IMG/VR virus record: IMGVR_UViG_3300050123_000043
Location: 1-64,000 of that record
Source of the DNA: a virus
Direction: 5' to 3' (one strand)
Length of the DNA: 64,000 nucleotides
Shown here: positions 1-64,000 of the stretch, in pieces
Layout of the letters: every line of letters begins with the position of its first letter
How positions within the stretch are numbered: the stretch's first letter is position 1
Translations under genes and position numbers: made by a program
Notes under the pieces: generated by a model
What the model saw: the letters and a program-made list of their open reading frames with translations, nothing else
Told to the model about the DNA's origin: nothing
Database searches by the model: none

Positions 1-210
1 CATCCCCGGAAACCCGTGCATCCCCGTAAACCCATGCATCCCCGGAAACCCGTGCATTCCCGTAAACCCGTGCATTCCCGGAAACCCATGCATCCCCGGA
101 AACCCGTGCATCCCCGGAAACCCATGCATCCCCGTAAACCTGTGCATTCCCGGAAACCCGTGCATCCCCGGAAACCCGTGCATCCCCGGAAACCCATGCA
201 TCCCCGAAAA
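1..210. repeat. 18-bp tandem repeat, about 11.7 units, coding
   Basis: Units of the type CATCCCCGGAAACCCGTG follow one another without gaps from base 1. Variation is confined to a few positions (CC/TC, G/T, G/A). The period equals six codons, so copy number can change without breaking the reading frame of the beta-helix gene on the minus strand. The array may continue left of the window. Confidence 0.9.
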
Positions 211-346
211 CATTATCCTCTTTCTCTATAAAGCCGCCTTTCTCCCCTTTTTTACCCCATTTACAATCAATGGTTAATTCAATTCTGTATAAAGTTTTAC
301 CAAATAAATCAATAATTGTTTCTTTGGTTAATTTAAAATGTTTCAT
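1..346 (-). CDS. Hexapeptide-repeat (left-handed beta-helix-like) protein, 3' end outside window
   Basis: The minus-strand frame opens at the ATG complementary to 344-346 and stays open to the window edge, so the C-terminus is missing. About 48 residues of ordinary N-terminal sequence ([16 protein letters not shown]..., ending near [12 protein letters not shown]) lead into a regular hexapeptide repeat of the form GDARVS / GDAWVS / GNAQVY. Such GNAxV repeats are known from phage and bacterial YdcK-like polypeptides expected to fold as left-handed beta-helices. The repeat is also conserved as an 18-bp DNA repeat. Function unknown; an extended structural or scaffold-type protein is the natural guess. 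The plus-strand reading of the same DNA (HPRKPV repeats) is a shadow. Confidence 0.8.
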
Positions 347-358
347 TGTTGTTTTAAT

Positions 359-460
359 TTAAAATAATGCGTAACCTATCAAAGCAATAGCTTCTAATAA
401 TAAAAATAATCCAATTGTAAGGAATGGATGCCTCTGCCAAAAACTGTATGGATTCCTCAT
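359..460 (-). CDS. 33-residue single-pass membrane peptide
   Basis: A short minus-strand frame starts at the ATG complementary to 458-460 and ends at TAA (359-361), filling the gap between its neighbours almost exactly. After a basic, aromatic N-terminus (MRNPYSFWQRHPF) it has one hydrophobic helix (LTIGLFLLLEAIALIGYALF) ending at the C-terminus. No family recognised. The fit between flanking genes and its composition support a real gene, but it is very short. Confidence 0.5.
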   Translation of the reverse strand: MRNPYSFWQRHPFLTIGLFLLLEAIALIGYALF

Positions 461-462
461 AA

Positions 463-1371
463 TCAATTATTTATGTATACTTGAATGTATTGAAAGTAAT
501 TAATAGTTCCATCCTTATCAACTTCTTTGAGCCTAAAGATACCACTTTTTGCGTTAATGTCAAGGGGTATCTTTTGTTCGGTCTTGGTACATGATATAGT
601 TCCCAGAGTAAAGATGAGCATTGTAGCCATTGACATGAATACTTTTCTATTCTTTCCCAAGGATAGCAGTAACCCGATAATGAACATAATCACCAACCCC
701 GAAGCGATACCGGCCTGTAGTGACCCGTTAACGTTCCCAGTGGCATAGTAGACCGTTGAGGTATATGTTCTCTGTATCTGTGTATCTCCATAAGAATCAT
801 AATGGGCAACCATCCTTTCACTATTATCAGGCATAAGCTGCAACACTTCATAGTAGCTTACATTCTGCTCCATGCTTAGGGTCCAATCAAACTCAATCTT
901 ATTTAGTGCCTGATATGTTCCAGTAAAACTTAATAGATTGATTGGGAGGGCAAGACATTGATCAATAATACCATGTTGATTATAATGATATAGTCCGCTT
1001 GCCCATACCGTATTACCATACGAATCGTTTTCCGTACCGTATAGATTAGTTATGTAAGAGGGGACATTAATTTTAAATTCTGCGTCTCCAATTGCACCAA
1101 CTGAATCATTTAATCCATATGAAGTTTTCTTACTAAGGTTAATTGTAAGACTCCAAACAACAGGATTAGTATGAGTTATACTCTGACTCCCATCCTTTGT
1201 AGCATAGATATAGGCACTATAACCTTTACCTACTGACCAATCATCCATTTCCATTGTCATTGTATGATTTGCTGAACAGTATGCAAAAGGAACAATGTAA
1301 TGGGCTTCTGCTTCTGAGCCGATTAGAGTAGTCAATATAATTAGAATGACCCCCAAGATTAATTTTTTCAT
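463..1371 (-). CDS. Secreted protein with T9SS-style linker domain and C-terminal membrane segment
   Basis: This 302-residue protein begins with a signal peptide (MKKLILGVILIILTTLIGSEAEA). Around residues 140-185 it carries LLSFTGTYQALNKIEFDW...EQNVSYYEV, closely resembling the fibronectin-like module that precedes the sorting tail in many type IX-secreted Bacteroidota proteins. A hydrophobic helix (about 220-238) is followed by a basic stretch, then a second hydrophobic run ending LGTISC, which looks like an internal lipobox. No T9SS C-terminal sorting signal is visible. A host-acquired exported or envelope protein is likely; role unknown. It is the largest gene at this end of the leftward cluster and unlike the small proteins around it. 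Confidence 0.75.
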   Translation of the reverse strand: MKKLILGVILIILTTLIGSEAEAHYIVPFAYCSANHTMTMEMDDWSVGKGYSAYIYATKDGSQSITHTNPVVWSLTINLSKKTSYGLNDSVGAIGDAEFKINVPSYITNLYGTENDSYGNTVWASGLYHYNQHGIIDQCLALPINLLSFTGTYQALNKIEFDWTLSMEQNVSYYEVLQLMPDNSERMVAHYDSYGDTQIQRTYTSTVYYATGNVNGSLQAGIASGLVIMFIIGLLLSLGKNRKVFMSMATMLIFTLGTISCTKTEQKIPLDINAKSGIFRLKEVDKDGTINYFQYIQVYINN

Positions 1372-1390
1372 TTGTGTTTTTTAAAGTGAA

Positions 1391-1570
1391 TTAATAACCG
1401 ATAAAGTGAAAGTTTTCTGGACAGCCCATATTCCGGACTTTCATATAGTCGTGTCCCTTTTCTTCGAACTTAACGTTAGGATCATGCTTTATAACTACAC
1501 ATGATGATAATGAGAATGATACTGAAAAGAGAAGTACCAATACCCACGCTGTAATAATTACCTTTTTCAT
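1391..1570 (-). CDS. 59-residue lipoprotein
   Basis: The frame starts at the ATG complementary to 1568-1570 and ends at TAA (1391-1393). The product has a textbook lipoprotein signal: MKKVIITAWVLVLLFSV, then LSSC as lipobox, with about 35 mature residues. Small phage lipoproteins in early clusters often act in superinfection exclusion; that is inference by analogy. It lies between the XRE regulator and the secreted 302-residue protein, so the leftward unit ends with exported products. Confidence 0.7.
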   Translation of the reverse strand: MKKVIITAWVLVLLFSVSFSLSSCVVIKHDPNVKFEEKGHDYMKVRNMGCPENFHFIGY

Positions 1571-1587
1571 TTTTGTTTGTTTTATGT

Positions 1588-1899
1588 TTAAAAGTTTTTA
1601 CTGTTTGTGTCCCCTGGCTTTGCTGCAAGTACCTTGTTGAAATTGAAAATATTGGTTGAATAAATATCGTCCTTCTGTTGCCACTTAACATCCTTACCAT
1701 CCCTAGATACAAAGGAAAGATCATACCCTAACACATTAATAACCGAAATAAGAACATCAACGCTATAGTTCTTACGATCCTTCTCCATCTCTAATATCCT
1801 ACGATAGCCAACGCCAGCCTTGTCAGCTAGATCGTATTGACTTAGTTTTTGCTCAATTCGTTTTTCTCGAATGAAGGAGCCGATATTAGTTTTGTTCAT
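1588..1899 (-). CDS. XRE-family helix-turn-helix transcription regulator
   Basis: This 103-residue protein has an HTH_3/XRE domain in its first 65 residues: IREKRIEQKLSQYDLADKAGVGYRRILEMEKDRKNYS contains helix 2, turn and recognition helix (GVGYRRILEME). Such proteins bind operators as dimers and act as phage or host-type repressors. The C-terminal 35 residues match nothing known to me. Its start overlaps the stop of the upstream gene by 4 bases (1896-1899), suggesting coupled translation. It is the only clear DNA-binding regulator in the leftward cluster, hence a candidate binder of one of the palindromes listed here. Confidence 0.88.
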   Translation of the reverse strand: MNKTNIGSFIREKRIEQKLSQYDLADKAGVGYRRILEMEKDRKNYSVDVLISVINVLGYDLSFVSRDGKDVKWQQKDDIYSTNIFNFNKVLAAKPGDTNSKNF

Positions 1900-2150
1900 A
1901 AAAACGTATTAGCGTATTTAATTTGATCTTTACGATTTGCAATCTGAGCATAGATCGTATTCTTTTCAAGCGGTGACTTGCCTTGTAACTGCTCGTTAAG
2001 TTCTACTATAGTTTCCTCCAAATCTGAAATGAGAGAATGAGCCTTTTTCTTATTTAATATAACATTGTGTTTAATGAAATAAAGAAAATGTTTCTCTTCT
2101 TCTTCACTTAAAAATTCTGCTTCAATCATAAAACTGATTTTATTTACCAT
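1896..2150 (-). CDS. Hypothetical protein, charged helical
   Basis: Start chosen at MVNKISFMIEAEF (ATG complementary to 2148-2150), which overlaps the preceding stop by a few bases; an upstream extension would overlap that gene heavily. The 84-residue product is acidic then basic, with a likely coiled-coil (about 40-75: LISDLEETIVELNEQLQGKS). Family not recognised. Its end overlaps the XRE gene start. Confidence 0.65.
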   Translation of the reverse strand: MVNKISFMIEAEFLSEEEEKHFLYFIKHNVILNKKKAHSLISDLEETIVELNEQLQGKSPLEKNTIYAQIANRKDQIKYANTFL

Positions 2151-2352
2151 TAACAAATCCTGTCCTTTGCCATTGACTTGTAAGATCAACTTTAACGAAC
2201 TTGTCATTGATCATGAAACCCTTTAGAACTTTAGTTTCACCTCTCTTTAATTTAATTGCTTCGGCTGCTTCCTGTCCGATTGCTTCTACTGAATAAGTGT
2301 CAGGCTGTGTACCATTGTGATGATTGACCTGGAAAACTGTTTTAACTTCCAT
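2140..2352 (-). CDS. Hypothetical protein, 70 residues
   Basis: Start placed at MEVKTVFQVN (ATG complementary to 2350-2352) rather than 11 codons upstream. The sequence reads as a small beta-rich domain (VFQVNHHNGTQPDTYSVEAIGQEAAEAIK). No family recognised. It overlaps the next gene by 11 bases, consistent with a compact leftward operon. Confidence 0.65.
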   Translation of the reverse strand: MEVKTVFQVNHHNGTQPDTYSVEAIGQEAAEAIKLKRGETKVLKGFMINDKFVKVDLTSQWQRTGFVNGK

Positions 2353-2386
2353 GATTGTATGTTTATAAATACATGCATCCCGCATG

Positions 2387-2662
2387 TTAGGCTAAATCAA
2401 ATTGTTTTATGTCTTCTAATAATTCACTGAGATCCATTGGTTCTTGTATTTCTACAAATCTACCAATATAATATGCCCACTCTTTACCACATGCAGCAAG
2501 ATCATTTATTATTTCTTCCAATAATACACACTGTCTATTTCCTCTTTTATGATTAGTTCCGTATCTAATACTTCTTATTGTATATATTGCGGATTTATCA
2601 AGGGGTTTGGTGTTAGGTAAATCTGTATTATCAATACATTTAACCAGTGATCCTACTTTCAT
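2387..2662 (-). CDS. Hypothetical SH3-like small phage protein
   Basis: The 91-residue product begins MKVGSLVKCIDN and continues LDKSAIYTIRSI, then a Cys and an aromatic YYIGRFVEI. This layout (VGxxVxCID...YTI...RF) recurs in small phage proteins of SH3-like barrel type; the assignment rests on pattern only. No catalytic motif is visible. Confidence 0.7.
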   Translation of the reverse strand: MKVGSLVKCIDNTDLPNTKPLDKSAIYTIRSIRYGTNHKRGNRQCVLLEEIINDLAACGKEWAYYIGRFVEIQEPMDLSELLEDIKQFDLA

Positions 2663-2664
2663 TT

Positions 2665-2862
2665 TTAAGGTTTTAATTTCATTCCTAATAAATATTCTCC
2701 TATCAGTTTCTCATAGTTTCTAATGAAACATGAACCATCTTCAACATAATAAATTCCTTCCGCTGCTATAACGTTGAAGATAGTGTCAGGGAATTCTCTT
2801 GATTGCTTTGTTGCGTCAGCAATTGCAGCCTTCTTTGTTGTGTGTTTTGCCTGATAACTCAT
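2665..2862 (-). CDS. Hypothetical protein, 65 residues
   Basis: The product (MSYQAKHTTKKAAIADATKQ...) has a basic N-terminal helix and a beta-rich centre (FNVIAAEGIYYVEDGSCFIRNYEKLIGEY). Not recognised. It starts 4 bases inside the upstream gene's stop and is followed after 2 bases by the next gene, so it belongs to the same transcription unit. Confidence 0.65.
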   Translation of the reverse strand: MSYQAKHTTKKAAIADATKQSREFPDTIFNVIAAEGIYYVEDGSCFIRNYEKLIGEYLLGMKLKP

Positions 2863-3002
2863 TTTGTTGGGGTTTTAAAGATTCTGTAAAATATATACAA
2901 TCCTAATCCTATAAAGGCAATACCCAACCAAGTTAACCGTTGTAAGGTATATACTCCTATCATTATAGAAGCCATAGCGGAAAGTAATGTGAATTTTTCC
3001 AT
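2859..3002 (-). CDS. 47-residue membrane protein
   Basis: Start set at MEKFTLLSAM (ATG complementary to 3000-3002). Upstream in-frame codons belong to the neighbour's overlapping DNA. Two hydrophobic stretches (LLSAMASIMIGVYTL and WLGIAFIGLGLYIFYRIF) suggest a two-helix hairpin in the inner membrane with a basic tail. Function unknown. Confidence 0.6.
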   Translation of the reverse strand: MEKFTLLSAMASIMIGVYTLQRLTWLGIAFIGLGLYIFYRIFKTPTK

Positions 3003-3010
3003 TGTAGTGG

Positions 3011-3397
3011 TTAATAGGGGTAAAGATAAACAATAGTAATGTCTCTTTTCTTTGCACAATCGTAGATGGCTATCTGTTCATTTTCGAACCCTCTGCTATA
3101 TGCTTCATCAAACTCTTTAACGTTACGTACAACGTCTATGTATAATTCGTTATCATGTTTCCAACAACCCACAAAAGTATTTTCGCTGTCAATCAATACA
3201 TCAAATGTGTTCCTATCGAATAGGAATACCCTAACGTAATTTTTAAATTCTTCGAATGTTGCAGGGATAGGAAACTTTTGTTCGTGTCCTTTAGTGGCAA
3301 CCATATAGCCGGTTGTTGGGTTAAGTTCTCCAGTATTAACGTTGTAAGACGCACCACCGGAATTCTTAAGACTTTCCCACATGTGTTTAAAATTCAT
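3011..3397 (-). CDS. Hypothetical protein, 128 residues
   Basis: A mixed alpha/beta soluble protein beginning MNFKHMWESLKNSGGASYNVNTGEL. The segment GYMVATKGHEQKFPIPATFEEFKNYVRVFL and a later DVVRNVKEFDEAYSRGFENEQIAIYD look like a small globular domain of unknown family. It lies between similar small genes with 7-13 base gaps. Confidence 0.65.
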   Translation of the reverse strand: MNFKHMWESLKNSGGASYNVNTGELNPTTGYMVATKGHEQKFPIPATFEEFKNYVRVFLFDRNTFDVLIDSENTFVGCWKHDNELYIDVVRNVKEFDEAYSRGFENEQIAIYDCAKKRDITIVYLYPY

Positions 3398-3404
3398 TGT
3401 AGTA

Positions 3405-3680
3405 TTATTTATTGATGTCCGAAAATATTGTTAATGCGTCCACTAAACTAAGTTCATCCAGTACATAGGAATTGTTACGGCCTAATAGGTGTACTCTGAA
3501 TGCGTCTACACCTGTTACCTTCCTTCCGTTGGTGTCCTCCCATATCTTATAAGAAAACATAACCTTGCCTTTTAATTCTCTTTTAATTGAATGTACAATG
3601 TTTTGCCTTAATTCTTCCTTGTCCGAAAATGGATCATTGTATTCTAAAAATGCTTGTTCGGGGGACATTTGCTTTAACAT
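3405..3680 (-). CDS. Hypothetical protein, 91 residues
   Basis: Begins MLKQMSPEQAFLEYNDPFSDKEELRQN and is helical at the N-terminus, then beta-rich (KGKVMFSYKIWEDTNGRK). No motif recognised. Good codon structure and tight spacing in the leftward operon support it. Confidence 0.65.
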   Translation of the reverse strand: MLKQMSPEQAFLEYNDPFSDKEELRQNIVHSIKRELKGKVMFSYKIWEDTNGRKVTGVDAFRVHLLGRNNSYVLDELSLVDALTIFSDINK

Positions 3681-3683
3681 AGC

Positions 3684-3860
3684 TTAATTTATTGTTCTTA
3701 AAATTTTAATTGCTTCTGCTACTTTTTTCTCAACCTCCCATAATTTCTCTTGGTTTATTCGGCCTAATATTATTAGCTTATGGTTCATTGTTTGACTGTT
3801 ATGCAGATTTTCCAATACTTTAGAAAGATGATTTGCATTGCTTTTGAATAATGATGGCAT
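3684..3860 (-). CDS. Hypothetical protein, 58 residues
   Basis: Start set at MPSLFKSNANHLSKVLENLH (complement of 3858-3860), which avoids reading through the upstream gene's sequence. The product is almost entirely helical and amphipathic (NQEKLWEVEKKVAEAIKILRTIN). Not recognised. Confidence 0.55.
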   Translation of the reverse strand: MPSLFKSNANHLSKVLENLHNSQTMNHKLIILGRINQEKLWEVEKKVAEAIKILRTIN

Positions 3861-3870
3861 ACAATAAAAT

Positions 3871-4158
3871 TTAAAATGTGAAATGCAATGGCTTTTCAAG
3901 TCCCACCCTATTGGCAGTAGTGTTAAGAAACTTGTTTGCCTTCTTACCATATTCAAGTTGTCTGTCTTCCTTGTTACGTATCTTCAATGTAAGTAGCAAA
4001 TCTTTCTCTTCCTTAGTCTTCTTAAAGGTATTGAAATCAATATCGTAAAAGACTCCAGGTGCGGCCATGTAGCCATTCTGAATGGCTGGAACTACTTTAA
4101 AGACTCCGTTAATGAATCCGCTTTGCTCAATTTTTGTGTTCGTTCTAATTGCTTGCAT
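3871..4158 (-). CDS. Hypothetical protein, 95 residues
   Basis: Start taken at MQAIRTNTKIEQSGF, seven codons inside the longest frame. The centre reads VVPAIQNGYMAAPGVFYDIDFNTFKKTKEEKDLLL. No known domain recognised. Confidence 0.6.
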   Translation of the reverse strand: MQAIRTNTKIEQSGFINGVFKVVPAIQNGYMAAPGVFYDIDFNTFKKTKEEKDLLLTLKIRNKEDRQLEYGKKANKFLNTTANRVGLEKPLHFTF

Positions 4159-4168
4159 GTTTTTTATT

Positions 4169-4426
4169 TTAATAATCAATTAATAAATTTCCATCTTTAG
4201 ATATATAACCATTCTCAATTAAATTGGTTGCAGTCCTGCCATAAAATCCCTGCAATGACCAACATAGACCCGTTTTAATTAGATATGCCCATGCCTCTAA
4301 TTGTTCCCTAGTTGTTGCTCCTTCGCCTTCATTGAAACCTTCTGCATAAGCAGAAGCAAGATAAGGAGTGAATTGAATTTGTGTTTTGATATTCTCAGGA
4401 ATGCCGTTTTCTGCTATAATTTCCAT
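4169..4426 (-). CDS. Hypothetical small phage protein
   Basis: The 85-residue product has a helical core (YLASAYAEGFNEGEGATTREQLEAWAYLIKTGLCWSLQGFYGR) followed by TATNLIENGYISKDG. The motif GFYGRTATNLI...G recalls small phage proteins often seen near replication genes, but I cannot name a family. Confidence 0.65.
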   Translation of the reverse strand: MEIIAENGIPENIKTQIQFTPYLASAYAEGFNEGEGATTREQLEAWAYLIKTGLCWSLQGFYGRTATNLIENGYISKDGNLLIDY

Positions 4427-4436
4427 AAAATTTAAT

Positions 4437-4772
4437 TTAGAATGTAAAAGGTAATTGTGTATCGGGCTGGTAATTTCTTTTAGTGCGTGGTTCCTTTACC
4501 TTTATAGGAATGTTTAAGATTCGTATTGCCTCCCTAATATCCCTATAATCGGGTAAGGTTTGATCTTTGGAGGTTTCAGAAATTACTATTTCATTCTCAT
4601 TAGAGACGGTGAATGTAGTAATTATTTTGGATTGAAACGTATGCCCATGCCGTCCCTCTGTTCGTCCCCTCCATGTAAAAGAGCCATCCTCATTTTTGTA
4701 AAGCTTACCAATTCTGTCATGTCCTCCATATCCCCAACCTCTCATCCAGTCAGAGCAAAATATTTGTTTCAT
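4437..4772 (-). CDS. Hypothetical protein, 111 residues
   Basis: Rich in Gly, Arg and aromatic residues at the N-terminus (CSDWMRGWGYGGHDRIGKLY), then beta-strand-like sequence with a C-terminal basic tail (KEPRTKRNYQPDTQLPFTF). Family not recognised. It abuts the next gene with a 1-base gap. Confidence 0.65.
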   Translation of the reverse strand: MKQIFCSDWMRGWGYGGHDRIGKLYKNEDGSFTWRGRTEGRHGHTFQSKIITTFTVSNENEIVISETSKDQTLPDYRDIREAIRILNIPIKVKEPRTKRNYQPDTQLPFTF

Positions 4773-4773
4773 G

Positions 4774-5454
4774 TTAAAAAGGATTTTCGTTTGTAAAAGG
4801 TTTCCATTCTGTTGTTGTATCGTGTTTCCTTAAATCTCTTATCCTACGATATGTGACCCAAGTGATTGCTTGTAATTGGTGCGGTAATATGTCTAACTGT
4901 TTTGCAGCCTGTATAAAGCAGCGTTGAAAGAAGTCATATTGCGCCCTAGTTAAGTCTCCATACTTTTCATTCAAAGCATAAACGTTATCAGGGTTCTGTA
5001 TACAACATGCTATAGCATGTCTGTCTATTGTTACGTCCGTAATTATATCAGGATTAATCATATTAAGGAAAAACCCCTTAGTTTTAAATCCTGCATTCGC
5101 AATTGAAAGGGCATTATAAATATCCGGTTCCGCACTCAAGTTAAGAATTCTCTTAGCTTTGTTCGTTTGAACTAGGGATTTAATACGTCTGGTTGGATTA
5201 TAAAGGAATGACAAGGCAAAGCGTTTATTTTCGACCCAACCGGTTTGGGGGCTGAAAGCTGCAATGATCCCAGCAGCCTGTTGCAAGCTTATTCCGAACC
5301 TTGATGCAAGTTCCCTGCAATACTTGTTGGCTTCATTATACCACGTTAAACCGTCCTTTAATTCGCTAAGGGAGGCAAGGGAATAAAACCGTAGTATTGA
5401 GTTAATGCACTTGCGTTCAGTCAGCAATTGATTTTTAAACCTTTGATTTTTCAT
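4774..5454 (-). CDS. Phage enzyme-like protein with SPQ/KTxxFxxN/TIDRHA motifs (DUF7178-type)
   Basis: Start chosen at MKNQRFKNQLLTERK (complement of 5452-5454); the longer frame overlaps a separate 57-codon gene. The 226-residue helical protein contains IIAAFSPQTGWVENKRFAL, then GFKTKGFFLNMINPDIITDVTIDRHA, then LQAITWVTYRR. Together these resemble a phage family I recall as DUF7178, with a possible relation to helix-hairpin-helix DNA glycosylase folds. The conserved D and H in TIDRHA and the SPQ...W...N patch could form an active site; no reaction is established. It is the only enzyme-like product in the leftward cluster. Confidence 0.65.
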   Translation of the reverse strand: MKNQRFKNQLLTERKCINSILRFYSLASLSELKDGLTWYNEANKYCRELASRFGISLQQAAGIIAAFSPQTGWVENKRFALSFLYNPTRRIKSLVQTNKAKRILNLSAEPDIYNALSIANAGFKTKGFFLNMINPDIITDVTIDRHAIACCIQNPDNVYALNEKYGDLTRAQYDFFQRCFIQAAKQLDILPHQLQAITWVTYRRIRDLRKHDTTTEWKPFTNENPF

Positions 5455-5608
5455 TGAATATTTGTTTTGCCCATTGGTTGAAGTCTCCATAATCGTCTGG
5501 TACTTCAATATGGTGGATTGTTTTGTTTGGCTTAATACCCTTTGGTTGCAGATAGGGATCATAACCAAACAATCTAATTAGGATTAACCGAATAGTTTTC
5601 TTTACCAT
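5435..5608 (-). CDS. Hypothetical protein, 57 residues
   Basis: Starts at the ATG complementary to 5606-5608 and stops at 5435-5437. The product (MVKKTIRLILIRLFGYDPYLQP...) has a basic amphipathic N-terminus and an acidic middle (HHIEVPDDYGDFNQWAKQIF). It overlaps the start of the following gene by 20 bases, which argues for the shorter start of that gene. Confidence 0.55.
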   Translation of the reverse strand: MVKKTIRLILIRLFGYDPYLQPKGIKPNKTIHHIEVPDDYGDFNQWAKQIFNEKSKV

Positions 5609-5612
5609 AAAA

Positions 5613-5882
5613 TTATTTTAGGGGATTAAATGTAGTTGAAATAAATATCCATTCTGTTTTCCCTTCGCCCTTGCCTATAATTTCAAAGCCTTTTTTCTGC
5701 AACCACATCTTTGCATTTTCCCATACGGAGTAATCCCAATCATGATTTATAGTTATAGATTCACGAAATCGGAATGAAGATATTTTAATCCTTTCCCCAC
5801 GCGAATTAGATTCAGGAATATATTTTGCTGTGATAAGATGGAAATTAGGAAGGGAGAGGGCCTTCATATCTTTTAAATTCAT
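5613..5882 (-). CDS. Hypothetical protein, 89 residues
   Basis: A soluble product with a two-layer alpha/beta look: strands around residues 15-45, helix DYSVWENAKMWLQKKGFEIIG, then strand TEWIFISTTF. Family unknown. Its position in the tightly spaced leftward cluster supports it. Confidence 0.65.
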   Translation of the reverse strand: MNLKDMKALSLPNFHLITAKYIPESNSRGERIKISSFRFRESITINHDWDYSVWENAKMWLQKKGFEIIGKGEGKTEWIFISTTFNPLK

Positions 5883-5888
5883 GATTTT

Positions 5889-6044
5889 TTATTTAATTGA
5901 ATGATGTGAAATATAATGAAGGCAATGATGTTTACCATATTGAGGTAAAGGAAAGAAAAAAGTGCAAGTGAAGTAAGCTATTAAGAAACCCATTACAGCC
6001 CCTATCAATATAACAGAGACATGTAGTAATATTCTTTTAATCAT
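5889..6044 (-). CDS. 51-residue membrane protein
   Basis: Starts at the ATG complementary to 6042-6044, overlapping the stop of the upstream gene (ATGA), and ends at 5889-5891. One strong hydrophobic helix (ILLHVSVILIGAVMGFLIAYFTCTFFF) is followed by a His-rich tail (KHHCLHYISHHSIK). Likely an inner-membrane peptide; function unknown. Confidence 0.6.
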   Translation of the reverse strand: MIKRILLHVSVILIGAVMGFLIAYFTCTFFFPLPQYGKHHCLHYISHHSIK

Positions 6045-6277
6045 TTCAATTTTGTTTTAAGTGAATCTAATTCCAGCCTTGTAAGATAATCTAATCCTAC
6101 TGTATCTTTGTCTTGAACAAAAATAACAGAGGTATACCCTCTATTATCTGTGATTTGTTTTATTATCTTGTTTGGGTTAATGTTTGTTTTTATACCAGTT
6201 AAGATCAACATTAGTGAAATAATTGGTGTAAGCAAAGCAAAAAGTAAGATTGATTCGTCTCTGTAAGTTTGTTTCAT
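6041..6277 (-). CDS. Membrane-anchored hypothetical protein, 78 residues
   Basis: An N-terminal helix (ILLFALLTPIISLMLILTGI) anchors a small soluble C-terminal domain (NRGYTSVIFVQDKDTVGLDYLTRLELDSLKTKLK). It is coupled by ATGA overlap to the downstream membrane peptide, so the two may form a pair. Confidence 0.65.
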   Translation of the reverse strand: MKQTYRDESILLFALLTPIISLMLILTGIKTNINPNKIIKQITDNRGYTSVIFVQDKDTVGLDYLTRLELDSLKTKLK

Positions 6278-6295
6278 GGTAATGGGTTTTGGTTA

Positions 6296-6526
6296 TTAAA
6301 TAAGTTCGTACCGTTCATCATTTGGAATAATATGTTCTTCAACAAAAAAGATAAGATCAGCAATGGAAATAACTTTGGAATCATCATCTAAGTTATTATC
6401 TATAATATATTCCTTATAAAGTTCTGCATACATTTCAATTCTTTTCAGGGAAATGTTTTCCTTTTTTTTACTACTGCATGAATAAAAGGCAATTGGTGTA
6501 ATTACTTGTTTGATATAACTTTCCAT
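6296..6526 (-). CDS. Hypothetical protein, 76 residues
   Basis: N-terminus moderately hydrophobic (YIKQVITPIAFYSCSSKKKE), rest acidic and helical (MYAELYKEYIIDNNLDDDSKVISIADLIFFVEEHIIPND). YSCSS could be mistaken for a lipobox but lacks a preceding hydrophobic helix. Not recognised. Confidence 0.6.
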   Translation of the reverse strand: MESYIKQVITPIAFYSCSSKKKENISLKRIEMYAELYKEYIIDNNLDDDSKVISIADLIFFVEEHIIPNDERYELI

Positions 6527-6592
6527 AAAATATTATTTAAGTGATTGAATAAAAAAGAAAGGGAGAAATGTAGAAACATTCCCCCCTGTGTG

Positions 6593-6820
6593 TTAAAGAA
6601 ACCCATTGAAAACTAAAAGAATGACCGTCCGTAATAAGATAAAGCAAAGGTACTTGTTATTGGTGAAGTAGTGGCAATCTTCATCGTTGACACTTAGGAT
6701 TGTTATCTTTTCACTCTGTATACCTAAAGGTAGGTTTACCTTTGCTTTAAAGGTCTGGAAGGTATCAATTGAGACACAATAGCTAGTTCGAACTAATAAT
6801 TCTGAATTACTCCCAGACAC
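6593..6820 (-). CDS. Doubtful hypothetical ORF, 75 residues
   Basis: The frame needs a GTG start (complement of 6818-6820). The product ends in a hydrophobic stretch (YLCFILLRTVILLVFNGFL). A good -7 element for leftward transcription (TACCTTTG on the minus strand, 6645-6652) lies inside the frame, which weakens the case. It could instead be leader sequence of the leftward operon. Confidence 0.3.
   Translation of the reverse strand: MSGSNSELLVRTSYCVSIDTFQTFKAKVNLPLGIQSEKITILSVNDEDCHYFTNNKYLCFILLRTVILLVFNGFL
6641..6748. promoter_or_regulatory. Inverted pair of promoter-like TACCTTTG boxes
   Basis: AAAGCAAAGGTA at 6641-6652 and its exact reverse complement TACCTTTGCTTT at 6737-6748 face each other 84 bases apart. 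A third copy, AAAGGTA, lies at 6726-6732. The left box gives the Bacteroidota -7 motif TACCTTTG reading leftward into the small-gene cluster. The right box gives the same motif reading rightward. A start site for the leftward operon near 6638 is plausible. Confidence 0.45.
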
Positions 6821-6821
6821 A

Positions 6822-6839
6822 CTATTCCCGAAGGAATAG
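6822..6839 (-). other. UUCG-tetraloop hairpin on the leftward transcript
   Basis: Read on the minus strand, CTATTCC and GGAATAG pair perfectly around a TTCG loop closed by C-G, the most stable tetraloop type. There is no U-run after it, so it is more likely a 5' stabilising or regulatory element of a leftward mRNA than a terminator. Confidence 0.6.
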
Positions 6840-7369
6840 ATTTAAAGATCTTTAATTTTTCACGCCCTTTTAAACTTCGGAATAACATAATATTCGTACT
6901 AGGTCAGCGATTAGTTAACGCTTACTACTTTCCTGCAACCTGTAAAAACTCTATGTCGTTTTCACTATCTAATTGCCCGGATTTTATTCGCGTTCAAACA
7001 TTACCCGAATGCATCCTATGCATTCATAAGGGGTGAAAGGGAAATAAAATCTTTGGTTCGTCCCTTCCTTCGCTCCGCTACCGATAAACCAGCCTATTCG
7101 GTGGAATTATTTTCAGGTAACTCAATACGGGTAAAAATGACCCGCTCGCATACGCTTACTTTCAGTTTCAGCATTTCAACCGTTCCGTTTCGTTCTAAAA
7201 ATCCAGCTTGCACCCTGGTAACTACTTAACCATATACTCAATTACTGACTTAACAAGGTCAGATGAGAACATGGCCGGAATAATGATAAGAATTTAGCGA
7301 ACACACGATTCCCAGGATGGGAAGTGGGCATGTATACCCTCAACTCATTCGCATATACAATATTACAAC

Positions 7370-8254
7370 TATGCGCTGAAACGTACAAGAGTAAAAGTAC
7401 TCATTCTTAAATAATAACCAATATATAGTTATCCACAATATTTGGAAGTCTCAATATTATTTCGTATGCGCTAAAACGTACTATGCGAATATCTTTGTAT
7501 ATGTGACAGGATATTTGATTGATCCTATTAGCCCCCTTTGGGGGTTGGGGGCTGTAGACAACCAGAAGGAATAAATAATGAATTCCCCCTCCCCGCTTCA
7601 ATCCATTACCGACAACCTGTCATAATCTTATGCGCTAAAATGTATATGCGCTATAACGTACATAGTATGGAATGGTTCTTATTATGGGGGTTTGGGCCTT
7701 TTAATAGACAATATTCTCTAATAAGGACCGCATTCCCAGGACGGTCCTATCCTCCCAAAACAAACCACCACCCCCATCCCCAGACTCATTCCGGTATGTA
7801 CACTTTAACGCATATACATTATAAATCATATTGGTTATGTCAACTACTATGTATTACCATGTATGTTTTAGCGCATATTCCCAATCCCCCCCTTATTTTT
7901 AAAATTGGACAGAATCTAGGATTGGGAATTGAAAACAGAATTGGGAACGATGCCGGGGGTGGGAGGGCAGTCCCAAAGTTGGACGGCAGCCAAGTTGATG
8001 GTGGGTCTATCTGAGGACCCCCACACCCTATTTCCGTTTCAAATCGGTTCAAATCACGAAACTTTAACATTTCATTGGGGATTATATTGATTTAAAAAGC
8101 GTATCTTTGCCACCGGCCTTCCGTACTAAGGCCCTAACAGGCCGCACAAGGACGGTAAGATGGGGGATACTATATAAAAGACCCCCCCCCCTCCATATTG
8201 GACACTTTGTCCAATAACAATGTACGCTCTAGCGCATATGCGTTAAAACGTACT
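7370..8254. repeat. Iteron array: eight 18-bp copies of TATGCGCTAAAACGTACA
   Basis: Plus-strand copies lie at 7370-7387, 7465-7482, 7629-7646, 7645-7662 and 8237-8254. Minus-strand copies lie at 7797-7814, 7860-7877 and 8221-8238. Most differ from the consensus at 0-3 positions. Copies 3 and 4 are head-to-tail with a 16-bp step; the last two meet head-to-head, sharing TA. The unit is itself an imperfect palindrome (TRTGCG ... CGTACA). No copies were noticed elsewhere in the window. Arrays like this bind a dedicated replication initiator or repressor. Confidence 0.8.
8102..8109 (+). promoter_or_regulatory. Possible promoter -7 element TATCTTTG
   Basis: TATCTTTG matches TAnnTTTG exactly, but the nearest upstream TTGG (8075-8078) is 23 bases away, more than the 19-20 seen at other promoters here. 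A transcript from it would begin with a GC-rich, self-complementary stretch (GGCCTT...AAGGCC near 8115-8135) and read toward the cupin gene. Confidence 0.35.
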
Positions 8255-8270
8255 TGGACATCGTGTCCAA
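8196..8270. promoter_or_regulatory. Two TTGGACA-N3-TGTCCAA operators flanking a head-to-head iteron pair
   Basis: TATTGGACA-CTT-TGTCCAATA (8196-8216) and TTGGACA-TCG-TGTCCAA (8254-8270) are near-identical palindromes with a 3-base centre. They bracket the head-to-head iterons at 8221-8254. A half-site (TTGGACA) also occurs at 7905-7911. The symmetry suggests a nucleoprotein switch upstream of the first rightward gene. Confidence 0.7.
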
Positions 8271-8339
8271 CATAATGTCCGAGTTATGCTTTGTAGCTGG
8301 ATAAGGACTTTAAAGACAACCGGGAGGGGGAAAATTAAA

Positions 8340-8371
8340 TTTGGATATTAAAAAAACTCTTGTTACCTTTA
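8340..8371 (+). promoter_or_regulatory. Promoter of the cupin-like gene
   Basis: TTTGG (8340-8344) is followed, at the spacing typical of this genome, by TACCTTTA (8364-8371), one base from TAnnTTTG. The first rightward gene starts 20 bases downstream at 8391. Confidence 0.6.
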
Positions 8372-8390
8372 TTCCTAAAATCATAACAGT

Positions 8391-8879
8391 ATGAAAGGAT
8401 TGGGAAGATTATGGAAAATGAAAAAGGATACCTCTTATTCTGAGGAGTCCAAGAACTCCTTTCAGTTCCTTAAAAGACAAAAGATATACCGGGAGACCGG
8501 GGATCTTTACCTGGATAGGTTGATTATAATTCGTTGTTTTCTGGGATCAATTATGTTTCATAAGATCTATCTGACGGACAGCGATTGTATGCATGACCAT
8601 TCCTGGAGCTTCAGAACTATCATTTTAAAGGGAGGATATTTCGAGCAGATTCCCCGGTTCAAAAAAGGTTGTTCATTTTGGCATAATGAACATATTGAAA
8701 AATGGTATAAACCAGGCACAATCCTCTATCGTCCAGCAGGTTGGGTTCATAGATTAAGGATTACAAAGCCAGCTTGGACCTTGGTATTCACCGGTCCCAC
8801 CAAACGGGAGTGGGGATTCTGGACTCCGAAGGGATGGCTCAAGTCAAACAAATATAAAAATGTTGGGAATTGTCAATAA
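8391..8879 (+). CDS. Cupin-like metal-binding protein
   Basis: The 162-residue protein has a jelly-roll layout: CMHDHSWSFRTIILKGGYFEQ supplies HxH and E ligands, and YRPAGWVHRLRI supplies a downstream His, as in cupin motifs 1 and 2. It ends with WTLVFTGPTKREWGFWTPKGW, a signature I associate with a widespread phage and bacterial cupin family of unknown substrate. It is likely a small soluble metalloprotein; dioxygenase or sugar-isomerase activity cannot be inferred. It is the first gene of the rightward unit, with its own promoter. Confidence 0.75.
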   Translation: MKGLGRLWKMKKDTSYSEESKNSFQFLKRQKIYRETGDLYLDRLIIIRCFLGSIMFHKIYLTDSDCMHDHSWSFRTIILKGGYFEQIPRFKKGCSFWHNEHIEKWYKPGTILYRPAGWVHRLRITKPAWTLVFTGPTKREWGFWTPKGWLKSNKYKNVGNCQ

Positions 8880-8883
8880 TTAA

Positions 8884-8997
8884 ATGTATATTCGCATTAT
8901 GCTCAATAAGAACCTTTTAAATTTTACCCTGGTTGTTTTCTCATATGGTGCTATCTTATTGACAGTCTTATACTTAAAAGATAAATCGAAGAAATGA
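8884..8997 (+). CDS. 37-residue membrane peptide
   Basis: The frame MYIRIMLNKNLLNFTLVVFSY... ends in TGA overlapping the next ATG (ATGA at 8994-8997). It has one hydrophobic helix (LLNFTLVVFSYGAILLTVLYL) and a basic tail KDKSKK. An internal start at 8899 is possible. The overlap supports coupled translation. Confidence 0.55.
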   Translation: MYIRIMLNKNLLNFTLVVFSYGAILLTVLYLKDKSKK

Positions 8998-9197
8998 AAA
9001 AAATCCTGATTGATTTCACAACTGTTTTAAAAAAGAAAGATAGATTTACAGATCATGCCGGGGTTGAACATAAGATAAAAGAAGTAACGTATGCCCCCTC
9101 CAACGGGACGGTATATATAGAGACGACAGAAGGGAAGATGATTAACCTTACTAAAGCGTTGATTAACAAAGATATATTATGTCTACTCAAGAAATGA
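8994..9197 (+). CDS. Hypothetical protein, 67 residues
   Basis: A small basic beta-rich protein (ILIDFTTVLKKKDRFTDHAGVEHKIKEVTYAPSNGTVYIETTEGKMINL). No family recognised. Translationally coupled by ATGA overlaps on both sides. Confidence 0.65.
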   Translation: MKKILIDFTTVLKKKDRFTDHAGVEHKIKEVTYAPSNGTVYIETTEGKMINLTKALINKDILCLLKK

Positions 9198-9334
9198 TTC
9201 GTTGGATACCTTTAGAAGAATATAAAATAATGCAACAATCTGAAGAGGAATGGAAAAAGATAAATTATAGAATATTCATGAGTACTTTTTGGGGTATGGA
9301 AATACCTAAACCATTAATAAATAAAGAGTTATGA
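9194..9334 (+). CDS. Hypothetical protein, 46 residues
   Basis: The ATG at 9194 overlaps the previous stop (ATGA); an alternative ATG lies at 9179. The product reads MIRWIPLEEYKIMQQSEEEW..., helical and charged, ending in PLINKEL. Its TGA overlaps the next start at 9331. Unknown function. Confidence 0.55.
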   Translation: MIRWIPLEEYKIMQQSEEEWKKINYRIFMSTFWGMEIPKPLINKEL

Positions 9335-9453
9335 TTAACACCCTTCTTTGTTTTTTAGGTATTCATAGATGGCATTCCGTTAGAAATGGACCTAAAATCC
9401 CTTTTTCAAGATGTAGATATATTTTTTGTACTCGTTGCGGAAAACAAAAATAA
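9331..9453 (+). CDS. Small Cys-containing phage protein (DUF1660-like)
   Basis: This 40-residue product reads MINTLLCFLGIHRWHSV...CRYIFCTRCGKQK. The pattern LC.LG.HRW followed by a C-terminal CxxCG resembles small zinc-binding phage proteins of the DUF1660 type. Start overlaps the upstream TGA, as with its neighbours. Role unknown. Confidence 0.65.
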   Translation: MINTLLCFLGIHRWHSVRNGPKIPFSRCRYIFCTRCGKQK

Positions 9454-9474
9454 CACACTGATAAATAAAGACTT

Positions 9475-9738
9475 ATGAACTTTGCAAAACTCTTCTCTAT
9501 TGATGACGATACCCAGGTGCTTGTTAGGCTCGAAGATGGGTTTGATGAAACCACCGGAGAAGAAATTACAAACGTTACTCAAACAACTGAGTACAACGGA
9601 GTTACAATGGAATGTTCTAAAGGATTCCTGGAAGTAAAAGACGCTGAAGAATATTTTAAAAAGTTCTCCCTGGCTCTTGCCATTACTTTTCATGAGGATG
9701 CCCGGAAGGTTATTTTCGATATGGTGGAGGAAGGCTGA
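9475..9738 (+). CDS. Hypothetical protein, 87 residues
   Basis: Acidic protein (MNFAKLFSIDDDTQVLVRLEDGFDETTGEEITNVTQTTEYNGVTMECSKGF...) with alternating strands and a C-terminal helix. Not recognised; last gene before a new promoter. Confidence 0.65.
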   Translation: MNFAKLFSIDDDTQVLVRLEDGFDETTGEEITNVTQTTEYNGVTMECSKGFLEVKDAEEYFKKFSLALAITFHEDARKVIFDMVEEG

Positions 9739-9777
9739 TTTGGAATTGTGAAGGTTTTGTTATAATTTTATAACAAA
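9739..9777 (+). promoter_or_regulatory. Promoter with overlapping TTTGTTATAA inverted repeat
   Basis: TTTGG (9739-9743) and TAATTTTA (9763-9770) have the standard spacing. An inverted repeat TTTGTTATAA-TT-TTATAACAAA (9756-9777) covers the -7 element. It uses the half-sites of the dispersed 22-bp palindrome in the opposite arrangement. The next gene starts at 9789. Confidence 0.55.
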
Positions 9778-9788
9778 CTTTTATACCT

Positions 9789-9980
9789 ATGCCTGAATTA
9801 ACCTATGCCTTTCAAATCCTCACTGCAACTGATCTGATGGTCCTTCAAGATGATATGAATGACTTGGGTATCTGTGGATACACAGCGGTTGGGGGAGTGA
9901 CCTATTCCTTCTTTGATCCAAGCAGCCCTAGTGGATTTACCTACGTCCAGGTTATGAAATTAATAATAAAGAACTTTTAA
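9789..9980 (+). CDS. Hypothetical protein, 63 residues
   Basis: MPELTYAFQILTATDLMVLQDDMNDLGICGYTAVGGVTYSFFDPSSPSGFTYVQVMKLI... looks like a small alpha/beta domain. No family recognised. It has its own promoter with operator-like repeat. Confidence 0.6.
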   Translation: MPELTYAFQILTATDLMVLQDDMNDLGICGYTAVGGVTYSFFDPSSPSGFTYVQVMKLIIKNF

Positions 9981-10015
9981 CTTTTTGTTAACTTTAGATT
10001 ACCTATATTCGCATT

Positions 10016-10234
10016 ATGAATACTGAGAACTTAGACCGACCCATCGGTCCCCAAACACTACCAGGCACCCTTTCACCCAAGGCTGAATGCTTCATTCAAT
10101 TTGATAAGGATAGTCCTATTAAAATCTTTGAGGGGAGAGGAGACGTAAGATTCGATATATATCCAGGAGGAGAAATAAGTTGGGAGGATGGGAAGGGGAA
10201 GACATTTAGAATTTTTTTAAAAAAGAAGACATGA
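10016..10234 (+). CDS. Hypothetical protein, 72 residues
   Basis: Pro/Gly-rich N-terminus (LDRPIGPQTLPGTLSPKAECF) then beta strands (IKIFEGRGDVRFDIYPGGEISWED). Ends in ATGA overlap with the next gene. Not recognised. Confidence 0.6.
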   Translation: MNTENLDRPIGPQTLPGTLSPKAECFIQFDKDSPIKIFEGRGDVRFDIYPGGEISWEDGKGKTFRIFLKKKT

Positions 10235-10707
10235 CAAAAATAAAACCAGACGGCACCGAAACCAAACCCTTCGTTAGCCATCCCCCCGGATCAAATGTAA
10301 CCTTAAATATTCCAAAAGGCCCTAACGGTTCAAATACAACAAATGTTGCAAGTGATCCCTCTAATTTGAAAGCCTTATTAAAACCTGATGTGCTTTTTTC
10401 TGATGAAGCTGGACAATTTGCAATAAATAAAAAAACTCTTAACACTGTTTTTAAAGATCCAGGTGAAATATTTAGAGCAAAATTTAAAAAAGAAAACTTG
10501 TATATCCTTAAAAGATTGGGTTTTGAAGAAAGAGAGAACTCCAGGTGGTATCATCCTGTTCTTGGAGAAGACTGGCAACACAACTGGCTTTGGTTTAATA
10601 TTGAAACTACAGATCCTGAATCTATAACTGCAATGCTTTATAAGACAGGGTTTGTTACGGGACAAGGATATATTCGCAGAGGTATTAAAAAATTACTTGA
10701 TCTTTAA
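10231..10707 (+). CDS. Hypothetical protein, 158 residues
   Basis: A low-complexity N-terminal third (TKIKPDGTETKPFVSHPPGSN...) precedes a compact C-terminal domain (LKRLGFEERENSRWYHPVLGEDWQHNWLWFNIETTDPESITAMLYKTGFVTGQG). The aromatic-rich C-terminal part looks like a small globular interaction domain; no family recognised. Coupled to its upstream neighbour. Confidence 0.6.
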   Translation: MTKIKPDGTETKPFVSHPPGSNVTLNIPKGPNGSNTTNVASDPSNLKALLKPDVLFSDEAGQFAINKKTLNTVFKDPGEIFRAKFKKENLYILKRLGFEERENSRWYHPVLGEDWQHNWLWFNIETTDPESITAMLYKTGFVTGQGYIRRGIKKLLDL

Positions 10708-10720
10708 AAACAACAATTAT

Positions 10721-11047
10721 ATGTATAATTTTTTAAAAGCAACACTTGATAGTGTTAACCAGTTGAGTCCCAAACCAGAAGAGTATTTTATAACTACTAT
10801 AAAAGGAACCGAACACCTTCCATTGGCTGTTGTAAATTCAGAAGGTAAACAAGGGGTTCAATTTAATCTTTATAATGAAAATGGAATCTATATAGGATTT
10901 AAAACATTCTTTTTTAGTACTTTAATTAGCATAGAACATTATAAATCATTTCCTGTTAAACCCGAATCTTTTTTAGCTAAGGACACTCCAACAACCCTGG
11001 AACAACTCGTTAAAGGATGCGTAGATAGAAAATCTAACGGATTATAA
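10721..11047 (+). CDS. Hypothetical protein, 108 residues
   Basis: Start set at ATG 10721 (MYNFLKATLDSVNQLSPKPEE); the longer frame would need a TTG inside the upstream gene. Alternating strands (YFITTIKGTEHLPLAVVNSEGKQGVQFNLYNENGIYIGFKTFFF). Not recognised. Confidence 0.6.
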   Translation: MYNFLKATLDSVNQLSPKPEEYFITTIKGTEHLPLAVVNSEGKQGVQFNLYNENGIYIGFKTFFFSTLISIEHYKSFPVKPESFLAKDTPTTLEQLVKGCVDRKSNGL

Positions 11048-11056
11048 ATCAATTAT

Positions 11057-11272
11057 ATGGCAGCTAAAAAAGAAACTAGAAAATCATTTTGTATTACGGC
11101 TAAAATTAGTATCACCACATGTATTGAAGTTTATGCTAATACTTTTACTGAAGCTGTAGATTTATCAAGAGGTTTAAGCATAGAGAATTTTGTTGAAGTC
11201 ATTGGAGATCAGATTGATAGTGACTTCGGTATAGAAGGTATTTCTGCTTTTCCTAACACAGCAACTCTTTAA
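11057..11272 (+). CDS. Hypothetical protein, 71 residues
   Basis: Basic N-terminus, then ITAKISITTCIEVYANTFTEAVDLSRGLSIENFVEVIGDQIDSDFGIEGISAF, a beta-alpha pattern seen in small phage proteins of unknown role. Confidence 0.6.
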   Translation: MAAKKETRKSFCITAKISITTCIEVYANTFTEAVDLSRGLSIENFVEVIGDQIDSDFGIEGISAFPNTATL

Positions 11273-11274
11273 TT

Positions 11275-11391
11275 ATGTACGAAGATTTATTAAAGGACCC
11301 TCCCGACACTGAGGAGGACATTCCAGACATTCTTCAACCCCCAGGCCCCGGAGTTCCGGTAGCCGGTCTGTGCTTTGCTGAAAGATTATAA
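11275..11391 (+). CDS. 38-residue acidic, proline-rich peptide
   Basis: MYEDLLKDPPDTEEDIPDILQPPGPGVPVAG... starts 2 bases after the previous stop. Its stop codon (11389-11391) lies inside the first copy of the dispersed palindrome. Unknown; the tight spacing is the main support. Confidence 0.5.
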   Translation: MYEDLLKDPPDTEEDIPDILQPPGPGVPVAGLCFAERL

Positions 11392-11459
11392 CAAAACTCA
11401 GTGATAATTATCATTGGATTTTGTGATAAAAATAAAATTATAACAAAATTTTGTTATAA
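11386..11459. promoter_or_regulatory. Three copies of the 22-bp palindromic operator
   Basis: Copies lie at 11386-11407, 11408-11429 (directly abutting) and 11438-11459. The third is perfect: TTATAACAAAA followed by its reverse complement TTTTGTTATAA. They sit immediately upstream of the TTTGG/TAGGTTTG promoter at 11462-11493, as expected for activator or repressor binding. Confidence 0.75.
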
Positions 11460-11461
11460 AA

Positions 11462-11493
11462 TTTGGTAGATTAAAAAATTCTTCTTAGGTTTG
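11462..11493 (+). promoter_or_regulatory. Promoter TTTGG-N19-TAGGTTTG
   Basis: TTTGG (11462-11466) and TAGGTTTG (11486-11493) match the consensus exactly. The start site is expected around 11499, and the membrane micro-ORF begins at 11512. Confidence 0.75.
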
Positions 11494-11511
11494 TAGTCTA
11501 AATGATTTTTT

Positions 11512-11637
11512 ATGGTAGTAGGTATAATAATTGGTTTCGTTGCTGGCTTTGTATTGGCATTTGGAATCTTTCATAATAACAAAGCTAAAGCTGATGCGCT
11601 TGTTACAACCGTAGAAGCTGAAGCAAAAAAAGTTTAA
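11512..11637 (+). CDS. 41-residue single-pass membrane peptide
   Basis: MVVGIIIGFVAGFVLAFGIFHNNKAKADALVTTVEAEAKKV has a glycine-rich membrane helix followed by a short charged helix. It lies alone between a strong promoter and a terminator, so it is probably expressed. The composition resembles small phage holin- or exclusion-type peptides, but nothing proves either. Confidence 0.65.
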   Translation: MVVGIIIGFVAGFVLAFGIFHNNKAKADALVTTVEAEAKKV

Positions 11638-11668
11638 TCAAATGGGTGGAGACGCTTAAAATATTACA

Positions 11669-11764
11669 ATGCAACAATTTACAATGATAGTGGATAATAG
11701 AATTAATGCCGGAGGCAACGAGAAATCTGCCCCAGGGAATCTATTATTTGACACTAGAGGATAA
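11669..11764 (+). CDS. 31-residue peptide
   Basis: MQQFTMIVDNRINAGGNEKSAPGNLLFDTRG follows the membrane micro-ORF in the same short transcription unit, just before the terminator. Could be a genuine micro-protein or chance. Confidence 0.35.
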   Translation: MQQFTMIVDNRINAGGNEKSAPGNLLFDTRG

Positions 11765-11785
11765 AAGTACATCAAATAATTTGAA

Positions 11786-11816
11786 ACCCTGGGGCCAGAA
11801 AGCTCCGGGGTTTTTT
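11786..11816 (+). terminator. Rho-independent terminator
   Basis: ACCCTGGGGC (11786-11795) pairs with GCTCCGGGGT (11802-11811) around CAGAAA and is followed by TTTTTT. It closes the short promoter and micro-ORF unit immediately before the first tRNA. Confidence 0.8.
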
Positions 11817-11824
11817 GTTTTATA

Positions 11825-11899
11825 TACCCTTGTAGCAAACTGGCCGTAGGCAAGAGACTTTTAATCTCTGGGGTTTGGTTCGATTCCAAACGGGGGTAC
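11825..11899 (+). tRNA. tRNA-Lys (TTT)
   Basis: Acceptor TACCCTT/GGGGGTA with G-U pairs, anticodon stem AGAGA/TCTCT with loop CTTTTAA, T-loop TTCGATT. First tRNA of the array, 8 bases after the terminator U-run. CCA is not encoded. Confidence 0.85.
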
Positions 11900-11925
11900 T
11901 TTTTCAGTTTATAAGCTTAAAATCC

Positions 11926-11996
11926 TCCTCTGAAGCATTAAAGTGATGCTCCAGACTCTTAATCTGGAGAACTTGGATCGGTACCAGGCAGGGGAA
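11926..11996 (+). tRNA. tRNA-Lys (CTT)
   Basis: Acceptor TCCTCTG/CAGGGGA, D-stem GCAT/ATGC, anticodon stem CCAGA/TCTGG with loop CTCTTAA, T-stem CTTGG/CCAGG with atypical loop ATCGGTA. Confidence 0.85.
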
Positions 11997-12009
11997 CAAA
12001 TGATAAAGA

Positions 12010-12038
12010 TGCGGAGATTAAACCGGTTATTCTCCGCA
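12010..12038 (+). other. Inter-tRNA hairpin
   Basis: TGCGGAGA and TCTCCGCA form a perfect 8-bp stem between tRNA-Lys(CTT) and tRNA-Val. No U-run follows, so it is a candidate processing or protective element. Confidence 0.7.
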
Positions 12039-12041
12039 AAC

Positions 12042-12113
12042 ACATCCTTAGCTCATCGGTAGAGTGGGGCTTTTACACGGCTTAGGTAGAGGGTTCAATT
12101 CCTTCAGGATGTA
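12042..12113 (+). tRNA. tRNA-Val (TAC)
   Basis: Acceptor ACATCCT/AGGATGT, D-stem GCTC/GAGT, anticodon stem GGGCT/GGCTT (G-U rich) with loop TTTACAC, T-stem GAGGG/CCTTC with loop TTCAATT. Confidence 0.8.
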
Positions 12114-12126
12114 CATAATGACCGTC

Positions 12127-12160
12127 ATAACGAACATTTTTAGGCGACAATGTTCGTTAT
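12127..12160 (+). other. Inter-tRNA hairpin
   Basis: ATAACGAACATT and AATGTTCGTTAT form a perfect 12-bp stem with a 10-base loop between tRNA-Val and tRNA-Arg. It lacks a terminator U-run. Confidence 0.8.
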
Positions 12161-12169
12161 AACAAACAT

Positions 12170-12240
12170 TTTCTCTTCGTTTAATGGAAGGACGACTCGC
12201 TTCTAACGAGTAGGCGGGGTTTCGACTACCTCAGAGAAAA
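12170..12240 (+). tRNA. tRNA-Arg (TCT)
   Basis: Acceptor TTTCTCT/AGAGAAA, anticodon stem ACTCG/CGAGT with loop CTTCTAA, T-stem GGGGT/ACCTC with loop TTCGACT. Confidence 0.85.
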
Positions 12241-12245
12241 CTTAA

Positions 12246-12316
12246 GGCTTGTTAGCTCAACGGCAGAGCGTCCGGTTGTTAACCGGTTGATAATTGTTCG
12301 ATTCAATTACTGGCCT
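12246..12316 (+). tRNA. tRNA-Asn (GTT)
   Basis: Acceptor GGCTTGT/ACTGGCC (one mismatch), D-stem GCTC/GAGC, anticodon stem TCCGG/CCGGT with loop TTGTTAA, T-stem AATTG/CAATT with loop TTCGATT. Confidence 0.85.
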
Positions 12317-12326
12317 CAAAAATTTA

Positions 12327-12358
12327 TTTGGATTTGACACATATTTATCCTATTTTTG
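12327..12358 (+). promoter_or_regulatory. Promoter of the PD-(D/E)XK nuclease gene
   Basis: TTTGG (12327-12331) and TATTTTTG (12351-12358) have the standard spacing. The ATG at 12365 lies only 6 bases after the -7 element, so the mRNA is predicted to be leaderless. Confidence 0.75.
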
Positions 12359-12364
12359 TGTCAA

Positions 12365-13171
12365 ATGAAACTAAAATTCACAGAAGAAGGGCATTCGTAT
12401 GAGTCAATTCCAGCCGTTTCCTGGACTTCTGTGACTAAACTAGTAGAAAGCTACTGCAATCCTTTTGACGAGAAGGATCAAGCTCTGAGGAGTTCACAGA
12501 ATACGAAATCAAAGTGGTTTGGAATGGACCCAGTGGAGATTATCAAACTCTGGAAGGCTGAAAACCTTCGTTCCACTGATGCCGGAACCTGGGTCCACAA
12601 CAAATGGGAAAAAAATGTTAGCTCTTTAAAGCACAAAGAGTGGGAAGGGAAGAAATTAAAAGTTTTTCCTGGAAAATGGGAAGGAGAAACTAAAATTGCA
12701 CCAGCCCAGGAACTTGAAGAAGGGGTTTACTCTGAACATATTATATATAATGAAAATCTTCAGGTGTGTGGACAGGCTGATATTGTTAATGTTAGGGATG
12801 GTTTTGTAGATATTATTGATTATAAGACTAGTAAGGAGATTGAGGACCACTCTTATGGATTCAAGTATGGAAATGCGAGTATGATGTTGGAACCGGTGAA
12901 CCATTTAGAGGATTGCAACCTTTCTCATTATGTTCTTCAGCTTGGTATCTATATGAGGCTCATCCTGTTAAAGAATCCGGCTCTGAAACCTGGTAAACTG
13001 ATCCTCATTCATGTAAAAATGGATATTAATGAGCTTGATCAATATGGATTTCCTATCCTAAAAAGGACAAAAGAAAACGGATATAAAATTAAAAGAACAA
13101 AAAATTATAATATAAAATACATTGAGAATGAAGTTCGTAGTGTATTAAAAGATCATTATTTAAAATTGTAG
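12365..13171 (+). CDS. PD-(D/E)XK (RecB/Cas4-like) nuclease
   Basis: The ATG at 12365 is preferred over a TTG at 12356 that lies inside the -7 element. The 268-residue protein carries the core in the middle: EHIIYNENLQVCGQADIV, then VDIIDYKTSKEI, giving the GxxD...D-x-DYKTSK catalytic signature of RecB-family exonucleases. Upstream WVHNKWEKN supplies a conserved His. The family degrades DNA ends in phage recombination or host-DNA breakdown; which applies cannot be told. The gene is wedged between tRNAs, and its TAG stop lies inside the 5' end of the next tRNA-like gene. Confidence 0.85.
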   Translation: MKLKFTEEGHSYESIPAVSWTSVTKLVESYCNPFDEKDQALRSSQNTKSKWFGMDPVEIIKLWKAENLRSTDAGTWVHNKWEKNVSSLKHKEWEGKKLKVFPGKWEGETKIAPAQELEEGVYSEHIIYNENLQVCGQADIVNVRDGFVDIIDYKTSKEIEDHSYGFKYGNASMMLEPVNHLEDCNLSHYVLQLGIYMRLILLKNPALKPGKLILIHVKMDINELDQYGFPILKRTKENGYKIKRTKNYNIKYIENEVRSVLKDHYLKL

Positions 13172-13316
13172 GGTGGCGAAATTGGTAGACGCAACCGCTT
13201 GTCTCGCGGTCGTGGATAAGGAAATAGATAGTAGATAGACGGTTGACCAGCAATGAATTAACTTCTTTTGTCTACTGTTGAATCCCCACTTAATGGTTCG
13301 ACTCCATTTTCTACAG
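13167..13316 (+). tRNA. Unusual class II tRNA, anticodon GTC, 81-nt variable region
   Basis: Acceptor TGTAGGG/TTCTACA with G73, a Leu/Ser-type D-arm (GCG...AATTGGTAGA...CGC), anticodon stem ACCGC/GCGGT with loop TTGTCTC, and T-stem AATGG/CCATT with loop TTCGACT are all present. Between anticodon and T arms lie 81 bases (13211-13291), closed by GTGG/CCAC with an inner stem AGTAGAT/GTCTACT. A normal class II variable arm is 11-20 bases. The GTC anticodon would read Asp codons, but the body and G73 look like a seryl or leucyl tRNA. Confidence 0.65.
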
Positions 13317-13322
13317 CTATAT

Positions 13323-13396
13323 TGCGGGATAGAGAAGTGGTCTATCTCAAGGGTCTCATAAGCCCTACATCGTCAGTTCGAATCTGGCTCCCGCAA
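13323..13396 (+). tRNA. tRNA-Met (CAT)
   Basis: Acceptor TGCGGGA/TCCCGCA, anticodon stem AGGGT/GCCCT with loop CTCATAA, T-loop TTCGAAT. The paired 1-72 position and lack of three GC pairs next to the loop favour elongator Met or Ile-CAU (lysidine) over initiator. Confidence 0.85.
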
Positions 13397-13400
13397 CTTT

Positions 13401-13473
13401 TGCGCCATACGCATTCCGGTAGTGTGCCTGGCTTCCAACCAGGATGAGTCGGTTCGATTCCGACATGACGCAC
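13401..13473 (+). tRNA. tRNA-Gly (TCC)
   Basis: Acceptor TGCGCCA/TGACGCA (one mismatch), anticodon stem CCTGG/CCAGG with loop CTTCCAA, T-stem GTCGG/CCGAC with loop TTCGATT. Its discriminator base directly abuts the permuted tRNA-like gene. Confidence 0.85.
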
Positions 13474-13555
13474 TAAGGGAGAAATGCGAGTTCGATTCTC
13501 GCTCTGTCGGCTTCGGCTGACGGATAGTCCAGTGGCTAAGACGCTCCCGTTTTTT
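13474..13555 (+). tRNA. Circularly permuted tRNA-like gene (3' half before 5' half)
   Basis: In order: anticodon-stem 3' strand GGGAG (13477-13481), variable AAAT, T-arm GCGAG-TTCGATT-CTCGC (13486-13502), acceptor 3' strand TCTGTCG (13503-13509), linker GC-TTCG-GC, acceptor 5' strand TGACGGA (13518-13524), TA, D-arm GTC...AGTGGCTAA...GAC (13527-13542), G26, anticodon-stem 5' strand CTCCC (13544-13548), then GTTTTTT. The two acceptor strands plus linker make a 9-bp stem capped by a UUCG tetraloop, and CTCCC/GGGAG pair perfectly. Every tRNA element is present but the gene is opened in the anticodon loop. Flanked without gaps by tRNA-Gly and tRNA-Glu. Confidence 0.7.
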
Positions 13556-13626
13556 GACGGGTTCTTATATTGGTAGTAATCTTGGCCTTCACCCAGGAAA
13601 AGACAGTTCGATTCTGTCACTCGTTA
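13556..13626 (+). tRNA. tRNA-Glu (TTC)
   Basis: Acceptor GACGGGT/ACTCGTT, anticodon stem CTTGG/CCAGG with loop CCTTCAC (C at 33 instead of U), T-stem GACAG/CTGTC with loop TTCGATT. The 5' end can also pair with CCCGT of the preceding gene. Confidence 0.75.
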
Positions 13627-13632
13627 CACTTT

Positions 13633-13707
13633 CGGAGATCGGTCCGGCCAGGAACGGATGTCGCCTTGTCACGGCGAAGACCGTGGGTTCAAATCCCACA
13701 TTTCCGG
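13633..13707 (+). tRNA. tRNA-Asp (GTC)
   Basis: Acceptor CGGAGAT/ATTTCCG with G73, D-stem GTCC/GGAT, anticodon stem TCGCC/GGCGA with loop TTGTCAC, T-stem GTGGG/CCCAC. A fully ordinary Asp tRNA, so the GTC class II gene upstream is not needed to decode Asp. Confidence 0.85.
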
Positions 13708-13721
13708 CAATCCAACTCTCA

Positions 13722-13797
13722 CGCCATAATTTTATGGCGCACCAGGAGAATGAATGAAGTACGACATAGGCCCCCGTAGGTCATTCACGGTGTTTTT
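13722..13797 (+). terminator. Hairpin followed by terminator of the first tRNA block
   Basis: CGCCATAA/TTATGGCG (13722-13739) is followed by a longer stem: CACC/GGTG, GAATGA/TCATTC and TACG/CGTA (13740-13792), then TTTTT. It probably ends the transcript that starts upstream of the class II tRNA. Confidence 0.6.
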
Positions 13798-13833
13798 AAC
13801 AATTTCACAAGGTTACGAAAAATTGTTTTCTAT

Positions 13834-13908
13834 ATTGGGATAATTCAGTCTGGTCAGAATGCCTGGCTTATATCCAGGTAGTCATTGGTTCAAATCCAAT
13901 TCCCAATA
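13834..13908 (+). tRNA. tRNA-Ile (TAT)
   Basis: Acceptor ATTGGGA/TCCCAAT, D-stem ATTC/GAAT, anticodon stem CCTGG/CCAGG with loop CTTATAT, T-stem ATTGG/CCAAT. Decodes AUA, a codon common in this AT-rich genome. Confidence 0.85.
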
Positions 13909-13923
13909 CCAGTTCGTACAAAG

Positions 13924-13948
13924 GCACGAATTATTAAAAGATTCGTGC
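13924..13948 (+). other. Inter-tRNA hairpin
   Basis: GCACGAAT/ATTCGTGC, a perfect 8-bp stem with a 9-base loop, between the two tRNA-Ile genes; no U-run. Confidence 0.7.
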
Positions 13949-13979
13949 AAATACACAATTTGCAAATTGCGAATTGCAC

Positions 13980-14053
13980 TGACCTATGGCGCAGTTTGGT
14001 AGCGCAGCACTCTGATAAGGTGAAGGTCCCTGGTTCAAATCCAGGTGGGTCAA
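13980..14053 (+). tRNA. tRNA-Ile (GAT)
   Basis: Acceptor TGACCTA/TGGGTCA, D-stem GCGC/GCGC, anticodon stem GCACT/GGTGA (first pair mismatched) with loop CTGATAA, T-stem CCTGG/CCAGG with loop TTCAAAT. Confidence 0.8.
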
Positions 14054-14056
14054 CTC

Positions 14057-14110
14057 TGTTCATATTTTTTCTCTGTTCACGGAAACGCGAACACAGAGAA
14101 AATGTGAACA
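14057..14110 (+). other. Long inter-tRNA hairpin
   Basis: TGTTCA/TGAACA at the base continues through a nearly complementary TCTCTG/CAGAGA-containing stem to a loop around ACGGAAACGC, about 20 pairs in total. Between tRNA-Ile(GAT) and tRNA-Ala. RNase III-type substrate by shape. Confidence 0.7.
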
Positions 14111-14114
14111 ACCT

Positions 14115-14188
14115 GGGGCCGCATGTTCCGTAGTGGCGAGTCTCACTTGCAATGAGACTGTGATAGGGTGCAACTCCCTTGGGTTCCA
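14115..14188 (+). tRNA. tRNA-Ala (TGC)
   Basis: Acceptor GGGGCCG/GGGTTCC (G-U pairs, last pair mismatched), anticodon stem TCTCA/TGAGA with loop CTTGCAA, T-loop TGCAACT (unusual for TTCRANY). Confidence 0.75.
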
Positions 14189-14205
14189 CTTATTTTTTTC
14201 CCAAA

Positions 14206-14237
14206 TTTGGAAATGTGAAAAATTTTCGCTATATTGA
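14206..14237 (+). promoter_or_regulatory. Promoter of the CPBP protease gene
   Basis: TTTGG (14206-14210) and TATATTGA (14230-14237) have the standard spacing; the -7 matches TAnnTTTG at six of eight positions with TTGA for TTTG. Confidence 0.5.
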
Positions 14238-14263
14238 AATCTTCACATCCAAATTTAAATAAT

Positions 14264-14755
14264 ATGTTAAAGTCCCTCCTAGACAATCCAGAGAAGACCT
14301 TTTTTGGCAAGCTTAGAAACATTGGTTTTGTATTTGCACTGGAATTAATTTACTTAAGTATCATTATTTTTTTATTAAAACAGTTCGATCCTTTTGATTT
14401 AGATAATTTTATACATTCATATAGTTTGCCACATGTAATAGACGCTAATGCTATCGGAATGGTTTTCTTTGCTTGCGTTTGGGCACCCATCTGGGAAGAA
14501 GCGGCTTTCAGGTATGCTCCTATTACGATTGCCAAGAACTTTGGACCCCAATATTTGCTCCCGGTTATAATTATTAGCAGCGTTTTATTTGGTTGGGGAC
14601 ATGGAGATGGGCCTATTAGCCTTCTTATACAGGGAGTTGGGGGATTCTTGTTTTCCCTTCTTTATATCAAAAACGGGTTTAGCTATAAATCTTCAGTAGC
14701 TGCCCACTTCCTTTGGAACGCCTTTCTCATGCTTGCGCTTCCAGTAATAGTTTAA
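14264..14755 (+). CDS. CPBP-family intramembrane metalloprotease
   Basis: Start taken at ATG 14264 (MLKSLLDNPEK); the longer frame would begin with TTG inside the promoter. The 163-residue, multi-helix protein holds the three Abi/CPBP (Rce1-like) motifs: PIWEEAAFRYAP (EExxxR), LFGWGHGDG (aromatic-xxxH) and AHFLWNAF (HxxxN). Family members cleave within membranes; in bacteria many act in bacteriocin self-immunity or prenyl-protein processing. A role in altering the host envelope is inference. It stands alone behind the first tRNA block with its own promoter. Confidence 0.85.
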   Translation: MLKSLLDNPEKTFFGKLRNIGFVFALELIYLSIIIFLLKQFDPFDLDNFIHSYSLPHVIDANAIGMVFFACVWAPIWEEAAFRYAPITIAKNFGPQYLLPVIIISSVLFGWGHGDGPISLLIQGVGGFLFSLLYIKNGFSYKSSVAAHFLWNAFLMLALPVIV

Positions 14756-14762
14756 AATTTAT

Positions 14763-14793
14763 TTTGTAATATCAATTCTTTTAAGTACTTTAG
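14763..14793 (+). promoter_or_regulatory. Probable promoter of the glycosylation cassette
   Basis: TTTG (14763-14766) and TACTTTAG (14786-14793, one mismatch to TAnnTTTG) are spaced 19 bases. The glycosyltransferase starts at 14812. Confidence 0.45.
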
Positions 14794-14811
14794 GGTCATA
14801 ATTTAGTTATT

Positions 14812-15588
14812 ATGGCCCTAATTGCTATGGCGGTATATTCCACTGAGGAGAACGGAAAAAATGAATATCTGGATAGAACTCTTCAATCATTAGAAGAGAC
14901 TGTAGATTTTACAAAACATCGTTTAATTCTATCTGTTAATGCTTACACAGCAGAAACTCTTTTGATTTTCAGGAAATTTAAAGGAATGTTTACTCTTATT
15001 TTTAATGATTATAATTTAGGAACCGCTGAAGCAATTAATCTTGCCTGGAAAGATCAATGGCCGAATGAGAATCTTATCAAGATGGACGATGATGTGATTT
15101 TTCACGCTAATGGATGGGTTGATCGCATGGAAGAAGCGATTCAGAGAGATCCAACGATAGGTCAATGTGGTCTAAAAAGAAGAGATTGTACAGAAACCCC
15201 CTGGAACCCCGATCCCTTTTATAAATCAAAACTTGAAATGCTTCCTCACTCTCCCGGTGAAAAGTGGATTGTGGTAGAAGAAGTATCCCACGTTATGGGG
15301 ACTTGCGTTATGCATTCCTCCGCACTACTTGACAAAGTAGGATACCTTTATCAACCAAAACTTTATGGCTTTGATGATTCGTTCATGAGTCTTCGGTCCC
15401 GGATCGCGGGATTTAGGAATGTATTTTTGCCTGGTATAGATATTGAACATATTGATAGAGGAGATACTGGGTTCCAAAAATGGAAAGAGAAACATGCTGG
15501 AGAGTGTTGGCAAGAATATATGCAAGTGGTAAGAGATTATACATCAGGTAAAAAAAGTGTTTATTATAATCCATTCGAAAATGAATGA
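14812..15588 (+). CDS. Family 2-type glycosyltransferase
   Basis: The 258-residue protein shows the GT-A layout: N-terminal strand MALIAMAVYSTEENGKNEYLDRTLQSLEE, NLGTAEAINLAW at the nucleotide-binding turn, and IKMDDDVIF as the metal-binding DxD motif (about residue 95). A later WIVVEEVSHVMGTCVMHSSALLDKVG and YGFDDSFMSLRSRIAGF fit the acceptor side of GT2 enzymes. Acceptor and sugar are unknown. Its stop overlaps the next start, so it heads a four- to five-gene cassette. Confidence 0.82.
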   Translation: MALIAMAVYSTEENGKNEYLDRTLQSLEETVDFTKHRLILSVNAYTAETLLIFRKFKGMFTLIFNDYNLGTAEAINLAWKDQWPNENLIKMDDDVIFHANGWVDRMEEAIQRDPTIGQCGLKRRDCTETPWNPDPFYKSKLEMLPHSPGEKWIVVEEVSHVMGTCVMHSSALLDKVGYLYQPKLYGFDDSFMSLRSRIAGFRNVFLPGIDIEHIDRGDTGFQKWKEKHAGECWQEYMQVVRDYTSGKKSVYYNPFENE

Positions 15589-16267
15589 TACAATAGTTCT
15601 TACTGCGATATATCATGAGTTTTGGGGAACGCATCACTTTAGAAAATCTGTTGAGAGGGTTGGTCTTGATGTCTATAATGTATTTCCTCCAGATGTTCCA
15701 TTTAAAGGAAATGGTTTTATTTATCAATACTTTTACAAAGCTTTTTTAGATCTTAAAGATAAATACAAAACAGTTATTTATTCGGATGGAGCAGATACAG
15801 TTTTTCAAAAAGCATTTGTACCACCAACCGATAGAATAATTTATTCTGTTGAAAAAGCAATATGGCCTCCTCTTCCGCATCTTAAAGATCTTTATGAAAA
15901 TTATTATAATAAACCTTGGCGTAGAAATGATTGGCCCTGGAAATATTTGAATGGTGGAAATTGGTGTGGTCCTGTTGATCTTCTAATTGAATTCTATGAA
16001 AGATACGGATTGAAAGATTTGACTGGAGATATAAATGGTCAGAAGGAACAAGCTGAAGCATTTATGAAAGCAGATGAAAATTTATTTCCTATTACCTTTG
16101 ATCTTCGTTGTGAATATTTTCAAACAACAGGTTTTGAAAACGTAGGGGATTTTAGTTTAGCAGAAGACAGAAAATCAATTATAAATAACTTAACAGGCAC
16201 CACCCCATGTGTCTTACACGGTAACGGTCGAACCGATATGGGTCCTATTTATGAACGCTGGAAATAA
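15581..16267 (+). CDS. PLOD-type glycosyltransferase-like protein
   Basis: Start placed at ATG 15581 (MNDTIVLTAIYHEFW), overlapping the upstream stop by 8 bases. The 228-residue protein has KTVIYSDGADTVFQ (DxxD-type metal/nucleotide site) and WKYLNGGNWCGPVDLLIEF, the NGG/NSG...G block of procollagen-lysine glycosyltransferase (PLOD)-like domains found in giant viruses and phages. Likely adds a hexose to a hydroxylated or saccharide acceptor. The neighbouring dioxygenase makes a hydroxylation and glycosylation pair conceivable, but that is inference. Confidence 0.65.
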   Translation: MNDTIVLTAIYHEFWGTHHFRKSVERVGLDVYNVFPPDVPFKGNGFIYQYFYKAFLDLKDKYKTVIYSDGADTVFQKAFVPPTDRIIYSVEKAIWPPLPHLKDLYENYYNKPWRRNDWPWKYLNGGNWCGPVDLLIEFYERYGLKDLTGDINGQKEQAEAFMKADENLFPITFDLRCEYFQTTGFENVGDFSLAEDRKSIINNLTGTTPCVLHGNGRTDMGPIYERWK

Positions 16268-16931
16268 ACCAAACATTGTTATCATCGGTGGTGGTAATCA
16301 TGCTCAGTATTGTATTGACATTATTGAAAGAGAAGGCAAGTACAATATCATAGGGATTATTGATTCAATCAAAAACCTTGGAGATGATGTATTCGGATAT
16401 AAGGTTATTGGAAAACAAGAACACGTAAATTCTCTTTCAGATACTTATGGTTTTACGGCAGGTATAATTACAGTAGGAGATAACTGGGCAAGATATAAAA
16501 TATATTCAGATATTATTGAAACTTATCCCTCATTTACATTTGTAAACGCAATTCATCCTTCAGTAATAATAGGCAATAATGTAAAGATAGGTAAAGGAGT
16601 AATAGCAATGGCGGGTGTAATATTTAATCCTGGAGCAAATATTGGAGATTTTACTTTCTTTGCAACAGGTGCTCAAGTGGAACATGATTGTTATATTGGA
16701 GATTTCGCAAGTATATCCGCAGGATCTGTTCTTGGTGGTCATGTTCATATAGGAGACTTTGCTGCTATTACTCTAGGAGTAACAATAGTTGATCGCGTTA
16801 CCATTGGAAAAAATACAGTAATTGGATCAGGATCTCTTGTAACAAAAGATATACCAGACAATGTTTTGGCTTATGGAAGTCCTGCGAAAATAATAAGAAC
16901 AAGAGAACCAGGCGAAAGATTTTTAAAATAA
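16251..16931 (+). CDS. NeuD/PglD-type sugar O-/N-acyltransferase
   Basis: Start set at ATG 16251 (MNAGNKPNIVIIGGGNHAQYCIDII), overlapping the previous gene by 17 bases. Residues 1-75 form a Rossmann-like nucleotide-sugar binding domain (IVIIGGGNHAQ). From about residue 98 on, hexapeptide repeats (VIIGNNVKIGKGVIAMAGVI, ANIGDFTFFATGAQVEHDCYIGDFA) make a left-handed beta-helix. The His in EHDC is the catalytic base in PglD-like enzymes. It would acetylate an amino-sugar used by the adjoining transferases. Confidence 0.85.
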   Translation: MNAGNKPNIVIIGGGNHAQYCIDIIEREGKYNIIGIIDSIKNLGDDVFGYKVIGKQEHVNSLSDTYGFTAGIITVGDNWARYKIYSDIIETYPSFTFVNAIHPSVIIGNNVKIGKGVIAMAGVIFNPGANIGDFTFFATGAQVEHDCYIGDFASISAGSVLGGHVHIGDFAAITLGVTIVDRVTIGKNTVIGSGSLVTKDIPDNVLAYGSPAKIIRTREPGERFLK

Positions 16932-16935
16932 TAAC

Positions 16936-17727
16936 ATGTCACCATCCCACGCAATAGAATTAAACCATAGAGGTTATACTATTATACCAAATTTGATACC
17001 GCCTATTATTGTTGATGGATTGAGATATGCGTTGAACTTTTCATTTGATAAACACAGACAGATACAAATTGATAATAATAATGATATAGTTACGGAAGGC
17101 GTTGCTCTACATGTTTTATTAGATAATAGAAGATTTATTGAATTCTTACAATATCTTATGTTTGATATTAAGTTGTATTCCTTTCTGGAAGAAAATTATT
17201 TTAAATCAAAATTCATATTGAATTCGATGAGTGGCTTGAATAACTTACCAAACCAACCAAACTTTTCGTCCATAGTTCACCGTGATTTGAGATTTTATAC
17301 TGGCGAAATACCAGTCATGATAAATGCCCTTGTGATGGTTGACGAATTCACTGAAGATAATGGTCCCACCTTGTTATTACCATATTCTCATATTGATTTC
17401 GAAGAAAAACCAACCAATGAATACTTTCGAAGAAGTTCAGTGAAAGCTCTCGGTGAAGCCGGTAGTGTTTTATTATTTAATGCAAACGTTTGGCACGCAT
17501 CTAGCTTAAATACTTCTCGTAACGGAAGAAGAGCATTACCAATAACATTCACTAAATCACTTATAAAGCAGTTATTGGATTATCCCAGGGCTTTAGGATA
17601 CGATAGAATGGAAAGCTTTAGCGAACCAATGCAACAGCTTCTTGGGTATCATGCCCGTGTACCAGCCAACTTAGATGAATGGTATCAACCTTTTGATAAA
17701 CGATTTTATAAAAAAAACCAAGATTAA
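16936..17727 (+). CDS. Phytanoyl-CoA dioxygenase-like Fe(II)/2-oxoglutarate oxygenase
   Basis: The 263-residue double-stranded beta-helix protein has the metal triad HRDLRF (HxD, about residue 115) and a distal His in NANVWHASSLNTSRNGRRAL, where the following Arg would bind 2-oxoglutarate. INALVMVDEFTEDNGPTLLLPYSH is the typical PhyH core. It hydroxylates an unknown small molecule or side chain. Position after two glycosyltransferases and an acyltransferase suggests glycan or modified-protein tailoring. Confidence 0.85.
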   Translation: MSPSHAIELNHRGYTIIPNLIPPIIVDGLRYALNFSFDKHRQIQIDNNNDIVTEGVALHVLLDNRRFIEFLQYLMFDIKLYSFLEENYFKSKFILNSMSGLNNLPNQPNFSSIVHRDLRFYTGEIPVMINALVMVDEFTEDNGPTLLLPYSHIDFEEKPTNEYFRRSSVKALGEAGSVLLFNANVWHASSLNTSRNGRRALPITFTKSLIKQLLDYPRALGYDRMESFSEPMQQLLGYHARVPANLDEWYQPFDKRFYKKNQD

Positions 17728-17737
17728 AATAAACCAT

Positions 17738-17983
17738 ATGCCAATATTAATTTCTCGAAAACAGAATATAGTTCGATCATATACTTTTGAACTTAATCCA
17801 ATAGAAACTCAAAAATTTGAAGATGAGATTTTGAGTAATTTTTGGGATGCAACCAAAATTCCTGAAGACGAAAGAGCAGAGTTCAAAGTAACGTATACTA
17901 TAGATTTTTATAAAAAACCAGTAGAAGAAGAACCCCAACCCCAGGATGGGTCACATATTATACTAGGATTACCTTCTATCTAA
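17738..17983 (+). CDS. Hypothetical protein, 81 residues
   Basis: Start at ATG 17738 (MPILISRKQNIVRSYTFELNPIETQ), avoiding the 53-base overlap of the longer frame. The sequence is acidic toward the C-terminus and ends HIILGLPSI. Not recognised; last gene of the glycosylation cassette. Confidence 0.6.
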   Translation: MPILISRKQNIVRSYTFELNPIETQKFEDEILSNFWDATKIPEDERAEFKVTYTIDFYKKPVEEEPQPQDGSHIILGLPSI

Positions 17984-17985
17984 TA

Positions 17986-18017
17986 TTTGGTAATTTCAAT
18001 TATTTTACATATATTTG
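17986..18017 (+). promoter_or_regulatory. Promoter TTTGG-N19-TATATTTG
   Basis: TTTGG (17986-17990) and TATATTTG (18010-18017) are a perfect consensus pair. A micro-ORF starts 4 bases later and a terminator follows at 18126, ahead of the second tRNA block. Confidence 0.75.
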
Positions 18018-18021
18018 TTTT

Positions 18022-18090
18022 ATGAAACATATCAATTCATATTATTCACTGAGTCTACTCTTATCGTCTTACGATACGGACCTGGGATAA
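18022..18090 (+). CDS. 22-residue micro-ORF behind a consensus promoter
   Basis: MKHINSYYSLSLLLSSYDTDLG lies directly at the predicted transcription start, so any message would be leaderless. Possibly a translated leader rather than a functional protein. Confidence 0.35.
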   Translation: MKHINSYYSLSLLLSSYDTDLG

Positions 18091-18125
18091 TATTGAATTA
18101 ACCGAACTGATTCGGAAAAGTTATT

Positions 18126-18154
18126 ACCCTGGGATTTTTATCCTGGGGTTTTTT
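18126..18154 (+). terminator. Rho-independent terminator
   Basis: ACCCTGGGAT (18126-18135) pairs with ATCCTGGGGT (18140-18149), including two G-U pairs, around TTTT, followed by TTTTT. Similar in sequence to the terminator at 11786. Confidence 0.75.
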
Positions 18155-18159
18155 GTTTT

Positions 18160-18233
18160 AGGGATGTGCTGCAATTGGTAGATAGCTACGCCTCAAAAGC
18201 GCATGTGTGTGGGTTCGAATCCCTCCTTCCCTA
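18160..18233 (+). tRNA. tRNA-Leu (CAA), short variable loop
   Basis: Acceptor AGGGATG/CTTCCCT (one mismatch), D-stem CTG/TAG, anticodon stem TACGC/GCGCA with loop CTCAAAA, T-loop TTCGAAT. The variable loop is only 5 bases (TGTGT), whereas bacterial Leu tRNAs are class II. Confidence 0.7.
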
Positions 18234-18235
18234 CT

Positions 18236-18256
18236 AAAAGCGTTACTAACGCTTTT
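18236..18256 (+). other. Inter-tRNA hairpin
   Basis: AAAAGCGTT-ACT-AACGCTTTT, a perfect 9-bp stem with a 3-base loop between two tRNA-Leu genes. The 3' strand ends TTTT, so weak termination is possible. Confidence 0.7.
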
Positions 18257-18262
18257 CAGTAT

Positions 18263-18342
18263 ACCTTCGTGACTTATACGAAATGGCACAGTTACCGGTC
18301 TTAGAAACCGGGTCCTTGTGGGTTCGACTCCCACCGAAGGTA
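18263..18342 (+). tRNA. tRNA-Leu (TAG), short variable loop
   Basis: Acceptor ACCTTCG/CGAAGGT, enlarged D-arm (about 23 bases), anticodon stem CCGGT/ACCGG with loop CTTAGAA, 6-base variable loop, T-stem GTGGG/CCCAC. Confidence 0.82.
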
Positions 18343-18379
18343 CAATGTTTCCCTTATTAATGAGGTAAACAATTTATAA

Positions 18380-18459
18380 CCCTCTGTGGCTTATAGAAAT
18401 AGGTACACTTAACCGACTTAAAATCGGAGCTTGTCATGGTTCGAATCCATGCAGGGGGA
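18380..18459 (+). tRNA. tRNA-Leu (TAA), short variable loop
   Basis: Acceptor CCCTCTG/CAGGGGG, enlarged D-arm like the neighbouring Leu gene, anticodon loop CTTAAAA on stem CCGA/TCGG, about 6-base variable loop, T-stem CATGG/CCATG. Confidence 0.8.
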
Positions 18460-18463
18460 CATA

Positions 18464-18552
18464 CGGAAGGCCCCAGTTGACTGAGGTACACGGTCCTGAA
18501 CACCGCTAGGAGGCTAATACCCTTGTAAGAGTTGGACTCTCTTGCTTTCCGC
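18464..18552 (+). tRNA. tRNA-Ser (TGA)
   Basis: Acceptor CGGAAGG/CTTTCCG, anticodon loop CCTGAAC on stem CGGT/ACCG, a roughly 20-base class II variable arm containing AGG...CCT, T-stem AAGAG/CTCTT. Confidence 0.8.
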
Positions 18553-18636
18553 TTTATATCTTTTAACATATAAAATCAGTAATATATTACCGATTATATC
18601 TAATAACGTATAATAAGGTAGAATATTTTGCAACAA

Positions 18637-18663
18637 TCGGCAATTTATTACCGATTTTGCCGA
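18637..18663 (+). other. Inter-tRNA hairpin
   Basis: TCGGCAA/TTGCCGA, a perfect 7-bp stem in the AT-rich gap between the two tRNA-Ser genes. The rest of the gap (18553-18636) shows only AT-rich weak palindromes (such as AGTAATATATTAC). Confidence 0.65.
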
Positions 18664-18669
18664 AAGTTT

Positions 18670-18753
18670 GGAAAGTTAATTAGCAAGAGCTAACCCTCCC
18701 CGCTAAGGAGTGGGACCGGGAAACTGGTTGTGGTTCGTGTCCACAACTTTCCG
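18670..18753 (+). tRNA. tRNA-Ser (GCT)
   Basis: Acceptor GGAAAGT/ACTTTCC with G73, anticodon loop CCGCTAA on stem CTCC/GGAG, long variable arm with ACC/GGT stem, T-stem TGTGG/CCACA. Confidence 0.85.
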
Positions 18754-18765
18754 CAAGAGGAAACA

Positions 18766-18797
18766 TTTGGAAGTTTCCTCTTTATTTCGTATGTTTG
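18766..18797 (+). promoter_or_regulatory. Promoter of the HNH gene
   Basis: TTTGG (18766-18770) and TATGTTTG (18790-18797) are a perfect pair; the ATG at 18802 is 4 bases later, so translation would be leaderless. A small inverted repeat GAGGAAAC/GTTTCCTC (about 18758-18780) overlaps the -33 box. Confidence 0.75.
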
Positions 18798-18801
18798 TAA
18801 A

Positions 18802-19248
18802 ATGAAAAAGATATGTTCAAAATGCAATATTGAAAAAGAAGTACAAGATTTCAATAAACGCACAAACAGTAAAGACGGATATGATCCAAGATGTAGAACT
18901 TGTACAAAAGAACGAGATGTTTTAAGATATACTAAAAATCCCAAACTTTTTAAAGAAAGGGCAAAAGTTAAAAACACTTTTATAAGAGATAGAAACAGAC
19001 AATTTTTAATTGAATATTTAATTGATAAATCATGTATTGATTGTGGAGAAACCGATGCTGTTGTATTGGAGTTCGATCATATAGAACCTTCAACAAAAAT
19101 TGATTGTATTTCAGAAATGATTCCACGATCAAGTATTGAAAATATTAAAACTGAATTAAATAAATGTGAAATAAGATGTGCAAATTGTCATAGAAGAAAA
19201 ACAGCTAAACAATTTGGCTGGAAAAGAAAACACCTGGAATTATGTTAA
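18802..19248 (+). CDS. HNH endonuclease (homing-type)
   Basis: Start at ATG 18802 fits the promoter; upstream in-frame codons cover the tRNA-Ser end. The 148-residue protein has an N-terminal zinc ribbon (CSKCNIEKEVQDF...CRTC) and a C-terminal HNH: LIDKSCIDCGETDAVVLEFDHI followed by CEIRCANCHRRKTAKQFG. Histidines in FDHI and NCHR are the expected metal-binding residues. Free-standing HNH genes of this type spread as homing endonucleases between phages. It sits inside the tRNA array, a common insertion site. Confidence 0.85.
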   Translation: MKKICSKCNIEKEVQDFNKRTNSKDGYDPRCRTCTKERDVLRYTKNPKLFKERAKVKNTFIRDRNRQFLIEYLIDKSCIDCGETDAVVLEFDHIEPSTKIDCISEMIPRSSIENIKTELNKCEIRCANCHRRKTAKQFGWKRKHLELC

Positions 19249-19272
19249 GATTAGATAAAACTTTACTCTTAT

Positions 19273-19343
19273 TGATTGAATACCAGGGCAGTAGGCACTG
19301 TCTGTAAAACAGAGGCACGTAGGTTCGAGTCCTACTCAGTCAA
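19273..19343 (+). tRNA. tRNA-Tyr (GTA), short variable loop
   Basis: Acceptor TGATTGA/TCAGTCA, anticodon stem CTGT/ACAG with loop CTGTAAA, variable loop about 6 bases, T-stem GTAGG/CCTAC with loop TTCGAGT. Bacterial Tyr tRNAs normally have a long variable arm. Confidence 0.8.
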
Positions 19344-19347
19344 CAAA

Positions 19348-19402
19348 TTATAACTGAATTTTGTTATAAATTTGGAAATTTGAAAAAGTATTATTAAGTT
19401 TG
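19348..19402 (+). promoter_or_regulatory. Operator copy plus promoter TTTGG-N19-TAAGTTTG
   Basis: A degenerate copy of the 22-bp palindrome (19348-19369; left half TTATAACTGAA, right half TTTTGTTATAA) abuts TTTGG (19371-19375). The -7 is TAAGTTTG (19395-19402). Same arrangement as at 11438-11493. Confidence 0.75.
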
Positions 19403-19413
19403 CAGTTAAGATT

Positions 19414-19506
19414 ATGAAACAGACTATCAACACGCGATTTTTTTGGCATCAACCGACCCCTCAAGGTCCAAGGGCTAAAGTTATGCGTGATACAGATATA
19501 GGTTAA
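19414..19506 (+). CDS. 30-residue micro-ORF
   Basis: MKQTINTRFFWHQPTPQGPRAK... lies between the promoter at 19371 and the terminator at 19535. Basic and proline-containing; no family. Could be a leader peptide. Confidence 0.4.
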   Translation: MKQTINTRFFWHQPTPQGPRAKVMRDTDIG

Positions 19507-19534
19507 ATAATCTCTTTTCTGCTTGCAACTTTTC

Positions 19535-19566
19535 AACCCTTGATTTTTCTAAACCGAGGGTTTTTT
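19535..19566 (+). terminator. Rho-independent terminator
   Basis: AACCCTTG (19535-19542) pairs with CGAGGGTT (19555-19562), followed by a T-run. tRNA-Pro starts 5 bases later. Confidence 0.75.
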
Positions 19567-19570
19567 ATTT

Positions 19571-19646
19571 CTAGTAATGGAGGAGTCCGGCCATCCTCGC
19601 GTGCCCTGGAAGCATGAGAACCCAGGTTCAAATCCTGGTTACTAGA
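19571..19646 (+). tRNA. tRNA-Pro (TGG)
   Basis: Acceptor CTAGTAA/TTACTAG, anticodon stem CGTGC/GCATG with loop CCTGGAA, T-stem CCAGG/CCTGG with loop TTCAAAT. Confidence 0.85.
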
Positions 19647-19651
19647 CAAAT

Positions 19652-19723
19652 TCCTCTTAAGCTTTAATGGTGAAGCTCCAGTTTTGTAAACTGGTGAATG
19701 GGGATCGTTACCTCAAAGAGGAT
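19652..19723 (+). tRNA. tRNA-Thr (TGT)
   Basis: Acceptor TCCTCTT/AAGAGGA, D-stem GCTT/AAGC, anticodon stem CCAGT/ACTGG with loop TTTGTAA, T-arm GGGG/CCTC with loop ATCGTTA. Confidence 0.85.
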
Positions 19724-19771
19724 CGAAGCCGGTTACCAAAATGTAAAAAAGCCGCCAGAACGTGTCTGGTT

Positions 19772-19787
19772 ACTTGTTAAGACAAGT
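19772..19787 (+). other. Inter-tRNA hairpin
   Basis: ACTTGT-TAAG-ACAAGT, with a second stem CCAGA/TCTGG just upstream (about 19755-19769), in the gap between tRNA-Thr and tRNA-Phe. Confidence 0.6.
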
Positions 19788-19807
19788 TGTAAAAAAGTTT
19801 GGGTTAT

Positions 19808-19882
19808 GTGTCTTGGGCAGGTCTGGTGACATTGCATCCGTTTGAAGAACGGACTAACAAGGTTCGATTCCTTGAGGATACG
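19808..19882 (+). tRNA. tRNA-Phe (GAA)
   Basis: Acceptor GTGTCTT/AGGATAC (with G-U), anticodon stem TCCGT/ACGGA with loop TTGAAGA, T-stem CAAGG/CCTTG with loop TTCGATT. Confidence 0.85.
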
Positions 19883-19886
19883 CTTA

Positions 19887-19960
19887 TTCCTGGATCGTAT
19901 AACGTGTAGTACAGCCGTCTCTGACACGGTTAGCAATTGTTCGACTCAGTTTCCGGGAAC
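19887..19960 (+). tRNA. tRNA-Gln (CTG)
   Basis: Acceptor TTCCTGG/CCGGGAA, anticodon stem GCCGT/ACGGT with loop CTCTGAC, T-loop TTCGACT. Confidence 0.8.
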
Positions 19961-19964
19961 TTAA

Positions 19965-20035
19965 ACCCCTTTAGCATAAAGGTAATGCTGGTGGCCTTGA
20001 CCCACCAGAAGTTCGGTCGGTACGAGCAGGGGGTT
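19965..20035 (+). tRNA. tRNA-Gln (TTG)
   Basis: Acceptor ACCCCTT/AGGGGGT, D-stem GCAT/ATGC, anticodon stem GGTGG/CCACC with loop CCTTGAC (C33), T-stem GTTCG/CGAGC with loop GTCGGTA. Confidence 0.8.
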
Positions 20036-20037
20036 CT

Positions 20038-20107
20038 GTGAATCTAGTTCAATGGTAGAACGGCTGGCTGTGAACCAGGCAATTAGGGTTCGATCCCCGG
20101 TTTCACA
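20038..20107 (+). tRNA. tRNA-His (GTG)
   Basis: Acceptor GTGAATC/GTTTCAC (one mismatch), D-stem GTTC/GAAC, anticodon loop CTGTGAA, T-loop TTCGATC. Confidence 0.82.
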
Positions 20108-20111
20108 CAAC

Positions 20112-20138
20112 GCATGAATTTTTAATAAAAATTCATGC
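20112..20138 (+). other. Inter-tRNA hairpin
   Basis: GCATGAATTTTT-AAT-AAAAATTCATGC, a perfect 12-bp stem between tRNA-His and tRNA-Arg(ACG); no U-run. Confidence 0.75.
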
Positions 20139-20152
20139 AAAATATTAACATA

Positions 20153-20226
20153 ACCTCCTTTCGTTCAACGAATAGGACCTCTGGCAACGAACCAGAAAAT
20201 AAAGGTTTGATTCCTTTAGGGAGGTC
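20153..20226 (+). tRNA. tRNA-Arg (ACG)
   Basis: Acceptor ACCTCCT/GGGAGGT, anticodon stem TCTGG/CCAGA with loop CAACGAA (A instead of U at 33), T-arm AAAGG/CCTTT with loop TTTGATT. An ACG anticodon needs host TadA to become ICG. Confidence 0.75.
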
Positions 20227-20230
20227 AATT

Positions 20231-20299
20231 ACGTGCCAGGCTAAGGCAGCCAAGCAAACTCCAAATCTGTAGGAGATAGTTCGATTCTATCGGTGCGTG
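20231..20299 (+). tRNA. tRNA-Trp (CCA)
   Basis: Acceptor ACGTGCC/GGTGCGT, D-stem GGC/GCC, anticodon loop CTCCAAA on a weak stem, T-stem GATAG/CTATC with loop TTCGATT. Confidence 0.78.
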
Positions 20300-20303
20300 C
20301 AAA

Positions 20304-20399
20304 TTATAACAAAAAGCAATTATAATTACTTTTTGTGATAATATTCACACAAAATTTTGTGATAAATGTTGGAAGTGTCAAAAGTATTGTTTTACTTTG
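20304..20399 (+). promoter_or_regulatory. Operator cluster plus promoter
   Basis: A long inverted repeat (TTATAACAAAAAG ... CTTTTTGTGATAA, 20304-20341) and a 22-bp palindrome copy (20344-20365, right half TTTTGTGATAA) precede TTGG (20369-20372) and TTACTTTG (20392-20399). One mismatch to TAnnTTTG. Confidence 0.65.
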
Positions 20400-20448
20400 C
20401 ACCCAACTTTCACCAGTAAAGGACACGCCACCACGAAAAAACAATGAT

Positions 20449-20610
20449 ATGAAGTGGCGCAACTACGTCCTGCCAATCTATGGCCCCAGTTTGGGAGGGG
20501 GGCCGGGGGGAGGGCCTCAACCCTTCATATTATTGATTTATAATACGTTAAATGATTACTGGTTAAATAGTTGGCCTGGTAAAGCTTATAAATTTGGTTA
20601 TGTGCTTTGA
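20449..20610 (+). CDS. 53-residue Gly/Tyr-rich peptide
   Basis: MKWRNYVLPIYGPSLGGGPGGGPQPFILLIYNTLNDYWLNSWPGKAYKFGYVL lies between an operator-bearing promoter and a terminator. It has a GGGPGGG centre and many aromatic residues. No homology recognised. Upstream in-frame codons precede the transcription start and are excluded. Confidence 0.45.
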   Translation: MKWRNYVLPIYGPSLGGGPGGGPQPFILLIYNTLNDYWLNSWPGKAYKFGYVL

Positions 20611-20772
20611 ATTACATATATTTACAGAGGTAAAAAGCACAAAAAATATAAAAAGAGATTCAAGGAATCAATTTAAGATATTACCATCAAAAAAACACCT
20701 ATCTGGTTATAATCAAAAAACGTAATCTGCGTCCATTTAAAACGTTTAAGCAGATGGCGGTGAATTAGGTGA

Positions 20773-20820
20773 CACCGTTTCCCGGTGGTATAAAAGATGC
20801 AATTTATTGCATCTTTTTTT
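20773..20820 (+). terminator. Hairpin and rho-independent terminator
   Basis: CACCG-TTTCC-CGGTG (20773-20787) is followed by AAAAGATGCAA-TTTA-TTGCATCTTTT (20792-20817) and more Ts. This ends the Gly-rich micro-ORF unit. Between 20611 and 20772 no gene is evident. Confidence 0.75.
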
Positions 20821-20838
20821 ATTTAACATAGTCTTAAC

Positions 20839-20869
20839 TTGGTTTTATAATAAAAAACTGTTACATTTG
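20839..20869 (+). promoter_or_regulatory. Promoter TTGG-N20-TACATTTG
   Basis: TTGG (20839-20842) and TACATTTG (20862-20869); the ATG at 20875 is 5 bases past the -7 element, so a leaderless message is predicted. Confidence 0.72.
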
Positions 20870-20874
20870 CAAGT

Positions 20875-21222
20875 ATGAGAGCGTTGAAGATAGAAAAAAA
20901 GACTGATTCGAAAACTCAACAGATAAAGCTTGTATTATCAATCATTTGTCTATTAAACAATATTAATCTCTCAGAAACAGACTATATAGTTCTTGCTTTT
21001 TTTATTCAATATAAAATGAGTCACAAAACCGATGATTTGATAATAAAGAGTGGGGTTGTAAAGAACTTGGATGTTTTAAGGAATGTTAAAACCAGGTTAT
21101 GTAAGAAGGGATTTTTAAAAAGAGATCTTAAAGAATACAAAACCTATGATTTAAACATGAGTGCGGGGGAGTTCAATTGGGAAGACAATGATATTCGATT
21201 AATTATAAAACTCAATAATTGA
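20875..21222 (+). CDS. Hypothetical winged-helix-like protein, 115 residues
   Basis: A basic, helical protein: KLVLSIICLLNNINLSETDYIVLAFFIQYKMSHKTDDLIIKSGVVKNLDVLRNVKTRLCKKGFLKRD reads like a winged-helix DNA-binding fold with recognition helix NLDVLRNVKTRLCKKG and a wing. Regulatory role likely but unproven. It overlaps the next gene and opens the unit that runs toward the terminase. Confidence 0.65.
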   Translation: MRALKIEKKTDSKTQQIKLVLSIICLLNNINLSETDYIVLAFFIQYKMSHKTDDLIIKSGVVKNLDVLRNVKTRLCKKGFLKRDLKEYKTYDLNMSAGEFNWEDNDIRLIIKLNN

Positions 21223-21572
21223 AAAATATTGACTATATAATTTTGAAGACCTCCAGGGACATGGATATTCCTAAAGAAAAGGTTAAGGTAATAGTGGATG
21301 CCTATTGGGACGGAGTGTATAAAAAACTTTTAAATTTAGATTCTACAACTGTTTTTATAAGGAATGTGGGGCTGATAACAATAAGTAAATTTAAATTAAG
21401 AAAGTTTATTTATAAATTTATTGATAAAATAAGATTTTTAAATAAAGGAGATAATTATTCTGAACAACAAAAACAAAAACTCAATCCTCTTTATATTAAA
21501 AAATTGAGGAAGGCTCTTTTTCAAAGAAATATTATTGCTAAAGACTACGCTAAAAAATTTGGAAACACATGA
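21219..21572 (+). CDS. HU/IHF-like DNA-binding protein
   Basis: The TTG at 21219 overlaps the previous stop (TTGA). A later ATG at 21261 is possible but would remove the first helix. The 117-residue product follows the HU/IHF plan: two N-terminal helices (DMDIPKEKVKVIVDAYWDGVYKKLLNL), then a strand and turn TTVFIRNVGLITISKFKLRKFI in place of the usual G-F/L-G-xF beta-arm start. crAss-like phages carry such genes near their structural modules. It would bend or compact DNA. Confidence 0.65.
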   Translation: MKNIDYIILKTSRDMDIPKEKVKVIVDAYWDGVYKKLLNLDSTTVFIRNVGLITISKFKLRKFIYKFIDKIRFLNKGDNYSEQQKQKLNPLYIKKLRKALFQRNIIAKDYAKKFGNT

Positions 21573-21961
21573 GTTTAAGAAAAACTTTTGGTGAGTATTT
21601 GGAAATGGTGAAGAATGGTTTTAAAAACAAAGATAAGATCATTGAAGCAATGCAGGTTTCTGCTATGATAAAGAATGGTCTGGTAATTGGGGATGGATTG
21701 GAAGTTACTAATGAGGCTATTGCTGAGATACTTAAAAGGATAGATATTTGTGCTGAGTGTCCTTTCAATAGTAGACATGCAAAGAAAGGATCTTACACAT
21801 CCACTTTACCTTTTGAACATTGTACTCTTTGTAAATGCAGGATAGGATATGACGATAGCAAGGAATATTGTTTGAGTTGTAATTGTGGAGCCGAAGCCTG
21901 GAATGAAATGAATCCTGATATGGAACCGATGGAAGTGAAATGGACTGCATTTAAAAATTAA
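21569..21961 (+). CDS. Zinc-binding CxxC protein conserved near crAss-like terminases
   Basis: 130 residues with a helical N-terminus (GEYLEMVKNGFKNKDKIIEAMQVSAMI) and a Cys-rich C-terminal half: ICAECPFNSRHA, FEHCTLCKCRIGYD, YCLSCNCGAEAW. At least eight Cys and one His could bind two zinc ions. I recall similar proteins upstream of terminase genes in crAss-like phages, but cannot check. Overlaps the previous gene by 4 bases. Confidence 0.65.
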   Translation: MSLRKTFGEYLEMVKNGFKNKDKIIEAMQVSAMIKNGLVIGDGLEVTNEAIAEILKRIDICAECPFNSRHAKKGSYTSTLPFEHCTLCKCRIGYDDSKEYCLSCNCGAEAWNEMNPDMEPMEVKWTAFKN

Positions 21962-21972
21962 AAATAAATATT

Positions 21973-22308
21973 ATGTGCGTAGTTAGTATGATAGGAGATC
22001 ACTACTCCGATAAATTTAGGGATGATTGGTATAAAAGGTTTATTCCTTGGACCCCTCCTATTCCAAATAATCCTTATCCCTGGAGTGGAAATTCTACTAC
22101 AACATCTGTTCCTTCGGCAACAAAAGAAGAGTTTGATGCTTTAAAGAAAGAAGTTGAAGAAATGAAAAAACTTTTAATTAGAGCAAAGATATATGATGAA
22201 AAAAACAATGAACCAGATTGCGAAATAGACGCTAAGATAGAACTTCTTAAAAAGTTTGCAGAGATAGTTGGAATAGATTTAAGTGACATTTTTAAAAAAA
22301 TAACATGA
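21973..22308 (+). CDS. Hypothetical coiled-coil phage protein, 111 residues
   Basis: Pro/Trp-rich N-terminus (FIPWTPPIPNNPYPW), a linker, then a coiled-coil with heptads (TKEEFDALKKEVEEMKKLLIRAKIYDE) and PDCEIDAKIELLKKFAEIVGIDLSD. The DCE..K...LKKFAE..G.DL tail is common in phage proteins of unknown role. ATGA overlap with the next gene. Confidence 0.65.
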   Translation: MCVVSMIGDHYSDKFRDDWYKRFIPWTPPIPNNPYPWSGNSTTTSVPSATKEEFDALKKEVEEMKKLLIRAKIYDEKNNEPDCEIDAKIELLKKFAEIVGIDLSDIFKKIT

Positions 22309-22790
22309 AAAAAAGCACAAAGATTATTTTATTTGTATTATTCCTTGTAAGTCTCATTTCTTTTAGTATCTTTGTATCAGCACAGCAACAAAATCCAATA
22401 AAGAAATTTCATCCAGCAACGTATGAAGCTGATAGTGTTATTTATGTTCGTGATGATCAAACTATTACTATAACCGATAGTATTAATGTAGTTTTTACAG
22501 ATACTGCAAACTTAGTAAGATTTGTTAATATAACTAAAAAACAAACTCTTAGTATTGAAGTAATACAACAGGCGGGATCAAAAACACTTGAACAATATAA
22601 TGAGAAAGGAGAAAAAGAAAATTTAACTGTAGTTTGGTTTTATTGTTTAGTAAATGGCGAACATCAAGAAGTGTTTACAATGTTGTCTCTTCCAGATGGT
22701 GAAGTTGCAGCGGTTGGTATAGGTACTCAAAGTTACTTTACAGTTATATCATTAAAAAGAAAGAAACAATACGATAAAAAACTTAAATAG
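22305..22790 (+). CDS. Exported or membrane-anchored protein, 161 residues
   Basis: N-terminal signal or anchor (KKSTKIILFVLFLVSLISFSIFVSAQQ) is followed by a beta-rich domain rich in Thr/Val (YVRDDQTITITDSINVVFTDTANLVRFVNITKK). A signal-peptidase site at VSA-QQ is plausible. Function unknown. Confidence 0.65.
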   Translation: MKKSTKIILFVLFLVSLISFSIFVSAQQQNPIKKFHPATYEADSVIYVRDDQTITITDSINVVFTDTANLVRFVNITKKQTLSIEVIQQAGSKTLEQYNEKGEKENLTVVWFYCLVNGEHQEVFTMLSLPDGEVAAVGIGTQSYFTVISLKRKKQYDKKLK

Positions 22791-22795
22791 AAATT

Positions 22796-23065
22796 ATGAC
22801 CACAGAAAGAACGCTTCCGGGTAAGCCCGATAAGCAAAGAATGCAGACCACACAGCAGATTTTTCATAATCTTCTGGAGATAGTGGAACTTTATCCTCAG
22901 TTTTCTGTGGCCCAACATGTGGCTGCGATAAGTCGGAGAAAAAGTTCAAATGGTAAAGAATTGTATTTTTGGTCTGATGATGAACTTCTTAAAAAGATTG
23001 AAGCTCACAAGACAGAACTCGAAGGAGAAGACATTATGAATTATGATGATGGTGAAATTGATTAA
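22796..23065 (+). CDS. Hypothetical protein, 89 residues
   Basis: Begins TTERTLPGKPDKQRMQTTQQIFHNLLEIVELYPQFSVAQHVAAISRRK, mostly helical, with an acidic tail (GEDIMNYDDGEID). A small helical, acidic-tailed protein just before a terminase could be a small terminase or accessory factor; there is no direct evidence. Confidence 0.6.
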   Translation: MTTERTLPGKPDKQRMQTTQQIFHNLLEIVELYPQFSVAQHVAAISRRKSSNGKELYFWSDDELLKKIEAHKTELEGEDIMNYDDGEID

Positions 23066-23073
23066 CATATTTT

Positions 23074-23430
23074 ATGACCATAAAGAAAACGTTTTATATA
23101 GACATTTATAGTTGTAATGTGCATGTAACGGCGGCTGATGATGTAAGACGATCAATAAATTATTATTTAAAAAAACACGGAGAAAAAATCATAGATTATG
23201 ATGTAGAAGGACTTTTTTTCGTTCCTATAGATCAAGTCTCTGATTATTATTTATTTTTTAATCTTAAAGGCTTAGATGTAAATACTTTGAATCATGAAAT
23301 ATCTCATCTTATTGAAGAAATTTTAATACATCGTCATATTAAAGCATCAGGAGAACAGAGAGCATACTTACACGGATCTACATGTGAAAGAATATATAAT
23401 TTCTTTAAAAAGAAAAAATGTATTAAATAA
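23074..23430 (+). CDS. HEXXH zincin-like protein, 118 residues
   Basis: The sequence NTLNHEISHLIEEILIHRHIKASGEQRAYLHG contains HEISH, the HEXXH zinc motif, followed 16-18 residues later by a Glu (GEQ) that could be the third ligand. This fits a small metallopeptidase-like phage family. It ends just before tRNA-Cys. Substrate unknown; a prohead or regulatory protease is speculation. Confidence 0.6.
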   Translation: MTIKKTFYIDIYSCNVHVTAADDVRRSINYYLKKHGEKIIDYDVEGLFFVPIDQVSDYYLFFNLKGLDVNTLNHEISHLIEEILIHRHIKASGEQRAYLHGSTCERIYNFFKKKKCIK

Positions 23431-23431
23431 C

Positions 23432-23507
23432 GGCCAGGTACCCAATGCTGGACGCGGGGTTAGTCTGCAAAACTTACTTAACACCAGTTCGATTCTGGTT
23501 CTGGTCT
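23432..23507 (+). tRNA. tRNA-Cys (GCA)
   Basis: Acceptor GGCCAGG/TCTGGTC, anticodon stem TTAGT/ACTTA with loop CTGCAAA, T-stem ACCAG/CTGGT with loop TTCGATT. It stands alone, 3 kb from the main array, in a 90-base gap between two protein genes. Confidence 0.85.
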
Positions 23508-23519
23508 CAAAAAAATAAT

Positions 23520-23963
23520 ATGCCAGCAAAGAAAAAAACAAATTTTGTATCTTACGAACTTGCTCGTCTTGATAAATATCTAAAACAACTTACTTCTTAT
23601 CTTGATGCTCATCCTCCCGATAAAATGGAGGATAGAATAGAATGGATTGAAACCCCAAGAGGTGGAGAAATTCCAAAAGTTATTTCCTCAATAGAAACAC
23701 AACTCAAAGTGTTTATGTCTACGCTGGAAAAGCTTCCAAAACTTTTATCAGATGTTAATGCTCTTCGTAAAGAAGTAGAGGGAGGAACAAAAGAAGTTGA
23801 ATTAAGAGGAGGAGCCGAACGCCCAGGGTTTATGGATAATGATGAACAAACAGGAGACGATTTTGAAGATATTCCAAACGATAAAACCCTTCCCCCTTCC
23901 ACTACAGAAGAAATTAAGGACCCGGAGTTTGATGATGAAAATTACTGGCAGGAGGATGATTAA
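23520..23963 (+). CDS. Hypothetical protein directly upstream of terminase (possible small terminase)
   Basis: Start at ATG 23520 (MPAKKKTNFVSYELARLDKYLKQL); the longer frame reads through tRNA-Cys. 147 residues: basic N-terminus, central coiled-coil (IETQLKVFMSTLEKLPKLLSDVNALRKEVEGG), very acidic C-terminus (EFDDENYWQEDD). Position 2 bases before the large terminase and oligomer-forming coiled-coil are compatible with TerS, but no HTH is obvious. Confidence 0.5.
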   Translation: MPAKKKTNFVSYELARLDKYLKQLTSYLDAHPPDKMEDRIEWIETPRGGEIPKVISSIETQLKVFMSTLEKLPKLLSDVNALRKEVEGGTKEVELRGGAERPGFMDNDEQTGDDFEDIPNDKTLPPSTTEEIKDPEFDDENYWQEDD

Positions 23964-23965
23964 TT

Positions 23966-26068
23966 ATGAGTATAATAACCAGTCCTGAATTTTTTATTAA
24001 TATAAAAAAGATTCCAGATAAAACTTCCAAAGAATATCTGCCTTTCTTCAGGGCAGAAATGAATAAAGTAAAACAAGGTATAACCATTGCTGGAGTAAGG
24101 ATTCCGGGATGGTTATATTGGCATATAAATCACTGGGTAATTGATATAGATGTTCCAGTACAAGGCACAAATATTAATTATGTTGAGCGTAGGCCATCAC
24201 ATCCCTTTTTAAGAGACAATGATTGGATTATTGCAGAGCTTATTGAAAGAGCAGAAAGTTTAAAAAAAGGTGTATTGCTTCTTGGTACTCGTCAGCTTGG
24301 TAAAAGCGAAATAGGAGCTTCTTATAACGGGCGAAGAGGTATTGCTTTTGAAAATAGTCAAAACGTTATTGCTGGTCTTTCTGATCCGGATTTAAAACTT
24401 CTCCTTGGTAAGCTGGATAGAGGATTTACAAATCTTCATTCATACTTTAAACCAATAAAAATAATAAACGACCCCAAAAAAGAAATTATTCTTGGATATA
24501 AAGATCCCCAGGGAGAAAGAGTTAAATATTCTGAATTCCTAATTCGAAATTTAGATTCAGGAAAAAATACTGAAAACTTAGCGGGTCCTACAACTTCTTC
24601 ACTTACTTTGGATGAGTGCGGTAAAGGAGATTTCCTTGAAGCGTTCATTGCTGCTAAACCTGCTCTTGAAACCGCGTATGGTTGGAGAGGTATGCCTTTA
24701 TTTATAGGAACTTCTGGTAGCTTTGATAAGGCTGAGGATCTTCAAAGGTTCCGAGAAAATCTTGACACTTATAATTTTATTGAAGTTGAACTTAAGGATG
24801 AAAAAAAACAGGATATATATTTTATTCCAGGTTGGATGTCTTCTCGTGCAAAGAGAAAAAAGATAAGATTATCTACTTATAAAAAAGTACCCAAGGGAAG
24901 CGAGCTTGATACAATTGCTATTCATGTTGTAGAAAATCCTGAAGAAGAGATACAAAAAATTTTAGATTATAGAGAGTCATTAAAAGTTGCGGGAGAAATA
25001 ACATTGATGAAGAAAGAGACAATGTATTATCCTTTAAATGAAGAGGAGTTATTTTTAATTGACGATAGTGATAATATATTTTCTGATGTAAAAGAAATAT
25101 GTAAAGCTCATTTACTTTATTTGGAAACTATTGAAGTTAGTGAAGAATACGGATGGATGACAAGGGATGATAATGGTAAACCAAAATTCGTTCCAACTAA
25201 GAATGCTTTTCCTATTAAAGACTTTCCTGCTGGAGAACATGAAGATAAAGACGCTCCTATTATTATATGGTCTCATCCAATGGAAGGGCAGGAATTCGGG
25301 ATTTTACATGTAGGTGGAATTGACCCTTATAACCAGGATGAATCATTTTATTCTCCTTCTCTGGGAACCTTATATATCTTCAGACGAACATACGATCCTT
25401 TAAAAGGCAATCATCAAGAATCATTTGTTGCTTCATATTCTGCTCGTACAAAAATTATAAGTAAATGGAGAGAACAAGTAAGACTTCTTTTAGAATATTA
25501 TGGTGCTACCGCTTTACCGGAAAATGAAGAACCTGGTCTTATTCGTTGGTTTGATGAAAAACATATTGGGCATTATCTTGAAGATGGACTTGATCTGGCA
25601 AAGGAAATAAATCCCGGTACTACCAGTAATCGAAACAAAGGATTATCAGCAACTACGGCAAACATAAGATATGGAAATGGTCTTTTAAAATCTCATATTA
25701 ACGAAGATCTTGTTATGGGCCAGAATCCTTTAAGTGGAGAGAATATAATAAAGAAAGGAGTAATCCGGATAAAGGATAAGGTTTTATTAAAGGAGGTAAT
25801 TGCTTATAAACCAGCAATGAGTATTAAAAGTAGGGCAGGAACCTCTTCTAATGCAAGAACCAAAAAGAAGGCTACCAACGTTGACCGGATTGTAGGGGCA
25901 AGACATGCCCTGATCCTGGCAAAGTTAAAAGATAAGTATTTTCCCCTGGCTAGAATAAAGAACCCTCTCTCCACAAATAAGCCTGAAAAAAAGGCTATTA
26001 AAAGTCCTTTTACCGGTATAAATAGTCCTTTCGGATCTCGAAGATTTCCCTTCGGTGGAAAATTATAA
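23966..26068 (+). CDS. terL: Terminase large subunit
   Basis: 700 residues. The N-terminal ATPase carries a Walker A-like GTRQLGKSEIGASY (about 112-125) and Walker B with catalytic acid SLTLDECGKG (about 215). The C-terminal half contains HVGGIDPYNQDES, the first acidic cluster of the RNase H-like packaging nuclease. Length and the K-S-E variant of the P-loop fit crAss-like TerL. It cuts and pumps genome DNA through the portal encoded next. The stop is followed at once by a tandem pair of 22-bp operators. Confidence 0.9.
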   Translation: MSIITSPEFFINIKKIPDKTSKEYLPFFRAEMNKVKQGITIAGVRIPGWLYWHINHWVIDIDVPVQGTNINYVERRPSHPFLRDNDWIIAELIERAESLKKGVLLLGTRQLGKSEIGASYNGRRGIAFENSQNVIAGLSDPDLKLLLGKLDRGFTNLHSYFKPIKIINDPKKEIILGYKDPQGERVKYSEFLIRNLDSGKNTENLAGPTTSSLTLDECGKGDFLEAFIAAKPALETAYGWRGMPLFIGTSGSFDKAEDLQRFRENLDTYNFIEVELKDEKKQDIYFIPGWMSSRAKRKKIRLSTYKKVPKGSELDTIAIHVVENPEEEIQKILDYRESLKVAGEITLMKKETMYYPLNEEELFLIDDSDNIFSDVKEICKAHLLYLETIEVSEEYGWMTRDDNGKPKFVPTKNAFPIKDFPAGEHEDKDAPIIIWSHPMEGQEFGILHVGGIDPYNQDESFYSPSLGTLYIFRRTYDPLKGNHQESFVASYSARTKIISKWREQVRLLLEYYGATALPENEEPGLIRWFDEKHIGHYLEDGLDLAKEINPGTTSNRNKGLSATTANIRYGNGLLKSHINEDLVMGQNPLSGENIIKKGVIRIKDKVLLKEVIAYKPAMSIKSRAGTSSNARTKKKATNVDRIVGARHALILAKLKDKYFPLARIKNPLSTNKPEKKAIKSPFTGINSPFGSRRFPFGGKL

Positions 26069-26139
26069 CAAAACTTAGTGATAATTATAACAAAATTTTG
26101 TGATAATTTGTTATAATTTAAAAATAATTGGTAATTTTG
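26063..26139 (+). promoter_or_regulatory. Tandem 22-bp operators and promoter of the portal gene
   Basis: Two copies abut exactly (26063-26084 and 26085-26106; the first overlaps the terL stop). They are followed by TTTG (26107-26110) and TAATTTTG (26132-26139). A further half-site TTGTTATAA occurs just before the portal ATG (about 26158-26168). Confidence 0.72.
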
Positions 26140-26173
26140 TAGTTACTTTAATTATAATTTGTTATAACTCAAT

Positions 26174-28834
26174 ATGTTACCTGAAAGTACACCAATAGAC
26201 TCGTTACCGGCCCAGATGATTTCTTATAAACAGAAGGTAGCGAAGAGTAAAAAATGGGGTAAGGCTTGCATGGATGCCTTGGAAACGTTAGGTCGTAGAC
26301 AATTCTATGAAAATCTGCGTTTTGTAGAGAACTATCAGATGGTGAATGGTAAATTTATGCCCCACCATTATATTGAGGAAGAAGGCTATAAGGATATGAT
26401 TACCCAGTTGACCAGGGAGTTCGAGATTCCGTCAACATTAAGACATTACGACATTATAGGTAAAGTCATCAATAATCTCACAGAAAAGCTTAGTGAATTC
26501 CCCGATGTATTCCGGGTTGAAGAAATATTCGAATCAGACTTAACGAACGAATATGTCCGTACTCAAACGGATCTTATGCATAAGTCGGTACAGGCCGACA
26601 TTAATAACGAAATAATGGCCCGTTTAGTGGCAGAAGGAATTGATCCCAATAAACAAGATTTTAAATCTGAAGACGAAGCTATGCAGTATCAGAAAGAGAT
26701 TCAGGACCTTAAACAGTCTATGACCCCTCCTCAGATACAGAATTATATGGCTACTTCCTGGCAAAGTCAGGGAGAAATATGGGGGGAACATCAACTTACC
26801 CTGGATCGTCAAAGATATAAACTGGATGATTTGGAACGCAAAGAGTTTAGAGATATGCTCTTTACTGATCGTTGTTTTCGTCATTATTTTCTTACTGCTG
26901 ATGGTTTTGAGCAGGAGACATGGAATCCGTTAAATACTTTTGTTCATCTTTCTCCGGAAGCCGATTGGGTTCAGGACGGAGATTATGTAGGACGTATATT
27001 CTATCTTACAAAGGCAGATATTATTAAAAGATATGGGTGGAGAATGAATGATAAGGATCTGAAGGCCCTGGAATCTTTGGATGCAGATGAGGCTGATAAT
27101 TTAGATTTTAGTGGTTATCCTTATAAAACGTATGCTCCTTTCGCTGATCATAAAGCTTATGACATTATAAGAAGAACAAGCGGTTATGATCCAATTCAGA
27201 ACATACCACTTCTCGGAGATGATACTCTTTTTCAAATAACTAACAATCTTCCTTTCGTAGATCGTCAGGCTGGATTATTTAGAGTAACTGAATCATACTG
27301 GCTTAGTCAAAAGAAAATTTCAAAATGGGTTTATATTGATCAGGAAACAGGGATGTTAACAAAAGATATTGTAGATGAAAATTTTGTTTTATCAGATGGA
27401 GCCGTTGAAGTAAAAGGGGATTATGTAGATGGTAGTGATGTCAATACATTATATACTACCTGGGCAGATGAGCTTTGGTTTGGAATAAAGATTTGTTTTG
27501 CTGTTAAGGATACAGATGCTATTTATCTGGGTCTGGAACCATGCGATTTTCAAATGAGAAGTGATGAAAATCCATTCTTGGCAAAATTGCCTGTATGTGG
27601 ACGTATATTCAATAATCGTAATGCTCAATCAATGTCTTTGGTAGACATGATTAAACCGCACCAGATTGGATATAATATGTGTATGAATCAAGGTTATCAA
27701 ATTCTTGAAAAAGAAATTGGTAAGTTTATGGTTTGGGATGTAGCCTTTTTTAACACATTAAAAGATTGGGGTGGAGAAGATAGTTTCCAGAAAGTGGCAT
27801 TGCTTGCTAAGGAACTCGGTCACGTATTCGGGGATACTTCTCCTACTAATATGAAAGGGGCTAATCCAGGAAATACTTTACCGAAAATGGTAGATATGGA
27901 TCTTACTGCTCAACTTATGAGTCGTATGAAAGTAGCAGATTATTTTGAACAAAAGGCACTTTCACAATTAGGTATTAGTGAACAATTTATAGGGCAAACA
28001 AAGGCTACTGAAACGGCTGAAGGAATAAAGAGTTCCATCAGTCAGACTCAGCTTACTGTTCAGAAATATTATACAGATTTTTTCCAGTATAAACAACAGT
28101 GTCTTTCAATGAATTTAGATATTGCTCAATATGTCCAATCTAAAAATAAAGATTTTACAATTAATTATACTAAATCTGATCAGAGCCGTGTATTTATTAA
28201 GATGCTTGGTACTGATCTTTTGTTAAGAGATCTTCATGTATATGTTGTTAATTCTCAACAACTATTGCAGCAAATGCAACAGTTGAAACAGTTATTCATG
28301 AGTAGTAACACAACAGGAGCTTCACCTCTTGATCTGGCAGAGGTTATTACTGCTACCTCTCCATCAGCTATAAAGGTCAAGCTCAAAGAATCTTTTGAAA
28401 AACAACAGCAGCAACAGCAGCAGGAATTCCAGCAGAAGCAAGATCAGATTAAGGGTGAACAAGACACCGCTATGGAGAAGGAAAATCGCCAGGATAATAG
28501 AAATGATCAAAACAATACAACTAAGATCCAGGTTGCTGAGATTTTGGCTACTAAGGGTTCTACTAAAGAAGCAGCCCCTGAACGTTATGATCAGCAAAGT
28601 CAGGGAGATTATGCCCGGTTCAATGCTAAGGCTCAGATTGATAGCGATAAAACAAATTTGCAGCGTGAACAAAACGAGATTCAAAGAGAAAAGAATACAA
28701 ACGATAAAGTATTAAAAGCTAAAGAATTAGATATAAAGAGGGAAGCAATCGCTGCTAAGAATAGAGAATCTAGTGCAAAAGTTCACGTAGAAAAAATAAT
28801 TCACAATAAGCGTGACCGAAAGACGAAACGATAA
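26174..28834 (+). CDS. Portal protein
   Basis: 886 residues, directly after TerL. N-terminal helices (SYKQKVAKSKKWGKACMDALETLGRRQFYEN) and a conserved core with IIRRTSGYDP and LGLEPCDFQMRSDENPFLAKLPVCGRIFN match the large crAss-like portal type in layout. From residue about 735 the chain becomes Gln-rich and charged (QQQQQQQEFQQKQDQIKGEQ), a long helical tail expected inside the capsid. It forms the dodecameric DNA channel and docks the terminase. Assignment rests on size, order and composition. Confidence 0.8.
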   Translation: MLPESTPIDSLPAQMISYKQKVAKSKKWGKACMDALETLGRRQFYENLRFVENYQMVNGKFMPHHYIEEEGYKDMITQLTREFEIPSTLRHYDIIGKVINNLTEKLSEFPDVFRVEEIFESDLTNEYVRTQTDLMHKSVQADINNEIMARLVAEGIDPNKQDFKSEDEAMQYQKEIQDLKQSMTPPQIQNYMATSWQSQGEIWGEHQLTLDRQRYKLDDLERKEFRDMLFTDRCFRHYFLTADGFEQETWNPLNTFVHLSPEADWVQDGDYVGRIFYLTKADIIKRYGWRMNDKDLKALESLDADEADNLDFSGYPYKTYAPFADHKAYDIIRRTSGYDPIQNIPLLGDDTLFQITNNLPFVDRQAGLFRVTESYWLSQKKISKWVYIDQETGMLTKDIVDENFVLSDGAVEVKGDYVDGSDVNTLYTTWADELWFGIKICFAVKDTDAIYLGLEPCDFQMRSDENPFLAKLPVCGRIFNNRNAQSMSLVDMIKPHQIGYNMCMNQGYQILEKEIGKFMVWDVAFFNTLKDWGGEDSFQKVALLAKELGHVFGDTSPTNMKGANPGNTLPKMVDMDLTAQLMSRMKVADYFEQKALSQLGISEQFIGQTKATETAEGIKSSISQTQLTVQKYYTDFFQYKQQCLSMNLDIAQYVQSKNKDFTINYTKSDQSRVFIKMLGTDLLLRDLHVYVVNSQQLLQQMQQLKQLFMSSNTTGASPLDLAEVITATSPSAIKVKLKESFEKQQQQQQQEFQQKQDQIKGEQDTAMEKENRQDNRNDQNNTTKIQVAEILATKGSTKEAAPERYDQQSQGDYARFNAKAQIDSDKTNLQREQNEIQREKNTNDKVLKAKELDIKREAIAAKNRESSAKVHVEKIIHNKRDRKTKR

Positions 28835-28928
28835 TGCGAGTATATGTCAAAATATAGACTTGCTTTTATAATTTCAAAAACATTATATACTTTTACGATC
28901 TGCTCAACAAATTAAACCAACAAAGAAT

Positions 28929-30272
28929 ATGTTTGACAATTTATCAACTGCGGTAATACCCGCAACCGAAGAAGACATATTATCAGCCTTTGGTGATGAC
29001 CCAAAGGACAAAAAAGATAAGAAACCTGCTGATAAAAATCAAGACCCGAAGGATTCTAAAACAAAGAATCAACCTTCAGGTAAAACCAAAGATAAGAAAA
29101 CCGCATCTTTACCAGAAAATACTGATCTAGTAACAAAGAAAAATACTCTTACTGATTTTTCTGAAAAAGATGACAAAGATGTTTTTGAATCTCAGGATGA
29201 CGATGATGATGATGATGAACCAGAAGAGGATACAACTAAAAAGAAAGTTGTAAAAAAGAAAGACGATGAGGAAGAAACTTCTAATGACGATGATGAGGAT
29301 AATGAAGATAATGAGGATGCAGAAGACGATACTGAAAATAAAATTAATGATGACGATGAGGAAGAAGGTGCTGATGCCGTAGATGAGGAAGCTCAGATAA
29401 AGAATTTTTTGAAGACAAGGGCTGAATTTCTTATAAAGAATGGAGAATGGGTTGATTTTGAAGGTAGTGAAGACGTTGATTGGACTGAAGAAGAATTTGC
29501 TAAGATCGAAATTGATCAAAGAAATTATCAGAAACAACAAATGTCTGATGAAATCCTGGATAGCTTTGGACCAATCGGAAGAGACATTGCTACTTATGCT
29601 CAAAATGGTGGGGACCCTGATAAGCTCATTGATATTTTTAAAGAACAGCAGCGCGTTGAAAATCTTTCAGTTGAAACTGAAGATGGACAAAAAGCTGTAG
29701 TACTTAAGTACCAAACTGAATTCCTTAATCAGAAATCAGAACGTGTAAAAAAATATATTGATTCTCTGATTGCTGATAAAGATCTTGCTGCTGCTGCAAA
29801 AGAAGCTAAAGAAGAAATGGAAGGCATTTTGACTCAACAATCTGATGAATTACAGAAACAACAGGATGCTAAAATAAAATCTCAAAGAGATAACCAGAAA
29901 GCAAGTATTCAAAAGTTTTCAACAGACGTTACTAAACTCATAACAGAGGATGCTAACATTCCTGAAGATGAAAAGAAACAACTGATAAAAGTTCTTACAA
30001 AATACGATAAGAGACTTCCAAATGGAACTCCTGTAAATGAATTTTATCAAATATTTTCAGATTTAAAAAAAGATTTACCTGGTTATATAAAGTTTGTACG
30101 TTTCGCAATAAATCCTGCAAAGTATGAAAAGGCTTTGAAAACAAAAGGTAATAATGAAGCAACCGATAAAGATTTTAAATTGATTCGGACTGCAAATAAG
30201 ATAAAGAAAATTAAATCGAAAGACACCGCTCCTAAAAGCGGAAAGATTGGAACTAAATTCCAGTTATTATAA
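28929..30272 (+). CDS. Acidic scaffold-like head protein
   Basis: 447 residues between portal and major capsid, the usual slot of scaffold or capsid-maturation proteins. Residues 15-150 are low-complexity Lys/Asp/Glu with long DDDD and EEE runs. The remainder is helical and coiled-coil-rich (KQQDAKIKSQRDNQKASIQKFSTDVTKLI), with a basic tail ending KSGKIGTKFQLL. No protease triad seen. It probably guides capsid assembly. Confidence 0.7.
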   Translation: MFDNLSTAVIPATEEDILSAFGDDPKDKKDKKPADKNQDPKDSKTKNQPSGKTKDKKTASLPENTDLVTKKNTLTDFSEKDDKDVFESQDDDDDDDEPEEDTTKKKVVKKKDDEEETSNDDDEDNEDNEDAEDDTENKINDDDEEEGADAVDEEAQIKNFLKTRAEFLIKNGEWVDFEGSEDVDWTEEEFAKIEIDQRNYQKQQMSDEILDSFGPIGRDIATYAQNGGDPDKLIDIFKEQQRVENLSVETEDGQKAVVLKYQTEFLNQKSERVKKYIDSLIADKDLAAAAKEAKEEMEGILTQQSDELQKQQDAKIKSQRDNQKASIQKFSTDVTKLITEDANIPEDEKKQLIKVLTKYDKRLPNGTPVNEFYQIFSDLKKDLPGYIKFVRFAINPAKYEKALKTKGNNEATDKDFKLIRTANKIKKIKSKDTAPKSGKIGTKFQLL

Positions 30273-30291
30273 AAAGTAAAAGCAGAATAAT

Positions 30292-31944
30292 ATGTCAACT
30301 TTCTCTCTCCCAAGTTTCGCCTCACAGAATGGCTATACCGTCATTGCTCGCCATAAAATGGATTGGGGCAAATTTACAGACAGTAATCACATCTATCAGG
30401 CTCTTGGACAGCAAGCGTTCATTGATAACCTGGGGTTAGTAACTCCTTTTAATCAGTATGGTTTGGTGAATACACCAATTCTTAATCTGATTAATGTTAA
30501 GAAATCCGCATTATATCTGGATAATGTTGAAGGTAAATTTCGCTTCCAGATGCCGTATAAGCGCGGTCTTCCTTATGTTGTTGACACGTTTTATACAAGT
30601 ACTATTGAAAGACCAGGATTAGACGGTGCTCGTTTTATCATTAAATTGAGCGAACCATATACTAATGGTGATGTAATAAGCACAGATCTTCGTAATTCTC
30701 CTTCCTTGGTTGTAACTGAAGAAGAAGTTGTTTACGAACAAGATGGTTGGTTACATACTGTAGAAGTTGCTTCTCAGAATCGTAAGAATACTTACTACTC
30801 TAAGAAATGGCTTAAACCTGGATCACAGTTCATTAAAATTGATCACGCTATTGACGAATATTCTTCTCAAGGATCTTCTGTAACTTCTCAACGTTTAGGT
30901 TGGTTAGAAATGGAAGCAAATCTTGGTTCTGGAGAACGTAAAGTTGAACACTGGATTACTTTGCAAGGTGCTATCATGGCCCTGGCTGCTGACGATAAAT
31001 TGAAATCAAAAATCAATGGTCAGTATGACTTAACAAGTCTTGGTTCTATCCTGGCATTCTTTAATAAAGATAAGAAAGGTAAAAATATTCCTGGCTCTGG
31101 TTCATGGCTGGCTACTATTGATGCAATGGTACTTGCCGAACTTATGGCAATGCAGGAAATGAGTTTCATGTGGGGTAAAGGTGGTGAAGTAAGAGTTTCT
31201 GGTCGTAAGACTGTTAAACTTGGACTTGGTATCTACGAACAGTTGCGTACCGGTAACAGAATCACTTATTCTCGTGGACGTTTGAATTTGGATTTGATTG
31301 ATGCTGCAATTGCGAATTTGTACCGTGGTACAGGTATTCCAGTTGAAGATCGTAGAACAACTTTGGAAGTTGGTAGTGGTTTCTTAACTGAAATCTCTAA
31401 GCTTATCCAGTTGGAAGCTACAAGTAAAAATATTGGTATTATCAACTCTGATCAGTTGGGTATCGTTTCTGGTAAGGACCCGATGAATTTAACTTTTGGT
31501 TTCAGATTTACCTCATTGAGGTTCCCGAATGCCGGTCTAGTTGAATTCCGTTTGAACCAGGCTTTTGATACTGAATATGGACTTCGTAACACTGATCGTC
31601 TGTATGGTGAATTCCCTGACTATTCTTATTCAGCGGCTATTCTGGACGTAACTGATGCAAGGGCTTCAAACTCTGCAAAGAAATTTGAAAAGAATGACAT
31701 CCGTAACGCTACAGATTTTAACAAAGAAAGTAATTTCTATCTTGTTAAGCCACGCGCTGCATCTGAAGATTATTGGGGTTATATAGCTGGATCTGTTTCT
31801 CCTTATGGTCTATCAAGAACTAAGGGTGCTCTTCACGCTTCTAATAGACCTGGTTATGGTATGTTTGCTTACAACTTTGGTAACGTTTGGGTTAAAGATC
31901 CATCACGTACACTGTTGATTGAAATTGACGAACCTACGTTCTAA
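30292..31944 (+). CDS. Major capsid protein
   Basis: 550 residues. Its N-terminus (STFSLPSFASQNGYTVIARHKMDWGKFTDSNHIYQALGQQAF) and the sequence FLTEISKLIQLEATSKNIGIINSDQLGIVSG resemble crAss-like major capsid proteins in order and length. It lies right after the scaffold-like gene, and a stable hairpin follows its stop. An HK97 fold is expected from family knowledge but cannot be shown here. Confidence 0.78.
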   Translation: MSTFSLPSFASQNGYTVIARHKMDWGKFTDSNHIYQALGQQAFIDNLGLVTPFNQYGLVNTPILNLINVKKSALYLDNVEGKFRFQMPYKRGLPYVVDTFYTSTIERPGLDGARFIIKLSEPYTNGDVISTDLRNSPSLVVTEEEVVYEQDGWLHTVEVASQNRKNTYYSKKWLKPGSQFIKIDHAIDEYSSQGSSVTSQRLGWLEMEANLGSGERKVEHWITLQGAIMALAADDKLKSKINGQYDLTSLGSILAFFNKDKKGKNIPGSGSWLATIDAMVLAELMAMQEMSFMWGKGGEVRVSGRKTVKLGLGIYEQLRTGNRITYSRGRLNLDLIDAAIANLYRGTGIPVEDRRTTLEVGSGFLTEISKLIQLEATSKNIGIINSDQLGIVSGKDPMNLTFGFRFTSLRFPNAGLVEFRLNQAFDTEYGLRNTDRLYGEFPDYSYSAAILDVTDARASNSAKKFEKNDIRNATDFNKESNFYLVKPRAASEDYWGYIAGSVSPYGLSRTKGALHASNRPGYGMFAYNFGNVWVKDPSRTLLIEIDEPTF

Positions 31945-31952
31945 TAAAGAGA

Positions 31953-31981
31953 AGGAGGGTATCCGGATAGGTAACCCTCCT
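31953..31981 (+). terminator. Hairpin after the capsid gene
   Basis: AGGAGGGT pairs with ACCCTCCT around a 13-base loop. Only a short pyrimidine run follows, so it may be a partial terminator or an mRNA 3'-end stabiliser adjusting capsid expression. Confidence 0.55.
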
Positions 31982-32017
31982 GTACACTCTTTCATATAAT
32001 AAAAAAACAACAACAAA

Positions 32018-32884
32018 ATGGAATCTAAGATTATCATTAAACAAGTGGCTAATCCTGATAACCCACAGTTATCAGCAAAGTATGTTGGAGCAAAAGAATA
32101 TGCTACTCCAAAAACAGGTAAGGATGGAAAAATAATTACAGGGTTTGATGAAAACTCTTATGAAATTTTAAGTAATCCTGATGATGATACTAAAAAGAAA
32201 CAATCTGTTATAAAAAAGCAGAGAGAGGAACTTGAAAGACTTTTAAATGTTTCATTGACTACGGATTCGTCTTTTTGGAATGAGTTCTTTATAGTTCTTG
32301 AAGATGAAAGGACTCTTGATCCTTTGAATCCAAGGGATATTCTTCATGAGAAGTTTTTACTAGCCAATAAATATGTGGCTCCTTCTTTTGAAGCTGTTAG
32401 GACTGATCCTGAATATTTTAATTGTTTATTCTATATTTATAGAGAAAAAGAAGAGACAGCAAAGAAAGCCCAGGATCAACGTAAAGTTGATAAAGCGACT
32501 GCAATTCTTTCTAATCTTAGTGAGGAAAATCCGAATAAATTACAACAAGTTAGTGCTGATATATTTGGTTATGATGCTCATGAGATTTCGCCTGATGCTG
32601 CTTATATTAAACTTAAAGAGTATTTAGAAGCTTCTGATGAAACACTTCAGAAATTAAATATAGCTCGTTTCTTACTAACAGTCCAAAAGACTCCAGAAGA
32701 AATAGCAATAAAAAAGATTTTGGATAAAGGTTTAAAAAAGAGATTTGTTACTTCCAAAGGTAATGTATACCGTAGAGGGGATCTTATTTATGGAAATAAT
32801 TATGACGAAGCTCTGGAGTTTTTAGGATCACCGGAAAACTCTGGTGAATTGATTTCCTTGCAAAAGCAAACGGATAGAGCCTAA
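32018..32884 (+). CDS. Virion-module hypothetical protein, 288 residues
   Basis: Helical, charged protein (KKKQSVIKKQREELERLLNVSLTTDSSFWNEFFIVLEDERTLDPLNPRD) with C-terminal GNVYRRGDLIYGNNYDEALEFL. Situated between capsid and ring genes, like the conserved unknown in crAss-like head modules. Probably structural or assembly-related. Confidence 0.65.
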   Translation: MESKIIIKQVANPDNPQLSAKYVGAKEYATPKTGKDGKIITGFDENSYEILSNPDDDTKKKQSVIKKQREELERLLNVSLTTDSSFWNEFFIVLEDERTLDPLNPRDILHEKFLLANKYVAPSFEAVRTDPEYFNCLFYIYREKEETAKKAQDQRKVDKATAILSNLSEENPNKLQQVSADIFGYDAHEISPDAAYIKLKEYLEASDETLQKLNIARFLLTVQKTPEEIAIKKILDKGLKKRFVTSKGNVYRRGDLIYGNNYDEALEFLGSPENSGELISLQKQTDRA

Positions 32885-32887
32885 AAA

Positions 32888-33568
32888 ATGACAGTACAAG
32901 AATTATATAAGAGATTTTTATTAATGCTTAATAAAAATGATACCAATGAAGGTATCAATATTGCACCAGGGGTGTTTGTTCTTTTATATAATTCTGAAAT
33001 GTTGAGATGGTTAGATGAGGAATTAAAGAAGGATGAGGATAACATAGATGTAAATAAGATTGAATTTTTATATCAAGGTGATTTTCCTGTAGTTCCGTCT
33101 GGCCCTCCAGATAAAAGAAAAAAGTTCATTGAATTTACACTACCGGTTGATTTCTTCCAACTTTATGGATCTTATTCTTATGCTGATAAGGGAGATTGTA
33201 AAGGTGTTATAATTTGGAATTGGGAAAAGAAACCAGGTGAAAATATTGCTGCTCGTTCTGATGAAAATAGTAAACCTTCATTTGATTATCAAGAAGCACC
33301 ATTCGTGGTTGGTGCTGATAAGATGAAGATTTATTTTGATGATTATATTGTTAAAGATACATTCATAAATTATTACAGAACAGCAAGAAAGATTGATATA
33401 AAAGGATATATACATTTTGATGGAACTGCATCAGTGAATATTGATCCAGAATTAGATGATGATCTAACAATGGAGATACTTGAAAGAACGGTTTTGGAAG
33501 TAACTAGAGAGATTGTAGATGCAGAAGGGTTTCAACTTGCAAAAGACCGTAAAGACGAAAAATATTAA
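32888..33568 (+). CDS. Neck/ring-type structural protein
   Basis: 226 residues: TVQELYKRFLLMLNKND at the N-terminus, a mixed middle (FTLPVDFFQLYGSYSYADKGDCKGVIIWNW), then FINYYRTARKIDIKGYIHFDGTASVNIDPELDDDLTMEILERTVLEVTREI. The helix-strand-helix plan is that of gp4/tail-tubular-A-like adaptors that form rings under the portal. Same general plan as the gene at 42332. Confidence 0.6.
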   Translation: MTVQELYKRFLLMLNKNDTNEGINIAPGVFVLLYNSEMLRWLDEELKKDEDNIDVNKIEFLYQGDFPVVPSGPPDKRKKFIEFTLPVDFFQLYGSYSYADKGDCKGVIIWNWEKKPGENIAARSDENSKPSFDYQEAPFVVGADKMKIYFDDYIVKDTFINYYRTARKIDIKGYIHFDGTASVNIDPELDDDLTMEILERTVLEVTREIVDAEGFQLAKDRKDEKY

Positions 33569-33596
33569 GAATTTTAATAATTAAATTTAGATTAAC

Positions 33597-35540
33597 ATGG
33601 GAAACGCTAAATCGTTTAGAGACGTATTTGTTGTAAACAACCCCGCTCTCTTAGGATCAGGTGCAAGTTCAGACTCATTGGCAATTAGCCAAATCGGTAT
33701 TTTTAACTATGACGTTAAAAAGGATCGTTTGTCAACAAGTGCTCCGAATTATAATGTGGATAAAGCTATTCAGCTTATTGTTGGTACTCCTGAAGTACCT
33801 ACCAACTTGCTTGGTGCAATAGCTGATCAAAGTAAAGTTTCTAAACCTATTAAAGGTAAGAAAATTACAAGTTGGAGTGGTCGTGCTGCTCAACGTGGTC
33901 AAACTCAGATATTAACCGTTGGTTATGATGGTTTTGATACGTTTAAGACGATTCGTTCTCATTGTAATGAACATAAAACCGTGTTTTTGAAATTGTCTGG
34001 TGGACCAATTGACCAGGGATTCCATACTGAAGGTCGTGGCCTGGTACGTGAATATTCTATCTTCAGTGGTTGCTGTGATGATTGCGGAACTGATTGTGAT
34101 GATGTATCTGCTGAACGTATGGCTGAAGATTTAGTTCGCCAAATTAATACTGACCCTATTTTATCTTTGGGTTCAGCTACAAATCATCCCTATTCTCAAA
34201 AGAGCTTTACTAATAGATTAGTAAGAGCTAAAAAGATAACTGCCTCTGCTCCTCCAACTCCAATTTCAACATGTACTGGATATTTATTGCCAGTTTGTGA
34301 TAATGGTGATGATACTTCTCTCGGTGCAGTCCAGGCTCAATATCCTGGTGTACACATTAAAAGGCTAAGTAGACTTGGTTCTACCTCTACATATGGACAG
34401 GTAATTCCATCTACATCTCCGGCTCCGGCTGCTTTTAATGATTCTGGTATTCCTATCATTACTGATTGTCCTACATGTCCTTCTGGATATACTGAAGTAA
34501 ACGGACAATATGTTACTGAAGTTACTCGTGTGGATGCTGGTAATTCTGCTGCTTTGATTGCAGTAACTAACGCTTATGGTGCCACAGGTACAACTGCTGT
34601 TGTTTCTCGTATAATTTATCAATTCGGTACTTCTACTTATATTTTGGTTACTCCTTTTGAGATAACTTCTCCAATCGGAAGTGATAGTATATTAGAACTT
34701 GGTCTTACTCGTAATAGTTGCGTGTTGACTACTCCGATTACTATTCCTTGGAATGTTGGTGCCACCTTCAATGTATTTGGTAGAACATATTCTATAACTT
34801 TAGAAGATAATGTTTGCGGAGTAAGTCGTTTGGCTGAACTGCAAACTGCTTATCCTGATCTCGTGATCATAGATAATGGCCCTGGTACTGGTGGTGGTGT
34901 ATGCGTACACAATTTCTCTACCGTTGTATCTTCTAACTGTGTAGAACCTGGATGTCCAGCAGATGCTCCAATTTTTATTGCTCCGGATGCTTATCTGGGA
35001 ATTTCTTGGAAAAGAGCATTTGATGCTGATACCGCTACAGTAGTTGGTGTTGTTGTCGAAGCTGCATATGTTGACTTAATCGCCAGCGAGTGTGCATTCA
35101 TTTTCTGGAGATATGATGCTGAACCTGTGTTCATTGAAATTTCTCAACATAGCCAGAATTATAATGACAATCCAACAACTTGTCATGATGAATGGCCTAC
35201 AACTGAAATTCAGCCTGTTAAGTTACCAATAGGTGTTGGTAGCCAGGTTCGTGAAGAAGAAGCTTACTTCAAAGGATACGAAAGAAAGTACTGGGATATT
35301 AATCCTATCGTTCGTCAATATCAGGATTCTCTGTTACAGGCCGATCCGTTGAGATATTACGATCAGTACACAATTGGATTTGAATTTGATTACCACGAAT
35401 TCTGGTTCTCTGAAAAGTTTACTGACAGCTATCGTGTTGAAGTATATTTCCCAGAAGGAACCGGTGGTGAATTCCAGAACGCAATTAATTCATACGTTGC
35501 GAGTGTTGGAATTGACCTGGACCCTGTGGTTATTGTATAA
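33597..35540 (+). CDS. Large virion structural protein, 647 residues
   Basis: N-terminal region SFRDVFVVNNPALLGSGASSD... and DVSAERMAEDLVRQINTDPIL suggest a sheath- or capsid-accessory-type fold. A Cys cluster GCCDDCGTDCDD follows. The middle (about 215-460) is Ser/Thr/Gly-rich with NYPT/CPTCPSGYTEVNG-like spacers. The C-terminus (YERKYWDINPIVRQYQDSLL...) is well structured. Possibly an auxiliary capsid or collar-spike protein. Ends at a strong terminator. Confidence 0.6.
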   Translation: MGNAKSFRDVFVVNNPALLGSGASSDSLAISQIGIFNYDVKKDRLSTSAPNYNVDKAIQLIVGTPEVPTNLLGAIADQSKVSKPIKGKKITSWSGRAAQRGQTQILTVGYDGFDTFKTIRSHCNEHKTVFLKLSGGPIDQGFHTEGRGLVREYSIFSGCCDDCGTDCDDVSAERMAEDLVRQINTDPILSLGSATNHPYSQKSFTNRLVRAKKITASAPPTPISTCTGYLLPVCDNGDDTSLGAVQAQYPGVHIKRLSRLGSTSTYGQVIPSTSPAPAAFNDSGIPIITDCPTCPSGYTEVNGQYVTEVTRVDAGNSAALIAVTNAYGATGTTAVVSRIIYQFGTSTYILVTPFEITSPIGSDSILELGLTRNSCVLTTPITIPWNVGATFNVFGRTYSITLEDNVCGVSRLAELQTAYPDLVIIDNGPGTGGGVCVHNFSTVVSSNCVEPGCPADAPIFIAPDAYLGISWKRAFDADTATVVGVVVEAAYVDLIASECAFIFWRYDAEPVFIEISQHSQNYNDNPTTCHDEWPTTEIQPVKLPIGVGSQVREEEAYFKGYERKYWDINPIVRQYQDSLLQADPLRYYDQYTIGFEFDYHEFWFSEKFTDSYRVEVYFPEGTGGEFQNAINSYVASVGIDLDPVVIV

Positions 35541-35562
35541 TAATTTTATGATTTAGTTTTTG

Positions 35563-35609
35563 AGGCACTGTGGAAGTGGTATTTAACCTGACCACAGTGC
35601 CTTTATTTT
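35563..35609 (+). terminator. Rho-independent terminator
   Basis: AGGCACTGTGG (35563-35573) and CCACAGTGCCT (35592-35602) form a perfect 11-bp stem, followed by a T-rich run. It separates the head genes from the fibre-type genes. Confidence 0.85.
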
Positions 35610-35662
35610 TAATATTATTTATTCATATTAAATTTTATCAGTTTTTTAAAACTGTTCTAGTT

Positions 35663-36367
35663 ATGCCAAAGATTTTAGATTTTCCATCTCAGTTGCATTT
35701 TCATACAGATTCAAGAAAATCTGTATTTTTAAGAGAACTTAAAAAGATTTTTATTTTTCTTGGAGTTCCTTTTTCTGATCCGTGTTGTGATAACAATCCC
35801 ACACCTCCGTCATATCCGGTTTGTACAGATGGTACTACAATACTAGGAAACGGTCTTGCTGGAAACTGTCTTCGTGTTGGTACTCCACCTCCTTCTTTTG
35901 GTGGACCATTTACTAATTTTTATGGTTTGACAGCAGGAACCGGTAATGGTGGTCCAACTGATTATGCTGCAACAGTTGCAGTTAAAACTTCAGTTGGAAC
36001 AGGTAGAGTTCCGTTTCCAAGAAGCGGTCCAACTACAGGTGCTGCAACTAATATTGATGGTTCAAGTTTTAATTTACCTAATATAGGAATATATGAAGTT
36101 ACTTTTGATGTACAAACTACTGAACCGGGTCAGTTAGAACTTGAGCTTAATGGTGCTGATTTACCAGCAACTGCTACAGGTAATCAGAACCCAACTTCTG
36201 GTGGACATCTATTCAGTGCTACATTTATTATTACAACTACTGTAATCAATTCAGTATTGGCTGTAATTAATCCTGAAGGTAACTCACCAGCGTTGACAAT
36301 TGTTCCTGCTGATGGATCAAGCACTCACGCAAATGCTCAGAATTTGATCATTAAACAGATTGGATAA
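35663..36367 (+). CDS. Fibre-type protein with TNF/C1q-like (BclA C-terminal) domain
   Basis: Start set at ATG 35663 (MPKILDFPSQLHFHTDSRKS), past the terminator. 234 residues: short N-terminal virion-attachment part, CTDGTTILGNGLAGNCLRVGTPPPS linker, then a jelly-roll domain (FYGLTAGTGNGGPTDYAATVAVKTS ... SSFNLPNIGIYEVTFDVQTTEPGQLELELNG ... NSPALTIVPADGSS ... LIIKQIG). This closely follows the trimeric BclA exosporium tip domain. A receptor-binding or capsid-decoration role is inferred. Confidence 0.78.
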   Translation: MPKILDFPSQLHFHTDSRKSVFLRELKKIFIFLGVPFSDPCCDNNPTPPSYPVCTDGTTILGNGLAGNCLRVGTPPPSFGGPFTNFYGLTAGTGNGGPTDYAATVAVKTSVGTGRVPFPRSGPTTGAATNIDGSSFNLPNIGIYEVTFDVQTTEPGQLELELNGADLPATATGNQNPTSGGHLFSATFIITTTVINSVLAVINPEGNSPALTIVPADGSSTHANAQNLIIKQIG

Positions 36368-36392
36368 TAATATTTTTAAGCAGAAGATGTAT

Positions 36393-36433
36393 GGTTTGAG
36401 AATCCGTTTAACTTCTTCTCCAAACTATACAAA
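36393..36433 (+). other. Intergenic hairpin
   Basis: TGTATGGTTTG pairs with CAAACTATACA (one mismatch) across a 19-base loop between two fibre-module genes; no clear U-run, so possibly an mRNA boundary. Confidence 0.5.
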
Positions 36434-36448
36434 GCAAAAATAATTAAT

Positions 36449-37033
36449 ATGCCATTAGGATTATATCGTAATAATTTAGATTTTGAGATATTAGAAACTG
36501 GAAATCCATCAACATTAGTTTTTGTAGATTCTTCACAATATATCGAACCTCCTGATAAACCTCTGCTTGAGGTTTTTATCCCAGGGTATTCTAAATACCT
36601 ACTCGTTAATATAATACCTAATCAGGTAAATACATTCAATTCTAGCACACTTAGATTATCAGAATCTTTAAGTATAAGTCATTTAACTATTCTTCCAGAT
36701 GGAGTTTGGAATTTTAAATATAAGATTTGTCCTTATGCCTATGTCTTTATTGAAAAGAGCACAATGAGAACAACTCTTATAAATAAAAAATTAGATAGAG
36801 CATATAATGAAATTGATCTTGAAAGATGTACTGATAAAACAAGTACATTTATTTTAGATCAATTAACAAGAGTTCAAATTTTAATTAGAGGATCAAAAGC
36901 AGTTGTGGAAAAGGATCAAAAAAGAGCGTCTGAATATTATAACCTGGCTGATAGATTATTGGATCAGGTATTAGATAAATTTTGTAAAAATTGTAGTCAA
37001 TGGGGTGCTCAACTTGCGGGAAACAGGGAGTAA
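36449..37033 (+). CDS. Virion-module protein, 194 residues
   Basis: N-terminal beta domain (LDFEILETGNPSTLVFVDSSQYIEPPDKPLLEVFIPGYSKYLLVNI), then a helical C-terminus (KDQKRASEYYNLADRLLDQVLDKFCKNC). This two-part plan recurs in phage head-completion or fibre-adaptor proteins of Bacteroidota phages; no named family. Overlaps the next gene by 34 bases. Confidence 0.6.
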   Translation: MPLGLYRNNLDFEILETGNPSTLVFVDSSQYIEPPDKPLLEVFIPGYSKYLLVNIIPNQVNTFNSSTLRLSESLSISHLTILPDGVWNFKYKICPYAYVFIEKSTMRTTLINKKLDRAYNEIDLERCTDKTSTFILDQLTRVQILIRGSKAVVEKDQKRASEYYNLADRLLDQVLDKFCKNCSQWGAQLAGNRE

Positions 37034-37329
37034 GTCCTCAACCTTATCAGTTTAAATATGTCCCTAATAATCGGATACAGATAGAGCCTCAAGTTGATGA
37101 AAATTGTGAATACACAACAAGTCAACTTAATATATGGCTTTCTAAGTTAATTTGTTGTAAGGATACAGGTCTTTATGTAACATTAAAGATCAAGGCTTCA
37201 AATTTAAACAAATATTTGGGTATTGTAGGGTCGGCAATAAATTATAAATCCCATCCTTGTTGGTTTAAAAAAGAATTAGATAATATTGCGAATATAATAA
37301 TTATTATTGAAAATAGTGGGAAATGTTAG
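37000..37329 (+). CDS. Virion-module protein, 109 residues
   Basis: Starts MGCSTCGKQGVSPQPYQFKYVP with a CxxC, followed by helices (SQLNIWLSKLICCKDTGLYVTLKIKASNLNKYLGIVGSAINY). Overlaps both neighbours, typical of a tightly packed operon. Unknown role. Confidence 0.6.
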   Translation: MGCSTCGKQGVSPQPYQFKYVPNNRIQIEPQVDENCEYTTSQLNIWLSKLICCKDTGLYVTLKIKASNLNKYLGIVGSAINYKSHPCWFKKELDNIANIIIIIENSGKC

Positions 37330-37508
37330 ATTTGAATCAAAAATTTATTTCATTAGCGGAAAGTGTGAGGGCAGAAGCTCTTTATGATATGGCTTTTATT
37401 ATTAGCGCGAATGAATTTCATTCATTAGACTTTTTTAAAGAACTATCTGATCAACGTAATTTAAACTTTAACATCTATACAAATCATATACAGAATGCTC
37501 CTTTGTGA
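37323..37508 (+). CDS. Hypothetical protein, 61 residues
   Basis: A helical small protein (LDLNQKFISLAESVRAEALYDMAFIISANEFHSLDFFKELSDQR), overlapping its neighbours by 7 and 14 bases. No family. Confidence 0.55.
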   Translation: MLDLNQKFISLAESVRAEALYDMAFIISANEFHSLDFFKELSDQRNLNFNIYTNHIQNAPL

Positions 37509-38529
37509 TAAATCGAAATATAATTGTGGATTAATAATTACTTCATCTTGTGTTCCTTATACGGGACATGATTTGACCGTATTAAGAGATCCTTCCTTAT
37601 TACCTTGTAATGCAAACATTAATGAGGTTATAGGAGTTTTTGATTTTGTTTTAAAAGAGGTTATAGATGGTAATGATCTTACAAATTTAAATGCAAGATG
37701 TTTAGCTTTTACTCCTTCTATTGTAAAAATAAATCAACTTCATCAAATTGAAATTGATCAGATTTGTGCTAATAGCGCGTCCTTAGCTTCGTTACAAACG
37801 CAATTTAATGACTTAAATATTGGTACAGAACCTATACAAATAAATTTGTTGTGTTTGACTCCAGCCGCTGCTGCTTGTTTGACACCGCCTAATACTTATC
37901 CATTAATTGCTGTATTAAATACATTTGTTAATGAAATTTGTACATTAATAACAGACGTTGCAAACATTTCAATACCTCAAATTTGTACAGACGGTGTTAC
38001 AATACTGGGAAATGGTACACTAGGTAACTGTCTTCGTACAGGAACCGTTCCTCCTTCTTCTCTGCCGTTTGCTGATTTCTTTGGATTAACAGCAGGAACG
38101 GGGAATGTTGGACCGACTGATTATCCGTCAACTATTCCGGTTAAAACGTCTGTTGGCACTGGTAGGGTTCCATTTCCAAGAAATGGAGCAACGATTGCTG
38201 GTGCGGCTACAAGAATTGATTCGTCAAGTTTTACGTTACCTAATGTTGGAACTTACGAAATTATATTCTCAGTTCATACAACAGAACCGGGTCAGTTGCA
38301 AGTTGAATTGAATGGTGTTGATATATCAGAATCGGTTACTCCGAACATGAATCCGACTGCGGGGGGACATCCTATCTTTGGTTATATTATTGTTACGACT
38401 ACTTTACCAAATGAAATAGTGGCAATAGTTAATGCTGACGGTAATTCAACAGCATTGACAATTACTCCTCCTAATGGGGCAAACACTCATGCGAACGCAC
38501 AAAGATTAATAATTAAACAAATTGCCTAA
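37495..38529 (+). CDS. Fibre-type protein with TNF/C1q-like domain (second copy)
   Basis: 344 residues. Residues 1-155 form a distinct N-terminal part (LLCDKSKYNCGLIITSSCVPYTGHDLTVLRDPS...). The C-terminal 185 residues (CTDGVTILGNGTLGNCLRTGTVPPSS ... FFGLTAGTGNVGPTDYPSTIPVKTSVGTG ... TEPGQLQVELNG ... LIIKQIA) repeat the BclA-like domain of the gene at 35663 with high identity. It is a longer paralogue with its own attachment region; likely trimeric tip. Confidence 0.78.
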   Translation: MLLCDKSKYNCGLIITSSCVPYTGHDLTVLRDPSLLPCNANINEVIGVFDFVLKEVIDGNDLTNLNARCLAFTPSIVKINQLHQIEIDQICANSASLASLQTQFNDLNIGTEPIQINLLCLTPAAAACLTPPNTYPLIAVLNTFVNEICTLITDVANISIPQICTDGVTILGNGTLGNCLRTGTVPPSSLPFADFFGLTAGTGNVGPTDYPSTIPVKTSVGTGRVPFPRNGATIAGAATRIDSSSFTLPNVGTYEIIFSVHTTEPGQLQVELNGVDISESVTPNMNPTAGGHPIFGYIIVTTTLPNEIVAIVNADGNSTALTITPPNGANTHANAQRLIIKQIA

Positions 38530-38544
38530 TTAAAGTTATATACT

Positions 38545-39315
38545 ATGTGGAACAATAATAATGGATTTTTACATTGCGACTCTTGTGGTGGAAGAGGCTG
38601 TGATCGTTGCCGTGGAAGTTATCCCTTTCCTGCTGAACCGTGTAGTCCACGTTTTTTATCATGTGGTAATGATGGATGTCCAATTTTATTAGATACTTCT
38701 TGTTCTATTTATCATAAAAATAAGAATCAAATTTCAGGTTTAATTAATTTGAATTTACCAAACGGATCTACTCTTCAATTAATACTTGAAACTATTGATG
38801 CTCAGTTAGGAAGCCTAAATGTTAATAATTGGAATATTCCTTTCTTAAGATCTGTTCCCTATACTATAAATAATTTGCCACAATTTGCTGGTGCCGTGGA
38901 TAGTGAATTTTCATTAATCGCTGGACAGATCGCTACTTTACAAGCTGATGTAAATATACCAAATACTTCTACAGATACTTCTACTGTTCATTTTGTTTTA
39001 ACGGGAACACTAAGTAGAAATATAAGTGCAGATGTAAAAGTATCGGCTGTAGCAGGTAATCAATTATCTATTCAACCGGATGGATTGTTCTCCCAGGCTC
39101 AAAATCTATCAATAGACTACATAGCCAAGACCTTGACCATTACAGACGGCAATACAGTAGACTTTTCATCTATTGTTAATGGTAATGCTGGCTTCTTAGG
39201 AAACTTTACGGGATCTGATCCAACGGCTACTGACGGACAATATTGGTATAGAACAGATACTACTCAATTGAAAATAAAAGTAGGTGGAGTTGTGAAAATA
39301 ATAACCATAAGCTAA
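38545..39315 (+). CDS. Fibre/spike module protein with Cys-rich N-terminus
   Basis: 256 residues. N-terminal CDSCGGRGCDRCRG and several more Cys look zinc-binding (rubredoxin- or DnaJ-like knuckles). Next comes ILLDTSCSIYH...GLINLNLPNGSTLQLILETIDAQLG, then a repeat-rich beta region and a C-terminal NFTGSDPTATDGQYWYRTDTTQLKIKVGG typical of fibre tips. Paralogue of the next gene over the N-terminal 150 residues. Confidence 0.65.
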   Translation: MWNNNNGFLHCDSCGGRGCDRCRGSYPFPAEPCSPRFLSCGNDGCPILLDTSCSIYHKNKNQISGLINLNLPNGSTLQLILETIDAQLGSLNVNNWNIPFLRSVPYTINNLPQFAGAVDSEFSLIAGQIATLQADVNIPNTSTDTSTVHFVLTGTLSRNISADVKVSAVAGNQLSIQPDGLFSQAQNLSIDYIAKTLTITDGNTVDFSSIVNGNAGFLGNFTGSDPTATDGQYWYRTDTTQLKIKVGGVVKIITIS

Positions 39316-39328
39316 ATTAATTAAAGAT

Positions 39329-40708
39329 ATGTGCTCAATTTGTGGACGGCCTGATTATGTAAGATGTGATTGTCAAAGCGCACAGCCTTTTTGTGACCAG
39401 TGTGCTGAGGATAGTGTATGTCTTGATAAATTAGATTCAGCATGTCTTATATATCATTTTGGTAATCCTGCTTTACCTACTCGTCTTATTAATTTAGATT
39501 TACCTAACGGATCATCTGCTCAAACAATATTTGAAGCTATAGATGCAGCACTCGGTAGATCTGGAAGTGGCCCATTATCATCAACCGATACTAATGCGAT
39601 TCATCTATTATTAGACGGCCCAGGTAATCGTCATATAACTGCTACTTTAATTCTTTCTGCACAATCAGGAAATACCGCTGTAATAAACAGTGATGGTTTA
39701 TTTGTTCCTCTCCCAAATAATTTATATAAGGTTCAAGTTGATGGAAGTCACATTCCATATTATCTTGAAGATGCTCTTATTGGAGGAACTGATGGAATTG
39801 TATCTCTTAGTTTTGAACCATCAAACGGAATATTGTTTGGATTACCGTCAATAAATATGACGGCTGTTGTAGATGCTATAACAGGAAATCAGGCATTGAT
39901 AGATTCTTTGTCGGGTTCTATACTAAATGATCTATTAAATAATCCTTCATATTTCTCTCAATTACTGGGTGCAATTGAAACTGGTATATTAAATGATCCT
40001 AATTTCATTACTGCTCTTACTCAGGCTATCTTGAATAACCCGGCAGCTAAAGCACTGCTTTGTAGCGAACTTGAAGCTTGTCTTAATCCAACAGGAAGCA
40101 CTTGTAATGCCCCTATAATTACTGATGCAACAACAATGATTTCAAGTACCGGAGGTACTGTTGTATTGACTATTACTTACACAGATGCTTCTCCATTACC
40201 TGATGACGGATACTTAGTATTCTATAGAAAGTTTGGAAGCTTGGGTGCATATACATCTGCTGGACCATTCCCTAATAGTTCAAGCCCGATTATAATACCT
40301 GGACTTTCTCCTTCCGATTATGAAGGTTATGTGGAATCTGATTGTGATGGATCATTCAGTAGTGGTGCAACATTTGTAACAAATGATTATTATAATGTTG
40401 ATATAACAAATGATCTTCCAAATCTGGTTATAACAAACGTCACTGGAATAGGAGGCTTCACATTTAGTGGACCGGTTCCAGTAGGTGGAAGAGATACAGG
40501 AGTTCATACAGCATTTACAGCAATTATTCAGGTTACTACAACAGGAATTGCGGCAATAACTGGAAATCTGGCACTCGTTAGAAACGGTATAGTTATAGAT
40601 TGTATAAATATACCTTCATCTACTACTCCAGGAGTATTAACCTTTACTTCACAAACCTTTGTTGGTACCGATCTTATACAGATTGAGCTTAATACAGGAA
40701 CTTGTTAA
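39329..40708 (+). CDS. Fibre/spike module protein with Cys-rich N-terminus and Ig-like domain
   Basis: 459 residues. N-terminal CSICGRPDYVRCDCQSAQPFCDQC, then CLIYHFGNP...LINLDLPNGSSAQTIFEAIDAALG mirrors the preceding gene. A Leu/Asn-rich middle (ILNDLLNNPSYFSQLLGAIETGILND) leads into a fibronectin III-like segment (CNAPIITDATTMISSTGGTVVLTITYTDASPLPDDGYLVFYRKFG...) and a C-terminal beta domain. Probably host-contact or decoration protein. Confidence 0.65.
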   Translation: MCSICGRPDYVRCDCQSAQPFCDQCAEDSVCLDKLDSACLIYHFGNPALPTRLINLDLPNGSSAQTIFEAIDAALGRSGSGPLSSTDTNAIHLLLDGPGNRHITATLILSAQSGNTAVINSDGLFVPLPNNLYKVQVDGSHIPYYLEDALIGGTDGIVSLSFEPSNGILFGLPSINMTAVVDAITGNQALIDSLSGSILNDLLNNPSYFSQLLGAIETGILNDPNFITALTQAILNNPAAKALLCSELEACLNPTGSTCNAPIITDATTMISSTGGTVVLTITYTDASPLPDDGYLVFYRKFGSLGAYTSAGPFPNSSSPIIIPGLSPSDYEGYVESDCDGSFSSGATFVTNDYYNVDITNDLPNLVITNVTGIGGFTFSGPVPVGGRDTGVHTAFTAIIQVTTTGIAAITGNLALVRNGIVIDCINIPSSTTPGVLTFTSQTFVGTDLIQIELNTGTC

Positions 40709-40758
40709 TAAATTAAAAGGACTGAGTTTTGTTGGTTTTTTCTCAGCACTCTTTATAT

Positions 40759-40784
40759 CCCCCGTTTCTACGGGGGTTTTTTTT
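40759..40784 (+). terminator. Rho-independent terminator
   Basis: CCCCCGT-TTCT-ACGGGGG followed by eight Ts; ends the fibre operon just before the phosphoesterase cassette. Confidence 0.9.
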
Positions 40785-40838
40785 ATAACACTTTTTTGTT
40801 ATAATTTCTTTGTTTTACCGATAATTGTATTATCTTTG
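40783..40838 (+). promoter_or_regulatory. Operator copy and promoter of the phosphoesterase gene
   Basis: A 22-bp palindrome copy (40783-40804; TTATAACACTT / TTTTGTTATAA) overlaps the end of the terminator U-run. TTTG (40809-40812) and TATCTTT G (40831-40838) follow with 18-base spacing. The GTG/ATG starts at 40847/40856 are close to the predicted +1. Confidence 0.68.
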
Positions 40839-40855
40839 TACAAAATGTGTTCATT

Positions 40856-42199
40856 ATGGGTAATAAGGAAACTTTACGTCAACAAGTTAATGAGTTTATT
40901 AAACAAAATCCTATAAAGTACAGAGAAAGAGGATGTTATAATGAATGTGCTGAGAAGTTTGGATTGACTGCTGAACAGGTTAGGAGAATATATAGAACTT
41001 TGAGGAAAAGAGCGTCTGTTAATTATTATCATGTGGAAATTCCAGAAAGTACTTTAACAACAGCTTCAAATAGTTTTAAAGAAAACGTTAAAACCGGAGA
41101 AGCTGATCTTATAACTGTCACTAATAAGCGTATCAAGACCCTGGGTGATCTTATAGCAATTTGCGAGATAGATCTTGAAATCTGGGACATAATTACATGG
41201 GAATGTAACAAATGGGAGGTCGGTGCCAAGAACGCAGCTAAAGAAATCGTTGTATCGCCCCTTTTCCAGGTCAAGGCGAAGTTATCTCGTAGGAAGATAG
41301 ATACTGACCTTCGTTTACAGAAAGAGGCCCTCCTTGAGGAGCTAAAGGGCTTTAAACCCAATTACGATCTGGATGTCATTAATCGTATACATACCGGGAT
41401 TCTGAGACCGGATAATCAAAGGCTCCTGGAGATCTGTATTTTTGATCCTCACTTTGGTAAGCTGTCCTGGAGAGAAGAAGCCGGGGAGGATTATGACATC
41501 AAGATCGCAGAAAAGAGGGTTAAGGACGCAATTAAAGATTTACTGAGCGAAGTTAACCTATCTACAGTTGAAAGAATCCTGTTACCCCTTGGTAATGATC
41601 TCATTAACGTAGACAGCAGCAATAATATGACTTTCGCTGGTACCCCACAGAGCACCGATGTAAGGTATCCTAAAATAATCAAGGTCGTTCGTAGAGTCCT
41701 GACCCAGATCATTTTAGATCTTTCCCTAATCGCTCCTGTGGATGTGGTAATTGTACCAGGGAACCACGATACGATCTCCTCCTTCATGATGGGAGAGATC
41801 CTGGACGCTACATTTTCCAGTAACCCGCGTGTAAACGTGGATAACGGTCCAAAATTAAGAAAATACTACAGATACGGTCTAAATTCTTTTCAATTTTCTC
41901 ACGGAAATGAAGAGAGGCATGAGGCTCTTGGATTAATCTTTGCTACAGAAGAAAAGAACCTTTGGGCGGCAACAAAGTTCAGATTCTCGCAACTCGGTCA
42001 TTATCATAAGAATAAGAAGATCAATTATGTTAGCGTGGATGAACACCAGGGATTCCAGATTCAGATTTTGCCCAGTTTATCGGGAGTAGATGCATGGCAC
42101 TACAAGAAGGGATACAAATCTCTTCATCAGGCCAAGGCATTACTTTACGATAAAGATAAGGGGCCAGTCGGTGAATTTACCACAACCTCAACCCTTTAG
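40856..42199 (+). CDS. Calcineurin-like metallophosphoesterase with N-terminal helix-turn-helix region
   Basis: Start at ATG 40856 (MGNKETLRQQVNEFIKQNP); a GTG three codons upstream is possible. 447 residues. The N-terminal 50 residues look like an HTH (YNECAEKFGLTAEQVRRIYRTLRKR). From residue 195: FDPHFGKL, PLGNDLINVDSS, VPGNHDT, FSHGNEE and LGHYHKN, the five metal-binding blocks of the calcineurin-like/Mre11-type fold. Substrate may be DNA ends, nucleotides or phosphoproteins. It is bounded by terminators and operators on both sides and has a more GC-rich codon choice than its neighbours, suggesting an independent cassette. Confidence 0.85.
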   Translation: MGNKETLRQQVNEFIKQNPIKYRERGCYNECAEKFGLTAEQVRRIYRTLRKRASVNYYHVEIPESTLTTASNSFKENVKTGEADLITVTNKRIKTLGDLIAICEIDLEIWDIITWECNKWEVGAKNAAKEIVVSPLFQVKAKLSRRKIDTDLRLQKEALLEELKGFKPNYDLDVINRIHTGILRPDNQRLLEICIFDPHFGKLSWREEAGEDYDIKIAEKRVKDAIKDLLSEVNLSTVERILLPLGNDLINVDSSNNMTFAGTPQSTDVRYPKIIKVVRRVLTQIILDLSLIAPVDVVIVPGNHDTISSFMMGEILDATFSSNPRVNVDNGPKLRKYYRYGLNSFQFSHGNEERHEALGLIFATEEKNLWAATKFRFSQLGHYHKNKKINYVSVDEHQGFQIQILPSLSGVDAWHYKKGYKSLHQAKALLYDKDKGPVGEFTTTSTL

Positions 42200-42203
42200 A
42201 TAT

Positions 42204-42226
42204 AACCCCCTTTTAGGGGGTTTTTT
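42204..42226 (+). terminator. Rho-independent terminator
   Basis: AACCCCC-TTTTA-GGGGGTT followed by Ts, 5 bases after the phosphoesterase stop. Confidence 0.88.
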
Positions 42227-42230
42227 ATTT

Positions 42231-42323
42231 TTATAACAAAATTTTGTGATAATTTTCCTAAATAAGAAAATATTCCATAATTTTGATCATTCTGATCAAA
42301 TTTATCACAAAATTTTGTTATAA
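42231..42323. promoter_or_regulatory. Symmetric operator region: two 22-bp palindromes around TTTGATCA-TTC-TGATCAAA
   Basis: Copies at 42231-42252 and 42302-42323 are exact reverse complements of each other (one half TTATAACAAAA, the other TTTTGTGATAA). A further perfect inverted repeat TTTGATCA-TTC-TGATCAAA sits between (42282-42300). The next gene starts at 42332. A -7-like AAATTTTG (42310-42317) lies inside the second copy. Confidence 0.75.
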
Positions 42324-42331
42324 TTTTTATT

Positions 42332-43024
42332 ATGCCTACCGTTTCTCAAGTAATATCCGATGTAAGACAAGAATTAAATGCCGTAAGTCTGGATGGTTAT
42401 ATACCGGCTAAGTTCATACATTCCAAGCTGTTAGACGCTGCTAAACTATTTATTAAAAGAGAAGCCGATGATCGTAGGCTTTATTTATACCCAAATGTTT
42501 GGGTAACAATTGACGATCTTGAATTGGCCGAAACCGAACTCATAGGATGTGCCGATATTGCAGTTCCCTACTGCACCAAGATAATGAAGTCCACAGTTAG
42601 GCTTCCTGAGATCTATACTACCCGGTATGGTTATCTTTTAAATATTAGTTCAGTAGACTATACAAGGAACTATATTCAGACTACTCCCAAACAATACAAT
42701 TCCATAAAAAATAGAAAATATCAAGATCCTAATCTTAGATATTTTTGGATTTATAATAATCACCTGGTCATTCCGGAGGCAATGGTTAAGTCTGTTACTC
42801 TGAGGGCAATGTTCTGCGATAAGGCTCAAGGTCTTAGAATTGAAGGTTGTAAGGACCCAGGTTGTATTAAGACACTGGAACAGGAATTTACGGTACCCGG
42901 TCATCTTCTTGATAATGTTAAAGATTATACCGTACAAAAAATTGCAGGTGTTAAATTAAAAATACCTAAAGACGAATACCCTAATTTAAACGAAGGTAGA
43001 AAACAAGGGGACGAAACCAAATAA
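42332..43024 (+). CDS. Ring/adaptor structural protein
   Basis: 230 residues. N-terminal helices (SQVISDVRQELNAVSLDGYIPAKFIHSKLLDAAKLFIKREADDRRLY), central strand region with YCTKIMKSTVRLPEIYTTRYGYLLNISSVD, and C-terminal LLDNVKDYTVQKIAGVKLKIPKDEYPNLNEGRK. It matches the crAss-like ring protein plan in order and size. It would sit in the neck below the portal. First gene after the symmetric operator region. Confidence 0.68.
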   Translation: MPTVSQVISDVRQELNAVSLDGYIPAKFIHSKLLDAAKLFIKREADDRRLYLYPNVWVTIDDLELAETELIGCADIAVPYCTKIMKSTVRLPEIYTTRYGYLLNISSVDYTRNYIQTTPKQYNSIKNRKYQDPNLRYFWIYNNHLVIPEAMVKSVTLRAMFCDKAQGLRIEGCKDPGCIKTLEQEFTVPGHLLDNVKDYTVQKIAGVKLKIPKDEYPNLNEGRKQGDETK

Positions 43025-43026
43025 TA

Positions 43027-43551
43027 ATGCCAGCCAAAGGATCAGTTCTAAAATACGGGAATAGAGATTACGTGGTTAATAAAGATTTCTATAATAAACT
43101 TATAGAAAAAAACGATATTGGCCTTTCCTATTCAGAGGTATCAAACGTTATAAAAGAACATACAAAAAACATAGCCGAAGTGGTCGAAGATGAGCTTGAT
43201 GGTTTTAAATTACCAAAGGGTCTTGGCTATATCTGTGTAGTCAAATACAAATCTACAAAGCTATCAATAAACTTTAGAAAGACAAAAGAGATTGGTAAAA
43301 AAGTATATTTTACTAATCTTGATACAATGGGTTTTTGCGTATCTGTAAAGTTATTTAGAGTAGGGAGACCAGGTAATAATTCTTTTTATGATCTCTTTAT
43401 GTTTAAGCCTTGTAAAAAGATAATGCAATCTGTTGTAAGAAAATTTAAATTGGGAAAAGTTTATTCAGATTATACTATTTCCGATTTTATGGAAAAAAGC
43501 CGATTAGAAAATTTATATTCTAAAAGGTATAGAAAAGATTTAAAGAAATAA
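43027..43551 (+). CDS. HU/IHF-like protein in tail module
   Basis: 174 residues, basic. The N-terminal helical part FYNKLIEKNDIGLSYSEVSNVIKEHTKNIAEVVEDELDGFKLPKGLGYICVVKYK follows the HU/IHF pattern (two helices, then LPxGLGxI like the DNA-binding arm entry) and is followed by a longer basic tail. crAss-like phages encode an IHF-like gene at this place between ring proteins. Overlaps none but sits 2 bases from both neighbours. Confidence 0.7.
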   Translation: MPAKGSVLKYGNRDYVVNKDFYNKLIEKNDIGLSYSEVSNVIKEHTKNIAEVVEDELDGFKLPKGLGYICVVKYKSTKLSINFRKTKEIGKKVYFTNLDTMGFCVSVKLFRVGRPGNNSFYDLFMFKPCKKIMQSVVRKFKLGKVYSDYTISDFMEKSRLENLYSKRYRKDLKK

Positions 43552-43552
43552 T

Positions 43553-44503
43553 ATGGGAGTTATTAATCCAGAAAATACGCTTCAGTTTAGATCCACTGCA
43601 CAACTTTTCAGTAGGGTTAAAGATAAGCTGAAGTCATTTGATTCTCAAAACATGATTGATGAAGGAACCTTCTTTGATCATGTTGCTTATATATTGGGTC
43701 AATTGGGTGCTGCTGTTTATAAGGAATGTGAAGCTGTTATTGAGGTTAGAGATCACAGAGCGGCATTACCTTGTAATTTTAAATTGTGGTATGCAGCATA
43801 CAAATGTCATCGTGGTCATGAGGGACAAGGTGCTCCAGATATAAATGAACAAAACAATTTTGGTCAACCTTTTATATTTATACAACAGATAGAAGAATCT
43901 GTTATTTGTCCTGAAAATTGTTGTATAAGCTGCGATAGAGGTAATGAAAAATCAAGAATAGTTGTAAGAAACTTTGTAAACGGACATAGATTTGAAAATC
44001 ATTTTCATGAACCTATGCCTCTTATTCTTAGTCCAAACGTAAAAGATAAATGTGCTCCTGAGTGTATGAAAGTTGTTCATGCTGGATGGAATGAGGTTAC
44101 AATAGCTGATGGATTTATAAGAACGAAGTTTGACAAAGATTGTATTTATATGCAATACTTCGGTATACCGATTGATAAGGATTATCTTCCTATGATCCCA
44201 GATGAAGAAAGTATTGAAAAAGCAATCGAATATTATATTTACAAAATGCTTTTTGAAGAGTGGTATTTAAATTCAGCCGTTCAGAATATTGTTCAACAAC
44301 TACAATACGCTTCTGCTGAATATGATAAATATCTTACCCAGGCAAGATATTGGTGTAGACTTCCATCATTCCAGAAATGTTTACAGATGGTTAGAATTCA
44401 GAGACAGAATAACAAATTTTATCAATTCAATGTTGATAAAACAGTAGTAGGTTCAAATTATTTTGGATGGGGTGGTGAGCATGGAGGTTATCGTAGATTT
44501 TAA
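43553..44503 (+). CDS. Ring/tail-stabilisation structural protein
   Basis: 316 residues. FRSTAQLFSRVKDKLKSFDSQNMIDEGTFFDHVAYILGQLGAAVYKECEAVIEV is a conserved helical start. A Cys-containing centre (VICPENCCISCDRGN) is followed by IRTKFDKDCIYMQYFGIPIDKDYLPMIPDEESIEKAIEYYIYKMLFEEWY, a block typical of ring proteins in crAss-like necks. Likely the ring that joins the tail tube to the muzzle-like protein encoded next. Confidence 0.7.
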   Translation: MGVINPENTLQFRSTAQLFSRVKDKLKSFDSQNMIDEGTFFDHVAYILGQLGAAVYKECEAVIEVRDHRAALPCNFKLWYAAYKCHRGHEGQGAPDINEQNNFGQPFIFIQQIEESVICPENCCISCDRGNEKSRIVVRNFVNGHRFENHFHEPMPLILSPNVKDKCAPECMKVVHAGWNEVTIADGFIRTKFDKDCIYMQYFGIPIDKDYLPMIPDEESIEKAIEYYIYKMLFEEWYLNSAVQNIVQQLQYASAEYDKYLTQARYWCRLPSFQKCLQMVRIQRQNNKFYQFNVDKTVVGSNYFGWGGEHGGYRRF

Positions 44504-44514
44504 AATAACAATTA

Positions 44515-47500
44515 GTGGCAAATCGTTCTAAAAGTATATCACAGACAATAAAGGGTATGATCTGGGACCTGCATCCAATGCACTTCTCAGACGGCATGTA
44601 TGCTTTTGCTCAGAATGCTGTTGTAGAGGGTATTGATGGTAATGGTTTTCCGGTTTTGCAGAACGAACCAAGTAATACGCTTGGTGTCAATTTTCCTTCC
44701 GGCTCTACTGTAGTAGGGTTTACTGTTGTTCCCGAACAAAGTCGTATTATTTGGATGTTAGCCTTTCCTGAAACAGGAATGTCTGAAATAGGAGAAACCC
44801 TAAATCCTGATATTTGTCGTCAGTTTGCTAAGAACGCCCTGGGAAGCTGTGATGATTGCTCTTTGAATTTATTGGAAACAACTCCTTTGGAAAGCGGTCC
44901 ACAAACCCCTTGTGCTAATTATACTACAATACAACCAGACGCATGTCTTAATTTTACTACTGCATTTCCTGTAACATCCAGTACATATAGGTTAACAGAC
45001 TGTACTTTACAATTGGTGTTTACTGATGCTAATAATGCAAGAAGATATTTGGAATTTAATTACGTAAATGATGATCCTACGCAAGGATTGGTTATAAGAA
45101 ACATTTTTTATCAAATAATTGGTTTTGCAAACCCTCCTTGTGATAATCCTATATATGGTCCTAATTTAGATTGTAATGCTTTAAACATACAGCCTAATTT
45201 TGAAACACCTTGTATTCAGTTTGACGGTTTAACGGGGGGAGGATCTAACCTGGCCGGGGTATATCAGTTCTTTATTGCAATGTCTGATATTAACGGAGTT
45301 ACCCTTTCTTCTTATTTATCGGCTACAAACCCAATACCTATTTTTACTAAGGCGGTTACTGTTGCTACAAATTATCCTACAGACCGGTCAATAAAGTTGA
45401 CGATTGAGAATTTGGACCCAACTGGAGCATTTCAATATTATACTCTTGCTGTTGCAAAAACTATTGATGGAGTAACTTCATTCTTTTTAGTGGGGAACTT
45501 CCCTGTTACTCAAACACTATATACCTACACAGGAAACAACCCATCTGAAATACCTTTAACAGCAGAGGTTATTTTTGCTTTATACCCATATTATGAAACT
45601 GCTGGAACAGTAGGGCAATCAAATGGTATATTGTTTTTTGGAAATGTTAAAGAATATCCTAGACCAAATCTTCAAAGGGTTGCAAATGAAATTATCCTTC
45701 AATGGCAAACAATTGCCATACCTGAAGAAGTTTATTATGACCCAAACAACGTTGTAGAGTTTAGGAGTGCCATGAGAGATGAGGTTTACCCTTATGGTAT
45801 TCAATTTATCTGGGCGTGGGGTGATGAATCAAACGCATATCATATACCGGGTCGTGTAGCAATAGCTTCTGATTTGGAAATAATAACTAATGATGACGTT
45901 GTATCCCCAGATAATTGTTCAGGAACCCCTTTAGATCAAAGATGGCAGGTATATAATACGGCTACTATTTTAGGTGGAGATCTTTCTATTTATAATGGTT
46001 GTATAGAATCTTGTTATCAATATGGAGATTTCTCTTATTGGGAATCAACCGAAACTTATCCAAACCTTCCTTTAATTTGGGGAGAACTTTGTGGTTTCCC
46101 TATTCGTCATCATAAATTTCCTGATTCATTAGTTACCCATATTCATAATCGTCAGAACGGGACTGTTGATGCATCTGGGGCAACTTTTCATCAGAATAAT
46201 ATTGTATATCCTATTGGGGTTAAGGTAGATCATGATAGTGTTAGAGCGGCAATAGCAAACGCGGTTACCCTGGGGTTAATAACGGCTACTGATGCTGCAA
46301 ATATAGTCGGTTACAGAATTTTGAGGGGGAACAGGGTTGGTAATAAATCGGTAATTGCAAAAGGTTTACTATATGATGTTAACCAATATCAAAGAGTTGA
46401 TATGGGGAATGGTAATAATTCTGTTGTTGACCTGGAACCTATTTTCTTTGCTAATTATCCATATAATGATTTAAGGTCAAATCCTTTTTTGACAAATAAC
46501 TTTGAGAACTATGCGTTAAATAATATACCAGAGGGTCCTGATTTACCTTTTACCTTTTCTAATAGATACACCTTCCATTCCCCTGACACTCATTTTAATC
46601 AACCTGGGCTTGGTACAGAGTTAAAATTGGAGACTGTAGAATACGGACAGTCACAAGGATTTTATAATAAATGTCAAAAACAACCTAAAGAAAAATTATT
46701 ATCTGAGTTTTCTTATGGTCTTGCTTTTACTGGCGGTACCGCTCTTGCGATAGCGAAATTGGCTCCTCCAAGAACCTCTTCATATACGGTAAAAGGAACT
46801 ATTGAAACAACAGGTACTATACCAGAGATGCAGTTTGCAGATGGTACTTCTTCTACCACCCTTCCATCAACTCCGGCAGATTATGATTTAATGGCAAAAC
46901 ATTTACCTCTTGCTGATAATACAATTTTGGATAGAGGGTTTGGTACTAAAACATATGATCCGTTAATTGCCGATGAGTATACTATTGTAAATACACCTTC
47001 TGCTGTGTTTCAAAATCTTAGCCCAACTGCGGCAGATGCTATTGGACAGGGTTCAGATAACCCTGATATGGCTGCTCTTGGGGTATTTGCTTCTGCACTG
47101 GGTATTATAGGTTTATTAGGAGGATTAGTATTTATACTTAGTCAGATATTATCTGAAATGACTGTGATACTTGATCTTATAGATGCTCTTGTTCCTTATA
47201 AAGATTGGGCGATTCAATATAATTCGATTGGAAAATATAATGAATATACAACAGTCGCAAACGATAATGGAGTTAAAAGAAGAGTTATTTCAGCTTGGGA
47301 TTATTTAGATGATACAAATCAATTTGTAAATGAACCAGTAGATCCAATAACAGGATTATTTGATGCTATTAAATTTAATAACCTATATAGAGAAGACTCT
47401 GTTTATTTAAAATACGCAGGAGACGCTTTTCCAGATGCGGGAACATCTTCTGGAATTGTAGATACAAGTAGGACGAGATTATCTGATTTCCCTTTTAATT

Positions 47501-49584
47501 GTACACTAAATGTTCCAAAGTATGAACCAATTTCTTCTTATTATGCGTCTATTAAAAATTATATTCCCGATCAATATGGGACGATTTATAATATTCAATA
47601 TTTAAGAACAGGTTCTTGTGCGTTCGATATGAATGTTCCGAATAGTTTATGTCGCGGAGTGTATGGTGGGGATACTTTTATAAGTAGATTTGCGCTTAAA
47701 ATAAAAGTTCCTTATTTTTTATCAACTGCTTTTGAGCTTCCTGATGGAACAGATTTTGATTATTCTCAGATAACAAATCTTGCTTATCCAAGATATTATT
47801 TTAATAATACACCAACCGTAGGATCTGGTATAGCTGGTTTATCTATTGCTACTTTTACAAGTATTATTTCCAGTATAGCGTCTATTTATGAAGCATTAGG
47901 AGGCCCAAGTAGTATAAGAGATTGTGCAAGTTCGAATTTATTTGAACAGATTGGATATATTTATCTATATCATTATGGTATTCCATTCTTTTTTGCTGAA
48001 TCCGATTATGATGTTGATTATAGATATGCGATAGATAATTTAGCAGGGGACTTTTACCCTCATCAGGGAGATCTTGATTTTTGGTTACAGGAAATAAACG
48101 TTCCTATAACTGAACCAAATCAGTATCATTATAATAATACTTATTCTAAACAGAATACAGAAACTTCAATTGCCATAGACGCTCCTAACTTTATGCCTGG
48201 TAGAGCGTGTACTGTGAATTTTCCAAATAGAATTATTTCATCGGATAATCAAAATTGGTTTACATTTCCGGCAAATGATTTCTTTGATAATCCTTTAACC
48301 GATGGTACTATTATTTCCATAGACGGTATAGAAAACCAAACAGTGCTTGTTCGTAGTTTAAATAAAACAAGTATTTTTAAATCAATTTTAAGAACAGTAG
48401 TAGATGGGCAGACGGTCCAGATTGGAAACGGGGGAGTATTCGCCAACCCTCCACAAGACTTTGGTACAACAACGCTAGGTTATATTGGAACTCAAAACAG
48501 AGGAATCTTACATACTGAATATGGTCATATTTGGGCAGATGCAAAAAGAGGCCAGGTATTTAATATGGCAACTGGAGCATCAGGGGTAGATGAAATTTCT
48601 AAAGATGGAATGAAAAACTGGTTTAAAGAGAATTTACCGTTTCGTTTGCTTAGAGACTTCGCTAACATGCCTGAAACCGATATAGATAATAACTTTGTAG
48701 GAGTCGGATTAATTTATTCTTTTGATAAAAGAAATAATAAATTCGCAATGACAAAGCGTGATTGGAGTGTTACTAATCCAAATGTATTCTATGATTCTAC
48801 CTTAAAACAATTTTATATTTTATCAGGTAATACCCACATACCGGTAGCGTTAGGAGATCCAAAATTCTTTAAGGACTGTTCGTGGACGGTCTCTTATAAC
48901 TTCTTTACTAAGTCTTGGGTATCGTTCCATTCATATAAACCAGATTACTATATTGACTTTATTGACTTCTTTAGTTCAGGTATAAACACACCTACCGGTA
49001 GCAGTTATTGGATACATGATTTATTTAATGGAAGTTACCAGGTGTTTTATGGAAAACTGTTTCCTTTTATTGTGGAACCTGTGGCTAAGTTTGAAGAACA
49101 ACTGAAAATGCTTGGTAGCCAAGAGTTTGATACAGAAGTGAGACGTTATTCAAATGAATTTGATTATACACTTAAAAAGGACATTCCTGGATTCAATAAA
49201 GCTATTGTATATAATGATTTTTATAATAGTGGTTTAAACCACTTAGTAAAGGTAGATAAAAACGACTTTAGTAAATCAGGATCATATCCGATAAAAGGAT
49301 TTAATCACTGGGATATTGAAGTTGCTGCCGCAAATTATAAATGGAGATTTAACCAGTTTTATGCTTTAAATAAAGATAACACCGAAATTCCATTCTGGCT
49401 ATATGCTGGCAATAATGAAGAAAAGACATTAAATCATTTAGCGTTTAACTATCTTAAAAACGATTATGATCTTTCCCGGTTAAGAGGACAGTGGTTTAAG
49501 ACAAGACTTATAAATGATTCATTGAGTAATTATAAGATCATTTTTAAATTTAATAAAAACGATCAAACCTTACAATTTAGATAA
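44515..49584 (+). CDS. Large tail (muzzle/stabilisation-like) protein, 1689 residues
   Basis: GTG start (44515), the only reasonable start before ANRSKSISQTIKGMIWDLHPMHFSDGMYAFAQNAVVEG. Its N-terminal 100 residues follow the conserved opening of crAss-like tail-stabilisation/muzzle proteins. The rest is beta-rich with repeated YNxT-like strands, one hydrophobic stretch near residue 860-880 (ALGIIGLLGGLVFILSQIL) that could be a membrane-active or packing segment, and a C-terminal block TDIDNNFVGVGLIYSFDKRNNKFAMTKRDW. Largest complete virion protein here. Confidence 0.75.
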   Translation: MANRSKSISQTIKGMIWDLHPMHFSDGMYAFAQNAVVEGIDGNGFPVLQNEPSNTLGVNFPSGSTVVGFTVVPEQSRIIWMLAFPETGMSEIGETLNPDICRQFAKNALGSCDDCSLNLLETTPLESGPQTPCANYTTIQPDACLNFTTAFPVTSSTYRLTDCTLQLVFTDANNARRYLEFNYVNDDPTQGLVIRNIFYQIIGFANPPCDNPIYGPNLDCNALNIQPNFETPCIQFDGLTGGGSNLAGVYQFFIAMSDINGVTLSSYLSATNPIPIFTKAVTVATNYPTDRSIKLTIENLDPTGAFQYYTLAVAKTIDGVTSFFLVGNFPVTQTLYTYTGNNPSEIPLTAEVIFALYPYYETAGTVGQSNGILFFGNVKEYPRPNLQRVANEIILQWQTIAIPEEVYYDPNNVVEFRSAMRDEVYPYGIQFIWAWGDESNAYHIPGRVAIASDLEIITNDDVVSPDNCSGTPLDQRWQVYNTATILGGDLSIYNGCIESCYQYGDFSYWESTETYPNLPLIWGELCGFPIRHHKFPDSLVTHIHNRQNGTVDASGATFHQNNIVYPIGVKVDHDSVRAAIANAVTLGLITATDAANIVGYRILRGNRVGNKSVIAKGLLYDVNQYQRVDMGNGNNSVVDLEPIFFANYPYNDLRSNPFLTNNFENYALNNIPEGPDLPFTFSNRYTFHSPDTHFNQPGLGTELKLETVEYGQSQGFYNKCQKQPKEKLLSEFSYGLAFTGGTALAIAKLAPPRTSSYTVKGTIETTGTIPEMQFADGTSSTTLPSTPADYDLMAKHLPLADNTILDRGFGTKTYDPLIADEYTIVNTPSAVFQNLSPTAADAIGQGSDNPDMAALGVFASALGIIGLLGGLVFILSQILSEMTVILDLIDALVPYKDWAIQYNSIGKYNEYTTVANDNGVKRRVISAWDYLDDTNQFVNEPVDPITGLFDAIKFNNLYREDSVYLKYAGDAFPDAGTSSGIVDTSRTRLSDFPFNCTLNVPKYEPISSYYASIKNYIPDQYGTIYNIQYLRTGSCAFDMNVPNSLCRGVYGGDTFISRFALKIKVPYFLSTAFELPDGTDFDYSQITNLAYPRYYFNNTPTVGSGIAGLSIATFTSIISSIASIYEALGGPSSIRDCASSNLFEQIGYIYLYHYGIPFFFAESDYDVDYRYAIDNLAGDFYPHQGDLDFWLQEINVPITEPNQYHYNNTYSKQNTETSIAIDAPNFMPGRACTVNFPNRIISSDNQNWFTFPANDFFDNPLTDGTIISIDGIENQTVLVRSLNKTSIFKSILRTVVDGQTVQIGNGGVFANPPQDFGTTTLGYIGTQNRGILHTEYGHIWADAKRGQVFNMATGASGVDEISKDGMKNWFKENLPFRLLRDFANMPETDIDNNFVGVGLIYSFDKRNNKFAMTKRDWSVTNPNVFYDSTLKQFYILSGNTHIPVALGDPKFFKDCSWTVSYNFFTKSWVSFHSYKPDYYIDFIDFFSSGINTPTGSSYWIHDLFNGSYQVFYGKLFPFIVEPVAKFEEQLKMLGSQEFDTEVRRYSNEFDYTLKKDIPGFNKAIVYNDFYNSGLNHLVKVDKNDFSKSGSYPIKGFNHWDIEVAAANYKWRFNQFYALNKDNTEIPFWLYAGNNEEKTLNHLAFNYLKNDYDLSRLRGQWFKTRLINDSLSNYKIIFKFNKNDQTLQFR

Positions 49585-49585
49585 G

Positions 49586-50665
49586 ATGCCAGATACTAGC
49601 GGAACAAATTATAGTTTTTTAAATGATTATATTTCTAAAATAATTGGAGACTCTGATAAAGTTGACAACAATGTTTCAGAAGAGGATGATGATCATTTTT
49701 ATGATGTTCCTGATGAGGATGACACCTCTGATGAGAATAATGATATTCAGTATAGTATGAATTCTAATGAGGATGACAATTCTGATGAAGGCGCAAGATT
49801 AGCTAATGATTATCTTCATGAAACTGGTGATCCGGATACTACCGATAGTGACTATGACACTGAAGATGATACTGATCAGGATTCTATTTATGGGCAAGGC
49901 GATACGGGAAGTTATTCTGATAGTGCTCCTTCAAACCCTGACTATTCATACGTTAGTAGAAATGAAGATCCTGAAAACAGCGATTTAGGCTCTAAGATAG
50001 CGTCTAAAGAAAGTCAAGGGAAATATGCAGCGTTTAATTCAGCCGGTGGTGGGGCAGGGGCCGTTGGTAAGTATCAGTTTAGATGGAATATTTGGAAAGA
50101 TTCTATCCAAAAGGTAACCGGAGTAAAAAGTAAAGATGAGTTTTTAAATAACCCTAAAGCCCAGGAAAAATATTACGGTTGGTATGAAAAGAATTATTTA
50201 ATACCTGTTGCAAGGAAGTTACAACCTTATAATAAGAAAGGATTATCTGAAGACCAGATGGCTGAATTAGTTCATTTTAGAGGTGAAGACGGTGCCAAGA
50301 AGTATTTACAAGGAACTGCTTCAGATAAGCCAGAGAGGTATAATATGTCAACCTCCAAGTACATAGCTACTAAGCAACATGGTGGTGGGGGTGGAGGAGG
50401 AATGGGGGGAGGAGGCGGTGGACACGCAGGAGGTGGGGGAGGAATGGGCGTAGCAATGAGTGCTTCGGCTCAACATACTGGTTTAAACAATCCATCCTTT
50501 GATCATATGCTGTTTCCAATGCATGGTGAAAATGAATTTAGGGGATTGGATGATGGATCAGAAGTATACTTGGAGGATGAGTATGGGAAGAAGAAAAAGC
50601 TGAAAGGAAAGCATCATAAAACAACGATGAGAGGTCACGTATTTGAAACTCGTTTAAATAGATAA
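49586..50665 (+). CDS. Virion-associated lysozyme-like (transglycosylase) protein
   Basis: 359 residues in three parts: a very acidic N-terminus (1-130, many D/E), a lysozyme-fold segment (SKIASKESQGKYAAFNSAGGGAGAVGKYQFRWNIWKDSIQKVTGVKSKDEFLNNPKAQEKYYGWYEKN, with E in SKESQG as candidate catalytic acid and GKYQF as the family signature), and a Gly-rich linker (GGGGGGGMGGGGGGH) before a basic tail. Probably ejected to open the peptidoglycan during infection. Confidence 0.78.
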   Translation: MPDTSGTNYSFLNDYISKIIGDSDKVDNNVSEEDDDHFYDVPDEDDTSDENNDIQYSMNSNEDDNSDEGARLANDYLHETGDPDTTDSDYDTEDDTDQDSIYGQGDTGSYSDSAPSNPDYSYVSRNEDPENSDLGSKIASKESQGKYAAFNSAGGGAGAVGKYQFRWNIWKDSIQKVTGVKSKDEFLNNPKAQEKYYGWYEKNYLIPVARKLQPYNKKGLSEDQMAELVHFRGEDGAKKYLQGTASDKPERYNMSTSKYIATKQHGGGGGGGMGGGGGGHAGGGGGMGVAMSASAQHTGLNNPSFDHMLFPMHGENEFRGLDDGSEVYLEDEYGKKKKLKGKHHKTTMRGHVFETRLNR

Positions 50666-50667
50666 TT

Positions 50668-52149
50668 ATGGCAAAGAAATGGAAACGTCAAACAGGCGGT
50701 AATAAAAGAGATGTACATTTTATAAAAATGAGCATATCTCAGGCACAACAGGGGGGTTTTGTACCTAAAGAAGATCCTAATAATCCAGGGTTTGATCTGC
50801 AAGGTAATCCTATTACCCGTTCTTCTCAAGATTATCCAGAATTAGAACAAAATCCAGATGCCAATATAGATGTTACAGGTAATCTTGCAGCACAACAAAG
50901 ACAACAAAGACAACAGCAGGGGAATGCTCCTAATCAGCCTCCTAAAAAAATAGCTTTTCTTGATAGTCCTCAAGGTAAGACCCTTAATCAAGGTATTAGA
51001 GGAATTACTGATGTGTCTAATTCTATTCAAAATAACAAATTACAACATCAGGAAAAACTTCAGTTAAATGAAAGCATGACTCCTAGATTCATGCCTAATC
51101 CTAACTCCCAGGGGGCTAATAACGCTCCTGCCTATACGAAGTATGGTGGGGAAATGAAGATGGGAGGTCCGATTTCACACGGTTCACCAATAGGGGTTGT
51201 TGATTCTAATTCAGGCGGTCCTGGACTAGATGAATCAATGTACGAAGGTATTAATCATGATAGTTTTTATGGACAGGATATGATTTATAGTGGAGAAATG
51301 CCAAGATACCGGGCAGGTGGTACTGTTTCTGCTGATAAAGCTAAAGAAATCCTTCGTGACGGTACAGCCCAGGGACATCCTTTGACTGATAAACAGAAAA
51401 GATATTTTGGATGGATTGCGGGTGGTTCTAAACAAGCAGGTGGATATTACGCTCAAAACGGAACTCAGGCACCGCCTCCAGCAAATGTCCCAGGAGGACA
51501 AGACGTTGTTGATCCTTCTAAACTTACTGATGAATATTATATTCAAAATCAACTACTTCAACAGGATAAAGAGATGCTTAATAATAAATTAAAAGCAAAA
51601 AATCCTCAAGGATACGCTAAATATTTTTCAGGAATGCAAGCCTCTGAAAAAGCGGGTCATAGTCGTGAAGATTATGTTCAAGGTTCTGATTACAATGATT
51701 ATTTATCCCCTGAAGAGGTAAAAAGCGCATTTCCTAATCCTAATGATTATAATAAATATATTAATAGTTTAAAGTCTGTAAATAGTTTCAATGTACAACA
51801 GGGACAAAAACCCCTGTATGGTAATATTGAAGGTGAACAACAAGATCCCACTAAGATTAATTATGGAAGAAGGGCTGCAAGTGTTCAAACCTCTCATCAA
51901 TATGCTCAAAAGATTGGAAATTATAATAGAGATTATAAATATAATCCTCAAACACAAGGGGTTGATATTAGCGAAAGCGGTGATCTTTCTAAAAGACCTT
52001 CACAGTTTAAACCTATACAGCAACCTCAGCAACAGCAACAAGTTGCATCAAGACAAACCGGAGGATACTCTGTTGGAGATGAAGTTGAATTAAGTGCTCA
52101 GGAAATTAAGGAGTTGAAGAAACAAGGATACAAAATAGAAAACATATAA
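50668..52149 (+). CDS. Gln/Gly-rich internal virion protein, 493 residues
   Basis: Low-complexity Gln/Asn-rich chain with short ordered motifs. VSADKAKEILRDGTAQGHPLTDKQKRYFGWIAGG (about residue 220) is a block shared by many Bacteroidota phage virion proteins. Repeated RQTGG/KQAGG elements recur, the last before the C-terminal YSVGDEVELSAQEIKELKKQGYKIENI. Shares GG-rich signatures with the gene at 54392, suggesting related cargo-type proteins. Confidence 0.62.
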   Translation: MAKKWKRQTGGNKRDVHFIKMSISQAQQGGFVPKEDPNNPGFDLQGNPITRSSQDYPELEQNPDANIDVTGNLAAQQRQQRQQQGNAPNQPPKKIAFLDSPQGKTLNQGIRGITDVSNSIQNNKLQHQEKLQLNESMTPRFMPNPNSQGANNAPAYTKYGGEMKMGGPISHGSPIGVVDSNSGGPGLDESMYEGINHDSFYGQDMIYSGEMPRYRAGGTVSADKAKEILRDGTAQGHPLTDKQKRYFGWIAGGSKQAGGYYAQNGTQAPPPANVPGGQDVVDPSKLTDEYYIQNQLLQQDKEMLNNKLKAKNPQGYAKYFSGMQASEKAGHSREDYVQGSDYNDYLSPEEVKSAFPNPNDYNKYINSLKSVNSFNVQQGQKPLYGNIEGEQQDPTKINYGRRAASVQTSHQYAQKIGNYNRDYKYNPQTQGVDISESGDLSKRPSQFKPIQQPQQQQQVASRQTGGYSVGDEVELSAQEIKELKKQGYKIENI

Positions 52150-52153
52150 CATA

Positions 52154-52558
52154 ATGAAAAAACAAAAAACCATAATAGAAATTGTTCCTTTAAATAAACA
52201 ACGTTATGAAACTTTGGGGGATTATTTTTATGATAAACAAGGTGTTAGACATTTTAAAATAACAGATACTGGCAATGAATTCTATAATGATCTAATTCTT
52301 GTGCATGAATTAATCGAAGAAATTCTTACAAGAGCAAAAGGTATAAGCGAGAAGACAATTTTAAGACATGACTTGGAATTTGAGAAACTTTTGAAAGACG
52401 GAAAAGTTGGTCCAGATGAAGAACCAGGAGAACATAAAAATTCTCCTTATAGACAAGAACATTTATTAGCAGAAATTGTTGAGAAGTTAATGTTGAATCA
52501 TTTGAATAGAGAAACATTTAAAGAGTATAACAGCAAACTTTATAAAATATTTGAATAA
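52154..52558 (+). CDS. Conserved phage protein with HELIE motif
   Basis: 134 residues: VHELIEEILTRAKGISEKTILRHDLEFEKL, later DEEPGEHKNSPYRQEHLLAEIVEKLML. The HExxE...F(D/E)...EPG...PY..EH..AE pattern is common in uncharacterised phage proteins and could bind metal (His, Glu, His). Overlaps the ATP-grasp gene start by 1 base. Confidence 0.62.
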   Translation: MKKQKTIIEIVPLNKQRYETLGDYFYDKQGVRHFKITDTGNEFYNDLILVHELIEEILTRAKGISEKTILRHDLEFEKLLKDGKVGPDEEPGEHKNSPYRQEHLLAEIVEKLMLNHLNRETFKEYNSKLYKIFE

Positions 52559-53847
52559 TGGGAACAGTTGAAATGATACCAGAGGGACTTAAAATTGACT
52601 TAAAAGAAAAAGTTGCTTTGGTTTATGACAATGGCTTGTTTGTGGAAATTGCTAAAACCCTTTCAAAGTCTTTTAAGAAAGTTTATTATTATATGCCCTG
52701 GAAGAACGGTTTCCCAAAATCAAATCAATATATAGTTGGTCAAGGTATTGAAGGGATAGAAAGAATTCATGACTTTTGGGATTATGTTGATAAAGCAGAT
52801 ATTTTTATTTTTCCTGATATTTACGATGGGGATCTTCAATTGGAGTTAGTAAGACAAGGTAAGAATGTATGGGGTGGTAGAAAGGGAGAAGACATGGAGC
52901 TTTATAGAGATCGTATGAAACGTTATATGAAAAGTGTTGGACTTTATGTAACTCCCTGGGTTTCTATAAAAGGTCTTACTAATTTAAGAGAATATTTAAA
53001 AGACAACCCTGATGTTTGGATAAAACAAAATGTAACGAGAGGGGATTTTGAAACAGCCCAGTCTAAATCATATGAAGAATTCGAACCTGTTCTTGATGAA
53101 TGGGAACACATGTTGGGAAAGGTAAAGGAGAATAAAGTATTTATTGTAGAAAAGAATTTAGAAGCTGTGGAAACAGGTCTTGACTGTTATACAATAGATG
53201 GGCAATATCCGAGTCAGACGTTATGTGGTATAGAAGTAAAAGATTTAGGTTATGTTGGCAAAGTTATGCCGTATGATGAAATCTCTGATAAGATTACGGA
53301 TTTTAATGATAAAATTATTGGTGCATTTAAAGCTTATAATTACAGAGGGTTTTTTAGTACTGAAATAAGAGTTAGCGAAAACAAACCCCCTTATATGGTT
53401 GACTTTTGTGCTCGTGCGGGTTCTCCTCCAAGTGAACTTTATCAGCTTATGTATAAAAATCTTGCTGAAATTATTTGGTACGGTGCTCAAGGTTTTATGA
53501 TTGATCCTATTGTTAAACACGCTTATGGCGTTGAGGCTCTTATTCATTCTTCCTGGGCAGATAAGAACTGGCAGAAAATTACTTTTCCACCGGAATATAG
53601 AAACAATATTAAATTAAGAAATGCTTGCGTTATTGATGGATGTTATTATGCGGTTCCGCAATCTGTGGGTCTTCCTGAGATTGGTGCCGTTGTTGGGGAA
53701 GGGGATACTATGGAAGAGGCTATTGAGCAGGTTAAGAAAATTGCTCAGACTATTTCTGGTCATTACGTAGAAATAAAAATTGAATCAATAGATAAAGCAC
53801 TTGAACAGTTTAATGAATTAAAAAAGTTTGATATTAAAATTATATAA
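52558..53847 (+). CDS. ATP-grasp ligase-like enzyme
   Basis: 429 residues resembling PurD/carbamoyl-phosphate-type ATP-grasp enzymes: lid region VWIKQNVTRGDFET, ATP-binding VFIVEKNLEAVETGLDCYTIDG (ExxxxG-type), and metal site FFSTEIRVSENKPPYMVDFCARAGSPP (E...D/N...R). Such enzymes join a carboxylate to an amine or thiol. A ligase within a virion module is unusual; peptide tagging or a cell-wall/nucleotide precursor reaction are possibilities. Coupled to the HELIE gene. Confidence 0.78.
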   Translation: MGTVEMIPEGLKIDLKEKVALVYDNGLFVEIAKTLSKSFKKVYYYMPWKNGFPKSNQYIVGQGIEGIERIHDFWDYVDKADIFIFPDIYDGDLQLELVRQGKNVWGGRKGEDMELYRDRMKRYMKSVGLYVTPWVSIKGLTNLREYLKDNPDVWIKQNVTRGDFETAQSKSYEEFEPVLDEWEHMLGKVKENKVFIVEKNLEAVETGLDCYTIDGQYPSQTLCGIEVKDLGYVGKVMPYDEISDKITDFNDKIIGAFKAYNYRGFFSTEIRVSENKPPYMVDFCARAGSPPSELYQLMYKNLAEIIWYGAQGFMIDPIVKHAYGVEALIHSSWADKNWQKITFPPEYRNNIKLRNACVIDGCYYAVPQSVGLPEIGAVVGEGDTMEEAIEQVKKIAQTISGHYVEIKIESIDKALEQFNELKKFDIKII

Positions 53848-53888
53848 TATGCAATAAATTTGTTATATTGTGACAAACTTTAAATATT

Positions 53889-54389
53889 ATGGGTAAAACT
53901 AAAAATACAACAGTTAAATGTAAAGAATGTAATAAAAAGTTTAGAAAACATTCTTGGACTAATCAAAGATTTTGTTCTCAACGTTGTTATTTTAAATATA
54001 TTAAAAAGAAAAAAAGAGTTGTTACTAATTGTGAAGTTTGTAATAAAGAATTAAGTCTTCATCGTTCTTTGATTAAGAGAAATAATTTGAATTATTGTAG
54101 CAGAGAATGTTATGACAATAGAAGAAAAGAAAATCTTAAAAGATTAAAAAGAGGAACAAAATATTATGATGATTTATTATCACTTTCTAAATGTAAATGT
54201 GGGGAGAATAAAAAATATTTATTACAAATACATCATGTAAATGGTAACCATAATGATAATTCTCCTATAAATTTAGAAATAGTTTGTGGGAATTGTCATA
54301 TAAAAAAACATTTAAAGAAAAATAAAAATAATGAGTGGTGTTATCATCCTAAATCATTAACTCCTTTAAAAGAGTTAAAAAATGTATAA
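53889..54389 (+). CDS. HNH endonuclease (homing-type)
   Basis: 166 residues with two N-terminal zinc knuckles (CKECNKKFRKHSWTNQRFCSQRC and CEVCNKELSLHRS...YCSREC) and a C-terminal HNH core: KYLLQIHHVNGNHNDNSPINLEIVCGNCHIKKH. All expected His/Asn residues are present. A promoter-like TTTG...TAAATTTG (53827-53862) precedes it. More AT-rich than its neighbours; a mobile insertion between virion genes. Confidence 0.85.
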   Translation: MGKTKNTTVKCKECNKKFRKHSWTNQRFCSQRCYFKYIKKKKRVVTNCEVCNKELSLHRSLIKRNNLNYCSRECYDNRRKENLKRLKRGTKYYDDLLSLSKCKCGENKKYLLQIHHVNGNHNDNSPINLEIVCGNCHIKKHLKKNKNNEWCYHPKSLTPLKELKNV

Positions 54390-54391
54390 TC

Positions 54392-56362
54392 ATGAAAGTA
54401 AGAATTGCGGGGATTCCTAAAATTGTAAATGCTACAAAAAAAGTTAGAATAACAAAGGTTCCCAAAGCTAAAACAGGGAATTGGATAAAAGGCGCGGTTA
54501 ACCCCGCCCACCGTGGATATTGCACACCTATGACTAAGGCGACTTGCACTCCCGCAAGAAAAGCATTTGCTAAAAGAGCTAAAGCGCACAAACTTCAATC
54601 AGGTGGTGATACTCCTATTACACACGGTCTTCCAGAAGATCAGCATCATTTAGCTAATATCGAAGCTGAAGGTGGGGAAGTTTATCAGAATCAGCAAGGT
54701 GGATTTAGGAAGATAGCAGATAGTGCTCCAGATCATGAACAAGGGGGTGTAATGATTCCTGATGCTGAACGTGTTTTAGAAGATACAAGTACTTCAAGGA
54801 AAGATAAATATTCTAAGAAATTAAAAATGTCTCCGACTGAGGTTGACACAATTTTTGGATTTAAACCAAAGAGACCGTTATCTCATGCTGAAGCTTTTGA
54901 TTCTGTAAATGAACATTACGATAAAGAAGTTGATAAATATAATGGTAAATTAAAAAACACCAATGATGAAGAAACTTTGGATAAACTTAGTGCAAACACG
55001 GTAAGATTGAATATGCTCAATAGAGATATTGTTCCTGGAAAACAGGATGTGTTTAATACTCTATTTGAACATCAAGAAGCTATAAAAGCAGTTCATCAAA
55101 TTCCAGATGATGGTAAACAAAAATATGGTGGGTTTAAACCAAGAATCAAAGTTCAAACAGGCGGTGACGCAACCGATAATCCTGATCTTGGGCTTTATAG
55201 AGGTCCTAAGAATCCTGCTAATAGATTTACTCCGACCGGAAAAACTTCTGAAGCGAAGTTAACTGATAAGCAAATTGTAGATTCCTACAAAGCAGCCGGT
55301 GTTGATTTTGGTACTGCAAGAGGATCAGATTTACAGGACAAGATATATAATTATCTTATAGAAAATCAGCCCGAAGTTCTCAAGGCATCCCTGAAGGAAT
55401 ACGGTGCAAACAAAAAAGCTTTACAGGCCGGTAAGGGTAAGATTAAGGCTTTTAGTGATCCTGATAATGCTACAAAAGAAGATTTAAAAGCTGCATTACC
55501 GTATCTTAAGGATTCTATGCTTGGGGCCAGAATTCCTATACCTACTACAGAATCATCTCAAACTCCGGGTCCGGGTGGTAACGCTGCTCCTCCGGCAGCG
55601 GATCGTCCGTTTGTTCCAAAAACAGGAACTCCTGATGCTACTGGGAACCCTCAATCTGTTAAAGAACCTGAAAATAAGTTCCATGAAGGAACTCATTGGT
55701 ATGATATTGCTCCGGCTGCTGCTGAACTTGCAGATTCGCTTAGAAGGGACCCTGAGCTTTTTAACCCAGTTCAGTATCATCAATTAAAGTATAAGCTACT
55801 GAATCCATCTGCTGCTCTGTACGCTAACCAGGCTGACTATGAGGCGGGTTTACATTCCCTAGAGGGTCAAAACCTTGGTTCGGGGGTAAATGCCGCTAAT
55901 GTGTCTAATTTGACCGCACAGAAGTATAAGGCAAATAACCAAGTTTTAGGACAGTATGAAAATCAGAATACAGAGATCCAAAATAAGGAAACTGAGTACA
56001 ATACCCAGGTAAGAGACAAGCAATCAATGTCCGATGCCGCAACAAGGGCTAATTTTTACAGTAATGTATTGAAATCCAGAGATAATCAGAGAATACAGAA
56101 GCTTCAGGCTATCCAAGATCTTAGCCGTGTACAGCAATTAAAGGCTCGTCAGAACACTAGTGGGAATTTAGTATCCAAGTTAAGCCCTGCTTTCGATCAG
56201 AGCGGTGAATACAATGGTTATCAATACGTTCCAGTAATTGACCCTGAGACAGGGGAAACCCAATCATACATGAAGAAACCAGGTAAGTCCAAAACTACGA
56301 CTACGACTAGTTATAAGATTGGAAACCGTAATATAAGAAGCGCAACTACAGATTCTCAGTAA
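54392..56362 (+). CDS. Internal virion (cargo-like) protein, 656 residues
   Basis: Basic N-terminus (KVRIAGIPKIVNATKKVRITKVPKAKTGNW) and the block HHLANIEAEGGEVYQNQQGGFRKIADSAPDHEQGGVMIPDAERVLEDTSTSRKDKYSKKL, which I recognise as typical of crAss-like cargo proteins. The C-terminal third is helical with strong basic content (TRANFYSNVLKSRDNQRIQKLQAIQDLSR) and shows more GC-rich codon use than the N-terminal part. Expected to be packaged in the capsid and ejected. Confidence 0.68.
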   Translation: MKVRIAGIPKIVNATKKVRITKVPKAKTGNWIKGAVNPAHRGYCTPMTKATCTPARKAFAKRAKAHKLQSGGDTPITHGLPEDQHHLANIEAEGGEVYQNQQGGFRKIADSAPDHEQGGVMIPDAERVLEDTSTSRKDKYSKKLKMSPTEVDTIFGFKPKRPLSHAEAFDSVNEHYDKEVDKYNGKLKNTNDEETLDKLSANTVRLNMLNRDIVPGKQDVFNTLFEHQEAIKAVHQIPDDGKQKYGGFKPRIKVQTGGDATDNPDLGLYRGPKNPANRFTPTGKTSEAKLTDKQIVDSYKAAGVDFGTARGSDLQDKIYNYLIENQPEVLKASLKEYGANKKALQAGKGKIKAFSDPDNATKEDLKAALPYLKDSMLGARIPIPTTESSQTPGPGGNAAPPAADRPFVPKTGTPDATGNPQSVKEPENKFHEGTHWYDIAPAAAELADSLRRDPELFNPVQYHQLKYKLLNPSAALYANQADYEAGLHSLEGQNLGSGVNAANVSNLTAQKYKANNQVLGQYENQNTEIQNKETEYNTQVRDKQSMSDAATRANFYSNVLKSRDNQRIQKLQAIQDLSRVQQLKARQNTSGNLVSKLSPAFDQSGEYNGYQYVPVIDPETGETQSYMKKPGKSKTTTTTSYKIGNRNIRSATTDSQ

Positions 56363-56363
56363 T

Positions 56364-56448
56364 TTATAACAAAATTTTGTTATAAATTTCGGATTTACAG
56401 GAAATTATAATAAATTTGTGTGATAAATCTCACAGAATTTTGTTATAA
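56364..56448 (+). promoter_or_regulatory. Three 22-bp operator copies upstream of the GIY-YIG gene
   Basis: A perfect copy at 56364-56385 (two bases after the previous gene's stop), then degenerate copies at 56405-56426 and 56427-56448 directly abutting each other. The gene's ATG is at 56450, so the last copy covers the translation or transcription start. Confidence 0.75.
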
Positions 56449-56449
56449 A

Positions 56450-57175
56450 ATGATAGGTATTTATAAAATAACGTCTCCGAGTGGAAAAGTCTATATTGGA
56501 CAGAGTTGGACTATTGAACTTAGGTTGTCTAAATATAAGCAGACTAAATGGGACAAACAACGGAAATTATACTGTTCTTTTAAAAAATATGGTCTTGAAA
56601 ATCATAAATTTGAAGTTGTTCATGAATTACCGGTAGATGTGGAACAAGAAGTGCTTGATAGGTATGAGCAATTGTATATGGATCTTTATAGGGATTGTGG
56701 AATCGAATTATTGAATTTGAGGGAGGGTGGAAGTAGAGGAAAACTTAGTGAAGAAAGTAAAAAATTAATGTCTGATTCTCGAAAGGGTACAAATTTAGGA
56801 CATACTTTTAATAATGGCAGAAAGCATTCTTATGAAACTAAACAAAAACATAGTGAAATTTCCAAAATAATTAATTCTACTATTGAATATAAGGAAAACA
56901 TGAGAAAGTCTATTATAAATAGCGAAGCTCATAAAAAATATAGAGAACGATTAAAAGAAGAAGGAAGATTAGGAATACATAAAACATACGATAGGAATGG
57001 ATATACTAAACCTGTTTTACAATTTAGTAAAAATGGAAATTTTATAAAAGAATGGACTTCTGCATCTGAATTTCAAAAACATAATAATATTATAGGAAAA
57101 GGTAATATAGGAAGTTGTTGTAAAGGAAAATTGAAAACAGCTTATGGTTTTACCTGGAAATTTAAAAATAATTAA
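56450..57175 (+). CDS. GIY-YIG endonuclease (homing-type)
   Basis: Start at ATG 56450; the longer frame lies inside operator DNA. 241 residues: MIGIYKITSPSGKVYIGQS is a textbook GIY-YIG start (GIY...YIG), with catalytic Arg in IELRLSKYKQ and Glu in DRYEQLYMD. The C-terminal part has NUMOD3-like repeats (GHTFNNGRKHSYETKQKHSEI) and a NUMOD1-like PVLQFSKNGNFIKEWTSASEF...GKGNIGSCCKGKLKTAYGFTWKF. A free-standing homing endonuclease inserted between two cargo genes, 2 bases from the next. Confidence 0.9.
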   Translation: MIGIYKITSPSGKVYIGQSWTIELRLSKYKQTKWDKQRKLYCSFKKYGLENHKFEVVHELPVDVEQEVLDRYEQLYMDLYRDCGIELLNLREGGSRGKLSEESKKLMSDSRKGTNLGHTFNNGRKHSYETKQKHSEISKIINSTIEYKENMRKSIINSEAHKKYRERLKEEGRLGIHKTYDRNGYTKPVLQFSKNGNFIKEWTSASEFQKHNNIIGKGNIGSCCKGKLKTAYGFTWKFKNN

Positions 57176-57177
57176 TA

Positions 57178-59877
57178 ATGGCTATTTCAAGTGCGAGTAC
57201 GAGACAATTTATTGCCGCTGATCCGGTTATGGAAACCGACTTACAATTATTGGCCAAGGTCAATACTTACCAGCAAGATAAATTCGACCAGGGTGAAAAA
57301 TCACTTCAGGATGAGGTGAATAATTGGAGTATGCTTGGGAACGTAGCAAAAGATCAGGATAAGCAATATATAAATCAGAAATTGAATTCTGTTGTTGGTA
57401 AAATAAGGAATATGGGAGGGGTAAACCTTGCAGATCCTAACAATGTCAATACTCTAAAAAGCCTGGGATATAATATGTATGGTGATGACAATGTTATGAA
57501 GCCGGTTATAACAAGTAGAGCAAGACAACAACTTATTCAAAATATACAGACAAACACAACGGGTAAAAATGCTAAGGATTACGATTCCGTTTATGGTGAA
57601 TATTTATTGCATCAATATGATGACTGGTTAAATGATGGTAAGCAGGGAACTGGTTTTAATGGACCCACTTCTCTTCCTCAAGGTTCTTTTGATGGTTATA
57701 CTAAAAAAATAAATGATTATGTTTCTAAATTGAAACCTGATGCGAATGATGCTCCTTTAGATAGTAAGGATGCAGATTTAAATTATTATCAAGTTGGAGA
57801 TAAATTTATAAAGAAAGAACGTATTAATGCAGCTATTGACGCTAATACAAGTTCTCAAGATAGAGATATTCTTTCAGCACATGCTTGGAAAAGTACACTA
57901 GGTAGATCTGATGCTGATCTTATTCATTTACAAGCTAGTGATTATGATAGTAAGATAAAAGACATGCAGGATAATGTAAACACTCTTCAATATGACAAGT
58001 CTTTAACAGGAGATTTTAAGCAGAAACAATTATTTGGATCTCAAATAGAACAATATAACAACGCTATAAAGGCCACTAATGATAAAAAAGCAGGTCTTTT
58101 ATCCCAGGGTCCTAACCTAGATAAAGATAGTAGACAACAACTTGCTGATAATTTATTTTATAATTCTTTTAAGGATCAATTTTCTGCTTCAGCCGCTTAT
58201 GATCAGAAAAAAGTTGAACTAAAATCAAATACTGCTAAGATTGAAAATCTAAGGATTGCTAAGGAAGACTTTTGGCATGGTAAGAATTATGATCTTCAAA
58301 TAAAGAAAGATAAGGACGAATTAGCTATAAAACAAGGTGATTTAGATATAAAAAAGAGAGCAGAAGATTTTAAGGAAGACACAGCATTTATGAAATATTA
58401 TGGAATATCTAATGGTTCATATGGTCCTCTTAATGGTCCTGCTCAAAAAGCACCCCTTAGTCTTGTTACTGATTTAGGAAAAGAAGGTACTGTTAAATTA
58501 GACAATAATACAATTACTCAGGCAGATGCAAATTATACTTCTGCATCTAAGAATTTTTATGAACAAGGGTATAATTATTTAATGGGTAAAGATCCTACTA
58601 TCTATGGAAATTATTTAACTCAGGATGCTGATGGGAACTGGGTTCCTAAAGATGACAAATCTGCTAATATTGTTAATAAAGGGTTACAATCTTTTATTCA
58701 AATGTATGGTAATATTGCAAACATGTCAATAAAAGAAAGAGCCGGTTTAAAATTTGATGATGATAGTCAGCAACTTTTTCAAAAATCAAAAGATTTAGAA
58801 GAAGCAGGTCTTTATAAAGGCCAGATTAAAGATATTACAGCAGATGTGTTTAGACAAGCTGGTAAAGATGATCCGAATACTAAAAATATAAATATATCCT
58901 TTGGTAAAGGAAGTAAATTTGGTGATCATGTTACTTTAAGTTATTCTAAATTAAAAGAGATGATTGATAAAAAAGATCCTCTTTTAGATGAATGGAGAAA
59001 GAATGCTAATGTTGATATACCTTCTTTCCCTGGTGGATCAATGACTCCGGGATCTTTTAATGCACCTACACAATATAACGGTGTAGCGACTGCTATTAAT
59101 ACAGTAAGTGATTATTATGCTGATCCTGCTATTGATAAGGCATGGACTGACGTAAGTAAAAGAGTTAACCCATATGGAAGAGTAGTTTCTTTACCGCACT
59201 TAAAGAATGGAAAACTTCCTGATGAACAACAAAAGATTTTATCAGACGCTATTACAGATACTAGAATTAAAGCAGATGTAACTATTGATGATGTTGATAT
59301 AGCTAAGGCATGGGCAGTATATGATCCTAAAACATTAGAAGCTAAATATATGGCCCAGGTAAGATATAAGAAAGCGTCTAAAGGAAAAGATACTAAACTA
59401 GATAAGGGAGATAAATATACTATAGTAGATCTTACAAAGGATGTAAACTCACAATATGAAAATGGAGGAGGGTGGATTAGTAATCTTTATTCTCCTGATA
59501 ATGCTGCTGTTGTTTATGGGCTTGCTTTGCAAAATCAAGGCAAAACACCATTTGATCCTAAGACAAATTATGAAGGAGCACTTCAGACACATGGAGAACT
59601 TACTCATAAATATCAAATAGTAGCGGTTAAAGATCCAAAAACAAAGGGAACGACCGGATATAAAGTGTTCGTAGCAATTCCTCTTGGTAAAGATGATTCA
59701 GGAAATCCTAAATTTCAAACTATACCTGTTCCTAATTTCCATAGTGATCCTTCTGGTGCAACAACAACTTTCCCTGCTAGTTTTGATGGTGTAAGAGTGT
59801 ATATGGAAGGTGCATTTCAAGATACAGCGTCAACCAAAGACTTTTATCAAAGAATGGGAATTCCTTGGAATGAATAA
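57178..59877 (+). CDS. Large internal virion protein, 899 residues
   Basis: A Gln/Asn/Lys-rich, mostly helical protein (AISSASTRQFIAADPVMETDLQLLAKVNTYQQDKFDQGEKSLQDEVNNWSML). Coiled-coil segments occur around residues 330-400. The C-terminal part is more compact (HKYQIVAVKDPKTKGTTGYKVFVAIPLGKDDSGNPKFQTIPVPNFHSDPSG). The order GIY-YIG insertion, this gene, then a giant protein fits the cargo region of crAss-like phages. Confidence 0.65.
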   Translation: MAISSASTRQFIAADPVMETDLQLLAKVNTYQQDKFDQGEKSLQDEVNNWSMLGNVAKDQDKQYINQKLNSVVGKIRNMGGVNLADPNNVNTLKSLGYNMYGDDNVMKPVITSRARQQLIQNIQTNTTGKNAKDYDSVYGEYLLHQYDDWLNDGKQGTGFNGPTSLPQGSFDGYTKKINDYVSKLKPDANDAPLDSKDADLNYYQVGDKFIKKERINAAIDANTSSQDRDILSAHAWKSTLGRSDADLIHLQASDYDSKIKDMQDNVNTLQYDKSLTGDFKQKQLFGSQIEQYNNAIKATNDKKAGLLSQGPNLDKDSRQQLADNLFYNSFKDQFSASAAYDQKKVELKSNTAKIENLRIAKEDFWHGKNYDLQIKKDKDELAIKQGDLDIKKRAEDFKEDTAFMKYYGISNGSYGPLNGPAQKAPLSLVTDLGKEGTVKLDNNTITQADANYTSASKNFYEQGYNYLMGKDPTIYGNYLTQDADGNWVPKDDKSANIVNKGLQSFIQMYGNIANMSIKERAGLKFDDDSQQLFQKSKDLEEAGLYKGQIKDITADVFRQAGKDDPNTKNINISFGKGSKFGDHVTLSYSKLKEMIDKKDPLLDEWRKNANVDIPSFPGGSMTPGSFNAPTQYNGVATAINTVSDYYADPAIDKAWTDVSKRVNPYGRVVSLPHLKNGKLPDEQQKILSDAITDTRIKADVTIDDVDIAKAWAVYDPKTLEAKYMAQVRYKKASKGKDTKLDKGDKYTIVDLTKDVNSQYENGGGWISNLYSPDNAAVVYGLALQNQGKTPFDPKTNYEGALQTHGELTHKYQIVAVKDPKTKGTTGYKVFVAIPLGKDDSGNPKFQTIPVPNFHSDPSGATTTFPASFDGVRVYMEGAFQDTASTKDFYQRMGIPWNE

Positions 59878-59887
59878 AAATTATTAA

Positions 59888-62800
59888 ATGCCTGATTTCA
59901 ATAAATATGCGGCAGACGTTCCGAACGTAAGACCGGAACAAGTTATCGGATTGTCACAAATCGTACAACCTAAATACGATTATGTAAATACATTTCCTCC
60001 AACTGCCGATCTTAATAGCGGTGCTTCTCCAGAAGCCGCACAACAGAATACAAAAGGATTTTGGGAAAAGGATTCAAAAAAATTGAATCAACTGTTTGGA
60101 GGTGTTCCAACCTCCCCTGGTGCGGTTACGCCATATAATGAAGCAAAGAGATATAATAGTGATACACTTGGTTTTTTACCTGATCGTGATAATGAAGATT
60201 TATATGCTGAGAAGCAGGGATTCTTTAATAGTGTTGGTTCTGGTCTTGGAAGACTAGTGGGGCTTACAGTTACCAAAACGGGAACTGGCTTAGGTTATCT
60301 TGCTGGTCTTGTAGGTGTTGGAAATGATTCTGAAAAATATGGCAGTGGGTTTGGAGCATGGATTGCAGGAGCCGGGGATAATGGTATTTCAAAATGGTTT
60401 CAAAGTATTGAAGATGATAAGATAAAAACTGATTGGTTGCCAATTTATCAAAAAGCTTCTGAAAAAGATCATGGTCTTTTTCGTTCTCTGGGAGATTTAG
60501 ATACTTGGACAGATAAACTTGTTGATGGGGCAGCATTTATGGTGGGTGCATTTGTTCCAGGTATGGCAATTTCTAAATTGAAACTGGGAGCTAATGTTAT
60601 TGAAGGATTAAGTGCTCTACAAGGCATAGGACGTACTGAAGAAGCTGCTGCTTTAGCCACAGAAGGTGTAAGTGGTACTGTTGCATCTAAGGCTCTGGAA
60701 ACCGAAGGACTTGGTGCTACTATTGAGACTCCAGAAACTGCTGGAACCATTCGTCCGGAAAAGGGTGCCACATTCAAGATGAATGGTGGTGTTCCGACTG
60801 GTGCCGATGCTCTTCAACATATTCCAAGAGCCTTAAAATGGATTAATAATGCAAAACTTGCTCGTAGTATAGATGTTGGAGCAACTAGTATTATAAATAC
60901 AGCGTCTCAAGCAATGTATTCAGCAAATGATTCTAAGAATAATGCTTATCAGTCTCTTATAAATCAAAAAGATCAAAACGGAAATAATAAATATTCCGTT
61001 GAACAAGCAAATCAAATCTCTGCAAAGGTTGCAAGGGATAATTATTTAATGAATCTTGGTGCTTTGTCTTTGATGAATTTATGGGAAGCTAATTTTATGT
61101 TTAAAAAACCAAATCTTTCTAATACATTTGGTAAACAAGAATTTGGTATTAATGGACTTTTTGGAGATGCTACTCTTGCAAAACAGACTTTTGGTGAAAG
61201 AGCGTATAGTGTGATAAAAGGGCCAGCCAAAGGCGTTCTTACTACTGGTGTTTGGCTTGGTAACATGCAACTTGCAATTGACAGACTTAATAATAATCCA
61301 GATAATTTTAATTTAGATTTTGGTGATAAATTGAAAGCAGTTGGTAGACAATATGTAACACAATTGGGGAATGCTATTGTTGGAGATGATCCCGAAGCAG
61401 CTAAATCTATAGGTATTGGTGGTCTTCTTGGGGGAATTGCTGGTAAACTTTTGGGTCATAATGAAAATAAAGAAGTTAAAAAAAACCTTTCAGAACTAAA
61501 TAAACAAGTTAGTGCTTTTAGAGAAATTGGAAACATATATAAGACAGACGATGCTGGTAAATTAATTCTTGAAGACGGAAACCCTGCTTTAGATCAGGAT
61601 AAGGTAAAGTCATGGGTTGCCTCTTTTAATAAGATTTTAAGCTTAAACCAGGTTGGAAAAAGTTTTGAAAAGCGCGGAGTTAATGAAATGGCTAAATTAT
61701 ACGGAGATGAAGTTTTTTCAAGATTTGCGAAAGCTCATTTTGATTCTGGTATGGGGGATCTTCTTTATCAGAAATTAAGAGATGTATCTGGTATAAGCAA
61801 GGAAGATTTAGCTTTACTTGGTTTTGATCCGGACAGCAAAAATAAAGAAACAACTGAACTTCTAAATAATTATACAAAGAAAGCTCAAAATTTAGAAGAA
61901 TTATATAATAATATTCATGGAAATTATGTATCTACGGATATACCTAATACAAAAGCAGGACAAAAAAAGCAGTTTGATATAACTGATAAAATGTTTTATC
62001 TTTCTGCTCGTAGTCAAACTCTTTCTGAAATTATTAAAAATTCAAAGGATACCTATGAACGTGTAAAAGCGAATGCTGATACTTTTAATCAGTCATTTAA
62101 TTCATTGACCGATGGAGTTGTTGATCAATATAATGAACTCTTCGAGAACACTTACTCTGCTGGTAAACAACCGCCTATTCATCCCGATTTATATGAAGCT
62201 GAAGCAGATTATACTAAAATAAATCAAACAAGGGATGAATCAAAAGATAAACTTGATGATTTTGTTAAAAATAATAAGGAGGTTTTAGAAAAGCTTAAAA
62301 AAGATTCTCGTGGTCGTTATATGTACGAGATTGCAAATAAGAATCTTTTACCTTCTGCTAAAGAAATGGAACGTCAGCAGATTGTTCAGGCTGAAACAAC
62401 TCTTGCCAGAAATGCTACTATGAATGTTCTTAGTAGACTTGCTGATCCTAAATTTGGAGTTAAATATTATGATCAGGTTTATTCTAAGGAACTCGAACGT
62501 CATGCTCAGGAATCAGGAACATATGATGACATAACTAAAGAGGATGACGTTGCTACAAAACAAACAAAGGAATTTTATGCTGATCCCAAAAAGGATTTGA
62601 CTAAATTAAGTTCTACGGTTACTCCCGAAGAAGTAAATGATGCATATGCTCAAGCGGTTGATGAAAATAAAATTGATAATAAAGAACAAATAGCAGACTA
62701 TATCGCAGAAAAGATTTCAAAAGGACAGAAGCTTACTGATCAGGAAGAAGTTATTCGTAAATCATTAGGTCAAGAGGTTGAAGACAACCTTCAAAAAAGA

Positions 62801-64000
62801 GCTAAAAAATCTGATTTAAATGAGTTGGGTAGCCAAATGGATGACTTGATTAGACAGCGTGATGCTTTGGAAGGTAAAGAAGATCGCAGTGCTGATGAAG
62901 AAACAGATCTTGAAAATTTAAATAATCAAATTGAGGCATTACAGGATCAACGGGATGCTAAGTTTGATGAAATGGATGTTCAGGATAAAGTTGCAAGTAG
63001 TCCGAATATAAAACCGGAAGATCGTGAAAAATATAACGATGTTCTGAATAAAATAAATCGTGAAAAGAAAAGAGTCGTAAAATTTGATGATCGTTATCAG
63101 GTGGATGGTCAGGACTATAGAAAGGTTACCGATCTTATTGGGGATACTATTTCTGATGAACAACGTCAGGACCCCAGAACCCAGGCCGCTGTAAGTATAG
63201 GTAATACTATTGATAGTGTTACAAAGGCATATTTTGCCAATGGTTTAACCCAGGAATTTAAAGATTCTGTTTCTGATAAAATGACTCCAGAGACATTTAC
63301 TGGTATAGTTAAATCACTGGATAAACTTAAAGCCGATCTTGAAAGAAAAGGAATCAACATTGTATCAAGTAACGTTTTTGTTACCGATCCTACTTTAAAG
63401 GTTGCTGGTGAAATTGATTTACTTGGTGTTGACAAAAACGGTAATTTCAAGATATATGAAATCCAGGCCAGAAGAGGGGACGTTTACAGACAATATGGTA
63501 AGAGGGGATTGGGGGTAAAACTTCGTGATATTGATGGAAAGAGGCTTAGTATGTACCGCAATATGTTTGCTAATCAGTACGGGTCTATCCCTGATGAGAT
63601 TGCGGTTAAATTTCCATTCGAAGTAAAATATGACAAGACAAACCCTAACGGGTTTATCGAAAATGCCAAGATCAGAGAAGAGATTCGTTTTAATCCTCTT
63701 AAGAATGTTGAGATTAAAATGAAAAACGCGGAACCTTTGAGAATTGGTTCTAAATACAGCAGTGTAGACATGAACCGGATCTTTCTGGATACATTCTTAC
63801 CTACAAAGGAAAGCGGTGATAAACTTAAGTTCCTTTTTAGAAACATATCATTAAAAGAGTTGACAAACGGAATGAAGTTGACTGTAAGAGAAGCCCTGCC
63901 CGAATTTAAAGCAAAATATGAGCTTCAGCGTAAGGCCCTGGCAAAAGAACCCGTTGACTTTAACATTAGAAAATTCAGAGATTACAAAAACAAAGACGAA
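59888..64000 (+). CDS. Giant internal virion protein, 3' end outside window
   Basis: Open from ATG 59888 (MPDFNKYAADVPNVRPEQVIG) to the window edge, at least 1371 residues. Hydrophobic/Gly-rich patches (LGRLVGLTVTKTGTGLGYLAGLVGVG; VDGAAFMVGAFVPGMAISKLKLG) in the first 250 residues suggest membrane penetration. Long helical, charged central region. Near residue 1160-1220 lies KVAGEIDLLGVDKNGNFKIYEIQARRGDV, resembling a PD-(D/E)XK nuclease core. Likely ejected with the DNA; crAss-like phages place huge virion RNA-polymerase-type cargo proteins here, but no DxDxD polymerase motif was seen in the visible part. Confidence 0.72.
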   Translation, partial: MPDFNKYAADVPNVRPEQVIGLSQIVQPKYDYVNTFPPTADLNSGASPEAAQQNTKGFWEKDSKKLNQLFGGVPTSPGAVTPYNEAKRYNSDTLGFLPDRDNEDLYAEKQGFFNSVGSGLGRLVGLTVTKTGTGLGYLAGLVGVGNDSEKYGSGFGAWIAGAGDNGISKWFQSIEDDKIKTDWLPIYQKASEKDHGLFRSLGDLDTWTDKLVDGAAFMVGAFVPGMAISKLKLGANVIEGLSALQGIGRTEEAAALATEGVSGTVASKALETEGLGATIETPETAGTIRPEKGATFKMNGGVPTGADALQHIPRALKWINNAKLARSIDVGATSIINTASQAMYSANDSKNNAYQSLINQKDQNGNNKYSVEQANQISAKVARDNYLMNLGALSLMNLWEANFMFKKPNLSNTFGKQEFGINGLFGDATLAKQTFGERAYSVIKGPAKGVLTTGVWLGNMQLAIDRLNNNPDNFNLDFGDKLKAVGRQYVTQLGNAIVGDDPEAAKSIGIGGLLGGIAGKLLGHNENKEVKKNLSELNKQVSAFREIGNIYKTDDAGKLILEDGNPALDQDKVKSWVASFNKILSLNQVGKSFEKRGVNEMAKLYGDEVFSRFAKAHFDSGMGDLLYQKLRDVSGISKEDLALLGFDPDSKNKETTELLNNYTKKAQNLEELYNNIHGNYVSTDIPNTKAGQKKQFDITDKMFYLSARSQTLSEIIKNSKDTYERVKANADTFNQSFNSLTDGVVDQYNELFENTYSAGKQPPIHPDLYEAEADYTKINQTRDESKDKLDDFVKNNKEVLEKLKKDSRGRYMYEIANKNLLPSAKEMERQQIVQAETTLARNATMNVLSRLADPKFGVKYYDQVYSKELERHAQESGTYDDITKEDDVATKQTKEFYADPKKDLTKLSSTVTPEEVNDAYAQAVDENKIDNKEQIADYIAEKISKGQKLTDQEEVIRKSLGQEVEDNLQKRAKKSDLNELGSQMDDLIRQRDALEGKEDRSADEETDLENLNNQIEALQDQRDAKFDEMDVQDKVASSPNIKPEDREKYNDVLNKINREKKRVVKFDDRYQVDGQDYRKVTDLIGDTISDEQRQDPRTQAAVSIGNTIDSVTKAYFANGLTQEFKDSVSDKMTPETFTGIVKSLDKLKADLERKGINIVSSNVFVTDPTLKVAGEIDLLGVDKNGNFKIYEIQARRGDVYRQYGKRGLGVKLRDIDGKRLSMYRNMFANQYGSIPDEIAVKFPFEVKYDKTNPNGFIENAKIREEIRFNPLKNVEIKMKNAEPLRIGSKYSSVDMNRIFLDTFLPTKESGDKLKFLFRNISLKELTNGMKLTVREALPEFKAKYELQRKALAKEPVDFNIRKFRDYKNKDE

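Follow-up and report, generated by a model that had tools for sequence, protein, structure and literature searches.

The window, the whole stretch of 64,000 nucleotides (64 kb) that we analysed, belongs to a virus record of 97,828 bases (97.8 kb). The large terminase of this phage is 41% identical to that of Leptolyngbya phage Lbo-JY46 (L005), its next-best matches are Crassvirales, and the genome encodes crAss ring proteins. The window phage is thus crAss-like. It carries a large tRNA array, in which the genes for tRNA-Gly and tRNA-Glu are separated by a tRNA-like unit whose 3' half comes first and whose 5' half follows. The features of this region are:

13402..13472, plus strand: tRNA-Gly(TCC), upstream neighbour, with discriminator A13472
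13473..13555, plus strand: whole permuted tRNA-like unit, 83 nt
13473-76, plus strand: CTAA, unit start
13477..13481, plus strand: GGGAG, 3' strand of the anticodon (closing) stem, pairing 5/5 with 13544-13548
13482-85, plus strand: AAAT
13486..13502, plus strand: T-arm GCGAG-TTCGATT-CTCGC, T-loop invariants present
13503..13509, plus strand: TCTGTCG, acceptor 3' strand, pairing 7/7 with 13518-13524
13510..13517, plus strand: linker GC-TTCG-GC
13518..13524, plus strand: TGACGGA, acceptor 5' strand
13525-26, plus strand: TA, equivalent to U8-A9
13527-42, plus strand: D-arm GTCC-AGTGGCTA-AGAC, with A14, G18, G19 and A21 in place
13543, plus strand: G
13544..13548, plus strand: CTCCC, 5' strand of the anticodon (closing) stem
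13549-55, plus strand: GTTTTTT, unit end
13556..13626, plus strand: tRNA-Glu(TTC), downstream neighbour, first base 13556

Two of the seven acceptor pairs are G-U; the T-stem pairs 5/5 and the D-stem 3/4. The tRNA invariants (U8, A14, G18, G19, A21 and the T-loop set) are intact across both halves. A sequence-only reading of this locus had described permuted halves, and every element that it named is present, in a unit running from 13473 to 13555. It was also right about the perfect pairing of CTCCC with GGGAG and about the capped acceptor arm, to which GC-UUCG-GC adds two base pairs and a UUCG tetraloop. Its claim that the unit is bounded exactly by tRNA-Gly and tRNA-Glu processing sites agrees closely with the positions of the discriminator and of the first tRNA-Glu base.

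The unit has a minimum free energy of about -31 to -32 kcal/mol (z -2.3 to -2.9), and the capped acceptor arm by itself gives a z of -5.3. Chance controls matter at such a locus, because one ordinary tandem tRNA junction inside the window pairs 6/7 + 4/5 by chance, an observation in favour of reading the unit as unrelated tRNA fragments lying side by side. A covariance search with a permuted model, which the earlier reading had proposed as a check, did match the unit, but our model (R1) scored ordinary tandem tRNA pairs just as strongly. For this reason we adopted filtering by ARAGORN genes and a mismatched-halves test, in which 3' and 5' halves from 234 distinct regular array tRNAs of related phages were brought together in 52,068 combinations. 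The pairing score of the window unit is reached by 1.9e-5 of these mismatched combinations, and we conclude that its halves are cognate. For units in two related phages, L010 and L001, the corresponding values are 2.7e-4 and 0.8%. The frequencies for the window and L010 refute chance juxtaposition, to which we now assign next to no probability. Across 3.25 Mb of related phage DNA outside regular tRNAs, comparable units occur only in the window, in L010 and, more weakly, in L001. The window and L010 units (scan scores 14.65 and 13.8) rank as the top two, above all tandem junctions, the best ordinary tandem tRNA junction scoring 11.6.

L001 is a 112-kb record that has the same tRNA order and a terminase 98% identical to that of the window phage. 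L010 is a distant relative (terminase 38% identical), and its unit is independent of the window unit. The two units are placed as follows:

L001 11330-11415, Gly-Glu gap: T-arm then D-arm, degenerate
L010 7432-7510, between tRNA-His and tRNA-Arg: acceptor 6/7, anticodon stem 5/5

The L001 block from the end of tRNA-Gly to the next tRNA-Ile is a different allele from that of the window. Where the window has the unit, tRNA-Glu and tRNA-Asp (13474-13825), L001 has a divergent version swapped in (11330-11617), the two phages being about 95% identical outside this block. The ends of the L001 unit pair 5/5 as GGACA/TGTCC, compared with GGGAG/CTCCC in the window, so that three pairs differ on both sides, and the pairing of the T-arm and D-arm is kept despite many sequence differences. 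The acceptor strands, in contrast, pair at just 4/7, and this region forms a hairpin no better than shuffled sequence does. When the halves are rejoined, the anticodon loops measure 11 nt including U6 (window), 6 nt (L001) and 7-9 nt (L010), with no anticodon in common; at 11 nt, the anticodon of the window unit is undefined unless 4 nt are trimmed.

With the same scan, the arrays of L005, L006, L009, L013, L079 and L098 yielded no permuted unit. An exact-pattern search for the unit among viral contigs gave no match, a search for the 3' end of tRNA-Gly matched L001 only, and when phages were searched with the unit by distant BLAST, the matches went no further than the T-arm. The only known cases are two close fits (window and L010) and one degenerate one (L001).

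These arrays have other features as well. ARAGORN missed probable Ala, two Leu, Ser(TGA) and Trp tRNAs at window 14107-14190, 18283-18460, 18490-18570 and 20230-20290. A class-II (Leu/Ser-like) tRNA with an unusual anticodon loop, TTGTCTC, which would read GUC, is conserved (window 13167-13316; L001 10803-10952; L006 659-810; the L010 record (L094), minus strand; and possibly L098 6185-6280). In most copies the variable arm carries an insert of about 60 nt, and in the window the preceding PD-(D/E)XK gene has its stop codon within the acceptor stem of this tRNA.

The arrays furthermore hold tRNA debris and scrambled genes, two examples of which are:

L005 (Lbo-JY46) 20840-21832, minus strand: tRNA-Glu gene broken up by an intervening homing endonuclease gene and another, different tRNA-Glu
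L006 1767-1865: tRNA debris, a pair of orphan T-arms lying between tRNA-Asp and tRNA-Met

We considered whether the Lbo-JY46 gene might be a split version of the tRNA represented by the unit, and rejected it: its halves are those of the interrupted tRNA-Glu (acceptor GTCCCTG/CAGGGAT), of which L009 has an intact copy. Because of such debris, it stays plausible, if on the whole unlikely, that the unit is a relic. A tandem tRNA duplication or a homing-endonuclease rearrangement would have lost its outer halves, recently enough for the remaining halves still to match, and the L001 copy would be decaying. The state of the L001 acceptor arm is consistent with this account, as is the resemblance of the loop pieces to ordinary intergenic spacers. 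Several facts weigh against it, however. The window and L010 units are independent of each other, and each is a close fit between its neighbouring tRNA genes, with pairing and invariants nearly complete. The L001 unit still pairs its T, D and anticodon stems after many differences, three of them double-sided. The sequence gave no support for a homing-endonuclease or intron origin of the unit itself.

A different proposal is that the unit is a genuine circularly permuted tRNA gene. Processing of the flanking tRNAs would leave the anticodon loop open, with a 5'-phosphate and a 3'-OH; the phage RNA ligase would join these ends into a circle, and RNase P and exonucleases would excise the UUCG linker (loss of GCUUCGGC) before CCA addition. 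The commonest class of permuted tRNA genes has its break in the anticodon loop, with linkers of 1-74 nt (PMC3978253), and the unit fits this class. The search of the genome for RNA ligase and polynucleotide kinase that the earlier reading had called for turned up both, together with a metallophosphoesterase, in three neighbouring genes:

Genome 88,881-91,484 (L003 4881-7484, minus strand): ATP-dependent RNA ligase (motif KLHGTS), Pnkp-like kinase and metallophosphoesterase

The trio resembles bacterial Pnkp split into parts. The L001 record encodes an RNA ligase and a kinase as well; a possible stop codon within the L001 kinase gene was dismissed as a read-through beyond the natural stop. With these three genes next to one another, the window phage resembles known systems of phage tRNA repair (T4 Pnkp/Rnl1 type; bacterial Pnkp). 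It differs from them in that the tie between repair genes and unit is putative, and in that neither RNA ligase nor RtcB was detected in the genome of L010, which does carry a unit.

Like the permuted tRNA genes of algae and Thermofilum, the unit places the 3' half before the 5' half, with a break in the anticodon loop, a short acceptor linker and two cognate stems. Unlike them, it has an 11-nt loop with an undefined anticodon, its linker is a stable UUCG cap, its ends would be generated as the tRNAs on either side are processed and be sealed by a phage ligase, and the phage has a bacterial host, which is not known to have a splicing endonuclease. When the rejoined sequences were given to ARAGORN, the window unit after trimming was called tRNA-Lys or tRNA-Arg, and the L010 unit was called tRNA-Lys(CTT) with an untrimmed 7-nt loop. 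Trimming could give the window unit any of several 7-nt loops, and the Lys-type loop suggested by the earlier reading depends on the removal of 4 nt.

The absence of a common anticodon or loop length, the 4/7 acceptor of L001, the lack of a detected ligase in L010, the little room that the GC-UUCG-GC cap gives RNase P, and the tRNA-Lys and tRNA-Arg(TCT) genes already present in the window array all count against a permuted tRNA gene, and we judge this explanation to be rather improbable. The fuller claim is slightly less probable still: a bacterial virus would have a working, circularly permuted tRNA gene, with ends produced through processing of the neighbouring tRNAs and sealed by the phage ligase, and with no splicing endonuclease. 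In the open literature, which excludes most subscription journals, we found no report of permuted tRNA genes in phages. If the unit is expressed and the claim is true, it would be the first case of a permuted tRNA gene that matures with no splicing endonuclease.

The earlier reading had also named no permuted tRNA gene as established in bacteria or their phages, and the novelty that this implies for the layout holds only in part. A pattern scan of bacterial genomes (T-loop, UUCG, D-arm) recovered stand-alone 7/7 + 5/5 modules in Streptomyces, a cyanobacterium and others. The Streptomyces module that we tested is YrlA, a bacterial Y RNA (RF02553, 38 bits), and the reading frame that follows it resembles, as judged by eye, the Ro60 protein. 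A review describes YrlA RNAs as having two parts, a basal stem to which the Ro60 orthologue is tethered and a tRNA-like domain that looks like the D, T and acceptor arms (PMC8394870), and the structure of the tRNA-like module is available (PDB 6CU1, cited in PMC8394870). YrlA-type modules occur in many bacteria and phages. In mycobacteriophage Phabba such an RNA fills the gap between tRNA-Val and tRNA-Glu in a tRNA array, and in phage Myrna YrlA likewise lies inside the array between neighbouring tRNA genes. The permuted tRNA layout is therefore not new to bacteria or phages. We also noticed that Y RNAs of phages often lack annotation or coincide in part with features that bear the label tRNA-Asp, tRNA-Thr or tRNA-Arg (L295 3953-4095, Phabba; L296, Myrna; L299; L303).

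Could the unit be a true Y RNA, partnered with a phage or host Ro60? Its order of T-arm, capped acceptor hairpin, UA, D-arm and closing stem is that of YrlA, and RF02553 gives local matches of 18.2 bits (window unit) and 23.5 bits. These scores lie far below the gathering threshold of 69, and although that threshold alone is strict, given that the genuine phage and bacterial YrlA RNAs examined here score 38-41 bits, an ordinary tandem tRNA pair reaches 31.7 bits, above both scores. The flanks of the unit are tRNA genes and do not form a Ro60-binding basal stem: flank-duplex z values are -0.45 (window), -0.57 (L001) and +0.47 (L010), compared with -2.4 to -6.2 for most bacterial YrlA, in a test that has little force for Phabba and for two of the bacterial loci. 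Moreover, a Ro60/TROVE (PF05731) gene is absent from the 97.8-kb record, which may be incomplete, and from its relatives, with positive controls detected, whereas 10 of the 11 sampled phages with YrlA modules have one. Taken together, the missing stem, the missing gene and the low Rfam scores indicate that the unit is not a member of YrlA, and a functional Y RNA is largely refuted and very improbable. The closing stem of the unit is a full 5-bp anticodon stem, and the D-arms of the units are unlike the conserved GUAGCUCA..GGUAGAGC of YrlA, which leaves descent from YrlA unsupported. What the unit and YrlA have in common is their architecture.

We tentatively prefer to read the unit as a circularly permuted tRNA mimic that stands alone, resembles the YrlA effector module without its Ro60 stem, is released from the array and engages tRNA-handling enzymes. 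It would be transcribed as part of the phage tRNA array and, judging from the spacing, freed as an RNA of about 80 nt by tRNase Z after tRNA-Gly and RNase P before tRNA-Glu. The chemistry of these two cleavages leaves a 5'-phosphate and a 3'-hydroxyl on the released RNA. According to the computed fold, this RNA would present the D, T and anticodon-stem arms of a tRNA, with a permanently capped acceptor and no anticodon loop. A capped acceptor and an absent anticodon loop would make it a non-translating tRNA look-alike, which would most likely engage tRNA-handling enzymes, perhaps acting as a decoy towards an anticodon nuclease or another tRNA-binding factor alongside the phage RNA-repair genes.

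A number of observations favour such a mimic. First, the two halves are cognate, the invariants are intact, and the acceptor arm is strongly capped as in YrlA modules. Second, Phabba and Myrna provide precedents for YrlA between the tRNA genes of an array. Third, the three units conserve neither a 7-nt loop nor a common anticodon. Fourth, the L001 unit keeps its arms and yet loses its acceptor pairing, a loss that a decoding tRNA could not afford; against the mimic, the broken acceptor arm fits decay too. A decoy or structured RNA, which the earlier reading had mentioned as an alternative, is at least as likely as a decoding tRNA. One publication proposes that the tRNA-like domain of YrlA competitively inhibits an anticodon nuclease (PMC7790460), and another presents TROVE with a tRNA-like partner, in jumbo phages, as a platform for RNA repair (PMC7824862). 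Since the unit has neither the Ro60-binding stem nor a Ro60 gene, the known function of Y RNAs is not directly applicable to it.

Permuted modules within phage tRNA arrays are skipped by tRNA finders. If the unit is expressed, a tRNA mimic that works free of Ro60 would reveal a role of the YrlA-type module in its own right, in phage counter-defence.
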